DNA of 64,000 nucleotides from Paenibacillus pabuli (lineage in GTDB: Bacteria > Bacillota > Bacilli > Paenibacillales > Paenibacillaceae). Both the position numbers and the translations under genes were made by a program. Shown here piece after piece: positions 1-64,000 of this stretch. The stretch covers positions 1,798,001-1,862,000 of the forward strand of contig NZ_JBDOIO010000003.1 of NCBI RefSeq assembly GCF_039831995.1. Direction: 5' to 3'. Position 1 is the stretch's first letter; the number at the start of each line of letters is the position of its first letter. A model generated the notes under the pieces. That model made no database searches. It saw nothing but the letters and a program-made list of their open reading frames with translations, and had not been told where the DNA came from.

Positions 1-674
1 AACACTTCACGACCATTCATGTAAATGTAATGCTTTTTATTTTCGACAGTCTCTGCGGATGCAGGCAGACGGGAACCGCCACCTTCCAGTTGAAGCAGGC
101 CGCCACCTGCACCTTCGGCTCCAAGGTCAAACGACTTGAATCCACGACCCTCAGGAACTTCGCCAATAACCACTGCGCCTGCTCCGTCACCAAACAATAC
201 GCATGTGTTACGGTCTGTATAGTCCGTGATCCGGGATAGACAATCCGCACCAATAACAAGCGCGTTGTTATACATGCCACTTTGGATAAAGCTGGTTGCT
301 GTCGCAAGGCCATATACAAACCCTGAACATGCAGCAGACAAATCAAACGCCGCAGCGCCTTTGGCACCGAGCTTATCCTGCAGAATGCAGGCCGTAGACG
401 GAAATGCCGAATCCGGCGTAATTGTTGCTACGATAATCAAATCCAGATCACTGCCTGTCATTCCAGCAGACTCAAGTGCCTTAATAGCTGCTTCGTATGC
501 CAGGTCCGAAGTCGCCTGCTCTGGAGCTGCGATATGACGTTCCTTGATTCCAGTGCGGCTGACGATCCACTCGTCATTGGTATCCACCATTTTTTCAAGG
601 TCACTGTTTGTCAATATTTTCTCAGGCACATATTTTCCTGTACCGATAACCCCTACCGGGCGCAAATTATTCAT
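1..674 (-). CDS. fabH: beta-ketoacyl-ACP synthase III (FabH), 3' end cut by window edge
   Basis: This enzyme starts fatty-acid synthesis by condensing acetyl-CoA or a branched-chain acyl-CoA with malonyl-ACP in the cytoplasm. The protein begins [19 protein letters not shown], which is typical of FabH, and contains [14 protein letters not shown]. The active-site cysteine lies in [14 protein letters not shown] at residue 116, close to the family position near 112. About 224 of the usual 325-330 residues are present; the His and Asn of the catalytic triad lie beyond the edge. The start ATG is 8 bases after the plsX stop and has GGAAGTGAG upstream. As the third gene after fapR and plsX it is probably co-transcribed with them and repressed by FapR. 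The family call is secure. Confidence 0.95.
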
Positions 675-682
675 GTCGTCAC

Positions 683-1678
683 TCACTTCCCGCTAATTTC
701 CTTAGATATGCTCTCTACCAGTTGGTTCTGCACTGCAATTCTCGCTTGGCGAACAGCGTTTTTGATCGCATTGCCATCCGCTGATCCATGGCTCTTCACA
801 ACCAGTCTGCTCAAACCGAGAAGCGGCGCACCGCCATGCTCGGTATAATCCAATTTCCGTTTCAGACCGCGCAGCTCAGGCATGAGCACAGCAGCAGCCA
901 GTTTGCTTTTCAGCGACGATGAGAACTGTTCCTTAAGCAATGCGAAGATGGCCCCCGCTGTGCCTTCCAGTGATTTCAGCAATATATTGCCGGCAAACCC
1001 GTCACAGACAAGAACGTCACAAGCACCTGTAAGTACATCGCGTGCTTCCACGTTACCGACGAATCGAATCGGCAGCTGCTCCAGGAGCGGGTAAGCGTGC
1101 TTCGTTAGTTCATTCCCTTTGCCTGGCTCCGTTCCGACATTGAGCAACCCCACTCTGGGTGAGTCTACGCCTTGCACTTTCTGCCGATATAAGCTACCCA
1201 TAAGTCCATATTGTGCCAAATGTTCGGGCTTGGCATCCATATTCGCACCCAAGTCAAGCGCAAGCACGCCAACATCATCTATCGTTGGAATCATTGGCGC
1301 AAGCGCCGGGCGTTCAATGCCTTCCATGCGGCCCACCACGAGCAGCCCTGTTGTCATGAGTGCTCCGGTATTGCCCGCAGAGATCATCGCATCCGCTTCG
1401 CCTTCCTTAAGCATGCGGCCCGCGACCACCATGGAGGCATCCTTTTTGCGACGAACCGCCTTAACGGGTTCATCATCTGAACCGATCACTTCCGAAGCGT
1501 GACGAACAGACAGGTTAGCCGGCTTCGCAGCTGACTGATTCAAAAGTGGTTCCAGTTTAGCTTCATCGCCAACAAGCACGATCTGTGTATCTGCCCATTC
1601 CGCGGCGGCAGCAATTGCACCTTCTACCGTTGCCTGGGGTGCATGGTCGCCTCCCATAGCATCAATGACGATTTTCAT
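683..1678 (-). CDS. plsX: phosphate acyltransferase PlsX
   Basis: PlsX makes acyl-phosphate from acyl-ACP, the first committed step of phosphatidic-acid synthesis in Gram-positive bacteria; PlsY then uses the product. The 331-residue protein opens with [20 protein letters not shown], the signature N-terminus of the family, and has typical full length. Its ATG overlaps the fapR stop as ATGA, and GGGAGG lies upstream inside fapR, so the two genes are translationally coupled. The order fapR-plsX-fabH joins the regulator to its lipid targets. Regulation by FapR, relieved by malonyl-CoA, is known for Bacillus and is inferred here from the operator upstream. Confidence 0.97.
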
Positions 1679-2277
1679 TCCAGATGACCTCCCTCTAGGC
1701 TGTCTTCTCCACCAGAACGGTAGATGACAAAGTTGCCTTGAAACACCATTTCCTCACCCACATAGGTGAACACTTCAACTTTCGCTTTCCCCTTCTGACC
1801 CGAGATCGATCTCACATACGCTTTCGCAATACATTTCTCGGCTAGATGAACCGAACGGACAAATCGAATGTCGGCCGAAGCCGTCAATGCGATCTCGTCA
1901 TTAATGACAGCGACTGCCAGGGAGTTAGCCTGGGCAAACACATAGTGACCACGAGCAATTCCCGTTCTCGAAAATACATGCTCTTCCTTGATCTCAAACA
2001 AGGAGATCCCGCTTTTGTCCAGCTGCAAATCTACAATATCACCGATTATCTCATGCAGAGGAAGCGAGCGTACCTGGTCATACGAACGCTCTGCCATCAG
2101 TTTCATTCGTTCACGAAGCTCAGGAATCCCCAGCTCCAGCCGGTCGAGGCGAATCGTTTGAATACTCACCTTCAACTGCCGTGTAAGCTCCTGATCCGTT
2201 ACAAACGGATTGTCTTCGATCATTTTGGTCAATTGCTGCTGCCTCTGTCTCTTCGGTACACGTTCGATGCCTGACAC
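1675..2277 (-). CDS. fapR: fatty-acid/phospholipid regulator FapR
   Basis: FapR is a malonyl-CoA-responsive repressor of fatty-acid and phospholipid genes. The protein has about 200 residues. Its N-terminus (roughly residues 10-65) holds a DeoR-like helix-turn-helix with QELTRQLKVSIQTIRLDR. The C-terminal part is a hotdog-fold domain related to thioesterases (for example YVFAQANSLAVAVINDE and KAKVEVFTYVGEEMVFQGNF). The start is taken as GTG at 2277. The purine-rich GCGGGGGG run touches this start, so the spacing is unusual, but no better in-frame start was seen. It heads the fapR-plsX-fabH operon and has a FapR operator about 140 bases upstream, so it should repress itself. Confidence 0.95.
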   Translation of the reverse strand: MSGIERVPKRQRQQQLTKMIEDNPFVTDQELTRQLKVSIQTIRLDRLELGIPELRERMKLMAERSYDQVRSLPLHEIIGDIVDLQLDKSGISLFEIKEEHVFSRTGIARGHYVFAQANSLAVAVINDEIALTASADIRFVRSVHLAEKCIAKAYVRSISGQKGKAKVEVFTYVGEEMVFQGNFVIYRSGGEDSLEGGHLE

Positions 2278-2416
2278 CCCCCGCTGTATCGTTTAAGAAA
2301 GCGTCCCATGCCGGTCCGTTCTATATGTTTCACTTCGTTCTCTATAATTGAACCTCTGACCTCCAGAGGTTTTTCATCACACGAATTTATGGTTCTTGTC
2401 TATGTAACCCCAAATC

Positions 2417-2433
2417 TTAGAACCTGGTACTAA
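2417..2433. promoter_or_regulatory. FapR operator upstream of fapR
   Basis: The 17-base imperfect palindrome TTAGAACCTGGTACTAA matches the FapR consensus known from Bacillus (TTAGTACCTGATACTAA type) at all but two or three positions. It lies just downstream of a TTGACA box, over the likely -10 region of the minus-strand fapR promoter, which is the expected place for a repressor site. Confidence 0.88.
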
Positions 2434-2460
2434 AGCATAGTATATCTCATCCTGTGTCAA
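2432..2460 (-). promoter_or_regulatory. probable sigma-A promoter of fapR-plsX-fabH
   Basis: On the minus strand a perfect TTGACA lies at 2460-2455. The -10 is less clear: TATGCT at 2439-2434 with a 15-base spacer, or TGCTTT at 2437-2432 with 17. Either choice places the FapR operator over the start of transcription. Confidence 0.55.
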
Positions 2461-2590
2461 AAAGAAAGACTGGGCGGGCAAAAACCATTCTGTGCTGAAC
2501 AGCCACTCTCCTGCATTCTACTAATCTTTCTTCCTGAAACAGTTACCGAAGTCAGCCGATCCTTAATACGAACACCAATTTGAATATTCA

Positions 2591-2626
2591 AAAAAAGTAG
2601 TACCTCATCGAAATGAAGTACTACTT
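2591..2626 (-). terminator. rho-independent terminator after rpmF
   Basis: AAGTAGTAC pairs with GTACTACTT, and an inner TCAT pairs with ATGA around a CGAA loop. On the minus strand the stem runs into six T. It lies 13 bases after the rpmF stop and separates yceD-rpmF from the fapR promoter. Confidence 0.88.
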
Positions 2627-2638
2627 GATGTCTAACTA

Positions 2639-2812
2639 TTATTGAGAGATGATCTCTCTTGCTTTGTACGTTCCGCACACTTTGCACACGTGGTGAGCAA
2701 GCTTCAATTCGCCGCATTGTTCACATTTCACCATGCCCGGTACAGCCAATTTAAAGTGAGTGCGACGTTTGTCGCGACGCGTCTTGGACGTTCTCCGTTG
2801 AGGTACTGCCAT
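2639..2812 (-). CDS. rpmF: 50S ribosomal protein L32
   Basis: L32 is a small zinc-binding protein of the large ribosomal subunit. The 57-residue protein starts [19 protein letters not shown] and has the zinc ribbon CEQCG...CKVCG. ATG at 2812 is chosen because AAGGAGGT ends seven bases before it; a GTG nine bases further upstream lies inside that ribosome binding site. It follows yceD after 65 bases, the classic yceD-rpmF pairing, and is closed by a strong terminator. It carries the four-cysteine, zinc-binding form of L32. Confidence 0.97.
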
Positions 2813-2877
2813 TATTCCCACCTCCTTATCAAAATCAACCTTTGCAGGTAGTTTGTTACACTAGATTTTCATTTTGC

Positions 2878-3384
2878 TCATTTAAAAAAATCCTTGAGCC
2901 CTGCAAGCCGCGGGTCGATAACTTCGTTATCGCAACCGCAGTCACCCTCGTTCAGCTCATGGCCACACTTTGGACATAGCCCTTTGCATGTATCGCTGCA
3001 TAGCGGTATAAACGGTAGGTGCAGCAGAAAAGCTTCCTCGGCATATAGCTTCAGATCGATGTCCTCTCCATCCACATAGACAGTATCATCATCTTCAGGC
3101 AAGTCCTCCGGCTGTTTTCCCTGCTTGAATTGCTCATGAAAATCAATATGAAGATGTTCACTAATCGGCTTGAGACAACGTGAGCACAACATGTCCACTC
3201 CTGCTGACACTTTGCCATGAACATCCACCACGCCCCCCGTTGCTTGTTCTGCAGATAAATCCGCAGTCAGCGGGGTAACGGCTGTGATATCTTGTCGGTT
3301 AGAAATCAGTTCCTTAATATCCCACTGTTCATTAAACTGCAGGGGCCGGTCACTGATAGCCACTTTGCGAAATGGCAATAACAT
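2878..3384 (-). CDS. DUF177 / YceD family protein
   Basis: Members of this family (YceD, YlbN in Bacillus) are almost always encoded just before rpmF, as here, and are linked to 23S rRNA maturation or accumulation in several organisms; the exact activity is not settled. The 168-residue protein has the family's CSRC motif near residue 88 and a second cysteine cluster, CSDTCKGLCPKCG, ending in DCGCD and DPRLAGLKDFF. These cysteines could bind a metal. The start ATG has GGAG-like sequence upstream. It probably shares a transcript with rpmF. Confidence 0.9.
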   Translation of the reverse strand: MLLPFRKVAISDRPLQFNEQWDIKELISNRQDITAVTPLTADLSAEQATGGVVDVHGKVSAGVDMLCSRCLKPISEHLHIDFHEQFKQGKQPEDLPEDDDTVYVDGEDIDLKLYAEEAFLLHLPFIPLCSDTCKGLCPKCGHELNEGDCGCDNEVIDPRLAGLKDFFK

Positions 3385-3713
3385 TTCCCATCACTCCAAA
3401 CGAAACCAATTTCATAATTCATGTTAAATGCTTTACGGCAGTTATACAGATCAAGTCTGATGGTTATGCACTTCATATCTTGACTGTATGTATTCTGACG
3501 CTTCATCGTTAAAAGTATTATGAAATTGACTTAACAAACAAAAATCATTATACCGATTTTCCAAGACGTTTGTCAACACTTTTAACTTTACACCCTTTTG
3601 AAAGAGAAAGATACCCGAACGACAAAAACACTCTACAGCATTATAAACTTTCTCTCCGCCATACGACAAGTTAATCCTTTTGCTTGCATGACAGACACAT
3701 TTCTTTAATTTTT
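3385..3713. other. AT-rich intergenic region between yceD and hmp
   Basis: This stretch separates the divergent yceD and hmp genes. It is AT-rich and must hold the yceD promoter on the minus strand, but no unambiguous -35/-10 pair was found. The short open frames inside it lack ribosome binding sites and are not believed. Confidence 0.6.
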
Positions 3714-3733
3714 CGTGTGATGTAGATCACACG
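3714..3733. promoter_or_regulatory. FNR/CRP-type palindrome upstream of hmp
   Basis: CGTGTGAT and ATCACACG form a perfect 8-base inverted repeat around a 4-base centre. It contains TGTGA-N6-TCACA (3716-3731), the site used by Bacillus Fnr and by CRP-family regulators. The centre, at 3723.5, is 41.5 bases before the predicted start of hmp transcription, the position for class II activation. Confidence 0.85.
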
Positions 3734-3752
3734 TCCCCCTTTTGACCCTATC

Positions 3753-3758
3753 TATACT
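3753..3758 (+). promoter_or_regulatory. -10 box of the hmp promoter
   Basis: TATACT, a 5 of 6 match to the sigma-A -10, lies downstream of the FNR-type site with no good -35 hexamer. A missing -35 replaced by an activator site is typical of activator-dependent promoters. Confidence 0.7.
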
Positions 3759-3837
3759 TGCTATATGCCACGCACAACAGTTAATGGCGCAAGGTTCTCC
3801 ATCTAATTTGTCAATCCATTTATGGGAGGAAAAATCC

Positions 3838-5076
3838 ATGTTAAGCGAAAATACCATTCAAGTAATCAAATCTACAGTACCTGTACTTGAGGTCCACGGT
3901 GAGGCCATTACCAGCCATTTCTATAAAACAATGTTTACACACCATCCTGAACTGCTGAATATTTTCAATCACGCTAACCAAAAACAGGGACGTCAACAGG
4001 CCGCTCTTGCCAATATGGTGTACGCTGCTGCCCTGCATATTGATAATCTCGCCGCGGTCCTACCAGCCGTGCGCCAGGTCGCGCACAAACACCGCAGTCT
4101 CGGCATTGCCCCGGAACAATACGAAATCGTGGGCACGTATCTGCTGAAAGCGATCAAGGATGTGCTCGGTGATGCTGCGACTGAGGAGATTATTGCTGCT
4201 TGGGCTGACGCTTACAATGTCATTGCAGGTGTCTTTATCGGATTGGAGAAGGATCTGTACGCAGCGAGCGAAAACCAGAACGGTGGCTGGGAAGGTTTCC
4301 GAACTTTCCAAGTGGCCAAAAAAGTAAAAGAAAGCGACCTGATTACTTCATTTTATTTGATACCAACGGACGGCAATTCCATAGCGACATATCAACCCGG
4401 ACAGTATATTAGCCTTCGGATGAAACCTGAGGGAAACACGTATGCACAAATCAGACAATACAGCCTTTCGGACGCTCCCGGAAAACCGTATTACCGTATC
4501 TCAGTTAAACGTGAGAGCGCTCGGAATGAACGACCGGACGGTGTTATATCGACGTATCTGCATGATCATATCACCGAAGGGGACTTGGTCGAATTGTCTG
4601 CTCCTGCAGGCGATTTCACACTGAACACGGAGGATACACGCGATGTGGTGTTATTAAGTGGTGGGGTCGGACTCACGCCGATGATCAGCATGTTAAATAC
4701 ATTGGTTGACAGCCATGTCCGGCGTTCAGTCATTTTTGTTCATGCTGCACTAAATGGCGAAGTCCATGCTTTCCGGGATCATGTAAATGCAATGGCAGAA
4801 CTGCATGAGGACATACGCGCATTTTATTGTTATGCACAGCCAACGCCAGAAGACCGTGCACAATCACGTTTTCACAGAGAAGGTTATGTGGATGCGTCCT
4901 GGCTGTCACAGATTATCCGCGAGCCGCTGGGATCCCATTACTATTTGACCGGTTCTGTCCCCTTTATGCAGACGATTTATGCGGCACTATGCGAGATTGG
5001 CGTTTCACCTGAGAATATTCATTATGAGTTCTTTGGTCCCAAAACAAACCTGATTCCGGCATCCGAAGTTATTTAA
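3838..5076 (+). CDS. hmp: flavohemoglobin, nitric oxide dioxygenase
   Basis: Hmp converts nitric oxide and oxygen to nitrate with NAD(P)H and protects against nitrosative stress in the cytoplasm. The 412-residue protein has an N-terminal globin domain (about 1-140) with proximal His85 in VAHKHRSLGI, an FAD domain with RQYSLS, and a NAD-binding domain with GGVGLTPMISM, ending in YEFFGP. ATG at 3838 is chosen over a TTG at 3742 because GGGAGGA precedes it at the right distance and the sequence then matches Hmp from residue 1; the earlier start would also overlap the promoter. The FNR-type site suggests induction by oxygen limitation. It is a single-gene unit placed inside an otherwise conserved ylb gene block. 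Confidence 0.96.
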   Translation: MLSENTIQVIKSTVPVLEVHGEAITSHFYKTMFTHHPELLNIFNHANQKQGRQQAALANMVYAAALHIDNLAAVLPAVRQVAHKHRSLGIAPEQYEIVGTYLLKAIKDVLGDAATEEIIAAWADAYNVIAGVFIGLEKDLYAASENQNGGWEGFRTFQVAKKVKESDLITSFYLIPTDGNSIATYQPGQYISLRMKPEGNTYAQIRQYSLSDAPGKPYYRISVKRESARNERPDGVISTYLHDHITEGDLVELSAPAGDFTLNTEDTRDVVLLSGGVGLTPMISMLNTLVDSHVRRSVIFVHAALNGEVHAFRDHVNAMAELHEDIRAFYCYAQPTPEDRAQSRFHREGYVDASWLSQIIREPLGSHYYLTGSVPFMQTIYAALCEIGVSPENIHYEFFGPKTNLIPASEVI

Positions 5077-5122
5077 TTTTTCAAGAAGAAGAACAATAAA
5101 AGATTAGCAGAGTCTCACCGAA

Positions 5123-5164
5123 GGCATGGGCCGTATTCATTTGAATGCGACACCGTGCTTTTTT
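5123..5164 (+). terminator. terminator after hmp
   Basis: GCATGG pairs with CCGTGC (one G-U pair) around a smaller inner hairpin, followed by six T. It lies about 50 bases after the hmp stop on the same strand. Confidence 0.75.
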
Positions 5165-5328
5165 CCATTTTCTTAAAGCTTTTCATTTGAATAAGAACGC
5201 TCGTATCCCCTATTATTAAACAAGACGTTCTGCTCAGCGAAGCAGCAATGATAATCATCCACCATTTCGAATGAAATTCCAGTCAGGACTTGAAGATATA
5301 CCATTGTCATTGAAAGGAGTACCCGCTG

Positions 5329-6561
5329 ATGAAAGCTGTAGGTGTTATTGTTGAATATAATCCGCTGCATAACGGACATGTCTATCACTTGATGGAGGCC
5401 AAGCGACTTAGCGGAGCAGATGCCGTTGTGGCCGTCATGAGCGGCCCTTTTCTCCAGCGCGGGGAACCCGCCATTGTGGGGAAAAGGGCTCGTACGGAGA
5501 TGGCGCTGCACGCAGGCGCCGATCTGGTGATTGAGCTGCCGGTTGCTTATGCCGTACAACCGGCCGAATGGTTTGCCTTCGGTGCAGTCTCGCTGCTGCA
5601 CCGTACCGGGGTCGTGGACTCGCTCTGCTTCGGCAGCGAGTCCGGCGACCTGGACAGCCTGCAGCGCATTGCGCGCGTGCTGGCTGTGGAACCCGCAGGG
5701 CTGGGCGAGGACATCGCGCGCCGCCTGCGGGAAGGCGCCAGCTACCCCGCCGCGTACGCAGGCGCGGCGGCAGCGCTGGCGCCCGGCGGCGTGGACGAGG
5801 ACGCCGCCGCTGCACTGCTCGGGCAGCCCAACAATTCGCTTGGGCTGCACTACCTGATCGCGCTGGAACGACTCGGCAGCGCGATCCGGCCCTTGACGAC
5901 GGCACGTACAGGTGCCGCGTATCATGAGGCGACGCCCGGACCGGGGGCGATCGCCAGTGCAACAGCCGTCCGCCGCCTGCTGATGGCGGACGGTCCCCAA
6001 GCCGCCGCACCATATGTGCCGGCGGCAACCCTTGCCATTCTGCAGCGCGAATGGCAAGCGGGACGCGCTCCCGTGCACTGGGAGCGCTTTACCCAGCCGC
6101 TGCTGCACATCGCGGCAACCCGTCGTGCCTCCGAGCTGGCAAATATCGCCGAAGTCACGGAAGGATTGGAGCACAGGCTGCTCCGCGCACTCGCTCAGCT
6201 TCCGGAGCCATCGGTCGAATCGCTGCTGGACGCGCTCAAAACAAGACGGTACACGCGCACCAAGCTGCAGCGTATGCTGACCCATATTTTGTTGAATCAT
6301 GCCAAAGCGGAGTTCACCCCCGAGCTACTAGCCGAAGGCCCGGGTTATCTTCGTGTCCTTGGATTTAACGCACAGGGCCAACATCTGCTGAAACATATGA
6401 GAACGGCTTCGTCCCTGCCTGTTGTCATGAAGCCATCTACCTTCACTCACAATCAGCTGGAGCTTGATGTGCAGGCACAAGCAGCGTATGCGCTCTCCTA
6501 TGAGCGGACGGACACACGGGCCATGTACAGCGACTATTATGAACCGCCAGTTCGATGCTAA
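5329..6561 (+). CDS. tmcAL: tRNA(Met) cytidine acetate ligase (TmcAL, YlbM)
   Basis: TmcAL uses ATP and acetate to make N4-acetylcytidine at the wobble position of elongator tRNA-Met. The 410-residue protein begins MKAVGVIVEYNPLHNGHVYH, the nucleotidyltransferase-like N-terminus with an HNGH (HxGH) motif, and contains SGPFLQRGEPA and CFGSESGD, all typical of YlbM. AAAGGAG lies nine bases before the ATG. It stands alone between hmp and the convergent ylbL gene. Bases from about 5620 to 5830 are conspicuously richer in G and C than the flanks, over an alanine-rich segment. The reaction is established for the Bacillus protein; the assignment by motif and synteny is strong. Confidence 0.93.
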   Translation: MKAVGVIVEYNPLHNGHVYHLMEAKRLSGADAVVAVMSGPFLQRGEPAIVGKRARTEMALHAGADLVIELPVAYAVQPAEWFAFGAVSLLHRTGVVDSLCFGSESGDLDSLQRIARVLAVEPAGLGEDIARRLREGASYPAAYAGAAAALAPGGVDEDAAAALLGQPNNSLGLHYLIALERLGSAIRPLTTARTGAAYHEATPGPGAIASATAVRRLLMADGPQAAAPYVPAATLAILQREWQAGRAPVHWERFTQPLLHIAATRRASELANIAEVTEGLEHRLLRALAQLPEPSVESLLDALKTRRYTRTKLQRMLTHILLNHAKAEFTPELLAEGPGYLRVLGFNAQGQHLLKHMRTASSLPVVMKPSTFTHNQLELDVQAQAAYALSYERTDTRAMYSDYYEPPVRC

Positions 6562-6595
6562 GCTTTGTACAATAACATGCTAAAAGCTTCTTATC

Positions 6596-6646
6596 AAAAA
6601 ATCCCCTATGTCTTGTCGTTTATTCAAACGATCGCATAGGGGATTT
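6596..6646 (-). terminator. bidirectional terminator between tmcAL and ylbL
   Basis: AAATCCCCTATG pairs perfectly with CATAGGGGATTT, with TCGTTT/AAACGA nested inside. The minus strand ends in six T, so it mainly serves ylbL, but it can also stop tmcAL transcripts. Confidence 0.88.
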
Positions 6647-6710
6647 CCGTTTGTTTACTCTGATTCTTCCTTGATAATGCGCTTGTTCCAGATCATTCTC
6701 AATTACAACC

Positions 6711-7751
6711 TTATGATTTGGCAGACAATGTTTTCAGATAAGCCAAAGCATCGTCAACCGTACTCACTGGAACCAACTTCATTTTGGTCCCAATCTGTTC
6801 CGCTTTGGCTTCGGCTTCCTGATAATTCTGTTTCGGAACGAAGAAAATCTCCGCCTCTTTTCGATCCGCAGCTACGATTTTATGCACCACACCACCAATT
6901 GCACCGACTACGCCTTCCTTGGTGATGGTGCCCGTGCCCGCAATTCGGTGACCTTGAGTAAGGTCTCCCGGAGTAAGCTGATTATAAATTTCCAGTGTAA
7001 ACATCAACCCGGCCGAAGGACCACCCACCTGAGTATCCGTGAAAGTAATTTGTTTATTCGAATCCTCGGGCTTCACTTTCTGAACGGTCCCGATCATTAC
7101 ACCCAAGCCTGGCCGGGTTTCACCCGTTTTGCTGTCTTTTACTTCAATCAGCTTCACATCACGGCTAATCGTCTCGCCTCCGCGTTCCAATTGCATTTCT
7201 ACCGTATCTCCCACTTGTTTATCCTTCAACTGGGCAGATAATACCGTGTTATCCGGTGTAGCTGTTCCGTCCACGCCCAGGATAATATCGCCAGGAGCAA
7301 TATCTCCCTGTGGCTTCGGATCCTCTGACAAACCAAACACGAAGATATGCTCAGGAACGATGGAATACTTTACCCCCGCCTGCTCATAAGCCGCTTCCAT
7401 GGCGGAAGATTGGGAATCACTCATGAACCATACCTGTTCGGCGGAGTACTCTGCTTCCGTTTTGCCTTGCAGGCGATCTTCCTTTTTGTCAATTTGCATA
7501 TTTCGGTTAAACAGGGACGTACCTAGCAAAAACACATTGGCATATGTTGCCGACACCGTCGTCATCATGAATACACCGCGTTCTTCCTGGTCCCCATCCT
7601 TTACCGTAACCATCGGTTTTACTTCATCCGCGCTGCCAGGCATATAGATAATATATGGCGTTGGCATATACACTGCAACATAAACAACCAGAGCTACCAC
7701 GATCACAAAGATCGAAGCTCTGAAGCCGCCAGATTTTCGAATCCGATTCAT
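6711..7751 (-). CDS. PDZ-domain serine protease, YlbL/SepM family
   Basis: This is a membrane-anchored extracellular protease of the YlbL family, related to the pheromone-processing protease SepM. The 346-residue protein has an N-terminal membrane segment (about residues 10-30), a PDZ domain (DIAPGDIILGVDGTATPDN) and a C-terminal Lon-type protease domain. The catalytic serine is in GGPSAGLMF and the lysine in GGVVHKIVAADRK, forming the Ser-Lys dyad. ATG at 7751 is preferred; upstream in-frame starts would put a soluble leader before the membrane segment and overlap a TATAAT element. It lies in the conserved ylb block. Substrate not known. Confidence 0.88.
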   Translation of the reverse strand: MNRIRKSGGFRASIFVIVVALVVYVAVYMPTPYIIYMPGSADEVKPMVTVKDGDQEERGVFMMTTVSATYANVFLLGTSLFNRNMQIDKKEDRLQGKTEAEYSAEQVWFMSDSQSSAMEAAYEQAGVKYSIVPEHIFVFGLSEDPKPQGDIAPGDIILGVDGTATPDNTVLSAQLKDKQVGDTVEMQLERGGETISRDVKLIEVKDSKTGETRPGLGVMIGTVQKVKPEDSNKQITFTDTQVGGPSAGLMFTLEIYNQLTPGDLTQGHRIAGTGTITKEGVVGAIGGVVHKIVAADRKEAEIFFVPKQNYQEAEAKAEQIGTKMKLVPVSTVDDALAYLKTLSAKS

Positions 7752-7956
7752 CGCATGAGCCCCCGTTCTTTGCGTTTCTTCCATAATTATAAGTCTAACA
7801 TCCTCATTCTCACGCATACAATGGTACAGGCCGGATAGGCCGCAGGTTTCTGTCGCTTGTCCGGTCAAGGCCGAACCGTCCCCTGGACGTCATTCGGCCG
7901 TCCAATCCGATTACTGCAGCCGAATGAATCGGCGCTATTTCATATGAGGTGAAACG

Positions 7957-9207
7957 ATGACAATGCAGACCGAGGTTACAGGATCCAACCCAATAAGGTC
8001 GGTACTACTTAGTACCGGCGCTTTGTTACTGGTCGTCGCTGTAGTGGTATCTCCGAAAGATGCCTTCGATGCCTCCATTCAAGGATTGGACATCTGGTGG
8101 AAAATTATTTTTCCGGCCATGCTTCCATTTTTGATGCTGTCGCAAATGCTCACTGCATTTGGGTTTACGGACGCTCTCGGCGTCTTGCTGGGACCACTGA
8201 TGCAGCGTTGGTTTCGCCTTCCCGGCGAAGCTGGACTAGCCCTTGCCGTCGGCATGTGCGGAGGATTTCCTGCAGGAGCGGACACGGCGTCGCGTTTGGT
8301 TCGGGATCAACAAATAACCGGCAAACAGGCCATTATTCTGGTCGCAGCAGCTCATTTCGCCAATCCGATGATGATCATTTTGGTCATAGGTGCCGCTTTT
8401 CTTCACCAGCCTGGTGCCGGATACTTTCTGCTTATGATTCATTGGCTCAGCGGCTGGATAGCCGCCATCGTTGCCATTCGGTTTAATCCCGGTCGGCAAA
8501 AACAGGAGAACAGCTCCAGCCCCCCCAAGCTCAACCCGGATCATGGGCTTTGGTTTCAAATGATGAGCGCCGCCCGTGAAGCCCAAGCACGAGACGGTCG
8601 TGGATTCGGCAAACTGCTGGGTGACACCGTGTCTCATGCAGTACAAACGCTGATGATGACCGGTGGTTACATGATCGGTTTTGCCGTATTTATACGACTT
8701 CTGGGTCTTTATCTCACGCCCGGCAGTTCGGTTGCCCTCTGGCCTTCTGTGTTGGAGCTGCATTTGGGCACATACCAATTAAGTCAAACGCCTTGGGCAC
8801 CCGTGCTTACGATTTCCCTGATTGCTGCTGTTCTTGGTTGGGGAGGATTGTGCTCCCATTTACAAGTCTCCGCTGTGATGAAATCCGCCGGAATGGCAGC
8901 CAAGAGCATGATCTATTTTGCTGCGGTACGTTTAATTCATGCGTTGATTGCCTTCACCCTAAGTGTCTTCCTCTGGATCCCCTTCAGCCGCTACAGCACA
9001 GAGGCATGGGCTCCGTTCTGGTCTTCAGCGCGCCCGGATGAGACCACTCTGCTACCAATGCAATCTCAGCTTGAAGGCAACAACGCTGCGGCGGAAATTT
9101 TATGGAGCAGCTTCCCCTCAGTCTGTATCGGACTTGCGATTATTCTTGCCGTTATGATCAGCCTGTCCGGCTTGACCCACTGGGTTAACCGCCGTTTTTC
9201 TCGCTGA
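7957..9207 (+). CDS. ylbJ: sporulation integral membrane protein YlbJ
   Basis: YlbJ is a polytopic membrane protein needed for normal spore formation in Bacillus and belongs to the nucleoside-recognition (Gate) superfamily. The 416-residue protein has about eight hydrophobic segments and the family motif [17 protein letters not shown] near residues 98-115. GAGGTG precedes the ATG. Its 3' end overlaps the convergent coaD gene by 23 bases. Its presence supports a spore-forming host. Its molecular substrate is unknown. Confidence 0.9.
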
Positions 9208-9700
9208 TTTTCCGGCGAAGTGCCGTTTCCACTTCCGGGGACACCAGATCGGTTACATCTCCATGGTAATGAGCAATTTCCTTGACGATACTGGAGCTTA
9301 AATACGAATATTTCGGATTGGTCATCATAAAGATGGTTTCCGCATCCGGGTTCAGCTTGCTGTTGGTGGAAGCAAGCTGCAGCTCGTATTCAAAATCAGT
9401 CACGGAGCGTATGCCACGTACGATAACCTGAGCTTCCTTTTGCCGAACATAATTGGCTGTCAGATCACGGAAGCTATCCACTTCCACATTAGACAGATGG
9501 CCTGTAACTTCTGTAATGAGCGCTTTACGCTCTTCCACCGTGAACAGTGGATTTTTGCTCATATTATTCAGTACAGCCACGATGACGCGGTCAAATTGCT
9601 TGGACGCCCTGGCGATAATGTCCAGATGGCCCATCGTTACAGGATCAAAACTCCCGGGATATACGGCAATCCGTTCCTGCCTGTGTATCATTTCAGTCAT
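9185..9700 (-). CDS. coaD: phosphopantetheine adenylyltransferase
   Basis: CoaD transfers AMP from ATP to 4'-phosphopantetheine in coenzyme A synthesis. The 171-residue protein has the nucleotidyltransferase motif [17 protein letters not shown], the [13 protein letters not shown] segment and the C-terminal [12 protein letters not shown], the family's ISSTxxR/K equivalent. It overlaps the end of rsmD by eight bases, with AGAGGAGG upstream, so rsmD and coaD form a coupled pair as in Bacillus (ylbH-coaD). Confidence 0.97.
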
Positions 9701-10301
9701 GAGGAGCCTCCTCTTCTGCTATGCTGTTTTCTCCATCAATCGATGCCTCAGGTGCATAATCATAGATGGACACAGCTGTCTCCCCATACACAGCCTTGCG
9801 CGTTTGTTCAAACGGGCCGAATTGCTCAGGGTAACTATATTTGGATTCATATTCAAGCACGATCGTCGCTTCCGGCTTAAGCAGTTCAAGTTCATGCATC
9901 GTAAGCATCAGCTCATCCCCGTTTTTCATCCGGTAAGGCGGATCGAGAAACACCAGATCAAATTGTGTCGTTCGCTTGGCAAGCGCCTTTAACGCACGAC
10001 CTGCATCATTACGGTATATAGCTGCCTGATCCTCCAGCTTGGTTGCCTTCAGATTGGCGCGGATCACTTCAATACTTTTGGATTCCAAATCAACAAAAAC
10101 AGCCTTGTCCATGCCGCGGCTCAGCGCCTCAATTCCGAGACCACCACTACCCGCAAACAAATCCAATGCTGTACCGCCCTCAAAATAAGGGCCAATCATG
10201 CTAAACAGCGCTTCCTTCACCTTGTCGGTGGTCGGACGTGTTCCATTGCCAGGAACAGCCTTCAGCGGTCTGCCTTTCGCACTCCCGGATACCACTCTCA
10301 C
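9693..10301 (-). CDS. rsmD: 16S rRNA (guanine(966)-N2)-methyltransferase RsmD
   Basis: RsmD methylates a guanine of 16S rRNA (G966 in E. coli numbering). The 202-residue protein starts [18 protein letters not shown], has the SAM-binding motif [19 protein letters not shown] and the catalytic DPPY. GTG at 10301 is used as start, with AAGGTG upstream. It overlaps coaD at the 3' end. Confidence 0.95.
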
Positions 10302-10406
10302 TGATGAGTCACCTTTTCTCTCTATGTAAGTTTATTGATACAGCTATCGTACCACACTCGGGTTCAGTTTGAAAAATAGTCTAACTTCATTCATTTCAAA
10401 AAATTG

Positions 10407-10435
10407 TTGACCCGTTGTTGACGCATATGTATAAA
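10407..10435 (+). promoter_or_regulatory. strong sigma-A promoter facing an apparent non-coding transcript
   Basis: TTGACC at 10407-10412 and TATAAA at 10430-10435 are separated by exactly 17 bases. No gene on the plus strand follows; a terminator follows about 120 bases later. Confidence 0.78.
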
Positions 10436-10441
10436 AAGGAA

Positions 10442-10580
10442 ACATTTCGGCCATTCTATAATTATCGACATCACAAGTGTCGTAGACAACCGCGGAGAAG
10501 ACTTACGTTTCCCCATAAGCTCTTCGTCCGGTTTCTCCTCTCCCATGAAAAATAGGCCCTCGAAAGAGGGCCTGTTTTTA
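10442..10580 (+). ncRNA. candidate small regulatory RNA
   Basis: A transcript of about 135 bases would start near 10442 from the promoter upstream and end in the T run of a GAAA-tetraloop hairpin. Inside it are a CGACA/TGTCG hairpin (about 10466-10482) and a longer stem in which GAAGA-CTTA pairs with TAAG-CTCTTC. C-rich single-stranded stretches (TTTCCCC in the loop and CTCCTCTCCCAT before the terminator) are complementary to Shine-Dalgarno sequences. There is no open frame with a ribosome binding site. The C-rich design recalls the RsaE/RoxS RNAs of Firmicutes, but no homology is claimed. Confidence 0.6.
10554..10580 (+). terminator. hairpin terminator with GAAA loop, active on both strands
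   Basis: AGGCCCTC pairs perfectly with GAGGGCCT around GAAA. The plus strand continues TGTTTTTA and the minus strand ATTTTTC, so it can end both the candidate small RNA and the minus-strand gene pair that ends at 10629. Confidence 0.9.
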
Positions 10581-10628
10581 TTTGCTTTCAAATATGTATA
10601 GAAACATTAGTAAGACTGTATGCCTTCT

Positions 10629-11060
10629 TCAATAAGGTGTTACGACTTCTTCCACTTCAACATCTGTTTCCGGCACCAACCAGCCGATTTCTTTGAGCCA
10701 AACTTCCATGTCATTCAGAAACGCTGCATGATCCAAATTTGCTATTTTGTATTTCTTTATCTTCTCACTCAAAAAAGCATAAAAGGAATGACCTAACTCA
10801 ACCCGTTGCCTTCTTTTACTGAACTCTTTGTAACGGTCCTCGCTGACCGTCATGTCAAAATAAATCACCTGCTCCTTTTTGGCATATCTGACCGAAGATT
10901 TTCGTTCATATTCTTCCGGCAGGCAGCGAAAAACAAAGAACAGCTCGATATCACATGCCGGATACTTCATTTCAGCTTGTTCAAAAACAGGCTGTAATTC
11001 GTCAGATAGTGAGGCAACGGATGTTAAACCAGACGTGTCGGATGTTTTGCCCAGTTTCAA
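10629..11060 (-). CDS. hypothetical protein, soluble, 143 residues
   Basis: I do not recognise this protein. It is predicted soluble, with many charged residues and no signal peptide. Its start is TTG at 11058-11060, overlapping the stop of the upstream membrane-protein gene as TTGA, with GGAGGTGGGGG just upstream, so translation is probably coupled. The protein has segments DIELFFVFRCLPEEYERKS and HAAFLNDMEVWLKEIGWLVP. The tight coupling suggests it works with the three-helix membrane protein before it. The gene runs toward the shared terminator at 10554-10573. Confidence 0.7.
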   Translation of the reverse strand: MKLGKTSDTSGLTSVASLSDELQPVFEQAEMKYPACDIELFFVFRCLPEEYERKSSVRYAKKEQVIYFDMTVSEDRYKEFSKRRQRVELGHSFYAFLSEKIKKYKIANLDHAAFLNDMEVWLKEIGWLVPETDVEVEEVVTPY

Positions 11061-11377
11061 ATTCCCCCACCTCCTTGATGCTCCGGTTTTCCATTGTCGT
11101 TCATCTCCCGGTATTTCCGATTGGAGCGCCGCAAGTTAACCATGGAGACCAGCAGAAGAACTACCGGTAAGAATAAATTCCAATTCTGCTTGATTATCAT
11201 CACAATACTGAAGAACACAATCGCGAGCCAAACCAATATTTCAATAGCCTCAGCCTTGGTTAGCGTAAGCTTAAACGCTTTTTTGGAGATGAGACGAACG
11301 AGGTAATACACAAGCACAGCATAGAACACACCCATACCTAGGATTGCGACTAGAGCAATTAACATTTCCATGAACAT
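11057..11377 (-). CDS. small hypothetical membrane protein, 106 residues
   Basis: This small protein has three hydrophobic segments (about residues 3-28, 43-62 and 66-82) and a polar C-terminal tail ending in GGGGI. Nothing in it identifies a family. GGAGGTGAGAGGGGC precedes the ATG at 11377. It is the first gene of a two-gene unit coupled to the soluble protein downstream by a TTGA overlap. Confidence 0.72.
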   Translation of the reverse strand: MFMEMLIALVAILGMGVFYAVLVYYLVRLISKKAFKLTLTKAEAIEILVWLAIVFFSIVMIIKQNWNLFLPVVLLLVSMVNLRRSNRKYREMNDNGKPEHQGGGGI

Positions 11378-11482
11378 GCCCCTCTCACCTCCAAATTTGT
11401 TTTACCTTAAGTTCCTTTATTTTACCATATAAGAAAATGTGTGTCTCAAGTTAGACTCCAAGACATATTTTGCGTTTCCATG

Positions 11483-11788
11483 TTATTTCTCTTCCGTAAT
11501 AACCGTTGCGTTGTAGATCACAACACGTTTCCCATCCAGGTCAAACAGCACTTTATTTCCGTATTCCGTATCCTGCACATCGATTTTCCCCTCATACGTC
11601 TGAATCAGTTCCCCAGAGTCACTGTATACCTTAACTACGCGTTCCAGACCACCGGAATTATTGGATCTCATCGTTTTCAGCGCCCGCTCCCCCGAAGCCG
11701 TATTAAAATACCAGATAAAACACCCCACAATGATGCCAAGCACAGCCAGTACGGTAACCCAAACACCTGCTTTTGCCTTTCTGCTCAT
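11483..11788 (-). CDS. small membrane-anchored protein, DUF5052-like
   Basis: The 101-residue protein has one N-terminal membrane segment (about residues 8-28) with a cysteine in IIVGCFIWYFN, so it may be anchored to or secreted across the membrane. The rest (SNNSGGLERVVKVYSDSGE, TYEGKIDVQDTEYGNKVLFD, GKRVVIYNATVI) resembles a small beta-rich domain I associate with DUF5052-type proteins; the family name is from memory. AAGGAGGGG lies at the right distance from the ATG. Function is not known. Confidence 0.7.
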   Translation of the reverse strand: MSRKAKAGVWVTVLAVLGIIVGCFIWYFNTASGERALKTMRSNNSGGLERVVKVYSDSGELIQTYEGKIDVQDTEYGNKVLFDLDGKRVVIYNATVITEEK

Positions 11789-11882
11789 ATTGATGCCCCT
11801 CCTTCAATCCATGTCTCCTACAGTACGAAGCAGCTTCGACAGCGGTTTCACGAAATACGATTCTCCACTCTCTTTCTATAAC

Positions 11883-11918
11883 AAAAACAGAGGCCATCCG
11901 ATATACGGAGACCCCTGT
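11883..11918 (-). terminator. terminator after the GH2 beta-galactosidase gene
   Basis: On the minus strand ACAGGGGTC pairs with GGCCTCTGT (two G-U pairs) around an inner CCG/CGG stem, followed by five T. It lies about 25 bases after the stop codon. Confidence 0.85.
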
Positions 11919-11941
11919 TCTGTATTTATTTGATCAGACTT

Positions 11942-14900
11942 TTACAGTGCGCGAATGACAAATTCAAATTCCAATTCGCCGTCCGAGGCAATGCGATATT
12001 CCGGATGAACCGGCGCACCCCAGCTATCATCACCGCCAACACCCATTTGTTTACCGGCTACAGTAACCACCGTATAATGCACTGGCGGCAGTTCGTATGC
12101 ATGCTGTGCGTTCTCCAGTTCGAATGCCGTATATGGCGATACGTTCAGCTCAACGGGAGCTGCAGAAGCTTCAATTTTGAAGCCGCGTCCTGCATCATCG
12201 GTCAACTTCGCCCAGCGTACTCCTGTACGGTTACCCGATTCCTGTGGCACCAGGTATGGCGCAACAGTATCCGCCACTGTGCTGCCGTGAATGCCCAAAC
12301 GTGCACCAAATGCACGATCCGCATAGTTTTCTTCAGGTCCCATCGCCAGCCATTCCACGTTACCGTATTCCGGTGACGTTTTGAAAGTCAAGGCATGAAT
12401 CGGAAGATCCGGCAATCCTGCTGTTCCTTTGTAAGCGTTATGAACATGCACGCTTCCATCTGCACGCACCGTATAAGCCACTTTCACTTGCACATCTGCC
12501 GAAATGTTGAGCTTGTATGTGAATTCAATTCGATATTGATCCGGTTTCTGTTCTGCCTTCCACTCTACACATCTTGGCAGCAGACTAGCGGCATACCATG
12601 CACCTAATTCGAAGCCCATTGCTGTCCCTTTATCATTATCTGTCGTTGCCCGCCAGAACAATGGTGCAGGAGGCTGAGCAATCGTCTCGCGGCCTGACAG
12701 TTTGAGGGATACCAATGTTCCGAAGGCTTTGGAGAACAGCACATGAGTATGACCTACACGGACACCAATATTCACGTCGCCTTCAACCACTTGAATATCA
12801 TTCGTCAGATTCGAATCATCTGCAGCTGTTTCATCTGAATTAACCTGATCCTGTGTGAAAATATATTGGCCAAACGCGACTTCGTCACCTTTATCTGCCC
12901 AGAGCGTAGCCGCTTTTAGAACAAATGCAGTATTAACTGCATATTCGCCGCCGGCCAGAGTGTCTGCATCCAGTGGAAGACTCACTGTCTTTTCGCTTTG
13001 TGCCGGAACATTGACTTCCAATGTTCCGCGCAGCACTTCATGTCCCTCGCGTTCCAGGCTGTACACCAGCTCCAATGCAGATGTATCTGCGAACAGGTTG
13101 CCGTTCACGATTTTGACGCCTTCCCGATCCGGGAACAGCTTGATATTTTGATACAGGAATTTCACTTCCTGCATTTTGGCCGTTACTTTGCGATCCGCAT
13201 GCACGATGCCGTTTCCACAGAACGAGTAGTCCGAAGGACGATCTCCGAAGTCACCGCCGTAAGCGAGGAATTCCTTGCCGTAACGATCTTTCTTGTAAAT
13301 GGATTGATCGATGTAATCCCAGATGAATCCACCCTGATACATCGGGTATTTATCTTCCAATTCCGTATACTTGTGCATGCCACCGATGGAGTTCCCCATG
13401 GCGTGCATGTACTCACAGCTGATGTAAGGCTTAGTCGGATTCGCATTCAGGAATTCCTCAATGTCTGCCGGCTTGGCATACATGCGAGTCTCCATATCAC
13501 TTGTCTCATCAAAACGACGATCATGGAAAACTCCCTCATAATGCACCAGACGTGTTGGATCAGCCGACTTGAAGTATTGGGATACTTTATAGATGACCTC
13601 ACCACCATGTGACTCGTTACCGCAGGACCAGATCAGAATGGACGGGTGGTTTTTGTCACGCTCCACCATGGATACAGCGCGGTCCATGACAATGTCATGC
13701 CACTCTGGTTTATCTCCGGGAATTACCCAGGAAGGCTCAACGGCGCCAAGCTTTTGCCAGGAACCATGTGTCTCCAGGTTCATCTCATCAATAACATACA
13801 ACCCGTATTCGTCACACAATTCATACCACAGGCTTTGGTTCGGATAGTGTGATGTACGAACCGCATTCATATTGTTCTGTTTGATAGTACGCACATCCCA
13901 GAGCATATCCTCTTTGGTAATGGCACGACCACGGCGCGGGTTGAACTCGTGACGGTTGACTCCTTTGAACACAATGCGCTTACCGTTGATATGCATCACT
14001 TTATCAATCATTTCAAACTTGCGGAAACCAACAGACTGAGGCACAACCTCAACCAGCTGACCTGCAGCATCATATACACGAATGTATAAACGATACAAAT
14101 ACGGTATTTCCGCACTCCAAAGGTTTACCTTACCGATCTCTTCCTGAAGACTAACAAGACCATTAGTAACTTCCACACCACCAAATGTTCTCCATGTGTT
14201 TCCTTCAGCATCGCGCAGCTCAGCCTCTACTCGTGCTCCGGCAGAAGCTTTACCTTCCAGCTTCAAATCGAGGTTCAGCGTACCGTTTGTGTAGGACTTG
14301 TCCAGATCCGTTACCACACGCAGATCCCGAATGTGTGCTGCAGGTACGGTATAGAGATACACGTCTCTAAAAATGCCGGAGAAGCGCCAGAAGTCCTGAT
14401 CTTCCAGCCAGCTGCCCGTGCTGCGTTGATATACTTCCACAGCCAGTCTGTTCTCTCCATCCTGAAGGAATGGCGTCAGATCGAAGTCTGATGGAGTGAA
14501 GCTATCTTCCCCGTATCCTACAAATTGTCCATTCAGCCACACATAGAATGCTGACTCTACTCCCTGAAAGGAGATGTATACCGGATTGTTCTGCCATCCT
14601 GATGGCAGGTGGAACGTCCGAATGTAGCTTCCTACTGCATTTTTGTCCTGTGGCAGTGCTGGCGGGCGCAGTTCATTCAACCCATCCCAAGGATATTGCG
14701 TATTCACATATTGAATTTGGCCATACCCCTGAAGCTGAATGTGCCCTGGCACTTCGATGTCATCCCAGCCTTCATAGGAGAAATCTGATTTGTAGAACAG
14801 CTCGGGCCGGCAATCCGGACGAACGGCATAATTGAATTTCCAGGTTCCGTTCAGGTCATAACGCATCTTCATGGTACCTGAAGCCTGCGCCTCTTCCATA

Positions 14901-14998
14901 GTGCTGTAGTAACGATGATCCGAGTAAGCGTTTAAACGGTTAACCTCAAAAACGCTTACATCTCCCAACCAGTTGATATCTGCTTGTGTTGCTTTCAT
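11942..14998 (-). CDS. lacZ: glycoside hydrolase family 2 beta-galactosidase (LacZ type)
   Basis: The enzyme hydrolyses beta-galactosides in the cytoplasm. At 1018 residues it has the full LacZ five-domain length: sugar-binding N-terminus, immunoglobulin-like domain, TIM barrel and C-terminal small-chain domain. The acid/base Glu462 is in WSCGNESHGGE and the nucleophile Glu529 in CEYMHAMGNS, close to E. coli 461 and 537. GGGAGAG precedes the ATG. The gene follows an ABC sugar importer and two-component system on the same strand but has its own likely promoter and a hairpin in front, so it can be expressed both with and without them. No signal peptide is present, which fits cleavage after uptake of oligosaccharides. 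Natural substrate not certain. Confidence 0.95.
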   Translation of the reverse strand: MKATQADINWLGDVSVFEVNRLNAYSDHRYYSTMEEAQASGTMKMRYDLNGTWKFNYAVRPDCRPELFYKSDFSYEGWDDIEVPGHIQLQGYGQIQYVNTQYPWDGLNELRPPALPQDKNAVGSYIRTFHLPSGWQNNPVYISFQGVESAFYVWLNGQFVGYGEDSFTPSDFDLTPFLQDGENRLAVEVYQRSTGSWLEDQDFWRFSGIFRDVYLYTVPAAHIRDLRVVTDLDKSYTNGTLNLDLKLEGKASAGARVEAELRDAEGNTWRTFGGVEVTNGLVSLQEEIGKVNLWSAEIPYLYRLYIRVYDAAGQLVEVVPQSVGFRKFEMIDKVMHINGKRIVFKGVNRHEFNPRRGRAITKEDMLWDVRTIKQNNMNAVRTSHYPNQSLWYELCDEYGLYVIDEMNLETHGSWQKLGAVEPSWVIPGDKPEWHDIVMDRAVSMVERDKNHPSILIWSCGNESHGGEVIYKVSQYFKSADPTRLVHYEGVFHDRRFDETSDMETRMYAKPADIEEFLNANPTKPYISCEYMHAMGNSIGGMHKYTELEDKYPMYQGGFIWDYIDQSIYKKDRYGKEFLAYGGDFGDRPSDYSFCGNGIVHADRKVTAKMQEVKFLYQNIKLFPDREGVKIVNGNLFADTSALELVYSLEREGHEVLRGTLEVNVPAQSEKTVSLPLDADTLAGGEYAVNTAFVLKAATLWADKGDEVAFGQYIFTQDQVNSDETAADDSNLTNDIQVVEGDVNIGVRVGHTHVLFSKAFGTLVSLKLSGRETIAQPPAPLFWRATTDNDKGTAMGFELGAWYAASLLPRCVEWKAEQKPDQYRIEFTYKLNISADVQVKVAYTVRADGSVHVHNAYKGTAGLPDLPIHALTFKTSPEYGNVEWLAMGPEENYADRAFGARLGIHGSTVADTVAPYLVPQESGNRTGVRWAKLTDDAGRGFKIEASAAPVELNVSPYTAFELENAQHAYELPPVHYTVVTVAGKQMGVGGDDSWGAPVHPEYRIASDGELEFEFVIRAL

Positions 14999-15024
14999 CG
15001 GCTCTCTCTCCCTCTAGTACGAAA

Positions 15025-15052
15025 TGTATAGTATGAATTATTCAAGATTCAA
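15025..15052 (-). promoter_or_regulatory. possible lacZ promoter
   Basis: On the minus strand TTGAAT (15052-15047) and TATACA (15030-15025) are separated by 16 bases, about 30 bases before the lacZ start codon. Confidence 0.45.
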
Positions 15053-15079
15053 TCCGTATTTCCTCTTCCAATAATAAAC

Positions 15080-15126
15080 AGAAAGACAGAGGTACACCAT
15101 TGCTGGTGTCCTCTGCGTCTCTTTCT
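15080..15126 (-). terminator. long hairpin between ABC permease and lacZ genes
   Basis: AGAAAGAC/GTCTcTTTCT, AGAGG/CCTCT and ACACC/GGTGT stack into one stem with small bulges. The minus strand continues with only a weak T stretch (TGTTTATTATT), so read-through or attenuation is as likely as full termination. Confidence 0.65.
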
Positions 15127-15160
15127 ACATCGATCTTTTCAGATGACATCCACTATTCCA

Positions 15161-15991
15161 TTATTTCACGGAACCAACCATACCAGCGACAAAGTGTTTC
15201 TGCATAATGAAGAATACTAAGGCTGTTGGCAGCGTGGCAATGACAATCGCTGTCATGATAACCCCATAATCCGGTGAGTAACTGGAGCCGAGATTGGAGA
15301 TCAGCAATGGAATCGTTTGTTGATCCGGTGTCTGCAGCACAACGAGTGGCCACAGGTAGTTGTTCCAGCTGCTCATGAAAGTAATGATCGCAGCTGCCGC
15401 ATATGTTGTTTTCATTGTAGGCATGTAGATTTTCAGGAAGATCCCCAGTTCGCTAAGACCGTCGATCCGGCCAGCTTCAAGCATCTCTTTCGGGAACATT
15501 TTCGTGTTCTGACGGAAGAAGAAGATCAGGAATGCCGTGGTGATGGTTGGCAGAATGACTGCTGCCATCGTGTTGATTCCCATAAACGGTGCAATTCCCG
15601 AGATGGTTGCAAACATCCGATAGAGCGGTACCATCAATGCCGCGAACGGAATCATCATGGAAAGCAGCAGGATATTGAAGACAATGTCACGTGATTTCGT
15701 CCGGTACACTTCAAAACCGTAACCAGCCAAGGAACCAATCAACAGAGCAAGCACTGTGGAAATAACGGACACAATGGCTGAGTTGCCTAGTGCCTGTACC
15801 AGATTGGTCGTATCCAGCAGCTTAGTGAAGTTATCAATAAAAGCCGAACCTGGTAACAATCTGCCTCTGGTTACATCTACCGAAGCATTCGTGGAGCTGA
15901 CGAGCATCCAGAAAAATGGGAAGATCGATATGAAGGCCACGAGGGACAGGAATACATAGGTGAAAATGCGTTTCACTTTGTTCTTAGCCAT
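15161..15991 (-). CDS. carbohydrate ABC transporter permease, MalG type
   Basis: This is the second membrane subunit of a carbohydrate importer of the CUT1 class. The 276-residue protein has six predicted membrane segments and the EAA loop (EMLEAGRIDGLSELGIFLKIYMP) that contacts the ATPase. ATG at 15991 is chosen because AGGTGA precedes it; it overlaps the upstream permease gene by eight bases. No ATPase gene is present; such importers commonly use a shared MsmX-type ATPase. Substrate is inferred from the linked beta-galactosidase. Confidence 0.92.
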   Translation of the reverse strand: MAKNKVKRIFTYVFLSLVAFISIFPFFWMLVSSTNASVDVTRGRLLPGSAFIDNFTKLLDTTNLVQALGNSAIVSVISTVLALLIGSLAGYGFEVYRTKSRDIVFNILLLSMMIPFAALMVPLYRMFATISGIAPFMGINTMAAVILPTITTAFLIFFFRQNTKMFPKEMLEAGRIDGLSELGIFLKIYMPTMKTTYAAAAIITFMSSWNNYLWPLVVLQTPDQQTIPLLISNLGSSYSPDYGVIMTAIVIATLPTALVFFIMQKHFVAGMVGSVK

Positions 15992-16880
15992 TTTTATCAC
16001 CTGCCACTTTAAACTGGATGATGGACAATACGATAATCATCAGCACGATGGAATACGAAACGGTTGCCGCATATCCGAAGTCCGGTGAATATTTGAACGA
16101 AAGGTTATAGATGTATTGCGAGATGGACATGGTTGCATTACCCGGTCCACCCTTGGTGATGTTCATGATCTCATCGAAGATTTGCAAGGTACCAATCGTT
16201 GATGTGATGGACGTGAACAGGATAATCGGTTTGAGCAACGGTACTGTAATTTTGAAAAATTGAGTAAATGCGTTCGCACCATCAATCCGTGCTGCTTCGT
16301 AGATGGATTGATCGATATTTTGCAGGGAAGACAGATAGAAAATCATGTTATATCCGGTCCAACGCCAAGTAACGGCGATTATGATCGTAATTTTAGCCCA
16401 AAACGGGTCGGTGATCCATTGAATCGGTTCAGCAATGACATGCAGATTCATCAGGAATTGATTGACCATTCCATCTGCAGAGAACAAATACTTGAATACT
16501 ACAGAGTATGCAACCAGTGAGGTTACGCAAGGCAAAAAGATTGCAGTACGGAAAAAGCTGCGGAAGCGCAGTGTGCTGTCATTCAATAGCACGGAAATAA
16601 ACAATCCGAGAATGATCATGACGGGCACTTGAATGATCAGATACAAAAATGTATTTGATACGGCAGTACGGAACGTTGTATCAATAAACAACCTTTTATA
16701 GTTATCGAGCCCCGTAAATTCAAGATTGGCACCCACGCCAGACTTGAAAGATAAGAGCAGTGCCTGCAGCATCGGATAGAAGTAAAATGCAACGATCCCG
16801 ATGACAGCGAGCGAAATAAAAGCCCATCCAGTCAAATTATTTTTCTTTTGGAGACTGTCTCCTGTATTCATGGCTTTCAC
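15984..16880 (-). CDS. carbohydrate ABC transporter permease, MalF type
   Basis: First membrane subunit of the sugar importer. The 298-residue protein has six membrane segments and the EAA motif (SIYEAARIDGANAFTQFFKI) for coupling to the ATPase. GTG at 16880 is preferred because AGGAG lies seven bases upstream; a start at 16937 would lie inside the large stem-loop. It follows the binding-protein gene after 137 bases and overlaps the next permease gene. Confidence 0.9.
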   Translation of the reverse strand: MKAMNTGDSLQKKNNLTGWAFISLAVIGIVAFYFYPMLQALLLSFKSGVGANLEFTGLDNYKRLFIDTTFRTAVSNTFLYLIIQVPVMIILGLFISVLLNDSTLRFRSFFRTAIFLPCVTSLVAYSVVFKYLFSADGMVNQFLMNLHVIAEPIQWITDPFWAKITIIIAVTWRWTGYNMIFYLSSLQNIDQSIYEAARIDGANAFTQFFKITVPLLKPIILFTSITSTIGTLQIFDEIMNITKGGPGNATMSISQYIYNLSFKYSPDFGYAATVSYSIVLMIIVLSIIQFKVAGDKNG

Positions 16881-16911
16881 AGTATGGCTCCTCTCTCTCC
16901 ATGCAACATGG

Positions 16912-16999
16912 ATAGAACCCATGGAGCCTTTCACCATGTCCGGTCGGCTGTTTGCTTCGCCAGACGGTGGAACGGCTCCGATGCTTCCTTGGGTTCTAT
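16912..16999 (-). other. 88-base stem-loop between solute-binding protein and permease genes
   Basis: ATAGAACCCA pairs perfectly with TGGGTTCTAT at the base; GGAGCC pairs with GGCTCC further in, followed by a TTCCACC/GGTGAA segment. There is no T run, so it is not a terminator. Stem-loops at this place in sugar operons commonly protect the upstream message and give more binding protein than permease; that role is inferred here. Confidence 0.82.
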
Positions 17000-17017
17000 A
17001 AGTTACCGTGGATCATC

Positions 17018-18310
17018 TTAGTTTAATTGAGCTTCAGCTTGTTTTTGTGCATCAGCCAGAACGTCGTCAATCGCTTTGCCGTTCAGGAAGTTTTGCATTT
17101 CAACAACCAGAATGTCTTCAATTGCATATGTGTTGATACCGTAATTTACGCTAGGAATTTCTTCAGTCCATTTTGCGAAGTCTGCAAACACTTTTTGTCC
17201 ACCGAAGAACTCATCTTCTTTGCTAAACGCTTCACCTTCAGCAGCCGGTTTGTATGTTCCGATTGCGCCGATACCGTTAAGCAGGTCTTGATACAATTGT
17301 TTGTCAGAACCAAACGTGCTGCCGAGGAAATCTGCAGCTTGATCTGCACCAGGAACGTTGTTCATTACATACCAGGAGCTGCCTCCGAGGTTGGATGCAT
17401 GTACAGAGTTTGGTTGACCAGCCATTTTAGGAAGCGGAGCTACCGCCCATTGACCGGATTGGGATGCTTCTTGACGAACAGATGGTGTAATCCAGTTTCC
17501 TGTTGGAATGGTGGATACGTCACCGTTGTTAAAGGCTGCCACGAACTGGCTCCAGTCGGAGTTCAGTTTAACCACATTTGCATCCATCATGGCTTTGTAA
17601 GTTACAAATGCTTCTTTCAGTGCTGCATTGCCAGCCAGGTCTGGTGTTTTACCATCTTCTTTGGAATACCATGAACCTGCGGATTGAATCATCATACGGA
17701 TCAGACCCAGATCATTCGGATCAAGCGTGATCAGATCTTTACCTGTTTTTGCTTTGACATCTTTACCAATTTGGATGTAATCATCCCAAGTGATATCTTG
17801 CAGATCTTCAGCTTTGTAACCAGCTTGCTCCAGCAGGTCTGTTCTGTAGTAGAGACCCGTTACACCAGAGTCAAATGGAACACCGTATTGTTTGCCGTCA
17901 TAAGCTGTCGGTCCCAATTTGTAATCGGCAAAGTCAGAAGCCGTGAAGTTGGAAGACAGATCCTTGAAGGCATCAGGGTAAGCGTTCAGGAAGCTTTGTG
18001 CACGGTAGTCTTCAATCAGTACGATGTTTGGAAGACCGTTGCTTGTTCCGGAGTTCAAACCTGTGTTGAGTTTTTGGATAATATCATTTTGTGCGTATTC
18101 AACAACGTTGATTTTTACGTCAGGGTGATCCTTAGCGTACGCTTCTTTTGCTGTATTCAATGCAGCAATGTTGAACGATGGGTCCCAAGCCCAGATCGTA
18201 ATCTCATTGGATGCTTGCTCACCCTCGCTTGCCGTGTTGCCTCCTCCACCGGAAGAACATGCGGACAACAGCAGGACAGTAACGAGCATCAATACCCACA
18301 TTTTTTTCAA
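17018..18310 (-). CDS. extracellular sugar-binding lipoprotein of ABC transporter
   Basis: This is the solute receptor of the importer, anchored outside the membrane. The 430-residue protein begins with a lipoprotein signal, MKKMWVLMLVTVLLLSACSS; the lipobox cysteine is followed by a glycine/serine linker. The family-1 binding-protein segments ITIWAWDPSFN and GTSNGLPNIVLIEDY follow. TTG at 18310 is chosen because GGGGAG precedes it and the signal peptide then starts at residue 1; the frame remains open upstream but would add a long charged leader. A cre-like site lies in the leader. Substrate likely a beta-galactoside or plant oligosaccharide, by context. Confidence 0.92.
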   Translation of the reverse strand: MKKMWVLMLVTVLLLSACSSGGGGNTASEGEQASNEITIWAWDPSFNIAALNTAKEAYAKDHPDVKINVVEYAQNDIIQKLNTGLNSGTSNGLPNIVLIEDYRAQSFLNAYPDAFKDLSSNFTASDFADYKLGPTAYDGKQYGVPFDSGVTGLYYRTDLLEQAGYKAEDLQDITWDDYIQIGKDVKAKTGKDLITLDPNDLGLIRMMIQSAGSWYSKEDGKTPDLAGNAALKEAFVTYKAMMDANVVKLNSDWSQFVAAFNNGDVSTIPTGNWITPSVRQEASQSGQWAVAPLPKMAGQPNSVHASNLGGSSWYVMNNVPGADQAADFLGSTFGSDKQLYQDLLNGIGAIGTYKPAAEGEAFSKEDEFFGGQKVFADFAKWTEEIPSVNYGINTYAIEDILVVEMQNFLNGKAIDDVLADAQKQAEAQLN

Positions 18311-18360
18311 ATCATTCAACTCCCCTTCAACCTCTTTGTGTGTAATTTGTTTGCGTTTTC

Positions 18361-18374
18361 TGAAAGCGGTTGCT
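18361..18374. promoter_or_regulatory. cre-like site in the leader of the binding-protein gene
   Basis: TGAAAGCGGTTGCT matches the CcpA consensus TGWAARCGYTWNCW at 13 of 14 positions. It lies about 50 bases before the TTG start, a place where CcpA could act as a roadblock. Confidence 0.6.
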
Positions 18375-18468
18375 TTCGATGTATTCATCTTATCATTCCC
18401 AAATCGGCATTCGTTAGTAATAATTTTGTACGGATTTGTCATCTTATTGCCACAATGAAAACCTTTAC

Positions 18469-18482
18469 AGAAACCGTTTGCA
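18469..18482. promoter_or_regulatory. second cre-like site upstream of the binding-protein gene
   Basis: AGAAACCGTTTGCA (minus strand TGCAAACGGTTTCT) matches the cre consensus at 12 of 14 positions. It lies 95 bases upstream of the first site, in the probable promoter region. Confidence 0.45.
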
Positions 18483-18575
18483 TTAAATTTGGCTTTTTGT
18501 AATTCCTTTTGATTTTGGAGTTTATTGAGCCAAAAATATTACCAATGAAGCAAAACACCGCTTTCTTTTCCAAAC

Positions 18576-18620
18576 AAAAAAGTCCTTCTTGTGGAGAAAA
18601 CTCCACTGAAAGACTTTTTG
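18576..18620 (-). terminator. terminator after the sensor kinase gene
   Basis: AAAAAGTC pairs with GACTTTTT and an inner GTGGAG pairs with CTCCAC around AAAA. The minus strand ends in a T run. It separates the two-component operon from the transporter operon. Confidence 0.88.
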
Positions 18621-18670
18621 TTAGTTTAGGATGTGAGATTCATTTTTTTGCATCTGTTACCGTGGTTTCT

Positions 18671-20443
18671 TCAGCCTGTAATCAGCGGAAGTGTAACGGT
18701 CACTCTTGTGCCCTCTCCTGGCGTACTCATAATCGTCACACCATAGGGGGCGCCATATAACAGTTCGATCCGGTCATGCACATTACGAATACCGATACCG
18801 CTAAACAGCTGCCGATTATTTTTCGGATTAGGCAAAGATTCACCCATGGCAAACCCTTCAATGCCATCTCCGTTATCCATGATCTCGCATATGAGCGTTT
18901 CTCCTGCCCGTGAAACGAGAACATGAATGGTGCCGGTCTCTTTTCGGTTAAAGGCGTGGAAAAAGGCATTTTCAATAAACGGCTGGATGACAAGTTTGGG
19001 TACATGGTAGTGATTACAATCAGGTGCTACATAGAAGGCCGCTTTGATCCGCCCCCCGTAACGGACATGATTAATGAAGACATAGTTCTTCAGATTCTCC
19101 ACTTCCTGCTCTACCATGACCGTTTCACTTACGTCGCTGATCGTATTTTGCAGTAAGGCAATCAATGCGTTAATGGTCTCTGCTGCCCGGTCCTTATTCC
19201 CCTGCTGTACCAGTACTTTCACCGAAGCCAGTGTGTTATAGAGAAAATGAGGATTGATCTGGCTTTGCAATGCAGCAAGTTCTGCATTCCGCTGTTCCCG
19301 CTGCGTTAACACAAGCTGATCGACATAATCATGAAGCTCATCCAGCATGTAATTATACGCATGACCAATCTGCCTGCTTTCGTAGCTTCCACTAACCGGA
19401 ATGTAATTATCGAGATCGCTTTTCGTAATATTGGACATCTGCTTCACGAGCCTGCGCAGTGACTTTGTAATCTGGTTGGTAATTAGAAACACCAGTACAA
19501 GTGCACCAGCTACAATGGCTGCACAAATCAGGGCGATGGTTTTCAAATCAAGCAATTGCCCCGCAGCCTGATCCTTGTCAACGACATTAATAATATAGAA
19601 ACGGTAAAACGGCAGATATTCGGACAGGACTACGCTGTCCTGCTCCATTACCTTGGCGTTTATCCCATTATTATCGCTTTTCGTGGCCATCTGTCTGGCA
19701 TAGGAAAGAAGATCCAGCTGCTTCGTACCAATCCATTCCTCCCGGTTGGAGGACACGATTTCCCCATTTTCATTAAGGATGACCACATCGTTGCCTCTGC
19801 TTGTGAAACTGCTGTAGAACTGTCGGAACACACTCTCTCTCATGGTTACGTAGAGCGTTCCGTAGATCCGGCTCTGAGTCCGATCCGCCAGTGCCTTGGT
19901 CGCCGAAATCATCTGCTGTGTGCCTACATCGGTATCTGTTCGGTAATCATCAAAGATCAGTCGATTGGGCGTTTTCACAGCTTCTATTGTTATCGGCAGT
20001 TCTTTTAGCTCCTCTACCGACATCTTCAGATGGGATCGATCTGTTGAATAGGTTCGTCCGTTAATCCCGCTGATCGTAATGCCGACCTCATAGGATTCCA
20101 TAATGGACTGGATGCGATCCATTGATTCTCTCATGTTGTAGTAGGATTTTGCCATCGTGAGAGAGTCTCCCTCTCCTTCAGACAGATATCCACGAATGGA
20201 CCCGCTTTGGCTTACGTTGTTGGAGACTGCCGCAATCGCATCATTAAAGGATTCGAAGGTGGTCTTAATCTGACTGAGCACCTTGGAGTTCGTAATGCTA
20301 AATGTCTCAGTAAACAGCTTCGTCGACATATGAACGGTAGTCCACAAAATAAGTACGGAAACGAGAATGATACTAACCACCATGACGAGAAACAGCTTGG
20401 GAAACAATCCGAGCCGTGATAATCCGTTCATCCATTTCTTCAT
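18671..20443 (-). CDS. sensor histidine kinase, YesM/LytS type
   Basis: Membrane sensor kinase of the class that controls polysaccharide use in Paenibacillus and Bacillus. The 590-residue protein has a membrane segment at about 15-35, a large extracellular domain, a second segment at about 290-312, a HAMP linker, and a His_kinase domain with phosphorylated His399 in INPHFLYNTL. The ATPase has NAFFHAF, DNGDGI and GIGIRNVHDRIELLYG. It follows the response regulator gene by 18 bases in the same transcript. The signal is probably a sugar or the sugar-loaded binding protein; that is inferred from the neighbouring importer. Confidence 0.93.
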   Translation of the reverse strand: MKKWMNGLSRLGLFPKLFLVMVVSIILVSVLILWTTVHMSTKLFTETFSITNSKVLSQIKTTFESFNDAIAAVSNNVSQSGSIRGYLSEGEGDSLTMAKSYYNMRESMDRIQSIMESYEVGITISGINGRTYSTDRSHLKMSVEELKELPITIEAVKTPNRLIFDDYRTDTDVGTQQMISATKALADRTQSRIYGTLYVTMRESVFRQFYSSFTSRGNDVVILNENGEIVSSNREEWIGTKQLDLLSYARQMATKSDNNGINAKVMEQDSVVLSEYLPFYRFYIINVVDKDQAAGQLLDLKTIALICAAIVAGALVLVFLITNQITKSLRRLVKQMSNITKSDLDNYIPVSGSYESRQIGHAYNYMLDELHDYVDQLVLTQREQRNAELAALQSQINPHFLYNTLASVKVLVQQGNKDRAAETINALIALLQNTISDVSETVMVEQEVENLKNYVFINHVRYGGRIKAAFYVAPDCNHYHVPKLVIQPFIENAFFHAFNRKETGTIHVLVSRAGETLICEIMDNGDGIEGFAMGESLPNPKNNRQLFSGIGIRNVHDRIELLYGAPYGVTIMSTPGEGTRVTVTLPLITG

Positions 20444-20461
20444 GATCTTTTCCTTCTGACT

Positions 20462-21991
20462 TTATGCCCAAAATTTCCGACGATATCGGCTTGGTGACAG
20501 TCCGGTAAATTTTTTGAACACTTTGCAGAAATAGCTGTGATCCGAATAACCTACCATGCTGCTGATTTCGGAAATGGTAACATCATCTGATCGCAAGAGT
20601 TCTTCTGCCTTCTCAATGCGAATTTTGTTCAGATATTCGTTGAATCCTTCTTTTTTGTGTGATGAGAAATAACTGGATAAATACGACGGATTAAAATGAA
20701 AATGCTTCGCAACTTCAGCGAGACCGAGTGGCTGGTCAAAATGCTCATGCATATATTCAAGCAGCATTTTCATATTCGGGTCACTGCGTTTCCCTCCATC
20801 TCCAGCCGTACATTCCTGAACCTCAAGCATGAACTGGTCCAGCACTTGCATGGCCTCATTCAGGCTCGAAGCTCCGTCCACGTTTTTGAAATAAGTATAC
20901 TTGCTCTCTTCCAGTGCCGAAGATTGTACGTCCATATCCGCGAGGGTAATCGTTACATTGAAGATCAGATTGCCCAGGAAGGATTTAATTTCGAACACAT
21001 CTGCAATATAATCACGTCCCAGGGTAAGCGCATGCTCTTTCAGATACTCCCTAGCGGACTCGGTGCGATTCCGTTTCACGTGCTGCAAAAACATATTGAC
21101 ATTAAACTGGTAACCTGCCGTATGCAGTGGTGGAAGCTCACTGTAGACAAGAATAGAACGATCTCCATAATAAAAGCGATATTCCATGAGTTTAATGAGA
21201 TGATTACGGTACACATCACCCATCTGATCGAATGATGTAAAGCTGTCACTTAGAACCCAGCTGGGTCCTTTCATGCCTGCTTCATTTTTAAGTGCAAGCT
21301 GCTTGATCTGCCCAACCATCCAGTCATCCTTGGCAGGGTCTACATTCAGAAGGAATATCGGCATTTCACTCTCTACGGGTACCATGGCACATTCCACGCC
21401 CGCAAGGTAACTCAGCAGCTTATTTTCCGTATCCTTCTGGCTCGAGTTCGATTGCTTCCCGCACACGAGGAGGCGAAAACAGTCATGTGGAAACGTGTCC
21501 CTGACCATAGCCATATCTTTTTCGTCTTCCAATGCAAAACCGGATATCATCTTTTCCATCAACTGTCCCAGCTTCCACCCTTCGTTTGAGGGCTCATACT
21601 GCAATTCAGGAATTTTGCCGGCCGTTCGCTGAAGTACCTGCAGCAGCTCGTCGGTGTCCAGCTTCGGTTTCAAAATGTAATCCGCTGCTCCGTGCTGAAG
21701 CGTCGAACGTACATACTCGAATTCACTGAAACTGCTGAGCACAATGACTTCTATCTGTGGCTGACTGGCTTTTAGCGTACGCACAAATGCTTCACCGTCC
21801 ATGATTGGCATCACAATGTCGGTAATAACGATGTCAGGCTTCAGCAAACGTACCTGTTCCAGGCCTTCTTCTCCATTGGACGCTTCTCCGACAATCTGGA
21901 ATCCTTCCGATTCCCAATTCATATGATGCTTGATCCCCTGGCGTACCAGAAACTCATCGTCAACAATCAGCACCTTACACAACCGGTTCAT
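20462..21991 (-). CDS. response regulator with AraC-type DNA-binding domain, YesN type
   Basis: Partner of the YesM-type kinase. The 509-residue protein has a receiver domain (1-125) with acidic pair DDE at the start and phospho-acceptor Asp58 in VITDIVMPIMDG, a long middle region, and two C-terminal AraC helix-turn-helix motifs (LGLAEVAKHFHFNPSYLSSY and TISEISSMVGYSDHSYFCKVF). It likely activates the importer and lacZ genes downstream. A cre-like site lies about 80 bases before its start. Confidence 0.94.
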   Translation of the reverse strand: MNRLCKVLIVDDEFLVRQGIKHHMNWESEGFQIVGEASNGEEGLEQVRLLKPDIVITDIVMPIMDGEAFVRTLKASQPQIEVIVLSSFSEFEYVRSTLQHGAADYILKPKLDTDELLQVLQRTAGKIPELQYEPSNEGWKLGQLMEKMISGFALEDEKDMAMVRDTFPHDCFRLLVCGKQSNSSQKDTENKLLSYLAGVECAMVPVESEMPIFLLNVDPAKDDWMVGQIKQLALKNEAGMKGPSWVLSDSFTSFDQMGDVYRNHLIKLMEYRFYYGDRSILVYSELPPLHTAGYQFNVNMFLQHVKRNRTESAREYLKEHALTLGRDYIADVFEIKSFLGNLIFNVTITLADMDVQSSALEESKYTYFKNVDGASSLNEAMQVLDQFMLEVQECTAGDGGKRSDPNMKMLLEYMHEHFDQPLGLAEVAKHFHFNPSYLSSYFSSHKKEGFNEYLNKIRIEKAEELLRSDDVTISEISSMVGYSDHSYFCKVFKKFTGLSPSRYRRKFWA

Positions 21992-22072
21992 GATCGCGAC
22001 CCCCTTGTCTAATCTTTCCTCTATGTCTGTACAGGTTATACCTTTTTTATATCGGATATAACGGGACCCCAG

Positions 22073-22086
22073 TGTTAGCGGTTACA
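22073..22086. promoter_or_regulatory. cre-like site upstream of the two-component operon
   Basis: On the minus strand TGTAACCGCTAACA matches the CcpA consensus at 13 of 14 positions and is nearly palindromic. Placed between the response-regulator start and its promoter region, it would put the whole system under catabolite repression. Confidence 0.6.
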
Positions 22087-22204
22087 ACAATTTTAAAGTT
22101 TGGTTCTCTCTTTATATCCCAAAATCATTGTTAAATCAATGGAAATAGAAAGTCATACGTATATTGAAGCACAATCCACTCATTCATTTTACACTATTAT
22201 TCGA

Positions 22205-22258
22205 CAAAAAAAGAAGCCACGGTTCACCTAAAAACAATCGGCGTTCCAAGACTTCTTA
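22205..22258 (-). terminator. probable terminator after the SMP-30 gene
   Basis: AAGAAG and CTTCTT form the base of a long irregular hairpin on the minus strand, followed by seven T. It lies about 85 bases after the stop codon. The rest of 21992-22342 holds the cre-like site and AT-rich sequence with no gene. Confidence 0.55.
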
Positions 22259-22342
22259 TCATATCTTACGATCCACTTAAAGTTCAATCATTACTTGAAC
22301 ATTCCAAGCCACTTTGCAGTACGCTACAGTCTCCGCTGTGAT

Positions 22343-23233
22343 TTACTTTACCTGAGTCACCCTGCCATATGCATGGGTCTTCTGCCCTTTAACACCGGGC
22401 CTAATCACAAAGACAGAACCGGCACTTGGCGTCTCCACCAAACGTTCCTCACGGATACCTGTTCGTGCGGTAGTAATATAAAGATCCTCCAAGTCAGGCC
22501 CGCCGAAACAACAGGAGGTTACCTGGTCTGCAGGCACTTCAATCTGCTGCAGCAATTCACCGTTCTGCGGGTTCCAACGTGTCACTCTTCCGCCGCCCCA
22601 GTGAGCAACCCACAACATTCCCTCGCTGTCCACCGTCATGCCGTCCGGAAAACCAAAATCCTCCGGCACCGAAATAACGCTTGTCCGGTTTGTGATTTCA
22701 CCTGCTGAAAGGTCAAAATCAAATCGGTCAATGGAACGTGTAGGCGTATCGATATAGTACATGATTTGTTCATCCGGGCTCCAGCCTAACCCATTGGAGG
22801 TAGATATATCTTGAACCATGGTTCGAACCGGTTTGCCTTCCTCCAGACAATACAGTGAGCCTGCTTTACTTTCGTTATTCATACTCATTGTACCCGCCCA
22901 CAACCGACCATAAGAGTCACATTTCCCATCGTTGAAGCGATTGGTGGTTTTGTCGCTTTCGGGATCTTCGATTGCCTTCAATTCTCCCGTGCTCAGATGA
23001 TAGGTATGGAACCCGCTGCGGAGTGCAACAACGACTTCATCGCCGCGATAAGGAACGACTGCACCCACATGTTCACCTACATCGTAGGCCTGATCTTGCC
23101 CCGTTACAGGATCATAGACATGTACCTTGTAGTTTTCGATATCTACCCATAACAAACGATTGTGTTCCGCATCCCAGCTGGGACCTTCCCCCAGCAGTGC
23201 CGGAGTATGTACTGCAATGTTGAGCTTGCTCAA
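22343..23233 (-). CDS. SMP-30/gluconolactonase/LRE family protein
   Basis: A six-bladed beta-propeller lactonase of the type that opens aldonolactones in oxidative sugar pathways. The 296-residue protein has LGEGPSWD at the N-terminus (the metal-binding Glu), NRFNDGKCDSYGRLWAGTM and LGWSPDEQIMYYIDTPTRSID, with DFGFPDGMTVDSEGMLWVA near the end. These supply the expected Glu, Asn and Asp ligands. TTG at 23233 is chosen because AAGGA lies nine bases upstream and the protein then starts MSKLNIAVHTPALLGEGPSWD. Third gene of the esterase-SGNH-SMP30 unit; substrate unknown. Confidence 0.9.
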   Translation of the reverse strand: MSKLNIAVHTPALLGEGPSWDAEHNRLLWVDIENYKVHVYDPVTGQDQAYDVGEHVGAVVPYRGDEVVVALRSGFHTYHLSTGELKAIEDPESDKTTNRFNDGKCDSYGRLWAGTMSMNNESKAGSLYCLEEGKPVRTMVQDISTSNGLGWSPDEQIMYYIDTPTRSIDRFDFDLSAGEITNRTSVISVPEDFGFPDGMTVDSEGMLWVAHWGGGRVTRWNPQNGELLQQIEVPADQVTSCCFGGPDLEDLYITTARTGIREERLVETPSAGSVFVIRPGVKGQKTHAYGRVTQVK

Positions 23234-23247
23234 GCGATCACATCCTT

Positions 23248-23910
23248 TTATGATTTGACGCTGCCTGACCATTCAAAACCGATGGCATCCAGAAATGCTT
23301 TGGACAAAATCATATGGCCTGTTGCATCTGGATGAACACGGTCATGAGTCAGGACAGACGTATAGAAATGATCCCAGAACGGGACAAAGGCTGCCTGCGT
23401 ATCCACGAAAATGGCATCAAACTCATTCGCTACCCTACGCACGACTTCTCCATAGATATCCATCGTTGCCCGCATGGGATCTTCGGGATTGGCTTCGAGG
23501 TAAAATGGAGTCATCAGAACGAGTCCTTTCAACTGGGGACGAACGGATGCCACGAGTTCCCTCAGAGTGGATTCGTACTCTTCCAAAAACACATGGGATT
23601 CCGTCGACAATGGATGGTCGAACTGCCGCCACACATCATTGATGCCAATCATCATCGTTAACCAATCCGGCTTCAGATCAATCACGTCCCGATCCCAGCG
23701 CTGTTTCAAATCACGAATCGTATTCCCGCTAGTACCCACGTTCTGAATGCGCAGCATCAATTCCGGATAAATGGCACGCAAAAGTGCATACACCTGTGCA
23801 ACGTAACCGTGTCCAAGTCCGGAGCTTCCTTCACCCACTGGATGCACCCGACCGCAATCTGTGATGGAATCGCCGATAAAAAGTAGCTTGTCATTCTTTT
23901 GCAATTTCAT
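23248..23910 (-). CDS. SGNH/GDSL hydrolase, probable carbohydrate esterase
   Basis: The 220-residue protein has all SGNH blocks: nucleophile Ser in FIGDSITDCGR, Gly in NVGTSGNTIRDL, Asn in MMIGINDVW, and the Asp-His pair in HDRVHPDATGH. No signal peptide, so it works inside the cell. GAAGGAG precedes the ATG. Between an acetylxylan-esterase-like hydrolase and a lactonase, it probably removes acetyl groups from imported sugars; this is inference. Confidence 0.88.
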   Translation of the reverse strand: MKLQKNDKLLFIGDSITDCGRVHPVGEGSSGLGHGYVAQVYALLRAIYPELMLRIQNVGTSGNTIRDLKQRWDRDVIDLKPDWLTMMIGINDVWRQFDHPLSTESHVFLEEYESTLRELVASVRPQLKGLVLMTPFYLEANPEDPMRATMDIYGEVVRRVANEFDAIFVDTQAAFVPFWDHFYTSVLTHDRVHPDATGHMILSKAFLDAIGFEWSGSVKS

Positions 23911-23959
23911 AGTCGTATCTCCTTCGCCCTATAGCGCATTTGAAATGAGGGGTAAACGG

Positions 23960-24751
23960 TTACCATCCTTGGTTTTTGAGCCAAGTCAGACACAGATCCG
24001 ACCACGCCCGGACGGCATGATCATCTTCAGCAAGTCCCAGACCATGTGATCCTTTTTCGAATACATGCAGATCATAAGGAATACCGTGGGCGCCCAGTGC
24101 AAGCGCGTAACGCAAGCTATTTTCGACAGGTACCGCCTGATCATCACTCGTATGCCAGATAAATGCTTCAGGCGCATCGGCCTTAACCTGCTGCTCTGCA
24201 CTGAAAGCTCTGATCTGTTCGGGAGAAGCATCAGCACCTAGCAAGTTTTCGCGTGACCCTGCATGTCCATAGGATTCCATCGTAATGACCGGATAGCAGA
24301 GAATAACCCGATCCGGGCGTGAGCTCTCACGTTCAATCGGATCTTCATGATCTGGTTGCCCTTTATCATACAAGGTGCCGAGTGTTGCTGTAAGATGCCC
24401 GCCTGCCGAGAAGCCGAGCACAGCAATTTTGGAAGGATTGATGCCAAATTCCTGGGCATGAGCACGCACATAGCGGATGGCACGCTGACCATCAGATAAT
24501 GGAGCTGGATGCTGATGGGGTGCTACCCGGTATTTCAGTACAAATGCACTAATACCTGCACGGTTGAGCAATTCGGCAATTGGAGCTCCTTCGTGATCTG
24601 CGAGAAACCCGTAACCACCGCCGGGACACACAATGACAGCGCTCTCGGAACCAGGTTGAATAAAAGGTATGAGATGTGGCATGTCTGCCTCATGACCTTT
24701 GGCCGCATGAGGTGCTGCATGATCCCATAATGGAATGGTTGTTGTTGTCAA
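23960..24751 (-). CDS. alpha/beta hydrolase, acetyl-esterase type
   Basis: The 263-residue protein has the oxyanion motif CPGGGYGFLADHEG, the nucleophile elbow GFSAGGHLTA, an acid in TSDDQAVPVENS and the catalytic His in GSHGLGLAEDD. This pattern fits the intracellular xylan or sugar acetylesterases of the hormone-sensitive-lipase-like group. The start is TTG at 24751 with AGGA about nine bases upstream; no signal peptide. It heads the three-gene unit with the SGNH hydrolase and SMP-30 protein, 194 bases after the AraC gene. Confidence 0.85.
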   Translation of the reverse strand: MTTTTIPLWDHAAPHAAKGHEADMPHLIPFIQPGSESAVIVCPGGGYGFLADHEGAPIAELLNRAGISAFVLKYRVAPHQHPAPLSDGQRAIRYVRAHAQEFGINPSKIAVLGFSAGGHLTATLGTLYDKGQPDHEDPIERESSRPDRVILCYPVITMESYGHAGSRENLLGADASPEQIRAFSAEQQVKADAPEAFIWHTSDDQAVPVENSLRYALALGAHGIPYDLHVFEKGSHGLGLAEDDHAVRAWSDLCLTWLKNQGW

Positions 24752-24945
24752 CTTCTATCATCCTCTCTAAGTAGAACGGATAGGATCATCCGCTTTCGTT
24801 TTCCAATTGAAGGAATCGATATCATCATAACGGCAACTGCCCCCATGCATCAATACCTTCCTGGCATCACTTTTTGTTCAGCTTGTTACATATGTCGGAA
24901 AAGGAGGCCACAAACCGTAATCACGTTGCATTCCTCTCAACTCCG

Positions 24946-25782
24946 CTATAAATATAACGTTCGAAACTGCTCAGGTGTTACACCTTCAATTCGCCGAAAT
25001 GTGGCCACAAAATGGCTCGCATCACGAAAACCGACGCGCGCTGCCGTTTCCTTCACGGTCAATTTGCTGTTCCCTGTCATCCATTCTTTGGATTTGCGAA
25101 TCCGCAGAAGAATGAAATAGCTGTACGCAGTCATGCCGAATGATTGTTTAAACAGGGTATTCAAATGTCTTGGTGTAATCCCTGGAACGGCTGCCATCTG
25201 TTCAAGACCAATATCGGGATCCGCATAATGCTGATCCATGAATGCAATTAGCGGTGCCAGCCGTTCCACGGCATGCGAGATGGATGACCGGCTGCCGGTC
25301 ATGCCGTGTTTTTTGAGCAGGATCAGAAACCGGTACATATCTGCGGAAGCTTCCAGACCGGACAAATCCTGGTCGCTGCTGATGGAACCCAGCACCTCCC
25401 TGCCGTAGTTCTCCAGCGGGCTTCCTGCATCCCATTGATGAAGTGCCGCCTCTCCCAGTCCGAGTGCCTCGGTGATGGCCGGACACTGGGATCCGCCGAA
25501 CGTAATATAGAGCGTCTCCCACTCCCCTAAGGAAGGCACATATTCATGTGGTTCATTCGGAGGCAGCAGAATTCCGGAGCCTTCACCGAGGACCACGGTT
25601 GAACCGGCAAAATGGAATTCCCCTGCACCTTTTACCGTCTGAAGCCAGTGATAACAAGGATAGCCTGCAGGTCTGAGTACGTTCTCCTGGTTGCCGTTAT
25701 AACCAATGCTTTCAATATACAGCGGGAGCGGCTCTTCGCGTGGCGTCATGAAATATCTTCGATGTTTTGGTGAGATTAGCAT
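24946..25782 (-). CDS. AraC family regulator
   Basis: The 278-residue protein has an N-terminal cupin sugar-sensing domain (GEFHFAGSTVVLGEGSGILLPPNEPHEY) and two C-terminal helix-turn-helix motifs (GLEQMAAVPGITPRHLNTLFKQ and TVKETAARVGFRDASHFVATFRR). AGGAG lies seven bases before the ATG. It is divergent from the GH42 gene, with paired direct repeats between them, and upstream of the esterase operon, so it may control either or both. Confidence 0.92.
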   Translation of the reverse strand: MLISPKHRRYFMTPREEPLPLYIESIGYNGNQENVLRPAGYPCYHWLQTVKGAGEFHFAGSTVVLGEGSGILLPPNEPHEYVPSLGEWETLYITFGGSQCPAITEALGLGEAALHQWDAGSPLENYGREVLGSISSDQDLSGLEASADMYRFLILLKKHGMTGSRSSISHAVERLAPLIAFMDQHYADPDIGLEQMAAVPGITPRHLNTLFKQSFGMTAYSYFILLRIRKSKEWMTGNSKLTVKETAARVGFRDASHFVATFRRIEGVTPEQFRTLYL

Positions 25783-25848
25783 GAGGTTCTCCTCTCGGTG
25801 TATAAACGTTCAGACAATGCGCAAACGCTTTTCTCATTTCCATATTCT

Positions 25849-25895
25849 TATATGAATCATTACTTTTCTTATATTTTAAAAGCTATTTGAATCAT
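25849..25895. promoter_or_regulatory. direct repeats, likely AraC-type operator, in front of GH42 gene
   Basis: TATATGAATCAT (25849-25860) and TATTTGAATCAT (25884-25895) are 11 of 12 identical and 35 bases apart, on the same face in the same direction. The second touches the likely -10 of the GH42 promoter. Such direct half-sites are typical for AraC-family activators. Confidence 0.65.
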
Positions 25896-25900
25896 ATAAT
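25895..25900 (+). promoter_or_regulatory. -10 box of GH42 gene promoter
   Basis: A perfect TATAAT with no clear -35 hexamer upstream; the absence fits an activator-dependent promoter using the direct repeats. Confidence 0.55.
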
Positions 25901-25932
25901 ATACAATTATTCTTATACAAGAGGTGAACATA

Positions 25933-27960
25933 TTGATTAGCAGCAAATTACCCAAAATGTTCTATGGCGGTGACTACAACCCCGAACAATGGGATCACGA
26001 GACCCATCTTGAAGACCTGCGCATGTTTAAACTGGCAGGTATTGATATAGCCACGATTAATGTTTTCTCCTGGGCTCTGATTCAGCCTGATGAGGTAACC
26101 TATAAATTCGAAGAATTGGATCAATTAATTGACAGTCTCTATGAAAACGGTGTCTACGTTTGTCTTGCCACCAGCACAGCTGCTCATCCGGCGTGGATGG
26201 CCAAAAAATATCCGGATGTACTTCGTGTGGATGCTGACGGACGCAAACGCAAATTCGGCGGACGTCATAATTCCTGTCCAAACAGCCCGACCTATCGTAA
26301 ATACTCCGAGAAAATTGCTGATAAACTGGCGGAACGATACAAAGATCATCCCGCTGTCCTGGTATGGCACATCTCCAACGAATACGGCGGAGACTGCTAT
26401 TGCGACAATTGTGAGAAAGCCTTCCGTGTGTATCTGAAAGAACGTTACAAGACTCTGGATCAGCTCAATCAAGCGTGGAATACCAACTTCTGGGGCCATA
26501 CATTTTATGATTGGGACGAAATTGTTCTGCCAAGCAATCTGAGTGAGCACTGGGGTAACAATAACTCGACGTTCCAGGGCATCTCGCTTGATTACTCCCG
26601 CTTCAACTCCGATAGCATGCTTGATTGTTACCGGTTGGAATATGATGCGATCAAGAAGCATGTCCCTGATTCCGTCGTAACGACTAACCTGATGGGATTC
26701 TTCAAGCAGCTTGATTATTTCAAATGGGCCAAATATATGGACATCATCTCTTGGGACAGCTACCCGGGTCTTGCCACACCATTCAGCTTCACTGCCATGG
26801 CACATGATCTGATGCGCGGGCTGAAAGATGGCCAGCCATTCATGCTTATGGAACAGACACCAAGCCAGCAAAACTGGCAGCCGTACAACTCGCTGAAGCG
26901 TCCTGGGGTTATGCGACTGTGGAGCTATCAGACAATTGCGCATGGCGCAGATACCATTATGTTCTTCCAGCTTCGCCGCTCCATCGGTGCATGTGAGAAG
27001 TATCATGGTGCAGTTATCGAGCACGTTGGACACGAGAATACACGTGTATTCCGCGAAGTCGCCCAGCTTGGCAAAGAGCTGCAATTGCTCGGTGACAAAA
27101 CACTCGATGCCACTGTGGAATCCAAAGTGGCGATTGTATTTGACTGGGATAACTGGTGGGCTATTGAGAAATCCAGCGGTCCTACCGTTGCTCTGAATTA
27201 CGTGGATCAAATTCACAAATATTACGCTGCCTTTTTCCGCCGCAATATCCAGGTGGATATCGTCAGCGTGGATACCGATCTCAGTAAGTATGATATTGTT
27301 CTTGCTCCGGTACTTTATATGGTCAAACCCGGATTTGCAGCCAAACTGGAGAAGTTTGTTGCAGCCGGCGGTACGTTCCTGACCACGTTCTTCAGCGGCA
27401 TTGTCAATGAGAGTGATCTCGTGACCACAGGTGGTTACCCGGGTGAGCTTCGTAAGCTGCTTGGGATCTGGGTTGAAGAGATCGATGCCCTGCTCCCTGA
27501 GCAAAAGAACAGTATCGTGCTAAAAGATGCCTATGGTGATCTTCACGGCAAATATGAATGCGGCATGCTGTGTGACCTGCTGCACAGCGAAGGTGCTGAA
27601 GTTATCGCCGAGTACGGAGACGATTTCTATCATGGCATGCCTGTCGTAACTCGCAACACGTTCGGTCAGGGTGAAGCATGGTATGTAGCTTCCGATCCGG
27701 AAGAGCGCTTCCTGGATGGCCTGCTGGGACAGCTTGCGGCAGCCAAAAGCATCCATCCATTGCTCGAAACACCAGATGGGGTGGAAGTAAGCGCACGGAC
27801 AAAAGACGGCAAGCAGTATCTCTTTGTCATGAATCACAATGCAACCACTCAATCATATGACCTGGGGGTTGGCAAAGCACAGGATCTCTTAACGGATCGC
27901 GAACTCTCTGGTAGCGTGGAGATTGAGGGCCGTGGTGTGCAGCTGCTCGAGATGAAGTGA
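25933..27960 (+). CDS. glycoside hydrolase family 42 beta-galactosidase
   Basis: GH42 enzymes cleave beta-galactosides and galacto-oligosaccharides from plant material. The 675-residue protein has the typical start FYGGDYNPEQWD, acid/base Glu150 in WHISNEYGGDC, cysteines CYCDNC for a structural zinc, nucleophile Glu307 in FMLMEQTPSQQNW, and the C-terminal trimerisation and beta domains. TTG at 25933 is chosen because GAGGTG is at the right spacing; a GTG at 25924 lies inside that site. No signal peptide. A 459-residue open frame lies on the opposite strand but is not believed. Confidence 0.95.
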   Translation: MISSKLPKMFYGGDYNPEQWDHETHLEDLRMFKLAGIDIATINVFSWALIQPDEVTYKFEELDQLIDSLYENGVYVCLATSTAAHPAWMAKKYPDVLRVDADGRKRKFGGRHNSCPNSPTYRKYSEKIADKLAERYKDHPAVLVWHISNEYGGDCYCDNCEKAFRVYLKERYKTLDQLNQAWNTNFWGHTFYDWDEIVLPSNLSEHWGNNNSTFQGISLDYSRFNSDSMLDCYRLEYDAIKKHVPDSVVTTNLMGFFKQLDYFKWAKYMDIISWDSYPGLATPFSFTAMAHDLMRGLKDGQPFMLMEQTPSQQNWQPYNSLKRPGVMRLWSYQTIAHGADTIMFFQLRRSIGACEKYHGAVIEHVGHENTRVFREVAQLGKELQLLGDKTLDATVESKVAIVFDWDNWWAIEKSSGPTVALNYVDQIHKYYAAFFRRNIQVDIVSVDTDLSKYDIVLAPVLYMVKPGFAAKLEKFVAAGGTFLTTFFSGIVNESDLVTTGGYPGELRKLLGIWVEEIDALLPEQKNSIVLKDAYGDLHGKYECGMLCDLLHSEGAEVIAEYGDDFYHGMPVVTRNTFGQGEAWYVASDPEERFLDGLLGQLAAAKSIHPLLETPDGVEVSARTKDGKQYLFVMNHNATTQSYDLGVGKAQDLLTDRELSGSVEIEGRGVQLLEMK

Positions 27961-28121
27961 GCCCTACCTGTTTGAATAAAACGAAAAGCAGAACGATAGA
28001 TAACCACTTGATACAAAGTGTTACGAATAACTCTGAACAATCAAGCTTCATACTTGAATAATTCGTTAAATTCCAATCTATTAATGTAGATATAAGTTTT
28101 CACCATACTAACTGCTACTTA

Positions 28122-28152
28122 CCGTATCCGTATAACCGGGTACGGTTTTTTT
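28122..28152 (+). terminator. terminator after GH42 gene
   Basis: CCGTATCC pairs with GGGTACGG (one G-U pair) around an 8-base loop, followed by seven T. From there to about 28295 nothing was recognised. Confidence 0.9.
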
Positions 28153-28297
28153 GCCATCCTTTGTGGTAATTTGGTGAGAAGGAAATAATACCCCATAGGG
28201 CGAATTTGGACGAGACCCATATTATAAAGGCACTTAGCCGGAAAAGCGCTCTCTCAGCCACCATTACACAGCAAAAAATAATTCGTACATATTATTG

Positions 28298-28316
28298 GTG
28301 ACACCCAAGATGTCAC
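28298..28316. promoter_or_regulatory. inverted repeat upstream of the WYL regulator
   Basis: GTGACA and TGTCAC form a perfect 6-base inverted repeat with a 7-base spacer, 75 bases before the regulator start. It is a good candidate for its own operator. Confidence 0.6.
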
Positions 28317-28390
28317 TAATCGGCTGTTACAATGGCTTTAGCACTCCGCATCCTTTCCGGCGGCCTAACTCTCGAAACGGAGTGGCTGAC

Positions 28391-29362
28391 ATGAATAAAA
28401 TAAATCGGCTTGCCGCCATCGTCATGGCATTACAGCATGGTCTTGAAACAGCACATTCACTGGCAGACAAGTTTGAAGTGTCCCGCCGTACGATTTTGCG
28501 AGATATTCAGTCCCTATCCGAGATGAATGTGCCGATTATTGCTATTTCTGGTCCGGGTGGTGGCTTTCGGCTTATGGATGGGTATGTGCTGCCTCCGCTG
28601 CAGCTGGATCCGGTGGAAGCCGCAACTCTCATTTTCGCTCTTGAGGGAATCAGCCATTATGCAGATACACCTTTTCAAGAGAAACGCTGGACGGTTATGG
28701 ATAAAATTAAAGGCATTATTCCGGATGACGTCATGGCTCGAATCGATCCCATGCTCAAACAGCTGAATCACTATATCCCGGAGCGCAACTATATTCTTCA
28801 TCATCTGGAACCGCTGCTTGCATGCATTCCTGAACAAGGTTGGTTGCGTATCCTGTATCGGTCGGCAGCATGTCAGCGCTGGATTCAGATCCGTCCGATT
28901 CGCATTTATGCCTCTGCTGGATTTTGGTACTGTGATGCATATTCGGCGGAACATGGGGAACAGCGCGTGTTTCGAGTGGACCGGATTTTGGAGGCGGAGC
29001 CTATTGATGCTTCAAAAACAAGACAGTTGACGACAGCCGCCGAGCGAGAACTCAGCCAGCCCCGCCCTATGGAAAGACCACCCGTTCGTATCCAAGCCCG
29101 TTTAAGCTACTGTGCCATGGTAGAGGCTGAACAGGACAGGCACATTGGTGAGAAAATGACGGAAATTGCCCCAGATCTCTGGGAACTGTCCTTCCTTTGT
29201 CCAGCAGACCAATGGGAGTGGGCTGTTCGTTTCTTTTATCGTCTGGGCCGCGAAGCAGAAGTGATTGAACCTGAGGAACTCCGGAGCGAAATCAGGCAGC
29301 ATGCCGTGGATGTGTACCGACTGTATGGAAGTACTACCCCTGATTCTTGTACAACCACTTAA
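28391..29362 (+). CDS. DeoR/YafY-type regulator with WYL domain
   Basis: The 323-residue protein has an N-terminal winged helix (NKINRLAAIVMALQ, then HSLADKFEVSRRTILRDIQS) and a central WYL ligand-binding domain (LRILYRSAACQRWIQIRPI, YASAGFWYCDAYSAEHGEQRVFRVDRI), with a C-terminal WCX-type extension. ATG at 28391 is chosen because GGAGTG precedes it; the frame is open 96 bases further but would run through the inverted repeat. It stands 17 bases before an AlkZ-related gene, likely its target. Confidence 0.9.
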   Translation: MNKINRLAAIVMALQHGLETAHSLADKFEVSRRTILRDIQSLSEMNVPIIAISGPGGGFRLMDGYVLPPLQLDPVEAATLIFALEGISHYADTPFQEKRWTVMDKIKGIIPDDVMARIDPMLKQLNHYIPERNYILHHLEPLLACIPEQGWLRILYRSAACQRWIQIRPIRIYASAGFWYCDAYSAEHGEQRVFRVDRILEAEPIDASKTRQLTTAAERELSQPRPMERPPVRIQARLSYCAMVEAEQDRHIGEKMTEIAPDLWELSFLCPADQWEWAVRFFYRLGREAEVIEPEELRSEIRQHAVDVYRLYGSTTPDSCTTT

Positions 29363-29379
29363 AAGGAGATGCCTTAACC

Positions 29380-30060
29380 ATGATTACTGAGCCGATTGTA
29401 ACCTATAAAGAAGCTGTACAGCGTATACAGACTGCTGGATTGCTTCCACTGGCACCGCTATTTCCCGACTTCCCTTCCCTCTCTTCGTTAACGCCACAGG
29501 AAAATTGGCATACCGATTCTCCTCTGGATCCCTGGCTGTGGCGTTCGCGACTTGCTGAGGATGGCACTGCTGCCTACGGTAAATTTGTCAAAAAGAAAGC
29601 CATCCTCATCTCCCGTGAATGTTTCCCGTGGGTGCATCGGCTGCTGTCTGACAGCAGAACCATTCAGGTGCAATATGACGCCGGGCTGCTCTCCCGTGAC
29701 GCCTTCAAGCTATATGAGCAAATTGAAGAACAAGAAGGCATCGATGGGCGGGCTTTACGTGCACAGGCTGGATTTGGTGCCAAAGAAGAGAAGAAGGCGT
29801 TCGATCAAGGACTTCTGGATCTCCAGAGCAGTACAGCCATTGTCATTAGCGGCACCAAAGAAAAGGAAGGTCTCGCGGAAGGCAAGGTGGCCTGGAATAG
29901 TTCTTCCTATGAGACTGCAGGTCACTGGATGAACCGTCAAGGGATTAAACCCTTTAACGGCAGCATCACAGAAGCACGTGACCTTTTGCTGGACAAGCTT
30001 GTGGAACACACGACGGAAGCTGGATTGGTAAAAATCAAAAAGGCGCTTGGCATCGTTTAA
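29380..30060 (+). CDS. AlkZ-related protein (uncertain)
   Basis: The 226-residue protein resembles those annotated as AlkZ-related in Firmicutes, a group named for distant similarity to DNA glycosylase AlkZ. Recognisable parts are DPWLWRSRLAEDGTAAYGKF, KKAILISRECFPWVHRLL and SYETAGHWM. The family name is from memory. AAAAGGAGATG precedes the ATG at 29380. It is 17 bases after the WYL regulator and probably in one transcript. A role in DNA repair or stress response is only a guess. Confidence 0.6.
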   Translation: MITEPIVTYKEAVQRIQTAGLLPLAPLFPDFPSLSSLTPQENWHTDSPLDPWLWRSRLAEDGTAAYGKFVKKKAILISRECFPWVHRLLSDSRTIQVQYDAGLLSRDAFKLYEQIEEQEGIDGRALRAQAGFGAKEEKKAFDQGLLDLQSSTAIVISGTKEKEGLAEGKVAWNSSSYETAGHWMNRQGIKPFNGSITEARDLLLDKLVEHTTEAGLVKIKKALGIV

Positions 30061-30140
30061 GCCGAATCCATGTGACATGGATACATTCCGCGATCATAAG
30101 CAGATCATTTTTAAACTTTGATTTCATATCTGTTTACAAC

Positions 30141-30183
30141 AAAAATCCCGGAGGCCACATCAGTATTGGCTACCGGGATTTTT
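30141..30183. terminator. bidirectional terminator between AlkZ-related gene and uxaA
   Basis: AAAAATCCCGG pairs perfectly with CCGGGATTTTT, with AGGCCA/TTGGCT inside. T runs follow on both strands, so it serves both convergent genes. Confidence 0.93.
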
Positions 30184-30223
30184 AATGAGTCGTAAGAACA
30201 TGCCATGCCTGAGAGTGTACAAC

Positions 30224-31738
30224 TTATAGAATTACACCATCTTTAAATATGGCGATTTCTCGAAACCCATGCTGCTCGCTGAGTGTCTGAGTACGTCCTG
30301 AGGCAATGTCGATCAACTGGCTAAAGAGTTGAATTTTCACGTCATCCATCGTCCGGCCTTCCAGCAGTTGACCTGCGTTGAAGTCGATCCAGTGTTTTTT
30401 TCGATTCGCCAGATCCGATTGCGTTGCAATCTTGATGGTAGGTACCGGACCTCCGAACGGAGTTCCCCTTCCCGTAGTAAACAGTACAATGTGAGCTCCT
30501 GCAGCTGACAATGCCGTGACCGACACCAAATCATTGCCGGGCGCCTCAACAATGTTTAAGCCAGTTTGGGTTACACGTTTTCCATAACGAAGCACATCAA
30601 CGACGGAAGAACGGCCGCCTTTTTGAGTACAGCCCAGCGATTTCTCTTCAAGAGTCGTAATGCCACCGGCTTTGTTGCCAGGAGACGGATTCTCATAGAT
30701 GTTCTGACCATGATTTACAAAATATTGCTTGAATCCGTTGATTAAATCCACCAAATCCCTGAAAACCTGTTCATTCGCAGCCCGATTCATCAAAATGGTT
30801 TCTGCCCCAAACATTTCCGGCACTTCGGTCAGAATGGCGGTTCCTCCTGCGGCAACCAGCATATCGGCAACCGAACCCACTAACGGATTGGCTGTGATGC
30901 CGGATAAACCGTCTGAACCACCACACTTCAATCCGATTTTGAGCTTGCTTAGTGGAAGCGGCTGGCGCCGTTCCACCTCGGCAATCTCCACTAGCTCTTC
31001 CATTAGGCGCAAACCCTCTTCAAGTTCATCATCTGCTTCCTGAGCCTTGAGAAAACGGACTTTCCCCTGATATTCAGGTGCGATGCATTCGCGGAACTGG
31101 TCGACCTGATTATTTTCACAGCCCAGTCCAATGACCAATACACCACCTGCATTCGGATGTTCGACGAGGGAAGCCAGCAGTTGTTGGGTATATTTCAGAT
31201 CATCGCCAAGCTGCGAGCAGCCGAATGGATGAGGAAAGTGATACACGCCGTCCACTCTGCTACCGAACTGGGACTGACCCATGCGAGCCAGTGCTTCGCA
31301 TACCTTGTTGATGCATCCTACCGTATTAACGATCCAGATTTCATTACGTATACCTGCCTCCCCGTTAGGGCGCAAGTAGCCTTCAAAAGTCCGCAAGTGT
31401 TCCGGGGGCATATCTGTCTGAACGGATACACCAGGCTGATATTCATATTCCAGCAAGCCATGCAGTCCCGTCTTCAGATTATGGCTATGAATCCAGTTCC
31501 CCTGCTCAATCCGTTCCTTGGCAATACCGATGGAGAAACCATATTTCAGGACATCATCACCTGGTTCGATCCCATGTACAGCGATCTTATGCCCTTTGGG
31601 CACATCATCTAGCAGTGCAAATGAAACCCCGTCAGAGAGCGTAAGCGTCTCTCCCTTTGTGTAATCGCGAAGAGCTATGATCACATCATCCTGCGGCTGT
31701 ATGGCAATCCAGTCATGCGTTGTACTTGTTGTATTCAT
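30224..31738 (-). CDS. uxaA: altronate dehydratase
   Basis: UxaA dehydrates D-altronate to 2-keto-3-deoxygluconate in galacturonate breakdown. The 504-residue protein has the N-terminal SAF domain (DVIIALRDYTKGETL, HKIAVHGIEPGDDVLKYG) and the large domain with GYLRPNGEAGIRNEIWIVNT, LKCGGSDGLSGITANPL and NDLVSVTALSAAGAH. ATG overlaps the uxaB stop as ATGA, so the two are coupled. Genes for the isomerase UxaC, the kinase and the aldolase are not in the window. Confidence 0.95.
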   Translation of the reverse strand: MNTTSTTHDWIAIQPQDDVIIALRDYTKGETLTLSDGVSFALLDDVPKGHKIAVHGIEPGDDVLKYGFSIGIAKERIEQGNWIHSHNLKTGLHGLLEYEYQPGVSVQTDMPPEHLRTFEGYLRPNGEAGIRNEIWIVNTVGCINKVCEALARMGQSQFGSRVDGVYHFPHPFGCSQLGDDLKYTQQLLASLVEHPNAGGVLVIGLGCENNQVDQFRECIAPEYQGKVRFLKAQEADDELEEGLRLMEELVEIAEVERRQPLPLSKLKIGLKCGGSDGLSGITANPLVGSVADMLVAAGGTAILTEVPEMFGAETILMNRAANEQVFRDLVDLINGFKQYFVNHGQNIYENPSPGNKAGGITTLEEKSLGCTQKGGRSSVVDVLRYGKRVTQTGLNIVEAPGNDLVSVTALSAAGAHIVLFTTGRGTPFGGPVPTIKIATQSDLANRKKHWIDFNAGQLLEGRTMDDVKIQLFSQLIDIASGRTQTLSEQHGFREIAIFKDGVIL

Positions 31739-33252
31739 TTCGTCTCACCTTCCAGTAAAACCATCTCATCCAGAAGTGCTTCGCGCAGCCCTCTTCGCTC
31801 GTTCAGATTCTCTCCCCAGATGGTTGAGTCCGCCAATACGGCAGCCAGTCTGTCGTTCAACTGTTGTCGGTCTTTTCTGAGTGAATCATAGTTGTCCCAG
31901 TGTGCAGTCAAGGCCGCAAGAATATCCGGGTCATCCCTGAGCACAACGGATTCACCGTTGAACCGATGCCCTTTGTATCCGTCTAACGTATTCACCGGGC
32001 GGTACAATAACAACAAACCAGCGAATCCCCGAATAAGACGTGTCGGCCAGCTGTTCCGGGTTTGTTCATAGGACAATAAGGTAGGCAGAACACGCACCTT
32101 GAATTTGCCAATGGTATTTAAGGCAATATCCTGAAGCTTGTGATTGATATAGGGATTAAGGAATCGTTCAAACACTTCTTCAGCATACTGGTCAAGATGA
32201 TGATCCGGCATATCAAGCGCAGGCACGATTTCCTCATGAACGGCTTCCCTGATCCAGGGCCCGAATTGCAAATCTTCCATTGTCTCTCTCACATACTGTT
32301 TGCCTTGAAGAATGCCAAGAGAAGACATCAAGGTATGCGCGCCATTCAAAATGCGAACCTTGCGCAGTTGGTAGGGCTTTAGGTCTTTGACCCAATGAAC
32401 ATTAAGTCCAGCCTGCTTCAGCGGCAATTTCTTGTCCAGTCCCTCATCCCCCTGAATGGCCCAGAAATGATAAGGCTCTGCCGTATTAATCAGTTGATCC
32501 TCATAACCCCAGCGCCCTGCCAGGGAGTCCGCTTCTTCCTTGGTCGGCGCACCCGTCACGATCCGGTCCACCAAATTGTTCAGAAACAGGTTATGGTCTC
32601 TAATCCATGAGCGAAATCCATCGGAATAACCAAAATCCTCACTGTGACGCAATACACAGCTGCGCAGTACATCACCATTTCCTTCAAGCAGTTCACACGG
32701 CAGATGGATCAACCCTCTGGAAGGATCGCCCTCATACCGTACATAACGTTGATGGAGAAAAACGGTTAGCTTGCCCGGAAACGAAGATACAGGCTCTCCT
32801 TCCACGTAATCCGATTGAATATATCTTAATCCCGACTCCGTCGTATTGGAGACAACAAACTCCAGTGAAGGGAGCTCGGCCAGTTCAAGAAATGCCTGCC
32901 ATTCTTCATAAGGATTTATGCACCGGGAAAAGATCGAAATCATCTCCGTACGCTCTACGGCTTTACCTTGAGAGAGACCTCGGGTAATCATGGTATACAA
33001 TCCATCCTGATCCCGGATCTGCTCCAGCTTTGCCTTGCCTCCTGGCCGGGGCTGGGTAACTACCACACTGCCATGGAATTTGCCTTGTCTGGCGCTCTCA
33101 TGGAGCATCCAGTCCACAAATCCCCGCAAAAAGTTACCTTCTCCAATCTGCAGTACCTTTACGGGACGATCCATGATTTCCTTGCACTTGCGCTGCCCGT
33201 CGTTTCCCAACAGATTCAGCTTCAGTTTTGGTCGTTTGGTGCTCGCCGACAT
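31735..33252 (-). CDS. uxaB: tagaturonate reductase
   Basis: UxaB reduces D-tagaturonate to D-altronate with NADH, the step before UxaA. The 505-residue protein is of the long-chain mannitol dehydrogenase family: the NAD-binding segment VLQIGEGNFLRGFVDWM, then FVVSNTTESGLRY, and the C-terminal KVRILNGAHTLMSSLG. ATG at 33252 is used, with GAGGTG seven bases upstream; a GTG two codons earlier is less well placed. Order uxaB-uxaA, divergent from an AraC gene that probably senses a hexuronate. Confidence 0.94.
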   Translation of the reverse strand: MSASTKRPKLKLNLLGNDGQRKCKEIMDRPVKVLQIGEGNFLRGFVDWMLHESARQGKFHGSVVVTQPRPGGKAKLEQIRDQDGLYTMITRGLSQGKAVERTEMISIFSRCINPYEEWQAFLELAELPSLEFVVSNTTESGLRYIQSDYVEGEPVSSFPGKLTVFLHQRYVRYEGDPSRGLIHLPCELLEGNGDVLRSCVLRHSEDFGYSDGFRSWIRDHNLFLNNLVDRIVTGAPTKEEADSLAGRWGYEDQLINTAEPYHFWAIQGDEGLDKKLPLKQAGLNVHWVKDLKPYQLRKVRILNGAHTLMSSLGILQGKQYVRETMEDLQFGPWIREAVHEEIVPALDMPDHHLDQYAEEVFERFLNPYINHKLQDIALNTIGKFKVRVLPTLLSYEQTRNSWPTRLIRGFAGLLLLYRPVNTLDGYKGHRFNGESVVLRDDPDILAALTAHWDNYDSLRKDRQQLNDRLAAVLADSTIWGENLNERRGLREALLDEMVLLEGETK

Positions 33253-33316
33253 ACCCACTCACCTCATCGTTTATTTGTCATTATACGAGTCAGACTTCAT
33301 CCGTTACCTTCATAAT

Positions 33317-33330
33317 TGAAAACGCTTTAA
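33317..33330. promoter_or_regulatory. cre site between uxaB and the AraC gene
   Basis: TGAAAACGCTTTAA matches the CcpA consensus TGWAARCGYTWNCW at 13 of 14 positions. It lies in the divergent promoter region, 65 bases before uxaB, and suggests catabolite repression of hexuronate use. Confidence 0.72.
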
Positions 33331-33443
33331 ATTCATTGTATCATCAAAAAAAGGAAATTAAATTGCATATATTGCGTTAAATATACTCTTTCATGACTAG
33401 GCAAGGTCTCCCTTGCATTTAATATGTTTAGAAAGGAGTTTTT

Positions 33444-34313
33444 ATGGCACGATCGCCCGTTCGCACAACGATCCAGTCGGAATCAGGCATTCCCTTTCGA
33501 CTGGTATATGCAGATACGAAAGCTCCCCAGAATGAACTGCCGGATCATCTGCATGATTGGCATGAAATCATTTACGTATATCGCGGTCAAGGAACCATAT
33601 TTATTGATACGGGTCTTGAAGACATGCAGGCAGGGGACTTATTCATCATTCCAGGCAGCACGGTACACCGGGCGTTGCCGGATGAGATTAATCCCGTAAC
33701 CTCTTCAGCTCTGTTTTTTAGTCCCGGATTACTGACAGCAGCTGCGGGAGGGAGCGCTTCAGTCCTGCTCTCCCTGTTTGAGCGATGCCGCAGACGCAGG
33801 GTTTACAAAAGACACCTGATCCCCGAGGAACAAGTTAAAGTGACTGCATTTATTGAGGAAATTCATGACGAGTTCCAGCTGGGTAACCAGCTGAGCGCCC
33901 ATGCTGCCCTGCTTCGGCTTCAATTGCTGCTCATATTTCTCGAACGTCTAGAGGATGCCGGTCCTGCCCGCTCTGTTCATTCCAATTCAGGTCCGAGCTG
34001 GCTGTCAGCCACCCTGTCCAATATTGACGATAAATTGCGCAGCGGGCTTTCCTTGTCTGAGCTCGCTCTGCAGGCAGCGGTATCCCCTGCACATTTCAGC
34101 CGGGCGTTCAAAAAATATACAGGCATGACCCTAACCGACTACGCTCTAGCCCGCCGTGTGATCATGGCGAAGGAGCATCTGCTTCGGAACGATGACACCA
34201 TGGCATCTGTAGCCGATGCCTGCGGCTTTGAGAGCCTGCCTCATTTTTATCGGCAATTCAAAAAAATCACAGGTACCACCCCTGCGGCTTACCGCAGAAC
34301 GATGAATGGTTGA
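33444..34313 (+). CDS. AraC family regulator, probably of uxaBA
   Basis: The 289-residue protein has an N-terminal cupin (DHLHDWHEIIYVYRGQGTIF, DLFIIPGSTVHRALPDE) and a C-terminal double helix-turn-helix (LSLSELALQAAVSPAHFSRAFKK and TMASVADACGFESLPHFYRQFKK). GAAAGGAG precedes the ATG. It is divergent from uxaB across a 191-base gap with a cre site, which points to control of galacturonate genes. Confidence 0.92.
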   Translation: MARSPVRTTIQSESGIPFRLVYADTKAPQNELPDHLHDWHEIIYVYRGQGTIFIDTGLEDMQAGDLFIIPGSTVHRALPDEINPVTSSALFFSPGLLTAAAGGSASVLLSLFERCRRRRVYKRHLIPEEQVKVTAFIEEIHDEFQLGNQLSAHAALLRLQLLLIFLERLEDAGPARSVHSNSGPSWLSATLSNIDDKLRSGLSLSELALQAAVSPAHFSRAFKKYTGMTLTDYALARRVIMAKEHLLRNDDTMASVADACGFESLPHFYRQFKKITGTTPAAYRRTMNG

Positions 34314-34420
34314 TTAGCCAAAGTGTAACATATTCTTCCATACAGCCCTTGTGGTATGATAATACGGAATAACAATGTCAGAAACGATACGTTTCTTCGG
34401 TCAGAGGAGCTTTAATTCCC

Positions 34421-36400
34421 ATGCAAAACGAATTCAATCGCCGAAATATCGGTATCTTTGCTCACGTAGATGCAGGCAAAACAACCACAACAGAACATAT
34501 GCTATATCATGGCGGCATTGTTCGCAGTCCCGGCCGGGTAGATGACGGGACGGCAGCTACGGACTCTCTGGACATCGAGAAAGAACGCGGAATTTCCGTA
34601 CAGGCAGCCATGACCTCACTTACTTGGAACAATACCGTGATCGACCTCGTCGATACCCCGGGACATATCGATTTCAGCTCCGAAGTGGAACGTTCCCTGC
34701 GTGTAATGGACGGTGCCATTCTGATTTTGTCAGCCGTGGAAGGGATTCAGTCGCAGAGCGAGACCATCTGGCATGCCTTGCGTTCCCTTCGCATCCCCAC
34801 CATCATTTATATCAATAAAATGGATCGGATCGGCGCATCTGCACCAGCCATTCTGGAACAGATTCGCTCCACGTTATCTCCCTTTGCATGCCCGGTACAG
34901 TCCTGCGTGATGGAGGAAGATTCATTCATCGGTGTTCATTCCTTATGGCATGATCACATGCATACGAATCAGCAAACGGTTCCCGAACTCGTGGAGATCC
35001 TTGCTGAGCTGGATGAAGACATCATGGAATCCTACATTAATGAAGTTCCCCTGCCACCAGAGCAGATCGATACGTCATTCCGCAAGCTGGTGCATCAGGG
35101 AGAAATATTTCCGGTTTGTTTTGGTGCTTCCGGGAAAGGGATCGGGGTATCTGAACTTCTTGATACGGTCACCCAGTTTCTCCCGCCTCCTGCAATCCCA
35201 GAGGATCCTGCGGTCTCGGGGGTCGTGTTCAAAATTGAACGGAACAAATCAATGGGACGAACCGCTTACGTACGTATGTACGGAGGCAGCATTCATAACC
35301 GGGACACGATCTATAACACGACCAGGGAACTGGAGGAAAAAGTGACTCAAATCCGCCAGATGGATGGTCGCAAATGGGCGGATACCGGTGCGGTACACAG
35401 CGGGCAGATTGCTGCTCTTTACGGTCTCAGCGAGACGCATGTGGGTGACATTATAGGGAGTCCGGACGCCGTTCCTCCCATGCCCCAAATGGCGGTGCCT
35501 CTGCTGACAGTACAGGTACATGGCCAGGATCCAGCACGTTATCCAGACCTTGTCGCTGCATTGCAGGAGTTAACCGATGAAGATCCGCTTCTTGACCTGC
35601 AATGGCTTCCAGAAGACCGGGAACTGCACCTCAAAGTTATGGGAACCATTCAGCTTGAGATCCTGTCGAGTTTGTTAAGCAGTCGTTTTGGACTCGATGT
35701 TGTTTTTGACCCGCCTTCTGTTATTTACAAAGAAACGCTGAGCGCTCCAGGTGAAGGATTCATTGCCTATACGATGCCTAAGCCTTGCTGGGCCATTCTT
35801 CGCTTCAAGATGGAGCCGCTGCCTCGCGGAAGCGGTCTGATCTATGAATCGACCGTTCGAACAGACCAGCTGCTGCTGCGGTATCAAAATGAAGTGCAGC
35901 GCCGGGTACCAGCGGCCCTGTCTCAGGGCATGTTCGGCTGGGAAGTCACCGACCTGCGGGTCACGCTTATTGAAGGAGAGCACCATGTCTGGCACACGCA
36001 TCCACTGGACTTTGTCGTTGCCACGCCAATGGGAATCATGGATGGCCTGGCTCGTACAGGTACTACACTGCTGGAACCGCTGCTGCAATTCCGCCTGACG
36101 GTACCCGAAGAATATGGCGGCAAGGCACTAAGTGACCTCGTACATATGCGTGCAACGTTCGAAGCGCCTGTTATTGGCGGCGGGAGATGCATTGTGGAAG
36201 GACAGATTCCGCTGGCCTCCTCCATGGATTATCCGGTGAAGCTCCGCTCCGAAACCGGGGGACGCGGTGTGCTCGTCACCTCTTTTGCCGGATATCAGGA
36301 TTGCCCTCCAGACGTGAAGCCCATGCGCAAGCGCAGGGGCGTGAATCCACTGGATCAATCCAAATATATTTTAAGCGTTCGTAATGCGATAACATCATAA
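34421..36400 (+). CDS. TetM/OtrA-like ribosomal protection GTPase
   Basis: An EF-G-like GTPase related to tetracycline ribosomal protection proteins. The 659-residue protein has G1 AHVDAGKTTTTE, switch region ERGISVQ, G3 DTPGHID and G4 NKMD, followed by EF-G domains II to V. Its length matches TetM (about 639) and OtrA rather than EF-G (about 690). AGAGGAG lies upstream of the ATG. It is surrounded by ordinary chromosomal genes, with no mobile element, so it looks like a resident gene. Whether it gives tetracycline resistance cannot be told from sequence. Confidence 0.85.
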   Translation: MQNEFNRRNIGIFAHVDAGKTTTTEHMLYHGGIVRSPGRVDDGTAATDSLDIEKERGISVQAAMTSLTWNNTVIDLVDTPGHIDFSSEVERSLRVMDGAILILSAVEGIQSQSETIWHALRSLRIPTIIYINKMDRIGASAPAILEQIRSTLSPFACPVQSCVMEEDSFIGVHSLWHDHMHTNQQTVPELVEILAELDEDIMESYINEVPLPPEQIDTSFRKLVHQGEIFPVCFGASGKGIGVSELLDTVTQFLPPPAIPEDPAVSGVVFKIERNKSMGRTAYVRMYGGSIHNRDTIYNTTRELEEKVTQIRQMDGRKWADTGAVHSGQIAALYGLSETHVGDIIGSPDAVPPMPQMAVPLLTVQVHGQDPARYPDLVAALQELTDEDPLLDLQWLPEDRELHLKVMGTIQLEILSSLLSSRFGLDVVFDPPSVIYKETLSAPGEGFIAYTMPKPCWAILRFKMEPLPRGSGLIYESTVRTDQLLLRYQNEVQRRVPAALSQGMFGWEVTDLRVTLIEGEHHVWHTHPLDFVVATPMGIMDGLARTGTTLLEPLLQFRLTVPEEYGGKALSDLVHMRATFEAPVIGGGRCIVEGQIPLASSMDYPVKLRSETGGRGVLVTSFAGYQDCPPDVKPMRKRRGVNPLDQSKYILSVRNAITS

Positions 36401-36417
36401 ACGGAGTTGAGCTTGTT

Positions 36418-37095
36418 GTGCTGATTAAATTTCTGATATTCGGACTTCTATGGCGGATTGTTGGCAATCCGTTTCTCGCTGTCCTGATTCTTCTCATTAT
36501 TTTGTATTTCCTGGATCGGCGCTATGTTGGGGTCTTTCCCAGCTTCATGAAACCGATCAAACGGCTGCGCGCAATCTCACGTCTGCGTCAGCAGATTGCG
36601 ATGAGTCCCAATGAAGTCTCTTCCAAGCTTGATCTCGCCAGACTTCTGATTGAACGCAAACGTTATAGCGAAGCTTATGAATTGCTCCTGGAGCTTGAAC
36701 GCCCATATGAGCAATCAGCCGAATATTGGGAGGCATTGGGGACGACCGAACTTCACCTTGGCAAAACCGAAGCAGGTGAGCGTCATATCCTTCAGGCACT
36801 CGACATCAATCCAAGGGTTAAGTATGGTCAGCCTTATCTCACCCTCGCCAATGCTTTTAAGGAATCGGATCGAGACAAGGCGCTGGCATACGTACAACAA
36901 TTCCAGGATATCCACTCATCCTCGAGTGAAGCTTATTATTTGCTGGGTTCAGTCTACCGTTCGCTTGAACGCACAGCAGATGCCAAGCAAGCCTATGAGC
37001 AGTCCCTGAACGTCTACCGTTCCCTGCCCAAATACAAGAAGCGCCAGGAACGCCGCTGGGCTGTCCGCAGTTGGTTCCGCAAACGCGGATTATAG
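36418..37095 (+). CDS. membrane-anchored TPR protein
   Basis: The 225-residue protein has one or two N-terminal membrane helices (residues 2-30), followed by several tetratricopeptide repeats (for example EVSSKLDLARLLIERKRYSE, YWEALGTTELHLGKTEAGE, EAYYLLGSVYRSLERTADA). GTG at 36418 follows the GTPase gene by 17 bases with GGAG upstream, so both are probably co-transcribed. TPR repeats serve protein binding; partner unknown. Confidence 0.85.
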   Translation: MLIKFLIFGLLWRIVGNPFLAVLILLIILYFLDRRYVGVFPSFMKPIKRLRAISRLRQQIAMSPNEVSSKLDLARLLIERKRYSEAYELLLELERPYEQSAEYWEALGTTELHLGKTEAGERHILQALDINPRVKYGQPYLTLANAFKESDRDKALAYVQQFQDIHSSSSEAYYLLGSVYRSLERTADAKQAYEQSLNVYRSLPKYKKRQERRWAVRSWFRKRGL

Positions 37096-37141
37096 AGAAC
37101 CCGACTCGTGTCCGCCGGCTCTCGGGTAAAGTCCATGCCAT

Positions 37142-37192
37142 CACAAAAGAACGCCGATTCTGTTTCAAAACAGAAATCGGCGTTCTTTTGTG
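37142..37192. terminator. strong bidirectional terminator
   Basis: An 18-base perfect stem (CACAAAAGAACGCCGATT with its complement) carries an inner CTGTTT/AACAG hairpin. T runs on both sides serve the TPR gene and the convergent phosphotransferase gene. Confidence 0.93.
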
Positions 37193-37221
37193 TCTAATGT
37201 CAAACCAGGCACCATGCCTGT

Positions 37222-38277
37222 TCACGTTAATAATTTGCGTAACCGCTCCTCATTGCGATTCATCCAAAGGATCCGCTCTCTAAGCTTAATGATCTGGTTA
37301 ACAGCAACATCAGGTTCATCCGTTCCTTGGAACATTCGGCTGATAAAATGCATCACCACGTCGAGACTGCGCAGCAGAATAAGCTGCGGAATGGCCAGCA
37401 ATTCATCCGGCTCCAGATTCACCTGTTTTCGGAATCCGCGGATCAGTCCTTCCAGTGCATCCCACATCCATTCATCACTCTTGTCCATAGTTAGCAGGTC
37501 CGACATAGGAACAGCAAGCTCCATGACCCGCAAATCCCATGTAGCAAACTCAAAATCCAGAATAGCACAAATTCGGCCATCGTCATCCGACAATACGTTG
37601 GATGCATTCACATCCCCGTGAACCAGTTGATGAGGCAGATTGTCCATACCGTTTAGAGCATCGAACAAAGCTGGAAGCACAGGCAGCAGTTCCTGCATTT
37701 CTTCTGCACACGCCTGGAGCTCGCCCGGTGGTGATTCACACAGCTGTATCAATCGGTCTGGTGGACAGAGTGGATACGCCTGTTGAATTTGATAATAAGG
37801 CGGGTATACAGGCTCAAGAGATATTTCCAGTCCGGCTAGAGCAAAAGACAACAAACCCGCCGCATGTCCCAGTTCAACAAGCTGATCCGGCGTATTCAAG
37901 ACCGGATTCTTGCCCGCACTGTACGTAAAGATAGCTGCGATTTTGTTCTGCCCCGTATTCGTATCGTGAATGGAGAGAAACGTGTGCCCATTCCCCTTCA
38001 TAGCTTTGACTGGAGCAGGTACCCTTAGTTCAAAGTCCGACTCTCTCAGTGCTGATAATACATGATGCTCAAAAGCTATTTTCACAAGATCCGTATGTGT
38101 TTCGTATACTCTGAGAACGTAACGCTCGCCATCCAGTTTAAGCATGTACGTTGTGTTGTTCATCCCGCCGTATCCGCGTTCTGCTTCCCAATGGGACTGA
38201 GGCGAAAATACAGATATCACCTCCTGTATCAGCTGCCGTTCCGCATCATCTTGAGGACGTAAATAAATGTTGTGCAC
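37222..38277 (-). CDS. aminoglycoside-phosphotransferase-family kinase
   Basis: A small-molecule kinase of the APH/choline/homoserine kinase fold. The 351-residue protein has the catalytic loop QLVHGDVNASNVL, the metal-binding ILDFEFATWDLRVME and the nucleotide region YVLRVYETH with a lysine nearby. Members of this family phosphorylate homoserine, choline, sugars or antibiotics; the substrate is not apparent. It stands alone. It should not be read as an antibiotic-resistance gene without evidence. Confidence 0.82.
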   Translation of the reverse strand: MHNIYLRPQDDAERQLIQEVISVFSPQSHWEAERGYGGMNNTTYMLKLDGERYVLRVYETHTDLVKIAFEHHVLSALRESDFELRVPAPVKAMKGNGHTFLSIHDTNTGQNKIAAIFTYSAGKNPVLNTPDQLVELGHAAGLLSFALAGLEISLEPVYPPYYQIQQAYPLCPPDRLIQLCESPPGELQACAEEMQELLPVLPALFDALNGMDNLPHQLVHGDVNASNVLSDDDGRICAILDFEFATWDLRVMELAVPMSDLLTMDKSDEWMWDALEGLIRGFRKQVNLEPDELLAIPQLILLRSLDVVMHFISRMFQGTDEPDVAVNQIIKLRERILWMNRNEERLRKLLT

Positions 38278-38425
38278 CGATCAAAACTCCTTCATCTGCA
38301 ATATCTATATGGATCGACCAGATAAATCCTTCATTACTCCCCATCTTAACGGAAGCCCATATTGGGGTCCAGTCTAAATCAGGTATATCCATACCCAAGT
38401 CGTAATGTCCTATTGAGGTTTTTAG

Positions 38426-39052
38426 TTAGTCAAAAGGTTTATAACCCATACGATTGAGTTGATCTGCAATGACACGATACCCTCTTGCATTGGGATGGAC
38501 CCGATCCCAGAATAACAATTCCCGTTCATGCCCTTCAAACCGGTCGTATACCTGAGCACAGGCATAGTTCCCCGCCCCTGCACCATTCAGAAAAGAATTG
38601 TACTGACGAACCCAATAAGCAGCCTCTGCGGCTTGAGGATACGGGTTGTACAATCCGATCGTTCGGACCAAATAGGCACTGTTTCCTTTTAACTGACGGA
38701 TATGTCTCATGATCTGTGACACGTTACTCCGGGTATCTCCCAGCACCTGTGTCATTTTACTGGCACTTGGAATGCCTCCGCTCGCCTTAAATGTGCGAAT
38801 TAGATCATTTCCGCCAATGGATATCGTAATCATGTCTGCTTCGCGCAAAGACTGTCGTACCCTCGCGTTAGAAGATACCATTTGCAACAGCTCACCTGAG
38901 GTGAGTCCGTTGACCCCCATATTATCCATGGACACAAATGTGCGAACATTCATTTCTGCCATCCTACGGTACAAAGGAACAAAACCGGTGCCCAGCAGCG
39001 CGCCTGTGCCTACCGTTAACGAGTCTCCAATGGCCGCATATCGATATACCAT
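38426..39052 (-). CDS. SGNH/GDSL-type esterase or lipase
   Basis: The 208-residue protein begins MVYRYAAIGDSLTVGTGALL, with the catalytic Ser in GDSLT, then Gly in NMGVNGLTSGEL, Asn in ISIGGNDLI and DRVHPNARGYRV at the C-terminus. It has no signal peptide. ATG at 39052 is chosen with AGGGG nine bases upstream. It resembles the LipC-type spore lipases of Bacillus in size and block order, but also other intracellular esterases; exact role unknown. Confidence 0.83.
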   Translation of the reverse strand: MVYRYAAIGDSLTVGTGALLGTGFVPLYRRMAEMNVRTFVSMDNMGVNGLTSGELLQMVSSNARVRQSLREADMITISIGGNDLIRTFKASGGIPSASKMTQVLGDTRSNVSQIMRHIRQLKGNSAYLVRTIGLYNPYPQAAEAAYWVRQYNSFLNGAGAGNYACAQVYDRFEGHERELLFWDRVHPNARGYRVIADQLNRMGYKPFD

Positions 39053-39182
39053 CACCGTCGCCCCTCTCTGCTAACTTATGACTGACTGCTATATCTATAT
39101 GAAAGAACCGGAGACAAGGCGCGGGATGGTGTCCGTAGGCGCATACCTTTATTTTATGAGATGCATGTAGTCACCCAATATT

Positions 39183-39221
39183 AAAAACCCCCTACGAAAA
39201 TATGCAACTTTTCGTAGGGGG
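39183..39221 (-). terminator. terminator after the MMPL gene
   Basis: CCCCCTACGAAAA pairs perfectly with TTTTCGTAGGGGG; on the minus strand it runs into five T. It lies 16 bases after the MMPL stop. Confidence 0.93.
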
Positions 39222-39236
39222 CAATATATGATTCAG

Positions 39237-42200
39237 CTACATGCTAATTGTACGGTCAGATTCCGCCGAATCACTCTGATTCTTGTTGGGGAAAGGCCAC
39301 CAGTTGGCACGGCCGAACATCTTCACCATGACAGGCACGAAGAAGGGCAGGAACAACAGTGAATACAGGACCAAACCACTAAGAACTACGGTAGCGATCT
39401 GCATCATGGAGAGAACACCGGATGGATACATGGCAGCAAAAGTTCCACTCAGAATAACGGCTGCCGACAGAATGACCGTACCCATGTTTTTCATAGCGTA
39501 CAGCATCGCATCCTGAACCCTCATGCCTTTATTTTCATTGAAGCGATCCATTAAGAAAATACTGTAATCCACACCAAGCGCAATCAGCATCACGAATCCG
39601 AAGAATGGCGTAACCCAGCTAATGCCCGCAAAACCAAGAATATTGACGAAGATTGCTTCGGTTAAAGCCATGGATGTGAAATATGCCAGCAACAGGGAAA
39701 CGATCAAATACAGCGGCATGATCACGGACCTTAAGAGCAGGACAAGAATTATAAATGTACCTGCAAGCATGAGCATAACTGTGCGGGAATAGTCGTTGTT
39801 GGAGATCTCCTGCAAATCCGCGAACGTACTTGTGACCCCGCCTACGGCAATGTCTGCTTTTTCGAGCGCACTTCCCTGTACAGCACGGTGAACCGCAGCT
39901 TCGATATCCGGTACGCGGTCAATCGCTTCAATACCATACGGGTTTTCGGCGAAAATAACATCTACCGTCATGGTCTTCCGATCTTGTGACAGATACGTAT
40001 CGAATACCTGTGCGAAGTCTTCATTGCTCAATGCTTCTTCAGGTACATACCAGCCGGCCAGGTCGGAATCCGGTGATTGTTGCAGCTGTGTCAGATAATC
40101 CTGTGCGGAATCGAGACCACCGGACACCTGCTCGATTCCATCCACACTCTGATTCAGACCATCCGTTAATTGGGTCAGCTGACCACTCAGGTCCGAGAAG
40201 CCCTGCCTAATCTTCTCCTGACCTCCCTGAAGCTGGCCGAGTCCATCCTGGATGGAAGGAATCTCGCTGATCACTTTACCCTGACCATCAGCCGCCTGCT
40301 TCAGCCCCGCTTCGAGCTGTCCAATTCCTGTTACAATCTGACCCAGCCCACTAGCCAAAGCCTGTTGTCCGGATGCAGCGGAGGTGAAGCCTTCGTTGGC
40401 CTGGCTGATTCCTGCAGCAGCTTGACTCAGATTACTTTGAATCTGACCCAGCGCCCCGGCAAGCTGGGCTGTGCCTGTTCCGGTTTCGCCAAGAGTACCT
40501 TTGACACGCTGATAGTCTGCGTCCTGCAGCAGCTCAGGGTACCGTTCTTCAAGAGCAGCAAATGATTCATTCAGACTGGTCAGCGCCGTGGATATGCCTG
40601 TGAGCTGCTGTTGAAGTTCGCCGGTACCATCGCCAAGTGCAGCTACGCCTGCACCAGCCTGACGGTAAGCCTCAAGCAGCTGATTACTCGCCTGAGCCAG
40701 CTGATCAGCACTTGTTTTCGCTTGCTGCAGGCCTACTTTTAGATCACCGGCGCCTGCTGATCCGTCACGAATTCCCTTCTCAATCTGCTGGAGTCCTTCG
40801 GACAACTGGCCAATTCCCGATTGCAGCTGGGACGTACCTTTACTCAGTTCTCCCGCTCCATTTGCAGCTTCTTTGATCTGGGGTTCGTTTTTGCTTAGTT
40901 GACTGCTGGCCTCACTCAGACCATCACGAATTTTATCCAGACCCGTCTTGCCTTCACCGAGTCCGTCCGATAATGTCCCCACTTGCTGAGTCACTTCGAA
41001 ATCCTTAATCTCGTCACCCGTCGGACGCGTCATGCTGCGTACCCCGGAGATTCCTGGAACCTTCTCCACTTCGCGACTGATTTTCTCGGCTACGGCCATA
41101 TATTTGGCATTGTCCATCGCTTCGTCGTTCTGTATAACGATCTGACCCGGCAGGGATTCACCCGGACCGAAGCTTTCCGAGATAATATTGAACGCTTTTA
41201 CCGAATCATACTTCTCACCAATCTCATCCAGACTGTTAAACGATAGTTTACCATCGTAAGTGGCCAGAAGCGGCACACAGACAGCTGCAACGATAAGTAG
41301 CGCAGCCCATGGACGTTTTAGAGAGAAGCGACCCGCTGCACCATAGATCTTGCTCTCCGCATGTTCGAGTGAACCTTTGGAAGGCCAGAACAGCTTCTTG
41401 CCCAGCACCGCCATGAAGAACGGAACAATGGTCACCAGAGCGAGCATCATTACGGCTATGCCGACAGCGACTGCCACTGCAGAGCGGTACAGCATAAACT
41501 GCGCAAAACCAATGGCGACAAAACCAACCAGCACGGCAAGAGCAGAGAAGAATACCGTTTTTCCTGCGGTCCGATAGGTTGCAATAATCGCTTCCCACGT
41601 CGTTTCATGATGTGCCAATTCTTCCTTGAACCGGCTGATGAGCAGGATACAGTAATCGGTACCAATCCCGAACATGACGGCCACCATGAAAATCTGTGTA
41701 AAGGTAGAGATCGGGAAATTCACTCCATCTACCAGGAATGCAACAATTTGCTGTGAAACAATATAGCTGATGCCCACGGTAAGCAGAGGGACAAACGGTG
41801 CTACAAACGAACGGAATACAAGGAACAAAATAAGCAAAATAAATACGACCGTAATATATTCCGATTTCTTGAGCCCCTCCTGGGAACTCTCTACCGTGTC
41901 TTCATCAATTAATCCTTTACCGGTTATGTAGTGTTCCACATTGACCGAGTCCAGCGTTGCATTAAGATCCTCTCGCATTTCCTTGACGGTACGATCCCCC
42001 TGATCAATGGAGAGGGATGTCAGGATCGTTTTTCCGTCAGCAGAGATCATTTTGTCTGACAGTTCAGGCTGTGAGAAGGGCTCCAAAATGGACAAAATGC
42101 CGAGTTCTTCTTTGTTCGACTCCAGCTGCTTCACAGCCTTTTCTGCCTCTTGTGTGCCTGTCGTACCCAAGCCATCTGCGTTGTAAAATACAAGCGCCAG

Positions 42201-42404
42201 CTGACTGCCCTGCTGTTCGCCTTTTTGTGCAGCGGCTTCGTCAAGGATAGCTGCTGCCTGGGTGGATGAGTACCCTTCCGGGACCGAAAACTGTCCTTTT
42301 TCCCGAATCAGTTCACTCATGTTTGGAGCTGTGAACATTAATACGGCGGCTACAACAACCCATAGCCCCATCAACCACCATCTTGCCTTCAGAATCGTTC
42401 TCAT
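39237..42404 (-). CDS. MMPL/RND family membrane transporter
   Basis: A large inner-membrane exporter. The 1055-residue protein has two halves with six membrane helices each and SSD-like segments (GIGTDYCILLISRFKEEL and ALGVDYSIFLMDRFNE). Between them lies a long extracellular region (about residues 480-790) with many repeats of the form L-x-x-G-x-x-Q-L, as in YhgE/Pip proteins. ATG overlaps the MarR gene stop as ATGA, so they form one operon, and MarR should control it. Similar pairs export lipids or toxic hydrophobic compounds; substrate unknown. Confidence 0.92.
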   Translation of the reverse strand: MRTILKARWWLMGLWVVVAAVLMFTAPNMSELIREKGQFSVPEGYSSTQAAAILDEAAAQKGEQQGSQLALVFYNADGLGTTGTQEAEKAVKQLESNKEELGILSILEPFSQPELSDKMISADGKTILTSLSIDQGDRTVKEMREDLNATLDSVNVEHYITGKGLIDEDTVESSQEGLKKSEYITVVFILLILFLVFRSFVAPFVPLLTVGISYIVSQQIVAFLVDGVNFPISTFTQIFMVAVMFGIGTDYCILLISRFKEELAHHETTWEAIIATYRTAGKTVFFSALAVLVGFVAIGFAQFMLYRSAVAVAVGIAVMMLALVTIVPFFMAVLGKKLFWPSKGSLEHAESKIYGAAGRFSLKRPWAALLIVAAVCVPLLATYDGKLSFNSLDEIGEKYDSVKAFNIISESFGPGESLPGQIVIQNDEAMDNAKYMAVAEKISREVEKVPGISGVRSMTRPTGDEIKDFEVTQQVGTLSDGLGEGKTGLDKIRDGLSEASSQLSKNEPQIKEAANGAGELSKGTSQLQSGIGQLSEGLQQIEKGIRDGSAGAGDLKVGLQQAKTSADQLAQASNQLLEAYRQAGAGVAALGDGTGELQQQLTGISTALTSLNESFAALEERYPELLQDADYQRVKGTLGETGTGTAQLAGALGQIQSNLSQAAAGISQANEGFTSAASGQQALASGLGQIVTGIGQLEAGLKQAADGQGKVISEIPSIQDGLGQLQGGQEKIRQGFSDLSGQLTQLTDGLNQSVDGIEQVSGGLDSAQDYLTQLQQSPDSDLAGWYVPEEALSNEDFAQVFDTYLSQDRKTMTVDVIFAENPYGIEAIDRVPDIEAAVHRAVQGSALEKADIAVGGVTSTFADLQEISNNDYSRTVMLMLAGTFIILVLLLRSVIMPLYLIVSLLLAYFTSMALTEAIFVNILGFAGISWVTPFFGFVMLIALGVDYSIFLMDRFNENKGMRVQDAMLYAMKNMGTVILSAAVILSGTFAAMYPSGVLSMMQIATVVLSGLVLYSLLFLPFFVPVMVKMFGRANWWPFPNKNQSDSAESDRTISM

Positions 42405-42859
42405 TCGTTCTCCTGTCCTCCCTCATTCGTTAGCAAGGTTGCCAGCTTCTCAAAGGATTCAATAAAATTCTGCACTTCTTCCGGCTTAAAATGAACCAGA
42501 TAAGGCTCAAGAAGCTGCTGTATTTCCCGTTCAGTCTCGCGGTATACCTGACGGCCAGTATCTGTCAATGTCAGATACACCACTCTGCGATCCCGCTCAT
42601 CCCCGGCCCGATGGACCAGATCCCGATCAACCAGCTTGTTGACCAGTGCCGTGATGCTGCTTTTGCCGACGCAGAGGAGCTCTGACAGATCTGATGGTGT
42701 GCAGGATGGTTTCTCCTCAATCAAACGGAGAGCACAGAACTGGTCTGTTGTCATGGTCTGCCCCACCTGTTCACGAATCCGCGTATCAAACTGTTTCGTC
42801 ACCAGGAACGAGGCATCCAGATAACGGTTCACCAAACTTTTGGCATCCGGTGTATTCAT
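42401..42859 (-). CDS. MarR family repressor of the MMPL operon
   Basis: The 152-residue protein has a winged helix typical of MarR (TPSDLSELLCVGKSSITALVNKLVDRDLV and the wing DERDRRVVYLTLTDTGR). GAAAGGAG precedes the ATG. It is first in an operon with the MMPL exporter and has inverted and direct repeats at its promoter, so autorepression released by a toxic compound is likely. Confidence 0.93.
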   Translation of the reverse strand: MNTPDAKSLVNRYLDASFLVTKQFDTRIREQVGQTMTTDQFCALRLIEEKPSCTPSDLSELLCVGKSSITALVNKLVDRDLVHRAGDERDRRVVYLTLTDTGRQVYRETEREIQQLLEPYLVHFKPEEVQNFIESFEKLATLLTNEGGQENE

Positions 42860-42881
42860 GTTCTATCTCCTTTCCGTTCAT

Positions 42882-42934
42882 ATAGTTCACTTAACGAACT
42901 ATTCTTCAATGAAACTATTCTATATTGAAACTAT
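42882..42934. promoter_or_regulatory. MarR operator half-sites at marR-MMPL promoter
   Basis: ATAGTTC and GAACTAT form a perfect inverted repeat (42882-42902). Two copies of TGAAACTAT follow at 42910-42918 and 42926-42934, 16 bases apart. All share a GAA(A)CTAT core and cover the likely -10 and start region. Confidence 0.65.
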
Positions 42935-42946
42935 AATGCAAAGCAA
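42919..42946 (-). promoter_or_regulatory. probable promoter of marR-MMPL
   Basis: On the minus strand TTGCTT (42946-42941) and TATAGA (42924-42919) are separated by 16 bases and overlap the operator half-sites. Confidence 0.5.
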
Positions 42947-42978
42947 TACTTTATTCCTGTTATTTTCTGTTTTCACGA

Positions 42979-43030
42979 CAAAAAAACAGGGCGTAAGGCT
43001 TAGCTCTCGGCCAAGTCATTACACCCTGTT
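42979..43030 (-). terminator. terminator after the GNAT gene
   Basis: AACAGGG and CCCTGTT pair, extended by GTAA/TTAC, with a looser inner stem. The minus strand ends in seven T, about 45 bases after the stop codon. Confidence 0.82.
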
Positions 43031-43075
43031 ATTTGTTTGCGTTAAGGATCTCACCATGGATGAAGCGATCCATCT

Positions 43076-43513
43076 CTATTCTTCGATAGAATCCTCGTCT
43101 TTTTCCAGTACACAACGGAATCGTTCCACACCTGGATATAACTCACCCAGGCTGTATACGACAAAGCCGGTATTACGATAAAATTCTACAGCTTCCTGGT
43201 CCGTTTCCGCGATCAGCTTGTCGGGATTAAACTTCTCCAGCAGCTGTGCAATCATGCCACGGCCATAGTTTTTGAATCGGTTCTCAGGCAATACCGCAAT
43301 ATGCTGGATCGTAATCTCGCTGTTCCCCGTTTTCTCATATCCAACCAAGCCGACTAACTGTCCTTCATCCTCATATCCATTTAGAAAAAGCTCGTCCTTA
43401 TCCGCATATTGTTGCAGTACACCCCCGACTTGCTCCGGGTCCGGAAAAACCGAGTAGGACAGCAATTCCTGCACTTCCGGCTCCTGTATGCGTGATTTCA
43501 GATTAATTAACAC
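43076..43513 (-). CDS. GNAT family N-acetyltransferase
   Basis: The 145-residue protein has the acetyl-CoA-binding motif (IAVLPENRFKNYGRGMIAQLL) and the C-terminal AVEFYRNTGFVVYSLGELYPG. Its substrate is unknown. The start is GTG at 43513, with a GGGGG run upstream. It is a single-gene unit between the MarR operon and the BadF-type kinase. Confidence 0.85.
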   Translation of the reverse strand: MLINLKSRIQEPEVQELLSYSVFPDPEQVGGVLQQYADKDELFLNGYEDEGQLVGLVGYEKTGNSEITIQHIAVLPENRFKNYGRGMIAQLLEKFNPDKLIAETDQEAVEFYRNTGFVVYSLGELYPGVERFRCVLEKDEDSIEE

Positions 43514-43576
43514 TCCTATTCCCCCTATAGCTTGCTTGATTCCGTTATCGTATTGTAGTCGTTAGCCTGTCAAAGT

Positions 43577-44563
43577 TCAAGCTTCGTACCGTTTTAACTG
43601 TTCCTGAAGCGCAGAAGGGGTGCCCTGATTCACCTCAATACCAGCCATTTGATAAGCCTCCAGCAATGCGCCGCCAATGGCTGGCAGTTCGCTGGTTATG
43701 TAATGGAACTCTCTTCCTGTAGCTGAATTGTTTTGACCTAAGCCTTTCTGAACGGCAGCCTCTATATAAGAGGAAGTCAGGCAGCTTCCAGTCAGTGTGT
43801 AAGGGACCAGCTTTGATTGAAAACAGCTTCCCAGCATACGAATACCTACAACTGCTGTATCTGCTGCCGAGTCACATACTCTCATCGCTAATGGAATTTG
43901 CTGAATGGCAGCTTCAGTCACCAGAGGTGCCATCTGGCTGAATTTCCGGTTCATCGCCTGTTTATGTTCTGCAAACCCTGCTGCTCCAAGCGCTGCGAGC
44001 TCTGACACTGAACGCACATTCCAATGTGCAAGGATCTGTTCAATAAAGGATTGGTCCTCCTGCTCATATCGGCCTGCCAGAACAGAATGCACCGTATCGT
44101 AAGACAGAAAACGCGCTGCCGTCGGGGCATAATGTCCAAATTGGTCGTTTCGGAGCCAGTTTTCTTGCTCTGTTCTGGCAAGGATCAGAGACCCGGTACC
44201 ACCAATCGCCACAATTCCAGGCCTACCGTTAAAGGCAGCTGTATGAGCAATATGTGTATCGTTTACGGCACTTCTTCTCCCGGAGATGCCCGTTTGGGCA
44301 AGAACACCATCGGCCCACGCGAATTCTTCATCCCGGTCCAGACCTGCCATACCCGCTTGAATGGCAGCCACTTGTTCTACCTTAATACCAGCCTGCTCCA
44401 GAGCTTCAGCAATGCCTCCGAGCACATGCTGCTCAGCATTGGAATCGTGATAACGATTGCAACCTCCTTTTTGTACATAGGACAGCAGCTGTCCATCCCC
44501 ATCGGCAACAGCCACCCTAGTATGGCTCCCCCCACCATCGATGCCTATCACATATGTATTCAT
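43577..44563 (-). CDS. BadF/BadG-type ATPase, probable N-acetylglucosamine kinase
   Basis: The 328-residue protein starts MNTYVIGIDGGGSHTRVAVADGDG, the phosphate-1 motif of the hexokinase/actin fold, with GIVAIGGTGSLILARTEQ (phosphate-2) further in. Proteins of this type phosphorylate N-acetylglucosamine or related sugars. ATG at 44563 is chosen with GGGGG six bases upstream; earlier in-frame starts have poor spacing. It has no neighbouring amino-sugar genes, so the substrate is open. Confidence 0.85.
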   Translation of the reverse strand: MNTYVIGIDGGGSHTRVAVADGDGQLLSYVQKGGCNRYHDSNAEQHVLGGIAEALEQAGIKVEQVAAIQAGMAGLDRDEEFAWADGVLAQTGISGRRSAVNDTHIAHTAAFNGRPGIVAIGGTGSLILARTEQENWLRNDQFGHYAPTAARFLSYDTVHSVLAGRYEQEDQSFIEQILAHWNVRSVSELAALGAAGFAEHKQAMNRKFSQMAPLVTEAAIQQIPLAMRVCDSAADTAVVGIRMLGSCFQSKLVPYTLTGSCLTSSYIEAAVQKGLGQNNSATGREFHYITSELPAIGGALLEAYQMAGIEVNQGTPSALQEQLKRYEA

Positions 44564-44670
44564 GCTCATCCCCCGTACTCTCATAATGAACTGCAATAAC
44601 GACGGTTCCTTCTTGTAGAAGCGAGCAGTACTGCCGGGCAGCGTAACTTCATACCTCCCGGCAAGTTCTG

Positions 44671-45384
44671 CTATTGTTTCTGTACGGCAAAACGAAGCAG
44701 TTCGCAGCGGAACTGTGTCGGTTCTTCGTACTTTTCCTCTTCAATGGTCTGAGTTACGTGTTCCTGAAGCAGGATGTTCCAGCCGGCATATGCTTTTTCA
44801 AGCAATTCGGTGGCCTTGGCTGTAGGCAGGTTTAGTTCAATTAAAGGCTCAATTCGCCGTCCGGTGCGGATCTCCTGCTCCTCTACACTTGTGCTCATCG
44901 TGATGCAATGAATACCTCCTGTACGAGTCCCGACCTGAAGACGATTCAGCGCTTCCAGAAAAGCCTTTTCATCGGATACATGCTCTAGGCAGGAACACGC
45001 TGCAATGAAATCAAAAGTATTCGGCCTGATATCATAATGCTCCACGTCTGCCTTCTCTGCTTTCACCATATGATCCACCTGATATTTCTTCGCATATTTC
45101 CGAAGGCCTTCTACTGCTTCGTCCAGCAGATCCACACCAATAACCTCGCTGTCCGTTTGTTGCAGACGCTGTGCAATGGGAATGGTATGTCGCCCTACAC
45201 CACATCCCAGATCAAGCACTCGCAGTTCCGATTTGTGAGCAAGCAAACGTTCCAGCATCTCCATCACCATCGGCATCGGTCTGGCCATCCATGTTCCGGC
45301 TGCGAATAGCTCATTATTCTGATAAAAGTTGGAATGGTAACCTGCCTCCGCTTTGCGCGCGGCCTCGAATTGTTCATTTCCCAT
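44671..45384 (-). CDS. SAM-dependent methyltransferase
   Basis: The 237-residue protein has a class I methyltransferase core: motif I VLDLGCGVGRHTIPIA, acidic VIGVDLLDEAVE and FDFIAACSCLEHVSDE. ATG at 45384 is used, with GGAGGTG six bases upstream. It follows the zinc-ribbon membrane protein gene by 20 bases. The target molecule is unknown. A GCCGGG/CCCGGC hairpin without a T run lies downstream at 44633-44662. Confidence 0.87.
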   Translation of the reverse strand: MGNEQFEAARKAEAGYHSNFYQNNELFAAGTWMARPMPMVMEMLERLLAHKSELRVLDLGCGVGRHTIPIAQRLQQTDSEVIGVDLLDEAVEGLRKYAKKYQVDHMVKAEKADVEHYDIRPNTFDFIAACSCLEHVSDEKAFLEALNRLQVGTRTGGIHCITMSTSVEEQEIRTGRRIEPLIELNLPTAKATELLEKAYAGWNILLQEHVTQTIEEEKYEEPTQFRCELLRFAVQKQ

Positions 45385-45404
45385 AAGTGGCACCTCCATA
45401 ATAT

Positions 45405-45755
45405 TTAGAATTGGATTGTCAGCGTTCCTGAGACCGAAATTAGAATGATGACCCAGATGACTAACACGAGCAGGGCACCTGTGACAAGCATTTTTCCGGT
45501 GTCCCTTTTGTAAGAATCGTCATTAAATAACATTACCCCGCCAATAGCAATCGCTATCGGGGGAAGAATAATTGCGATCAGAATAAGCAGAGCTATTGAG
45601 TAGCGATCCAATAGTGCCTCTTCGTATTCTTCCATCTGTGTTGTCTCCGCAGGAACGGTCTTCATCGTAACCAGATTGCCACAGGCTTTGCATTTGAACT
45701 CGTCTTCACCCATCTCCTTTTGACAGTAAGAGCACACTCTTCGTGAACGCGGCAT
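45405..45755 (-). CDS. zinc-ribbon membrane protein
   Basis: The 116-residue protein starts with a zinc ribbon (CSYC...CKACG) and then has two membrane helices (about residues 52-76 and 88-108). AAGGAGGTG precedes the ATG at 45755. It lies between a methyltransferase and a hydrolase gene on the same strand. The family is not recognised; function unknown. Confidence 0.8.
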   Translation of the reverse strand: MPRSRRVCSYCQKEMGEDEFKCKACGNLVTMKTVPAETTQMEEYEEALLDRYSIALLILIAIILPPIAIAIGGVMLFNDDSYKRDTGKMLVTGALLVLVIWVIILISVSGTLTIQF

Positions 45756-45809
45756 GCTGCACCTCCTTGTTATAAGCACCTACCTATAACTACCCAGCAT
45801 CTCTAATAT

Positions 45810-46763
45810 CTAATTCGCTCGCTGCATCGTTACCTTGTTCAGGAAGGCTTCAAGGACTTCGACATAACGGGACCGATCCACCTGAAAAGCTGTACCGTGA
45901 CCTGCACGGGGAATGGTCAGCAGTTCTTTCTCCGTAGGACAAGCTTCATAAAGCCGATACACCATTTCCGTAGGGACAAAGGTATCTGCCTCCCCGTGAA
46001 TAAATAAAACAGGAACCTGAACCTTGGCGAGTTGTTTGAGAGCCGATGCTTCCTCGAAGGAGTATCCTGCCTTCCATCTGGAGATTAGACTTGTCACAGG
46101 GATAAAAGGAAAAGCTGGCAATTTGTACAATTGTTTGAGCTGAAACGTAAGTTCATCCTTCACCGATGTATAGGAACAGTCCGACACGATGGCTTTTACC
46201 TGATCTGGCAGGGGCTCACCACCTGTCATAAGAACCGTTGCTCCGCCCATGGAGATCCCATGCAGCACAATGTCAGTTTTTTCCCCCGTCTGGTTGATGA
46301 CCCAATGGATCCAATCAACGTAATCCTTCCGATCCAGCCAGCCGAAGCCGATGACGTCCCCTTCACTTTGACCATGAGCGCGATCATCAGGCATGAGCAC
46401 GTTGCAGCCTCTTTTCTCGACATAGTACCTTGCAAAACCAGCCATTTCTCTGCCTCTCCCCGAATACCCATGCGCCAGAATTACCGTCTGACGTGATTTA
46501 TCGGTTGAAGGAATCCACGTTCCCTGCAATTTTAACCCATCGTGAGATATGATGCTTACCGTTTCCCCATTCTGCATATCCAACCATTCCAGGTCTGATG
46601 CACTGCTGATCAACTCATTATCCGGTTCAGGCATTAGATTTGGATTGTCGATCAGAAATGGCTTTGGTGCTCGGCGAATAGCCGTTTTGAAAAAGTATAG
46701 TCCTCCGACCCAAGTCGAAATAAGAATGATTAGAATGAATGCCGTAATCCCGTATAGTAACAT
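45810..46763 (-). CDS. membrane-anchored alpha/beta hydrolase
   Basis: The 317-residue protein has an N-terminal membrane helix (residues 1-25) and an alpha/beta hydrolase domain with VILAHGYSGRGREMAG, nucleophile Ser in LHGISMGGATV, Asp in FIHGEADTFVP and His in RAGHGTAF. It resembles the YqkD-type hydrolases of Bacillus. ATG at 46763 is chosen with AAGGAG upstream and the membrane helix at the start. Substrate unknown. Confidence 0.87.
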   Translation of the reverse strand: MLLYGITAFILIILISTWVGGLYFFKTAIRRAPKPFLIDNPNLMPEPDNELISSASDLEWLDMQNGETVSIISHDGLKLQGTWIPSTDKSRQTVILAHGYSGRGREMAGFARYYVEKRGCNVLMPDDRAHGQSEGDVIGFGWLDRKDYVDWIHWVINQTGEKTDIVLHGISMGGATVLMTGGEPLPDQVKAIVSDCSYTSVKDELTFQLKQLYKLPAFPFIPVTSLISRWKAGYSFEEASALKQLAKVQVPVLFIHGEADTFVPTEMVYRLYEACPTEKELLTIPRAGHGTAFQVDRSRYVEVLEAFLNKVTMQRAN

Positions 46764-46845
46764 GAATGCTTCTCTCTCCTTCTCACCATCTTTTACTTCT
46801 AACACAGTTAAGATTACATGTTCTTATGTACACCCGTTTTCAGGC

Positions 46846-46892
46846 GAAAAAACAGGCTTGCTGCCCTAACCTATTTCGTTAAGACAGCAAAC
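46846..46892 (-). terminator. terminator after the hybrid kinase gene
   Basis: TTGCTG pairs with CAGCAA and TAAC with GTTA with small mismatches; the minus strand ends TGTTTTTT. It lies just after the stop at 46896. Confidence 0.75.
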
Positions 46893-46895
46893 CAT

Positions 46896-48602
46896 TTAAA
46901 TGATCACTTTTTCCAAAGCTTCACAGGCTTCCTGATATGCTGGCATCAATGCATCGAGCAATGGCTCAGCCTTCCTCACCTGGCCTGTTTTGGCAAGCTC
47001 TTCAATTCTGGCAAAAAGCGTTGAACAATATTCTATTCCGAGACTCAAACTGCCGGATTTCAGATCATGGGCACATTCTGCAGCTGCAATATGATCCCCA
47101 GAGACAACGTGCCTCCGAAGCACTTCAATTTTACCAGGTGTTTCGTTACGGTACATGTCCAGCAGCATTTCAAGTATCGTCTGTTCGTCATCACTGTTCA
47201 GTTCGCCAATCTCTTTTACGATGCTCATATTCAGCACTTCTCGAGGTTCCGAGGGATGCTGCCATTTCTGTATTACATTTTTTAAGGATTCCAACGTAAA
47301 CGGCTTGCCAATGAAATCATTCATGCCTGCTTCAAGGCATTTTTCTTTCTCTCCATCCAGGACATTGCCAGTCATCGCAATAATCGGAATGGCATGACGC
47401 ATTTCGTCCTGCTCCATGGCCCTTATTTTACGTGTCGCTTCAAGCCCATCCATAACTGGCATCATGTTATCCATCAGAATGATTCCGTATCTTTTGCTTA
47501 GAAAGGCAGCAACAGCCTCTTCTCCGTTGGAAACAGAATCAACCTCGGTTAACCCCAGTTTCTTAAGCTGCATCAGAACAACTTGACGATTAATCAGATT
47601 ATCATCTGCCAACAGGATTGGCCGCGAATAAGGTTCCTGGAGTAGAGACCCCAAGTCATGCGAGGGGCCTTCTGTCAGCGGAACTGTGGATGTAACAGGT
47701 TCGGACTTGCGGCCCAATGGGATTTCAAACCAGAACGTCGAGCCTTGTCCCTCTTGGCTATTGACTCCAATTTGTCCGCCCATTAACATGACGAGAGATT
47801 GGCATATGGACAACCCCAATCCTGTTCCCTCATACTCCTTGGAGCGTCCTTTTTCCGTCTGAACGTAAGGTTGGAATAAGGTTTTCTGATCTTCTTCGGC
47901 GATACCGATTCCCGTATCCTCTACCTCAAATCGGATCCATTGGGAGGCCTCATCTTCCTTAACAAGGACAACTCGGACGCTTATTGACCCGTCTTTAGTA
48001 AATTTGTTGGCATTTTGAATCAGGTTCATTAAAACCTGCGTAATTCGTGTGGAGTCACCTTCAAGAACCGCGAAGATTCGCGAATCACAATCCACAGACA
48101 GCTGGTTCCCATTTTGGATCACCTTGGGCTCCAGCAAACGAACAATATATTTAAGCGTAGGCTCGAGTTCTACATCTCCCATTTCAAGACGCATCTGACC
48201 TGCTTCCAGTTTGGAAAAGTCCAGTAGGTCCTGAATCAGCTTCAGCAGAAGTCTCGCTGCCTCTTGAATCACTTGAACCGAATTTTGCTGTTCTTCGGAC
48301 AAGGAAGAATGTTGCAGCAGTTCCGCCATGCCCAATATTCCATTCAAGGGTGTACGAAAATCATGACTGATCACGGCTATAAACGAACTCTTGGATTCAC
48401 CTGCGGATACCGCTTCTTTTCGAGCAGCCTCCAGACTTGCGTTATTTTTAGCAAGCAGACGCTGAAGTGTCACCAGTTCATTGTTCATTTCGGAGAATTC
48501 GCCAAGAATTCGCTCTTCCTGTTCCTTGCTGCGAATAATCTGATCAGATAAATGCTCAATCGTTTTGCGCAGCTTTTCGATCTCTCCAGTTTCATTAGAC
48601 AT
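46896..48602 (-). CDS. soluble hybrid histidine kinase with receiver and Hpt domains
   Basis: The 568-residue protein has no membrane helix. A coiled coil (about residues 5-65) leads into the phospho-acceptor His80 (AVISHDFRTPLNG). The ATPase follows with N-box NLIQNANKF, DTGIGI and GTGLGLSI. A receiver domain (330-445) has Asp378 in IILMDNMMPVMDG, and a C-terminal Hpt domain has His512 in CAHDLKSGSL. It can therefore carry a whole His-Asp-His relay but has no sensor domain of its own. It lies 14 bases after the cobalamin-binding protein gene, which probably supplies the signal. No dedicated response regulator gene is adjacent. Confidence 0.93.
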   Translation of the reverse strand: MSNETGEIEKLRKTIEHLSDQIIRSKEQEERILGEFSEMNNELVTLQRLLAKNNASLEAARKEAVSAGESKSSFIAVISHDFRTPLNGILGMAELLQHSSLSEEQQNSVQVIQEAARLLLKLIQDLLDFSKLEAGQMRLEMGDVELEPTLKYIVRLLEPKVIQNGNQLSVDCDSRIFAVLEGDSTRITQVLMNLIQNANKFTKDGSISVRVVLVKEDEASQWIRFEVEDTGIGIAEEDQKTLFQPYVQTEKGRSKEYEGTGLGLSICQSLVMLMGGQIGVNSQEGQGSTFWFEIPLGRKSEPVTSTVPLTEGPSHDLGSLLQEPYSRPILLADDNLINRQVVLMQLKKLGLTEVDSVSNGEEAVAAFLSKRYGIILMDNMMPVMDGLEATRKIRAMEQDEMRHAIPIIAMTGNVLDGEKEKCLEAGMNDFIGKPFTLESLKNVIQKWQHPSEPREVLNMSIVKEIGELNSDDEQTILEMLLDMYRNETPGKIEVLRRHVVSGDHIAAAECAHDLKSGSLSLGIEYCSTLFARIEELAKTGQVRKAEPLLDALMPAYQEACEALEKVII

Positions 48603-48616
48603 TGCGTCATTCCTCT

Positions 48617-49705
48617 CTATTCGCGAATCATACCAACGTTGCAGTTGGCAGATTGCTGAGCCAGCAGACTTTCTGCAACGGCAATAGCCTCATCAGCTCC
48701 GGGAGCATAACCATCTGCCCCAACGGTCCTCCACAAGTCCGGATCAATGTTGAATGGATAACCTCCTACCATGATTTTCACATGCGAGGTTGGCGGGTGA
48801 TTACGAATCATTTGGATAAGTTCTTTGGCAAGATGAAGATGAAATGTCATGGTCACTGAAATAGCGACCACATCTCCCTGATGGCGCTCGATCGCCTCAA
48901 GCAGGCTGCCATTGGGGACATTTGCCCCCAAATAATACGTATCCCAACCTTCCATCTCAAACACGTCAGCAAGCATACGCAAACCGATCTCATGCTGTTC
49001 ACTGCCTACACATGCTGCCACCAGCTTTTTCTGCTGCGGCTCATGAATTAACCAGCGGGGATAGAGCCGTGAGATGATGGCCTGTGTGGCAGCCGTACAG
49101 AAGTGCTCCTGTGCGACACTAATCTGGCTAAGCTGCCACAAACGGCCAATCTCGTACTGGGTAGGTTGAAATATATAACGGTAAATATCACGAATGCTTG
49201 CTCCGCCTTCCAGCTCGGCTTCAATGATGCTGAATGCTTCTTGGCGTCTGCTATCCAGAAGAGCCTGCAAATAAGACTTCGCAGCTTGGCCGTATGGAAA
49301 AGATTCATTAACGAATCCTTGCGTTACCTCCAGATGCTGAGTTTGATAGATTCCCATTTCCAAATAATCTAGAACAAGTGACTTGGATGCATCGTCAAAT
49401 TCTTCTTCCAACGTCTCTTTGATTAAATTCAAATTAATGGCCAGATCGTCCGCCGAAACGTTGTAACCTGCCAATAGCGTTTTTAGCCAGGATATATAAT
49501 GAGTAAAAAGATTAGGACTCTTAACCAGAACACTCTCTGCCAGGTAATTCAAACTATATTGCGAATCCTGTTGGGTACGCATTCTGCCATTTTCACCAAA
49601 ACGTTCAATCAAATCCGGCTGCAGCATATACTGCTTTTCCGTTATTTTATCAGCTAGCCCACCTGCTGCTTTCAGCAAGTGTTCCCCTGCTTCCTGATGG
49701 GTCAT
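48617..49705 (-). CDS. cobalamin-binding sensor protein, CarH/LitR-like without DNA-binding domain
   Basis: The 362-residue protein has three parts. The N-terminus (about 45-120) is a helical region of unknown type. The middle (about 140-215) matches the B12 light-sensing helical bundle: Trp190 is followed after nine residues by Glu200-His201 (WQLSQISVAQEH), the W-x9-EH signature of CarH and LitR photoreceptors. The C-terminal Rossmann domain starts AACVGSEQHEIGLRMLADVF with His238 as the probable lower cobalt ligand; it lies 37 residues after His201, against 35 in CarH as I recall it. No MerR helix-turn-helix is present. ATG at 49705 is chosen with GGAGGG upstream. It is first in an operon with the hybrid kinase. 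Confidence 0.88.
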   Translation of the reverse strand: MTHQEAGEHLLKAAGGLADKITEKQYMLQPDLIERFGENGRMRTQQDSQYSLNYLAESVLVKSPNLFTHYISWLKTLLAGYNVSADDLAINLNLIKETLEEEFDDASKSLVLDYLEMGIYQTQHLEVTQGFVNESFPYGQAAKSYLQALLDSRRQEAFSIIEAELEGGASIRDIYRYIFQPTQYEIGRLWQLSQISVAQEHFCTAATQAIISRLYPRWLIHEPQQKKLVAACVGSEQHEIGLRMLADVFEMEGWDTYYLGANVPNGSLLEAIERHQGDVVAISVTMTFHLHLAKELIQMIRNHPPTSHVKIMVGGYPFNIDPDLWRTVGADGYAPGADEAIAVAESLLAQQSANCNVGMIRE

Positions 49706-49923
49706 TACGTTATCCCTCCTCTTGCTGTGCAATCGTCTCAACCATCATGGAATATCCACGATATGAGTCAATTCGATCTAAGTCAGCTATTGATCGGGAA
49801 ATCCTTTTATTATTCATGAACTCCAACAAGAAACGTTTCAATTGAAGCTTCATATTGAACAATTTTCCTATATTACGAGCAATACTGCAAGCCATCTAGC
49901 CAGTTTATACACCTATTTTCAAA

Positions 49924-49965
49924 CAAAAAAAACAACCGGCCTGCGTTATGGACGCAAGTCGGTTT
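49924..49965 (-). terminator. terminator overlapping the end of marR (49946)
   Basis: AACCG-TGCGT pairs with ACGCA-CGGTT with one mismatch and one G-U pair; eight T follow on the minus strand. The 5' arm lies inside the last codons of the gene. Confidence 0.88.
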
Positions 49966-50407
49966 TCCCTTCAGCGGCAAGTCCTAGTTTCTTCAATAAG
50001 CGAATGGCATCAGCTTTCTCCGATGGCTCTAAACCTTCCATCGCATCAATAATAACCTGATGATGTCCAGGGAATATTTGGGTAAATAAATTCCTTCCCT
50101 TTTCCGTCAGTTCCGCATAGATGACACGGCGGTCTTCCTTCGATGCACGTCTAAACAGCAAATCCTTGTTTTGCAGCTTATCCACTACATAGGTAATGTT
50201 CCCGCTGGACATTAGAACTTTCTCTCCGATTTTTTGCAAGGCCTGCGGGCCTTTATGATATAACAAATCAAGTACCCCGAATTCTGTCGTATTCAGTCCA
50301 TGACTCTGGATGTCACGATTGGACCTTGATGTAACGGAATTGTAAGCTCGGGCGAGAACCACGAATAATTGCAATGATAGTTCCCGATTGTCCTCCGTAT
50401 TCGGCAT
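49946..50407 (-). CDS. MarR family regulator
   Basis: The 153-residue protein has a MarR winged helix (ALQKIGEKVLMSSGNITYVVDKLQNKDLLFRR, wing SKEDRRVIYAELTEKGR). It resembles the MhqR/YusO-type regulators of Bacillus, which respond to quinones or other electrophiles; target genes are not clear, since the neighbours are on separate units. Its transcript ends in a terminator that overlaps the stop codon. Confidence 0.9.
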   Translation of the reverse strand: MPNTEDNRELSLQLFVVLARAYNSVTSRSNRDIQSHGLNTTEFGVLDLLYHKGPQALQKIGEKVLMSSGNITYVVDKLQNKDLLFRRASKEDRRVIYAELTEKGRNLFTQIFPGHHQVIIDAMEGLEPSEKADAIRLLKKLGLAAEGKTDLRP

Positions 50408-50554
50408 TTCCTTAATCCTCCGTCAATTGTTTGCAAATTAAGACTGCGCTTCGAGCGAAACAACGGTTTCACTCCTCACGCAGCAGTTCCCAAAAACATG
50501 TTATTACAAATAATGCGCCACTTGCGCATATATCCTTCAACCCAATGATTAATC

Positions 50555-51226
50555 TCAGGAACGATGGCGCTCATCAATACTACCGTCATCTTTGGCCAGA
50601 ATCACCGTATCAGCCATGTCCACAAACAAACCGTTATCGACTACACCTGGCAGCATGTTTAGTTGTACGTTGAGTTCAGCCACGTTGGTTATGGATTCCA
50701 TTCTGCAGTCCGCAATCAGGTTTCCATTGTCCGTAAGGTAGCGTTCATCCCCATTCATGCGCCATTCTGGTCGGCAACCCAGGTTCTCCAGGGCCTGGAA
50801 GGTCCATTCCGATGCAAAAGGAACCACTTCTACCGGCAGTGGAAACTGCCCCAATTGCTGAACCGCTTTGCTGCCATCAGCAACAATGATGAGTTTATCA
50901 CTATTCGCTGCCACGATTTTTTCACGCAAAAGAGCACCGCCGCCGCCCTTAATCAGATTGAAATCAGGATCAACCTCATCTGCGCCATCAATCGTAATAT
51001 CCAGCCTTCCAATCTGGTCGAATGGGATAATCGGAATTCCCCACTCGCGAGCCAGCTTGTCCGAAGCTTCCGAAGTAGCCACTGCCTGGATTTGCAGTCC
51101 GTCACGCACACGCTCTCCCAATCTGCATATCGCGAAATATGCCGTTGAACCTGTACCGAGTCCAACCTTCATTCCATCCTGAATGTATTCTGCCGCCCGC
51201 TCTGCTGCAATTTTTTTCAGATTCAT
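50555..51226 (-). CDS. rpiA: ribose-5-phosphate isomerase A
   Basis: RpiA interconverts ribose-5-phosphate and ribulose-5-phosphate in the pentose phosphate pathway. The 223-residue protein has KVGLGTGSTAYFAI (phosphate binding), TIDGADEVDPDFNLIKGGGGAL with the catalytic Asp residues, and the Glu of LREKIVA. Length matches the family. It is a single-gene unit. Confidence 0.96.
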   Translation of the reverse strand: MNLKKIAAERAAEYIQDGMKVGLGTGSTAYFAICRLGERVRDGLQIQAVATSEASDKLAREWGIPIIPFDQIGRLDITIDGADEVDPDFNLIKGGGGALLREKIVAANSDKLIIVADGSKAVQQLGQFPLPVEVVPFASEWTFQALENLGCRPEWRMNGDERYLTDNGNLIADCRMESITNVAELNVQLNMLPGVVDNGLFVDMADTVILAKDDGSIDERHRS

Positions 51227-51868
51227 CTAAAATAAACCCCCGCCTGCTTATGATTTGAAAAATGCACACTGTCTTTATTATAGATAAAACCGCTTCCGAT
51301 GTATATCCATGCCTTCTGCCATGCAGCAGGAAATTTGATCTAACGACAAATCCCGGATTTCGCCATTTTCTGCTATGTAAGTTTATCGTTAGTTAAAATG
51401 GTATTAGAGGGCTAGCCTATTACTCTCCCCTTACAAGACAAACGAAAATCTCTCAATAATACACTTACTTTCAAGCATGGCGTCATTTTTAAGGTTTAAA
51501 GGTGTTTTTTGTATCATCCTGTTATAAAATACAGATGAGGACTAGAAACTGGAAAATTCTCCAAATAAACAGTTCTAAATACCTATGTAATAAGTGTCAT
51601 GTCCGCAAATACGTAAATTATTAAAAAAGTTTTAACAAAACTATTCAATTTAACGACATTTCATACGACATATTAAGTATAGATGTGTTTTAATAATTAG
51701 ACACCTATGGATTATGAGGTACAAAAGTCTCTGCATTACGACTGCGAACCCAAGACCATGGTCGCATACATAAGCTCTGGAGGGGGATCAACAAATGACT
51801 TAATTGGCTGCATTCATGCAAGCAAATAAAAGGTTTGTTAATTACAAGAAGATCAGGAGTGGAATTTA
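51227..51868. other. 642-base AT-rich leader region upstream of the chemoreceptor gene
   Basis: No gene is seen. A hairpin TGCGA(A)CC/GGTCGCA lies at 51743-51766, followed by GGAGGGGG and a two-codon open frame ATG ACT TAA at 51795-51803. No known riboswitch core (for example cyclic-di-GMP) and no sigma-D motif was recognised; AT-rich blocks such as 51590-51690 could hold a promoter but no convincing pair was found. Confidence 0.55.
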
Positions 51869-53635
51869 GTGAAATCATTTAGTTGGAAAAGCATGTCCTT
51901 TTTCTCGAAAAACTTATTACTTTCATTCACGAACATCATTATTATCGGGGTTGCACTGATTGCGAGCAGCTATTACTTCCAGAAGACGGTTCTCGTAGAC
52001 CAGCTGCATGGACAAGTAGAACAAATTACGAAGAAGTGGGCTGAGGGAATCAACGCAGCCGACGTAGAGGCAGCTATTGCGGAAGGCAGCTATGACGGAA
52101 AAGTACAAACCCAGTTGCGTGCTTATTTCGACGAAATGCAAGAGTACTACCCGAATATCGCCCAAGCTTATATCTTTGGTGTAGAACTAGGCGGAGATAC
52201 GAAAAGAGAAACTTCACTCGTAGCCATGCCAACCAACCTGAGAGAAGCATTCCAGAGCGACAATGTTAATATTGGCGACATGTATGAGCAGCCTGTTGTT
52301 GTAGCCAATGCATTGAAAGAAATGCTTAATACGGACCGTCCAACCTTCACGACTTTCTATTCAGACGATTTTGGTACGTGGACAACCATCGCTTATCCGA
52401 TCAAGGACAGCAACGGCAAAATCTTCTCTTACTTTGCAGTCGATGCAGATGCATCAGCAGTACCTGCCGGACTGAAATCACTGCTTAAAAACGGTATCAT
52501 CATTCTGGTTGCATTCCTGCTGTTGTTCCTGATTATCCAATACCTGGTAGTTAAAAACACCCTATCCCCAATTCGTCACCTGATCAAAGGCATCGATGAC
52601 GTTAGCCGGGGTAATTTGAATGTCAGCATACCGACAGGAAAAGATGACCTTGGACTTGTAAATGAGAAGTTCAACACAATGGTTCGCAAAATTAATGACA
52701 CGATCGTTAAAGTGCAAGTCACTTCTCAAGAGGTTAACCAATCTGCCAAAGAGTTGTACGAGGTATCTGAGAAAAACAGTGAGAACGCAGATTCCATTAA
52801 CAGTAATGTAACCCAAATCACCTCCAACATCCGTGGGCAGGAACAGGCAAGTATTGATAGTGCCCGGGCTATGGCCGAGATGGCGACTGTGATTCAAACC
52901 ATTGCCAGCAGTTCCGCTAATGTGGCTGATGAAGCTTATGAGATGGAGCGTCGTTCCCAGCAGGGTAACACGGTTGTTCGCCAGGTGTCTCAGCAAATGA
53001 CGCTGATTACCGAATCCGTGAAGAACACAGCTTCCGCAATCCAGGTTCTCGAGAGCCGTTCACAAGAAATTGGAGATATCCTGAACATCATCTCTGGCAT
53101 CTCCAGCCAAACCAACCTGCTTGCACTGAATGCATCCATTGAAGCAGCCCGTGTTGGTGAAGAAGGCCGAGGATTTGCCGTTGTTGCTGGTGAAGTTCGT
53201 AAGCTTGCGGAACAATCCGAACAATCCACAAGCCAGATTGCAGTATTGATTGACGAGATTCAAACCGAGATCAAACAAGCTGTCCGCGCAATGGAAAAAG
53301 GTACGGCAGAAGTCGATACCGGACTTGACGTTGCTGATCAGACAGGAAAGTTGTTTGAAGATATTCTGGAAGCTGCGAAGAAAGTATCGAATCAAATCCA
53401 GGAAGTTTCCAGTGCTACAGAAGAAATCTCTGCAAGTACAGAGGAAATGACTGCAACTGCGGATGATCTGTCTGCCAGCGTTAGCAAAACAGCAGACAGC
53501 AGTGAGCGAATTGCCGCTTCCGTAGACGAACAAAAGGCTTCCCTGATCACCCTTGTTGATTCCTCCACCCGTTTGAACAGCATGTCCGAAGAATTACAGG
53601 AATTGATCTCTCACTTTAATGTAAGCAAGTCCTAA
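51869..53635 (+). CDS. methyl-accepting chemotaxis protein
   Basis: A membrane chemoreceptor. The 588-residue protein has membrane helices at about 15-36 and 208-229, an extracellular sensor domain of about 170 residues between them (probably a small Cache-like fold), a HAMP domain ([20 protein letters not shown]) and the cytoplasmic signalling domain with the conserved tip [23 protein letters not shown] at 51869 is the start, with AGGAG upstream. It is 43 bases before the NRPS-like gene on the same strand, and likely co-transcribed. Confidence 0.94.
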
Positions 53636-53678
53636 ACAATTGATAAAACAAACGTTATAAATAAGGAGGAAAATAGAC

Positions 53679-56600
53679 GTGATCGATCATCACTCTTCAT
53701 CTTCCCAGACAGTGGAATCTGAGTTGCCAGTTCTCCAGATTCCACTGGATTTTGGGCGCCGTCAACAATCATTTTCGTATGAATCAGCTCATATACAGCT
53801 GCAGCCAATACAGAGCCGTGAACTCACGCAGAAATATGGCTCTACGTCTATTTATAACGCGCTTTTGTCCGCATATGCTGCCTTGTTGTTCCGGTTATCA
53901 GGAGAACAGGAATTAGGCGTTGGCACCCTTGATCCGGATCGGTCTGCATCTGTTCTGCTGCTGCAGGTACATGGCAAGATGAGCTTCCGTGAGCTAATTC
54001 GTCAAATTACCCTTTTGCAAGAAAAAGGAGATTCTGTGTCGCCGGGCGCGTACCCGGAAACCTTGTTTATGTTTAACAGTGTTCAGCTTCCTCAGGCTCC
54101 GCAGGTGCTCAATTGGAATATCCGTGAAGAGCAGAATGTATTCACTCTGGATTTGTTCTTTGATGCATCCCTCCTGAAAGAAGCTACAGTGATGAGATAT
54201 GCAGAGTACTACCAAACCCTGCTTTTCTCCATGCTTCGTGATGAAGACATGCCCATTGGCTCCGTGGATATTTTATCGGCCTCTGATCGGACGCTGTACC
54301 GCGAGATGAATGATACCTGTGTGACTGAACCTGAGCATCAGACCATCCATGGGTGGTTCGAAGCTACGGCAGCCGAGTATCCTGATTCACCTGCGATCAC
54401 TTCCCCATTTGGCAGGTATAGCTACAGAGAATTGAACGAACGTGCCAACCAAGTCGCACGTGTACTGCTATCGAACGGATTACAAAAGGGTGAATTTGTC
54501 AGCATCTTCATGGAACGTAGTCTGGAAACGATTATTTCCTTGCTCGGCATTCTGAAAGCAGGCGGTGTTTATGTTCCGGTCGATCCCGAGCATCCGCAGG
54601 AACGAAACAGTTATATCGTGGAGGATACCGCTTCTTCTTTTGTCCTAACCAAGGAGTCCTCTTTCACTGAAGCTTCACGGTTATTCTCTGGCATTCCAAC
54701 CGTACGGCAGATTCTGGCTGTAGACGGACGCCTCGCTGGTTTTGCAGCAAGTAATCCTAATCTTGATATTCAGCCGGACGATCTCGCTTACATCATCTAC
54801 ACCTCCGGATCCACAGGCAAACCCAAAGGAGCACTCGTGGCCCATCGCGGGGTTGTCAACCTTGGAAGTGTTGTGCAGCGCGATTGTGACATTCAGGCCG
54901 GCGACGTATTGACTCAGTTTGCTACATACAGCTTCGATGCTTCCGTGTGGGATACGATCGGTGCACTGTTCTATGGAGCCGAATTGTATCTGTTATCTGC
55001 CGAGGAACGTGTGTCTGTAGAGGAGTTCGCCACAGCAATCGAGCGCACGGGCACAACGATCATTACGATCCTGCCTACGATCTTCTTTAATCAGCTTGCA
55101 TCCTATCTGTCAGACGAAGGGTTCCACAAGCTGGCCAAAGTTAGAATTATCACCGTTGCAGGCGAAGCCCTCTACGGAGAACAGGTTCGCGCCTTCCAGC
55201 GCAAATTTGGTAACCAGATTGATATCGTCAATGTGTACGGGCCGACCGAATGTACCGTGGCGACAACGACATACCGGATCAGTGAACAAGTCCCCGATCA
55301 TGTCGTTAATATTCCAATTGGTAAACCGATTCATAACTACAAAGTGTATATCGTTAATGAAGAGCAGCAGCTATGTCCTGTAGGCGTGCCTGGTGAAGTA
55401 TATATTGCCACTCCAGCGCTGGCGAAAGGGTACTTGAATCAACCCGAACGTACAGAGCAAGCCTTTATTGATAACCCTTTTGCGATCGATGAGAAAATCT
55501 ACAAATCCGGTGATATTGCCAAGCTGCTTGATACCGGTTTGCTGGAATACGTCGGACGTAGTGATTCGCAGCTGAAGATCCGCGGTCATCGGATTGAAAT
55601 CGGTGAGATCGAAGATCATTTTGCCCGCCTTGAAGGAGTTCAGGATGTCGCGGTCATTCCCAAGAAAGAATCCGACGGTCAGAACATGCTTGTGGGATAT
55701 TTCACTTCCAAAGATGGCACTACGCTGTCCGTTGACGATATCAAAGCCCAATTGGCAGACAAGCTCCCATCCTATTTTGTACCGAAATGGATCTGTCAGC
55801 TTGATGAAATGCCCATTGCACCAACCGGCAAAATCCACCGGAAAGCTATGGTATCTCTACCAAACGAAGAGAGACATGAAAATCGCCCGGATCGTGTGAT
55901 GCCTGAGACAGAGACCGAGGCTATCATATTCAATGCCTGGAAAGAGATTCTCGGCCACAGCGACTTTGGAATCGAAGACAGCTTCTTCACGATCGGTGGC
56001 GACTCCTTGCGAGTAATCCATGTCCTGGTTATTCTGAAGCCGCACTATCCACAGCTGAAGATTGCTGACTTCTTTGCAGAGAAAACCATTCGCTCCCTAG
56101 CACTTCGGGTACAGTCCCTTGCGCAGATTACCGAGCAGACTGCACCATCCGCTGAGCAAACCGGCGTGATCACCCAACTGGCTGAGCATCCGGTCGAATT
56201 GGCATCTCAACTGGGGTACCCCGAGATTCGCAAGCCGGAACATGTCCTGCTAACAGGTGCTACAGGTTATCTTGGCTCACATGTGCTGCAGCAGCTCCTT
56301 ATTCATTCGGATGCGACAATTCATACACTTGTTCGTCGTCCATCTGACGGCAATACAGCCATGCAGCGTTTGAGCAAGGTTATGGACGGTTACTTCGGTC
56401 CTGAGATCAGTGCGCTTCTTGGTTCACGAGTGGAGATTATCGAGGGAGATCTGGAGCAGCCTAACCTGGGTTTAACTGCAGAGCAGACCAGCAATGTGCA
56501 AGCCCGGATTGACCGTGTAATCCACTGTGCGGCAGACGTACGACACTTTGGGGATGCTGAACAGTTTGCCAAAACCAATGTAGAAGGTACGGTTGCCCTG

Positions 56601-57392
56601 CTAAATCTGATTCGCAGCAAACCAGGTGCTTCCTTCCATCATGTCTCCACCATGGGTATACCGGAAGATCTTGCACTCAGTGGACAATGGGAATCATCCC
56701 TTCAGTATGATCGTTTCCCGGCAGATCTGCATGTAGAGAATCTGTACTCTGACAGTAAACTTGAAGCAGAGAAAGTGCTGATGATCGCGGCAGAGGAAGG
56801 TGTGCCTGTAAGTATCTACCGTGCAGGTAACCTGACATGTCATTCGGAAACGGGACGCTTCCAGTCCAACATCGACAGCAATGCCTTCTACCGCATGATC
56901 AAGGCGATGCTCCTTCTCGGCAAGGCCCCTGCTGCCGATTGGATGGTCGATTTTACACCCATTGATTATGCAAGCCAGGCCATCGTTCATTTGGCTCTGC
57001 GTGATGACACGGCTGGACGGGTATTCCACATTTGTAATCCGGAGTCGATCAGTTACGATTCCTTGATTGCTTCCGTCAATCGTGCCGGATATGCAGTCGA
57101 AACGCTGCCTTTTGACGAATATACCAGCTGGTTATTCGACTCATCCATTAGCAAGGATCCGGAGGCCCTGCAGCTCGCCATTGCCCAATTGGAAGGTGAC
57201 GGTGCGAAGGATTCTGCATATGTATATGCATGCCCGGTAACAACAGCGTATGTGGAGCCAGCCGGAATTCACTGTGCAAAAGCAGATGATCAATTCATCT
57301 CCAGCATGTTGCAATATGCAGTTAACATTGGATATTTCCCTGCTGCTAATCAGCCGCAGCTTGAATCTTCCACATCGCATATTGTGGAGTAA
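53679..57392 (+). CDS. NRPS-like enzyme: half condensation lobe, adenylation, carrier, thioester reductase
   Basis: The 1237-residue protein activates an amino or carboxylic acid, loads it on its carrier arm and probably releases it as an aldehyde or alcohol. Residues about 1-190 resemble only the C-terminal lobe of a condensation domain; the HHxxxDG lobe is absent. The adenylation domain (about 220-700) has YTSGSTGKPKG from residue 374, NVYGPTECT, GDIAKLLDTGLLEYVGR and PTGKIHRKA. The carrier domain has Ser776 in GGDSL. The reductase (about 855-1230) has TGATGYLG at 859-866 and the catalytic YSDSK at 1023-1027. GTG at 53679 has AAGGAGGA upstream. By hand alignment to GrsA the specificity residues read about D-A-W-T-T-A-V-V-A, a code I cannot assign. 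Confidence 0.92.
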   Translation: MIDHHSSSSQTVESELPVLQIPLDFGRRQQSFSYESAHIQLQPIQSRELTQKYGSTSIYNALLSAYAALLFRLSGEQELGVGTLDPDRSASVLLLQVHGKMSFRELIRQITLLQEKGDSVSPGAYPETLFMFNSVQLPQAPQVLNWNIREEQNVFTLDLFFDASLLKEATVMRYAEYYQTLLFSMLRDEDMPIGSVDILSASDRTLYREMNDTCVTEPEHQTIHGWFEATAAEYPDSPAITSPFGRYSYRELNERANQVARVLLSNGLQKGEFVSIFMERSLETIISLLGILKAGGVYVPVDPEHPQERNSYIVEDTASSFVLTKESSFTEASRLFSGIPTVRQILAVDGRLAGFAASNPNLDIQPDDLAYIIYTSGSTGKPKGALVAHRGVVNLGSVVQRDCDIQAGDVLTQFATYSFDASVWDTIGALFYGAELYLLSAEERVSVEEFATAIERTGTTIITILPTIFFNQLASYLSDEGFHKLAKVRIITVAGEALYGEQVRAFQRKFGNQIDIVNVYGPTECTVATTTYRISEQVPDHVVNIPIGKPIHNYKVYIVNEEQQLCPVGVPGEVYIATPALAKGYLNQPERTEQAFIDNPFAIDEKIYKSGDIAKLLDTGLLEYVGRSDSQLKIRGHRIEIGEIEDHFARLEGVQDVAVIPKKESDGQNMLVGYFTSKDGTTLSVDDIKAQLADKLPSYFVPKWICQLDEMPIAPTGKIHRKAMVSLPNEERHENRPDRVMPETETEAIIFNAWKEILGHSDFGIEDSFFTIGGDSLRVIHVLVILKPHYPQLKIADFFAEKTIRSLALRVQSLAQITEQTAPSAEQTGVITQLAEHPVELASQLGYPEIRKPEHVLLTGATGYLGSHVLQQLLIHSDATIHTLVRRPSDGNTAMQRLSKVMDGYFGPEISALLGSRVEIIEGDLEQPNLGLTAEQTSNVQARIDRVIHCAADVRHFGDAEQFAKTNVEGTVALLNLIRSKPGASFHHVSTMGIPEDLALSGQWESSLQYDRFPADLHVENLYSDSKLEAEKVLMIAAEEGVPVSIYRAGNLTCHSETGRFQSNIDSNAFYRMIKAMLLLGKAPAADWMVDFTPIDYASQAIVHLALRDDTAGRVFHICNPESISYDSLIASVNRAGYAVETLPFDEYTSWLFDSSISKDPEALQLAIAQLEGDGAKDSAYVYACPVTTAYVEPAGIHCAKADDQFISSMLQYAVNIGYFPAANQPQLESSTSHIVE

Positions 57393-57409
57393 TCAATTTA
57401 CCTATGAAT

Positions 57410-57461
57410 AACAAACAAGCCACCTAGCCGTCATTTCTGACAGCAAGGTGGCTTGTTTATT
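57410..57461. terminator. bidirectional terminator between NRPS-like gene and traX
   Basis: AACAAGCCACCT pairs perfectly with AGGTGGCTTGTT, with GTCA/TGAC inside. T-rich tails follow on both strands. Confidence 0.9.
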
Positions 57462-57462
57462 G

Positions 57463-58083
57463 TTAAATCCAGCGAATAATCGCAATAACGGCAAGATGAG
57501 CCGGGTAAAAGTAACGCCAGATCCACCTTGGCCCTTTTAAACGAAAACCCGCTCCGTAGTACTGCGCAATCGCAATACCTAATGTAGCCACTACACTGTA
57601 CATCTGCACCGAACTGCTATAGAGCTGGATATAGAGAGCCGTTAACAAAACATGCCCCAGCACAAGTACAGGTCCCTGAAAGTATCGGAATAACATTACA
57701 AGAAGCAATCCATACATGCCGTAATCCATGGCCGTCATCTCCATGACAATCCCTGAGCCAATAACAATGGGGATACCCAGTAACCGGTTGGGTAGTTTGT
57801 CCAGTGCCAGCAAAACCAGCAGTGACGACCACAAGGTCCACACGACGTTTAAGGACAAGTGATTAAATGCTGCCATGAAAGGGATTTGGGAGATCACTGC
57901 GATCCAAAAAAGACGCCAGATATATTTTTGTACATTGCGTGTATGCTTGTACCCGATATAAACAGCGAATGCATATATAGGAAAAGCAATCCGGCCAATG
58001 ATTCTCAGCTCCTCTACCTGCGGATAAAAGACGGCCCCTATATGATCGATCAACATCGTGATCATGGCGATCCACTGCATCAT
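57463..58083 (-). CDS. TraX family membrane protein
   Basis: The 206-residue protein has six or more hydrophobic helices and the start MQWIAMITMLIDHIGAVFYP with HIG and later GRIAFPIYAFAVYIGYKHT, typical of TraX proteins, which are membrane acetyltransferase-like. Chromosomal homologues are not tied to conjugation. No plasmid genes are near. Function unknown. Confidence 0.85.
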   Translation of the reverse strand: MMQWIAMITMLIDHIGAVFYPQVEELRIIGRIAFPIYAFAVYIGYKHTRNVQKYIWRLFWIAVISQIPFMAAFNHLSLNVVWTLWSSLLVLLALDKLPNRLLGIPIVIGSGIVMEMTAMDYGMYGLLLVMLFRYFQGPVLVLGHVLLTALYIQLYSSSVQMYSVVATLGIAIAQYYGAGFRLKGPRWIWRYFYPAHLAVIAIIRWI

Positions 58084-58140
58084 TTTGCGTTAATCCCTCC
58101 CTTGTCTATCTCGGTTTCGAATTTACCTATGCAAGATTAT

Positions 58141-58608
58141 TCACACATTACGTTCATAATACAGGAAGTGATCATCTTTCGCATATCCCTCAGATTCATA
58201 TAACGCCTTTGCCTGTTTATTGCTTATCGCTGTAGATAAGGTAACTCGAATGGCCCCTGTTTCACTGGCGAAGGTTTGTGCCGCCTGCAGCAGTTTGCGT
58301 GCTATGCCTTTCCGTCGGTAGTCCGTATGTACGTAGAGATCATTCAGGACCCATATGGAACCCATGGACACTGAACTGAAGCTTGGATATAACTGAACAA
58401 ATCCACCTAAATTCCCTTGAGCCGACTCCAATTCCGATTCGGTTTCTGCAATCCATATAACAGATTCATTCTTTTTCAAACGCTCCTGAATGTATTTCAT
58501 GGCTCCCTCCGTATCAGAAACCTGGTTGTAAAACATTCTGTATTGGTTGAATAGTTCGCCTATCCGCTGGGCATCATCTAACTCTGCCCGTCTAACCCGG
58601 TACACCAT
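58141..58608 (-). CDS. GNAT family N-acetyltransferase
   Basis: The 155-residue protein starts MVYRVRRAELDDAQRIGELF and has the acetyl-CoA loop DLYVHTDYRRKGIARKLLQAAQ, followed by TGAIRVTLSTAISNKQAKALYE. ATG at 58608 is preferred because GGGGG lies nine bases upstream; an ATG at 58617 touches that run. Similar to acetyltransferases in Bacillus whose substrates are unknown. Confidence 0.87.
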   Translation of the reverse strand: MVYRVRRAELDDAQRIGELFNQYRMFYNQVSDTEGAMKYIQERLKKNESVIWIAETESELESAQGNLGGFVQLYPSFSSVSMGSIWVLNDLYVHTDYRRKGIARKLLQAAQTFASETGAIRVTLSTAISNKQAKALYESEGYAKDDHFLYYERNV

Positions 58609-58641
58609 TTGTTCCATCCCCCTTTAAACGGATTGATTCCT

Positions 58642-58851
58642 TCATATGTTCATATTTAGTTTAAGGCATTTACAACCATCTACCCATTCATCATCTGCAT
58701 CAAAGTTTGCAATATAATTCGCCGGTTTGACCATAGCAGCTACATACGCACACATTCCCCTTGCTTCAAGCAGAACAATTGGATAAACAAAAAGGCGAAC
58801 TGGAGCGTAACTAGCTCCGTCGCCATGACTAAACACTTCACTGGAAATCAC
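58642..58851 (-). CDS. possible small open frame coupled to fucU (doubtful)
   Basis: A 69-residue frame starts at GTG, overlapping the fucU stop as GTGA. No ribosome binding site is distinct and the sequence (MISSEVFSHGDGASYAPVRL) matches nothing I know. It may be a chance frame, a remnant of a gene, or a coupled small protein; two cysteines near the end (DGCKCLKLN) are the only feature. Confidence 0.3.
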   Translation of the reverse strand: MISSEVFSHGDGASYAPVRLFVYPIVLLEARGMCAYVAAMVKPANYIANFDADDEWVDGCKCLKLNMNI

Positions 58852-59321
58852 TTTAATTCCACACGTTGGTTTTGCGGATTAGGGCTTGTATCTGGGAAAA
58901 TTACTCCTTTTTTCAGGATCAGATTGGCATATTGGGCACGTTCACCGGTAGCTACAATGGCATAGGCGCGGGAAGCTCTCTCATAGAACGAAAATCGTTC
59001 CTCATGATCGAAGGCGTCTGTGATGCCTTCATGCTCCAAGATCAGCCTGCGGTAATCCTCCCAGATAATCGGAACGACCTGATCTCCCTCAACAACCTGC
59101 ATGACGGCTGCAGGCCGTTCTGCATACGTATCGAGTGGATACAAACTCAAGATGGCTTCCAATAACTCTACGGTTCCCAGCGCGTCACAACGGATGAGAT
59201 GCCTAGCATGGCTGGCTGCGGGGAAATTGCCATCAGCGAGAACCAATTCGTCCCCATGACCCATCTCGGACATAATCTTAAGCAGTTCTGGAGAAATTAT
59301 TGCAGGAATGTTTTTCAGCAT
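58848..59321 (-). CDS. RbsD/FucU family sugar mutarotase
   Basis: These enzymes interconvert anomers of fucose or ribose. The 157-residue protein has the family's catalytic His in MGHGDELVLADGNFPA and the IWEDYRRLI and FYERASRAYAIVATGERAQYAN segments nearer FucU than RbsD. AAGGAG precedes the ATG. No fucose or ribose transport genes are beside it, so it is an orphan; whether fucose or another sugar is the substrate is open. Confidence 0.9.
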   Translation of the reverse strand: MLKNIPAIISPELLKIMSEMGHGDELVLADGNFPAASHARHLIRCDALGTVELLEAILSLYPLDTYAERPAAVMQVVEGDQVVPIIWEDYRRLILEHEGITDAFDHEERFSFYERASRAYAIVATGERAQYANLILKKGVIFPDTSPNPQNQRVELK

Positions 59322-59482
59322 ACTCAGCTCTCCTTGTTAGCTCCACATCGAATGAAGCAGAATGGCCTTCGGTATTCTAAGATGACATCCTTAACTTTCC
59401 ACCTATGCAGTTCACTTCCATTCTATCAGTATTTTCTAACTTCGCACAATCCAATTTGGAAGCGGATTATATCCAATTATCT

Positions 59483-59511
59483 TTGACAAAATTGATTGCA
59501 TAACATATAGT
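59483..59511 (+). promoter_or_regulatory. sigma-A promoter of the marR-MFS operon
   Basis: TTGACA (59483-59488), a 17-base spacer and TATAGT (59506-59511) make a near-perfect promoter about 60 bases before the MarR start codon. Confidence 0.85.
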
Positions 59512-59522
59512 TGTTATAACAA
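59511..59522. promoter_or_regulatory. palindromic MarR operator TTGTTATAACAA
   Basis: A perfect 12-base palindrome starts on the last base of the -10 box and covers the transcription start, ideal for autorepression by the MarR protein encoded next. Confidence 0.78.
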
Positions 59523-59572
59523 GTAACTAGTTTGAAGTTGATTCATACAGGAAAGTGAGGAATTACGTTCGT

Positions 59573-59995
59573 ATGGAATATTCGCTGGAGCAATCGGTCG
59601 GATTTATGCTGGGCTTCACATATCGCAAAGCAGCCGCTTTACTTGCGACCCGCTTCAAACCTTACGATATAACAACCGAGCAATTCTCTGTTCTGTTCAA
59701 TATCGATAAGGGAGAAGGCGTGAACCAGAAAGAAGTTGCGAGTCGCGTCCTGAAGGATCAACCTACCACTGCACGCATTATTGATCTACTCGAAAAAAAA
59801 GGATGGGTTGAACGCCGGACCAGTGAACAGGATCGAAGAGCTTATCTCCTCTACTTGACTGCGGAAGGTAAAGCGTTGATCGATATTCTGGTTCCCATTG
59901 AAAGAGAAATGAATAAAGAACTTGCTGAAGGTATACCCGAAGACCAGATGGAAGCATTTAAACATACTCTTTCCCTCATCAATCGCAACTTGTAA
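59573..59995 (+). CDS. MarR family regulator of MFS efflux
   Basis: The 140-residue protein has a MarR winged helix (NQKEVASRVLKDQPTTARIIDLLEKKGWVERRTSEQDRRAYLLYLT). ATG at 59573 is chosen as start; an in-frame GTG at 59555 is possible, but it lacks a well-spaced site. The MFS gene follows after 31 bases in the same transcript. Its operator at the promoter suggests autorepression lifted by an export substrate. Confidence 0.9.
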   Translation: MEYSLEQSVGFMLGFTYRKAAALLATRFKPYDITTEQFSVLFNIDKGEGVNQKEVASRVLKDQPTTARIIDLLEKKGWVERRTSEQDRRAYLLYLTAEGKALIDILVPIEREMNKELAEGIPEDQMEAFKHTLSLINRNL

Positions 59996-60026
59996 TGAAC
60001 TGAACATCAAGGGGGAATGTATTAAT

Positions 60027-61325
60027 ATGAAAGACCGATCTACACAGGTTAAACTTTGGACCACCGATTTTATTTTACTCATGCTTTGCAACTTCCTGCT
60101 TTTTCTACAGCTGCATATGATTGTTTCTCCTCTTCCTTCCTATGTACAGGAGCGTTTCCACGCTAATGCTTTTGAAGTCAGCCTATTTACCTGTCTTTTT
60201 GCACTTAGTGCAATTGCAGCACGCTTGTACTCCGCCAAAGCACTCGAGAAAGGTCTCCGTAATGCCATGATCTACATTGGCCTGTCTGTAGCCCTTCTGG
60301 CAACACTCGGGTATTATTTTGCTGCCGGCATAGCTGTACTGTTGCTGCTGCGCATGATTTTTGGTGTTGGTTTTGGATTGAGCAGTACCGCGTTCCCAAC
60401 CATGGCCTCTGACATTATCCCCGTTAAACGAATGGGCGAAGGAATGGGCTATTTCGGATTATCCACGAGTCTCGCCATGTCCATGGGTCCCATTATCGGG
60501 GTCACGTTGCTGCAGGGTTCGGGATTCGTAACACTTATGCTGTGTACAGCCGGCGTAATCGTCGTCATCTATCCGCTCAGTTATTCGTTAACACGTAAGA
60601 AAGCAGCACGTTCGCATGCTGGTTCCGCTCAAGCTTCAACCGGGCCCGTAGCGAACGTTTCCGGAACTAGGGAGAAAATCCCTTTTAATCGCAAATTGAT
60701 CTTGCCCAGTATGTTGAATTGTCTGTTATCCATTACCTATGGTGGACTTGTCGGATTCATCGTGTTATATGGCAAAGAGGCCAATCTGGCCAATCCTGCG
60801 CTATTTTTCTTGTTTAACGCGTTAGCTGTACTGCTTGTAAGACCATTTGCAGGCAGATTGTATGATAGCAAGGGTCCCAAAGCTTTGCTTATTCCTGGAG
60901 CGATTTTTGTTGCTGTTGGACTGATTATCCTCTCTTTTGCAACGTCCATGCCGATTTTGTTTGTAGCAGCATTTATATACGGCATTGGATATGGTTCCAT
61001 GCAATCTTCACTGCAGACCTGGATGATTCAAATTGTAGCTCCAACCCAGCGCGGGATGGCGAACGGTATGTTCTTGAATACACTTGATTTGGGGATTGCT
61101 ATGGGAGCTCTGCTGCTTGGTGCTATCGCCTCCATGACAAGCTACACAGATATGTACCGGTATTCTGTCATATTCATGATTGTGTTCTTGCTGATCTACC
61201 TTATTCAAGGTAAACGAAGTGGAACTTTCGCCGTTTCCGTTCATCCGCTGCTTGCCCATACGCATATATCGGCCACGGAATCAGACTCCAAGGAGAAGAA
61301 TTCAGACACATCGGTTGAAAAATAA
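60027..61325 (+). CDS. MFS efflux transporter
   Basis: The 432-residue protein has 12 predicted membrane helices and an MFS pattern (ARLYSAKALEKGLRNAM, FGVGFGLSSTAFPTMASDIIP). ATG at 60027 is used with AAGGGGG upstream. Coupled to the MarR gene; by this arrangement it is probably a drug or metabolite exporter. Substrate unknown. Confidence 0.9.
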   Translation: MKDRSTQVKLWTTDFILLMLCNFLLFLQLHMIVSPLPSYVQERFHANAFEVSLFTCLFALSAIAARLYSAKALEKGLRNAMIYIGLSVALLATLGYYFAAGIAVLLLLRMIFGVGFGLSSTAFPTMASDIIPVKRMGEGMGYFGLSTSLAMSMGPIIGVTLLQGSGFVTLMLCTAGVIVVIYPLSYSLTRKKAARSHAGSAQASTGPVANVSGTREKIPFNRKLILPSMLNCLLSITYGGLVGFIVLYGKEANLANPALFFLFNALAVLLVRPFAGRLYDSKGPKALLIPGAIFVAVGLIILSFATSMPILFVAAFIYGIGYGSMQSSLQTWMIQIVAPTQRGMANGMFLNTLDLGIAMGALLLGAIASMTSYTDMYRYSVIFMIVFLLIYLIQGKRSGTFAVSVHPLLAHTHISATESDSKEKNSDTSVEK

Positions 61326-61341
61326 ATATTTCCGCATTATT

Positions 61342-61395
61342 AAAAAACGCGTTTGCCAGTTGAGAAGTATGTTCTCACCAGCAAACGCGTTTTTG
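61342..61395. terminator. bidirectional terminator between two convergent MFS genes
   Basis: AAAAACGCGTTTGC pairs perfectly with GCAAACGCGTTTTT, with TGAGAA/TTCTCA inside. Both strands carry T runs. Confidence 0.95.
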
Positions 61396-61411
61396 TTAAA
61401 TTTGCAGATTA

Positions 61412-62710
61412 TTAAAAAGGACTTTTCTTTCGCCTAACGGGTACTCGCCGAGGTACATGATTCGTCTCCGCATTTTGCTCCAACTTGTCATGGGCTTCCC
61501 CTGAGTTGGGTTGTTTCCCTTTTTCCGGCTTAACCGCAAATAACGTAAGCAGACCACCTACGGCTCCAGAAGCTGCGATTACAACAAAGAGAATAAAATG
61601 CGAAGTCCCAATGAGTAGGGATACCACCGGCGGCCCCAAAGAAACGCCAATAAATCGCATACTGCTGAACAAGGCTGTAATTGTACCGCGCTGCGCTTTG
61701 TCAACGCCTTCAGTAATCAGTGCATCAAGACATGGGAGCGTGGCCCCAATCCCTACACTTCCGAGCGTGAATAATCCCACCACCAGGTAAATGTTATCCC
61801 AGAGTCCCATAATGACCAGAGCGCCGGTCAGAATCACCAGTCCCGTAAATCCTACCCATTTCATGCGAACCTTGCTCTTGCCTATCCATTTGCCTGCGAG
61901 GAATGACGACAAGCACAGGGCCGCCAGCGGTATTGCAAGCACAAGACCCTTAAGTACGCCTTTGAGCTTGTACTCCGACTCCAGCGTTTCCGACAAATAA
62001 AAAAGCACGCCAAATATAACAAACATGCAAATCCCACCGATGGCAAAGAGTGCATATAGCCAGCGGCCTTTTTCTTTAAGCACTGTGCGAACGGATGAGA
62101 CAAACTCGGTGAAGGTCGGTGGCTTTTCTTTTTTCTTCGGCGTTTTCACCAGAAAAATAACGAGTACCAGTGAAAGCAAACAGAGCACCGGTATCGCCAT
62201 AAACGGCAGGTACCAAAGCCATACAGCGAGTGCAGCACCCAAAATGGGGCTTATAACTTTACCGAACGTATTGGATGTTTCGATAATACCCAAACTCTTG
62301 CTGACCTGCTTCTCGTCGTCAAACATGTCGCCAACAAGTGGAATGACGATGGGAAAGGCCCCAGCTGCGCCTATTCCTTGCAGAAGCCTTCCACCAAGTA
62401 TAGTCCAATACGCTATGCTTCCGTCCAGCAGTAATGCAGCTACGCCCGCTACGGCACCCCCTGCTGCAGCAATAATAAGGCTGGGGATAATGACCGCTTT
62501 ACGTCCGAATCGATCCGACAGATACCCTGCAATCGGAATCAACAGTATGGCAACTACTGCGTATACCGTGATAAGCATGCTGACCTTGAAAGAAGAAACT
62601 TTCAGTTCACGCTCAATCTGGGGAAGGATCGGAATTAGCATGGAGTTACCCAAAGTCATAATCACCGGGATGGAAGCAAGTGCGACGAGGTCCCACTTTT
62701 TATCTTTCAT
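61412..62710 (-). CDS. MFS transporter, multidrug type
   Basis: The 432-residue protein has 12 membrane helices. The conserved MFS motif GYLSDRFGRKAVIIPSLI lies after helix 2, and QGIGAAGAFPIVIPLVGDMF around helix 5 fits drug:H+ antiporters. A basic tail (RRVPVRRKKSPF) ends the protein. AAGGTGG precedes the ATG. No regulator is adjacent. It shares length but little visible sequence with the MFS protein convergent to it. Confidence 0.88.
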   Translation of the reverse strand: MKDKKWDLVALASIPVIMTLGNSMLIPILPQIERELKVSSFKVSMLITVYAVVAILLIPIAGYLSDRFGRKAVIIPSLIIAAAGGAVAGVAALLLDGSIAYWTILGGRLLQGIGAAGAFPIVIPLVGDMFDDEKQVSKSLGIIETSNTFGKVISPILGAALAVWLWYLPFMAIPVLCLLSLVLVIFLVKTPKKKEKPPTFTEFVSSVRTVLKEKGRWLYALFAIGGICMFVIFGVLFYLSETLESEYKLKGVLKGLVLAIPLAALCLSSFLAGKWIGKSKVRMKWVGFTGLVILTGALVIMGLWDNIYLVVGLFTLGSVGIGATLPCLDALITEGVDKAQRGTITALFSSMRFIGVSLGPPVVSLLIGTSHFILFVVIAASGAVGGLLTLFAVKPEKGKQPNSGEAHDKLEQNAETNHVPRRVPVRRKKSPF

Positions 62711-62810
62711 GCCTTAACCACCTTTACGAGATCGGAAAACAACAATGTTAGTGTGGTTTGTTCGCCAATGGTTTATACGGGATATGTAAAAAAGTTCAGT
62801 TGCATGCATG

Positions 62811-62847
62811 TAAAAAAACCGTTCTGGATTTTGGAGTCCGGAACGGT
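62811..62847 (-). terminator. terminator after the GH3 gene
   Basis: ACCGTTCTGGA and TCCGGAACGGT pair with one G-U pair; seven T follow on the minus strand. It lies about 55 bases after the stop. Confidence 0.9.
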
Positions 62848-62901
62848 CTATGCATATTAATGATCGTAGTGAAATATAACGTTTTCAGTTCGCTGCAAGG
62901 G

Positions 62902-64000
62902 CTAACATTTTAATTGGAACTGCTGAACGGCTGCGCCACCTTGGAACACAATATATAAACGATCAAGCTCCTGCTCAGGTTGGAGCGGGCATTGCACCGT
63001 TGTCCATTCGATGTCAGAACGACCTTGACCCAGTGCAGAGTCAGATATATTCATGGGCACAGAACATGTCCCAAGAACCGGTCCATCTGGAGCTCCTGAA
63101 CGAATCTGCAGTTCACCATTTTTTCCAAAAGCAGCTACCCGTGCCTCAAATGCATGAGCTCCTTGTGTTCCGTTATTCAGGAAACCAATCCAGGCGGCCT
63201 GATCTTCCTTATACAATGGTTCTCCAGGAGCAACGACCCGAACTGCCGATCGCCCTTCCAGGCACTCATCCAGGAGCACACCTGCATACTCATCAAAATT
63301 TTCTGCAAATGTTGGCAAGTCCAGTCGGCGGGCTGGTATAATCTCTCCCTCGATCTCCATATCGGTTGTCTGACGAATATCCTCCGAAGAGCGTCCAGCC
63401 ATAAAGGACCAGGTCGCTGTCTCCACGCAGTACCGCTCACGTGTGACATCCCAGAAGGCAAGCTTTTGCACAGGGATTTCAAAAGATACCGTCTCCACTT
63501 CGCCAGATGCAAGATGTATACGCTTAAAGCCAATTAATTGCTTCAAAGGCCGCTTCACTCGGGATGTCTGCGGGTGCCCATAGATTTGTACCACTTCATC
63601 ACTTGCAACTTCTCCTGCATTTCGGACTTGCACTTCAACTTTCAACACATCCGTTCCGGATGCTACTTCTATTCGCTGAGCGCTAATTCCATCATATTCG
63701 AACGGGGAATAAGTCAAACCATGACCAAATGGATATAGTACCGGACCCTCATGGTACATATATGTCGTACCGTTATTAATAATATCGTAATCCATCATAT
63801 CGGGAAGCTGAGATTCATCCTCGTACCAGGTCATATTCAGTCTACCTGCCGGAGCATACGCGCCAAGCAGCACATCTGCAACCGCATGTCCAAGCTCTTG
63901 CCCTGCATGGGTCAAGGATACGATGGCTGGAGCGATGTCCTTTAACTCCTGCAATGTAAATGGATAACTTCCTACAATCACTACAATGGTATTCGGATTT
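62902..64000 (-). CDS. glycoside hydrolase family 3, C-terminal part with a possible carbohydrate-binding domain (cut by window edge)
   Basis: About 366 C-terminal residues are present. They contain the end of the GH3 (alpha/beta)6 domain (VGSYPFTLQELKDIAPAIVS, GAYAPAGRLNMTWYEDESQ, YPFGHGLTYSPFEYDG), a fibronectin III-like domain (DEVVQIYGHPQTSRVKRP), and a C-terminal domain (AFEARVAAFGKNGELQIRSG, LDRLYIVFQGGAAVQQFQL) that looks like a CBM6-type sugar-binding module. The frame is open at the edge, so the start, the catalytic Asp and any signal peptide lie beyond. The enzyme probably acts on beta-glucosides or xylosides. Confidence 0.88.
   Translation of the reverse strand, partial: NPNTIVVIVGSYPFTLQELKDIAPAIVSLTHAGQELGHAVADVLLGAYAPAGRLNMTWYEDESQLPDMMDYDIINNGTTYMYHEGPVLYPFGHGLTYSPFEYDGISAQRIEVASGTDVLKVEVQVRNAGEVASDEVVQIYGHPQTSRVKRPLKQLIGFKRIHLASGEVETVSFEIPVQKLAFWDVTRERYCVETATWSFMAGRSSEDIRQTTDMEIEGEIIPARRLDLPTFAENFDEYAGVLLDECLEGRSAVRVVAPGEPLYKEDQAAWIGFLNNGTQGAHAFEARVAAFGKNGELQIRSGAPDGPVLGTCSVPMNISDSALGQGRSDIEWTTVQCPLQPEQELDRLYIVFQGGAAVQQFQLKC

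Follow-up and report, generated by a model that had tools for sequence, protein, structure and literature searches.

Schneider et al. are said to have described, in 2022, the photoglobin, a light-sensing unit of a globin and a B12 domain in signalling proteins, and to have treated gene neighbourhoods too. The photocobilins are the closest described systems. According to Zhang et al. 2024 (PMC10979010), light frees the adenosyl group of adenosylcobalamin (AdoCbl) and changes the quaternary structure in photocobilins and in CarH, and biliverdin lets red light do likewise in photocobilins. The same paper reports that photocobilin domains in isolation influence a cyclase domain supplied separately, depending on light, and that AdoCbl binding alone alters the output of AbDPcob in the dark; it names Asp270 and Trp296 of SasPcob for biliverdin and places the B12 domain of predicted photocobilins at either end of the chain. 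The function of standalone photocobilins is called less clear there, and they may act by protein contact. The word "kinase" occurs 0 times in the main text of that paper, and "histidine kinase" 0 times in the main text of the SignatureFinder study (Yu et al. 2024, PMC11796333), which mentions BBD-CBD fusions. Photocobilins, photoglobins and a B12 domain at either end are already in print; the literature searched, of which Schneider et al. 2022 was not part, held no report of a photocobilin-kinase pair or of the coil described below, and we do not claim their absence from print. Described here are a photocobilin-type sensor with an N-terminal globin, a hybrid kinase that accompanies it as a separate protein throughout Paenibacillaceae, and a coil specific to the partner, which similar sensors elsewhere share with other outputs. 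We propose that the pair is a two-protein light-sensing phosphorelay, in which a standalone photocobilin would switch the adjacent kinase in trans through the coil (probability about 0.72).

The window (the whole stretch of DNA analysed, 64 kb) comes from a genome close to Paenibacillus illinoisensis, and its sensor shares 96% identity with that of the P. illinoisensis type strain (L006) and 98% with that of Paenibacillus sp. ACRRY (L005). The features of the pair are as follows.

48617..49705, minus strand: standalone photocobilin-type sensor, 362 aa, ATG start (N-terminal bilin globin, B12 four-helix bundle, Rossmann domain)
49331..49705, minus strand: globin (photoglobin) domain, sensor residues 1-125, with D47 and W73
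48683..49279, minus strand: B12-binding_2 and B12-binding domains, sensor residues 143-341, with W190, E200, H201 and H238
46896..48602, minus strand: soluble hybrid histidine kinase, 568 aa (coil, HisKA, HATPase_c, REC, Hpt)
48411..48584 (contig 1846411-1846584), minus strand: coil at the kinase N-terminus (residues 7-64), specific to the partner, with the motif EFSxMNNELVTLQRxLAKxN
46855..46893, minus strand: terminator-like hairpin directly 3' of the kinase gene, 16-pair stem with T-rich tail, by consensus match only (7 such sites found in the scanned stretch versus 3.3 expected)

AGGAGG stands 9 bases 5' of the sensor ATG, and the 14-base gap between the two genes (48603-48616) had been read correctly from the letters. 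No output regulator was found adjoining the pair at this locus. At the gathering score, the 64-kb window contained no cobalamin riboswitch, the single RNA match being a ylbH leader (RF00516; 10490-10583, minus strand, 69.1 bits). Elsewhere in the window, the gene of a 1237-aa NRPS-like protein (53679-57392; partial condensation, adenylation, carrier and terminal thioester-reductase domains) adjoins a chemoreceptor gene.

Pfam placed B12-binding_2 at residues 143-214 of the sensor and B12-binding at 227-341, and found no MerR domain, as the sequence-only reading had stated. The positions it gave for W190, E200, H201 and H238 were also correct, and these residues are invariant in 49 aligned homologues, drawn from 120 matches listed of 3016. 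Together with G187 and G260, they are invariant in 48/48 full-length Paenibacillaceae sensors, and the chain has the B12 four-helix bundle and Rossmann domain with W-x9-EH and E/DxH seen in photocobilins. Of the four elements in the light-type CBD signature of the SignatureFinder set (PMC11796333), GxxW, EH and GxxxP read exactly and GxxH reads SxxH; across the 48 sensors, G occupies the GxxH position in 15 and P the GxxxP position in 39. Residues 1-125 form a phycobiliprotein-like globin in the same chain, homologous to the globin that known photocobilins carry at the C-terminus; Pfam did not see this domain in the sensor itself and called it as Phycobilisome (PF00502) in 15 of the 49 relatives. 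D47 aligns with SasPcob Asp270 and W73 with Trp296 (the chain numbering, anchored on W61, runs 6 lower than in PMC10979010), and these counterparts of the biliverdin-contact residues are invariant in 48/48 full-length Paenibacillaceae sensors. Position 44 is T in 39/48 and S in 9/48, and so, as in photocobilins, offers no Cys for covalent attachment; it corresponds to the Cys of CXQD in the BBAG-2 comparison (PMC10151467), in which the globins are separate proteins with an RGMC motif, whereas the Paenibacillus globin is fused to a CBD. The sensors of Azospirillum (L132 6953-8014) and Skermanella (L133 6956-8008) have Cys in place of T44 (CxxD) and could, judging by this residue, bind bilin covalently.

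The protein had been read as a CarH-like light or B12 sensor. That it carries a B12 domain of the light type, apart from the kinase, stands; the N-terminal bilin globin had been missed. Because this globin carries conserved bilin residues, photocobilin type is a better name than CarH minus MerR, and plain CarH without MerR was set aside. Compared with CarH and LitR (5C8A-5C8F, 3WHP), the sensor lacks the MerR domain and has the extra globin; a separate CarH-type MerR-CBD protein with W, EH and axial His is also encoded in the source genome (L004 1384-2349). SasPcob (8J2W, 8J2X) and AbDPcob (8J2Y) likewise combine a CBD bearing W, EH and axial His with a bilin globin, and SasPcob is likewise standalone; however, the globin is C-terminal in both and N-terminal here, and the obligate hybrid histidine kinase neighbour is a feature of the Paenibacillus sensor. 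From its domains, the sensor would be expected to respond to red as well as green light.

The kinase comprises HisKA (71-135), HATPase_c (182-297), REC (329-444) and Hpt (480-564), with no sensor domain over the Pfam cut-off, and H80, D378 and H512, as in a hybrid kinase with Hpt, are invariant in 30 homologues. Its description as a soluble hybrid kinase without a sensor domain was therefore right in its domains; the protein is nevertheless not bare, since it begins with a coil that marks it as the partner of the sensor. AlphaFold2 modelled residues 4-97 as one helix that includes H80 (coil pLDDT 82-88 over residues 11-60; overall pTM 0.39, weak). In 39/48 kinases the coil begins 10-75 bases past the stop codon of the sensor gene, too close for a further sensor domain to fit in between, and in 9/48 an extra stretch of ~110 aa, "PAS-like" by eye, precedes it (Pfam on this stretch of the L022 kinase gave nothing). 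A coil profile matched at one place per genome in 53/197 Paenibacillaceae genomes (1e-5), 48 with a full-length sensor, 3 with a decayed sensor and 2 without a sensor, so that 51/53 matches adjoin a sensor or its remains. The coil-kinase is intact beside a partly decayed sensor in G070 and G148 and beside sensor relics in G183; G021 has an intact coil-kinase with no sensor nearby, and G194 a broken kinase frame and no sensor. In 11 other genomes (0.1), the profile gave 8 matches, 7 in a gene adjoining a sensor-like gene and 1 elsewhere, with no match in 4/11; the Azospirillum match (G491) was equated with the gene beside the L031 sensor from matching contig coordinates. Among other Bacillota and in Azospirillum, a comparable coil stands at the start of cyclases or kinases encoded next to the sensor.

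A full-length sensor is present in 48/197 Paenibacillaceae genomes, and in 48/48 the next gene downstream, in the same orientation, is that of the kinase; these counts per genome ignore kinship. A genome survey of the pair had been proposed in the sequence-only reading, with homologues mostly lacking the kinase as the outcome that would speak against it; within Paenibacillaceae this objection fails. Matches at 1e-20 were found in 57 Paenibacillaceae genomes, of which 48 were counted as full length and nine set aside, either as decayed or partial (G070, G107, G148, G165) or because the match covered just the B12 or just the globin portion (G033, G160, G166, G188, G196). Among 27 loci of named genomes, the kinase follows in 25 (L005-L029; sensor truncated in L021), a less similar kinase follows the sensor in L031 (Azospirillum), and L030 has lost the kinase and retains a decayed sensor. 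L030 and L112 are cases of joint sensor-kinase decay.

The expectation of a kinase partner held for all 48 full-length sensors of Paenibacillaceae; elsewhere a cyclase often takes its place. In other Bacillota (13 regions from 12 genomes), a cyclase-type gene stands beside the sensor-like gene in six regions, with GGDEF confirmed by Pfam in L135, L138, L140 and L145; the cyclases of L139 and L141 were assigned by gene size, position and coil. The globin of L140, L141 and L145 scores weakly or escapes detection, and D47 is not conserved in these three. In L136 (7507-8934, G283), a group II intron ORF (RVT_1 + GIIM) interrupts the photocobilin gene, with a REC-Hpt protein upstream and a PAS-HisKA-HATPase-REC kinase bearing the coil downstream. 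A kinase follows the sensor gene in Azospirillum (L132, L134). The A. brasilense kinase (L134) matched the coil at 54% over 26 residues (E 2e-4) and showed no receiver in the stretch read; in this strain, Sp7, the sensor gene and the coil-kinase after it (L134 7001-9296) are unannotated in the record. Of the ten plasmid records whose coverage reached 80% or more, four were looked at (H1, H6, H9, H10), and no partner gene followed the sensor in the 2/2 Skermanella plasmids looked at. In Streptomyces (L194, L195, L197), plasmid photocobilin-type genes with the CBD ahead of the globin are preceded by PP2C/SpoIIE-type phosphatase genes, and a STAS-domain gene follows them in 2/3. The idea that the coil marks all photocobilins was rejected, as these three Streptomyces PP2C neighbours show no coil and the 2/2 Skermanella sensors looked at have no adjacent partner. 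In L114 (5872-10846) and L118 (5806-10364), B12-domain genes are divergent from CheB-CheR-PAS-kinase genes (1166 and 1234 aa), with a 123-aa globin gene lying between the two in L114.

Genes for the supply of both chromophores are present. The source genome has one PduO-type cobalamin adenosyltransferase and one heme oxygenase (contig 1372119-1372688, L032; Pfam, 77 bits vs cut-off 23; no NCBIfam model at 0.01). A phytochrome as the bilin user in this genome was rejected, there being no PF00360 (PHY) match; in many relatives the heme oxygenase gene lies ~2 kb from a phytochrome gene, and the source genome keeps the heme oxygenase alone. Heme oxygenase occurs in 38/48 sensor genomes vs 13/149 other Paenibacillaceae and, among genomes without PHY, in 5/15 with the sensor vs 5/135 (kinship ignored in both comparisons). 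Ten of the 48 sensor genomes have neither a PF01126 heme oxygenase nor PHY, and their sensors keep D47 and W73. Heme oxygenase also occurs in five genomes that lack both PHY and a full sensor (G033, G043, G070, G107, G183), so the presence of this enzyme is no proof of its use by the sensor. Together these data make biliverdin use by the sensor likely. In two relatives (L143 6845-8226, L120 5672-6351), an ABM/HmuQ-like monooxygenase gene, of heme-degrading type, is directly followed by that of a free-standing globin of bilin type (122 and 123 aa, respectively), and in L143 a B12-domain gene comes next, making a photocobilin in two parts that may have a bilin supply of its own.

Other readings of these data can be weighed. 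NCBIfam ranked methyltransferase corrinoid models above CarH for the sensor (TIGR02370, 52.9 bits vs 215.3; MtgC_2, 64.3 vs 370; CarH, 41.3 vs a cut-off of 400), although a corrinoid methyl-transfer protein in place of a sensor is hardly credible: in a tree of 14 of the 49 aligned homologues and 31 other rows, the clustering with methyltransferase corrinoid proteins that the sequence-only reading had named as a danger did not appear. Twelve such proteins formed a separate clade of their own (100/100) and had EH in 0/11 with letters at the site (row L182 being gapped at the W/EH columns), and the best PDB sequence match of the sensor was SasPcob. It is also unlikely that the sensor reads the AdoCbl level (B12 status) and not light, with AdoCbl occupancy alone setting its shape and the kinase. 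The dark effect of AdoCbl on AbDPcob reported in PMC10979010 and the ten sensor genomes without PF01126 would fit such a gauge, but W and EH, the light-type adenosyl pocket, are invariant, as are D47 and W73; the bilin globin would have no evident role, and the window yielded no cobalamin riboswitch. Sensing of redox state, oxygen or heme breakdown, using cobalamin and bilin without light as the signal, would suit the globins beside heme-degrading monooxygenases in L143 and L120; it is very improbable given the intact adenosyl pocket of light-type domains.

A further reading accepts the photocobilin and takes the kinase as a mere neighbour, with the sensor acting on something else. Contact between the two proteins is our deduction from sequence, G021 has its coil-kinase with no sensor, and the 2/2 Skermanella sensors looked at have no adjacent partner; these points favour mere adjacency. 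Against them stand the 48/48 pairing, the specificity of the coil within and beyond Paenibacillaceae, the joint decay in L030 and L112, and the 39/48 kinases in which no other sensor domain would fit between sensor stop and coil. We consider mere adjacency quite unlikely.

In the light-sensing phosphorelay that we favour, AdoCbl would be ligated by H238, with W190 and E200-H201 forming the adenosyl pocket, and biliverdin would be seated close to D47 and W73 of the N-terminal globin. Green light absorbed by B12, or red light via the bilin, would break the Co-C bond, whereupon the sensor dimer or its shape would change. The changed sensor may then act on the kinase through its N-terminal coil, which in the model continues without a break into the helix of H80, and phosphate would pass from H80 to D378, H512 and an unlinked response regulator. 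Counted against this proposal are SxxH in place of GxxH, the 10/48 genomes without heme oxygenase, the five genomes with this enzyme but neither PHY nor a full-length sensor, G021, the Streptomyces PP2C neighbours without a coil, the 2/2 Skermanella sensors without a partner and the pTM of 0.39. A broader reading, to which we give an even chance, is that photocobilins with an N-terminal globin are a modular in-trans platform in Bacillota and Alphaproteobacteria, in which a shared partner coil docks and transmits to interchangeable outputs, namely a hybrid kinase with Hpt, a simple kinase or a diguanylate cyclase. If so, the coil would be a natural plug for light control. Azospirillum brasilense Sp7 is a possible model strain.

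For standalone photocobilins, the pair offers a natural partner that is conserved, a coil that is a candidate for docking, and kinase phosphorylation in dark, green and red light as a defined readout. The question of their function can thereby be put to a direct test in a soil bacterium that is non-phototrophic. If the phosphorelay is as proposed, it would be a red/green two-component system with sensor and kinase as separate proteins.
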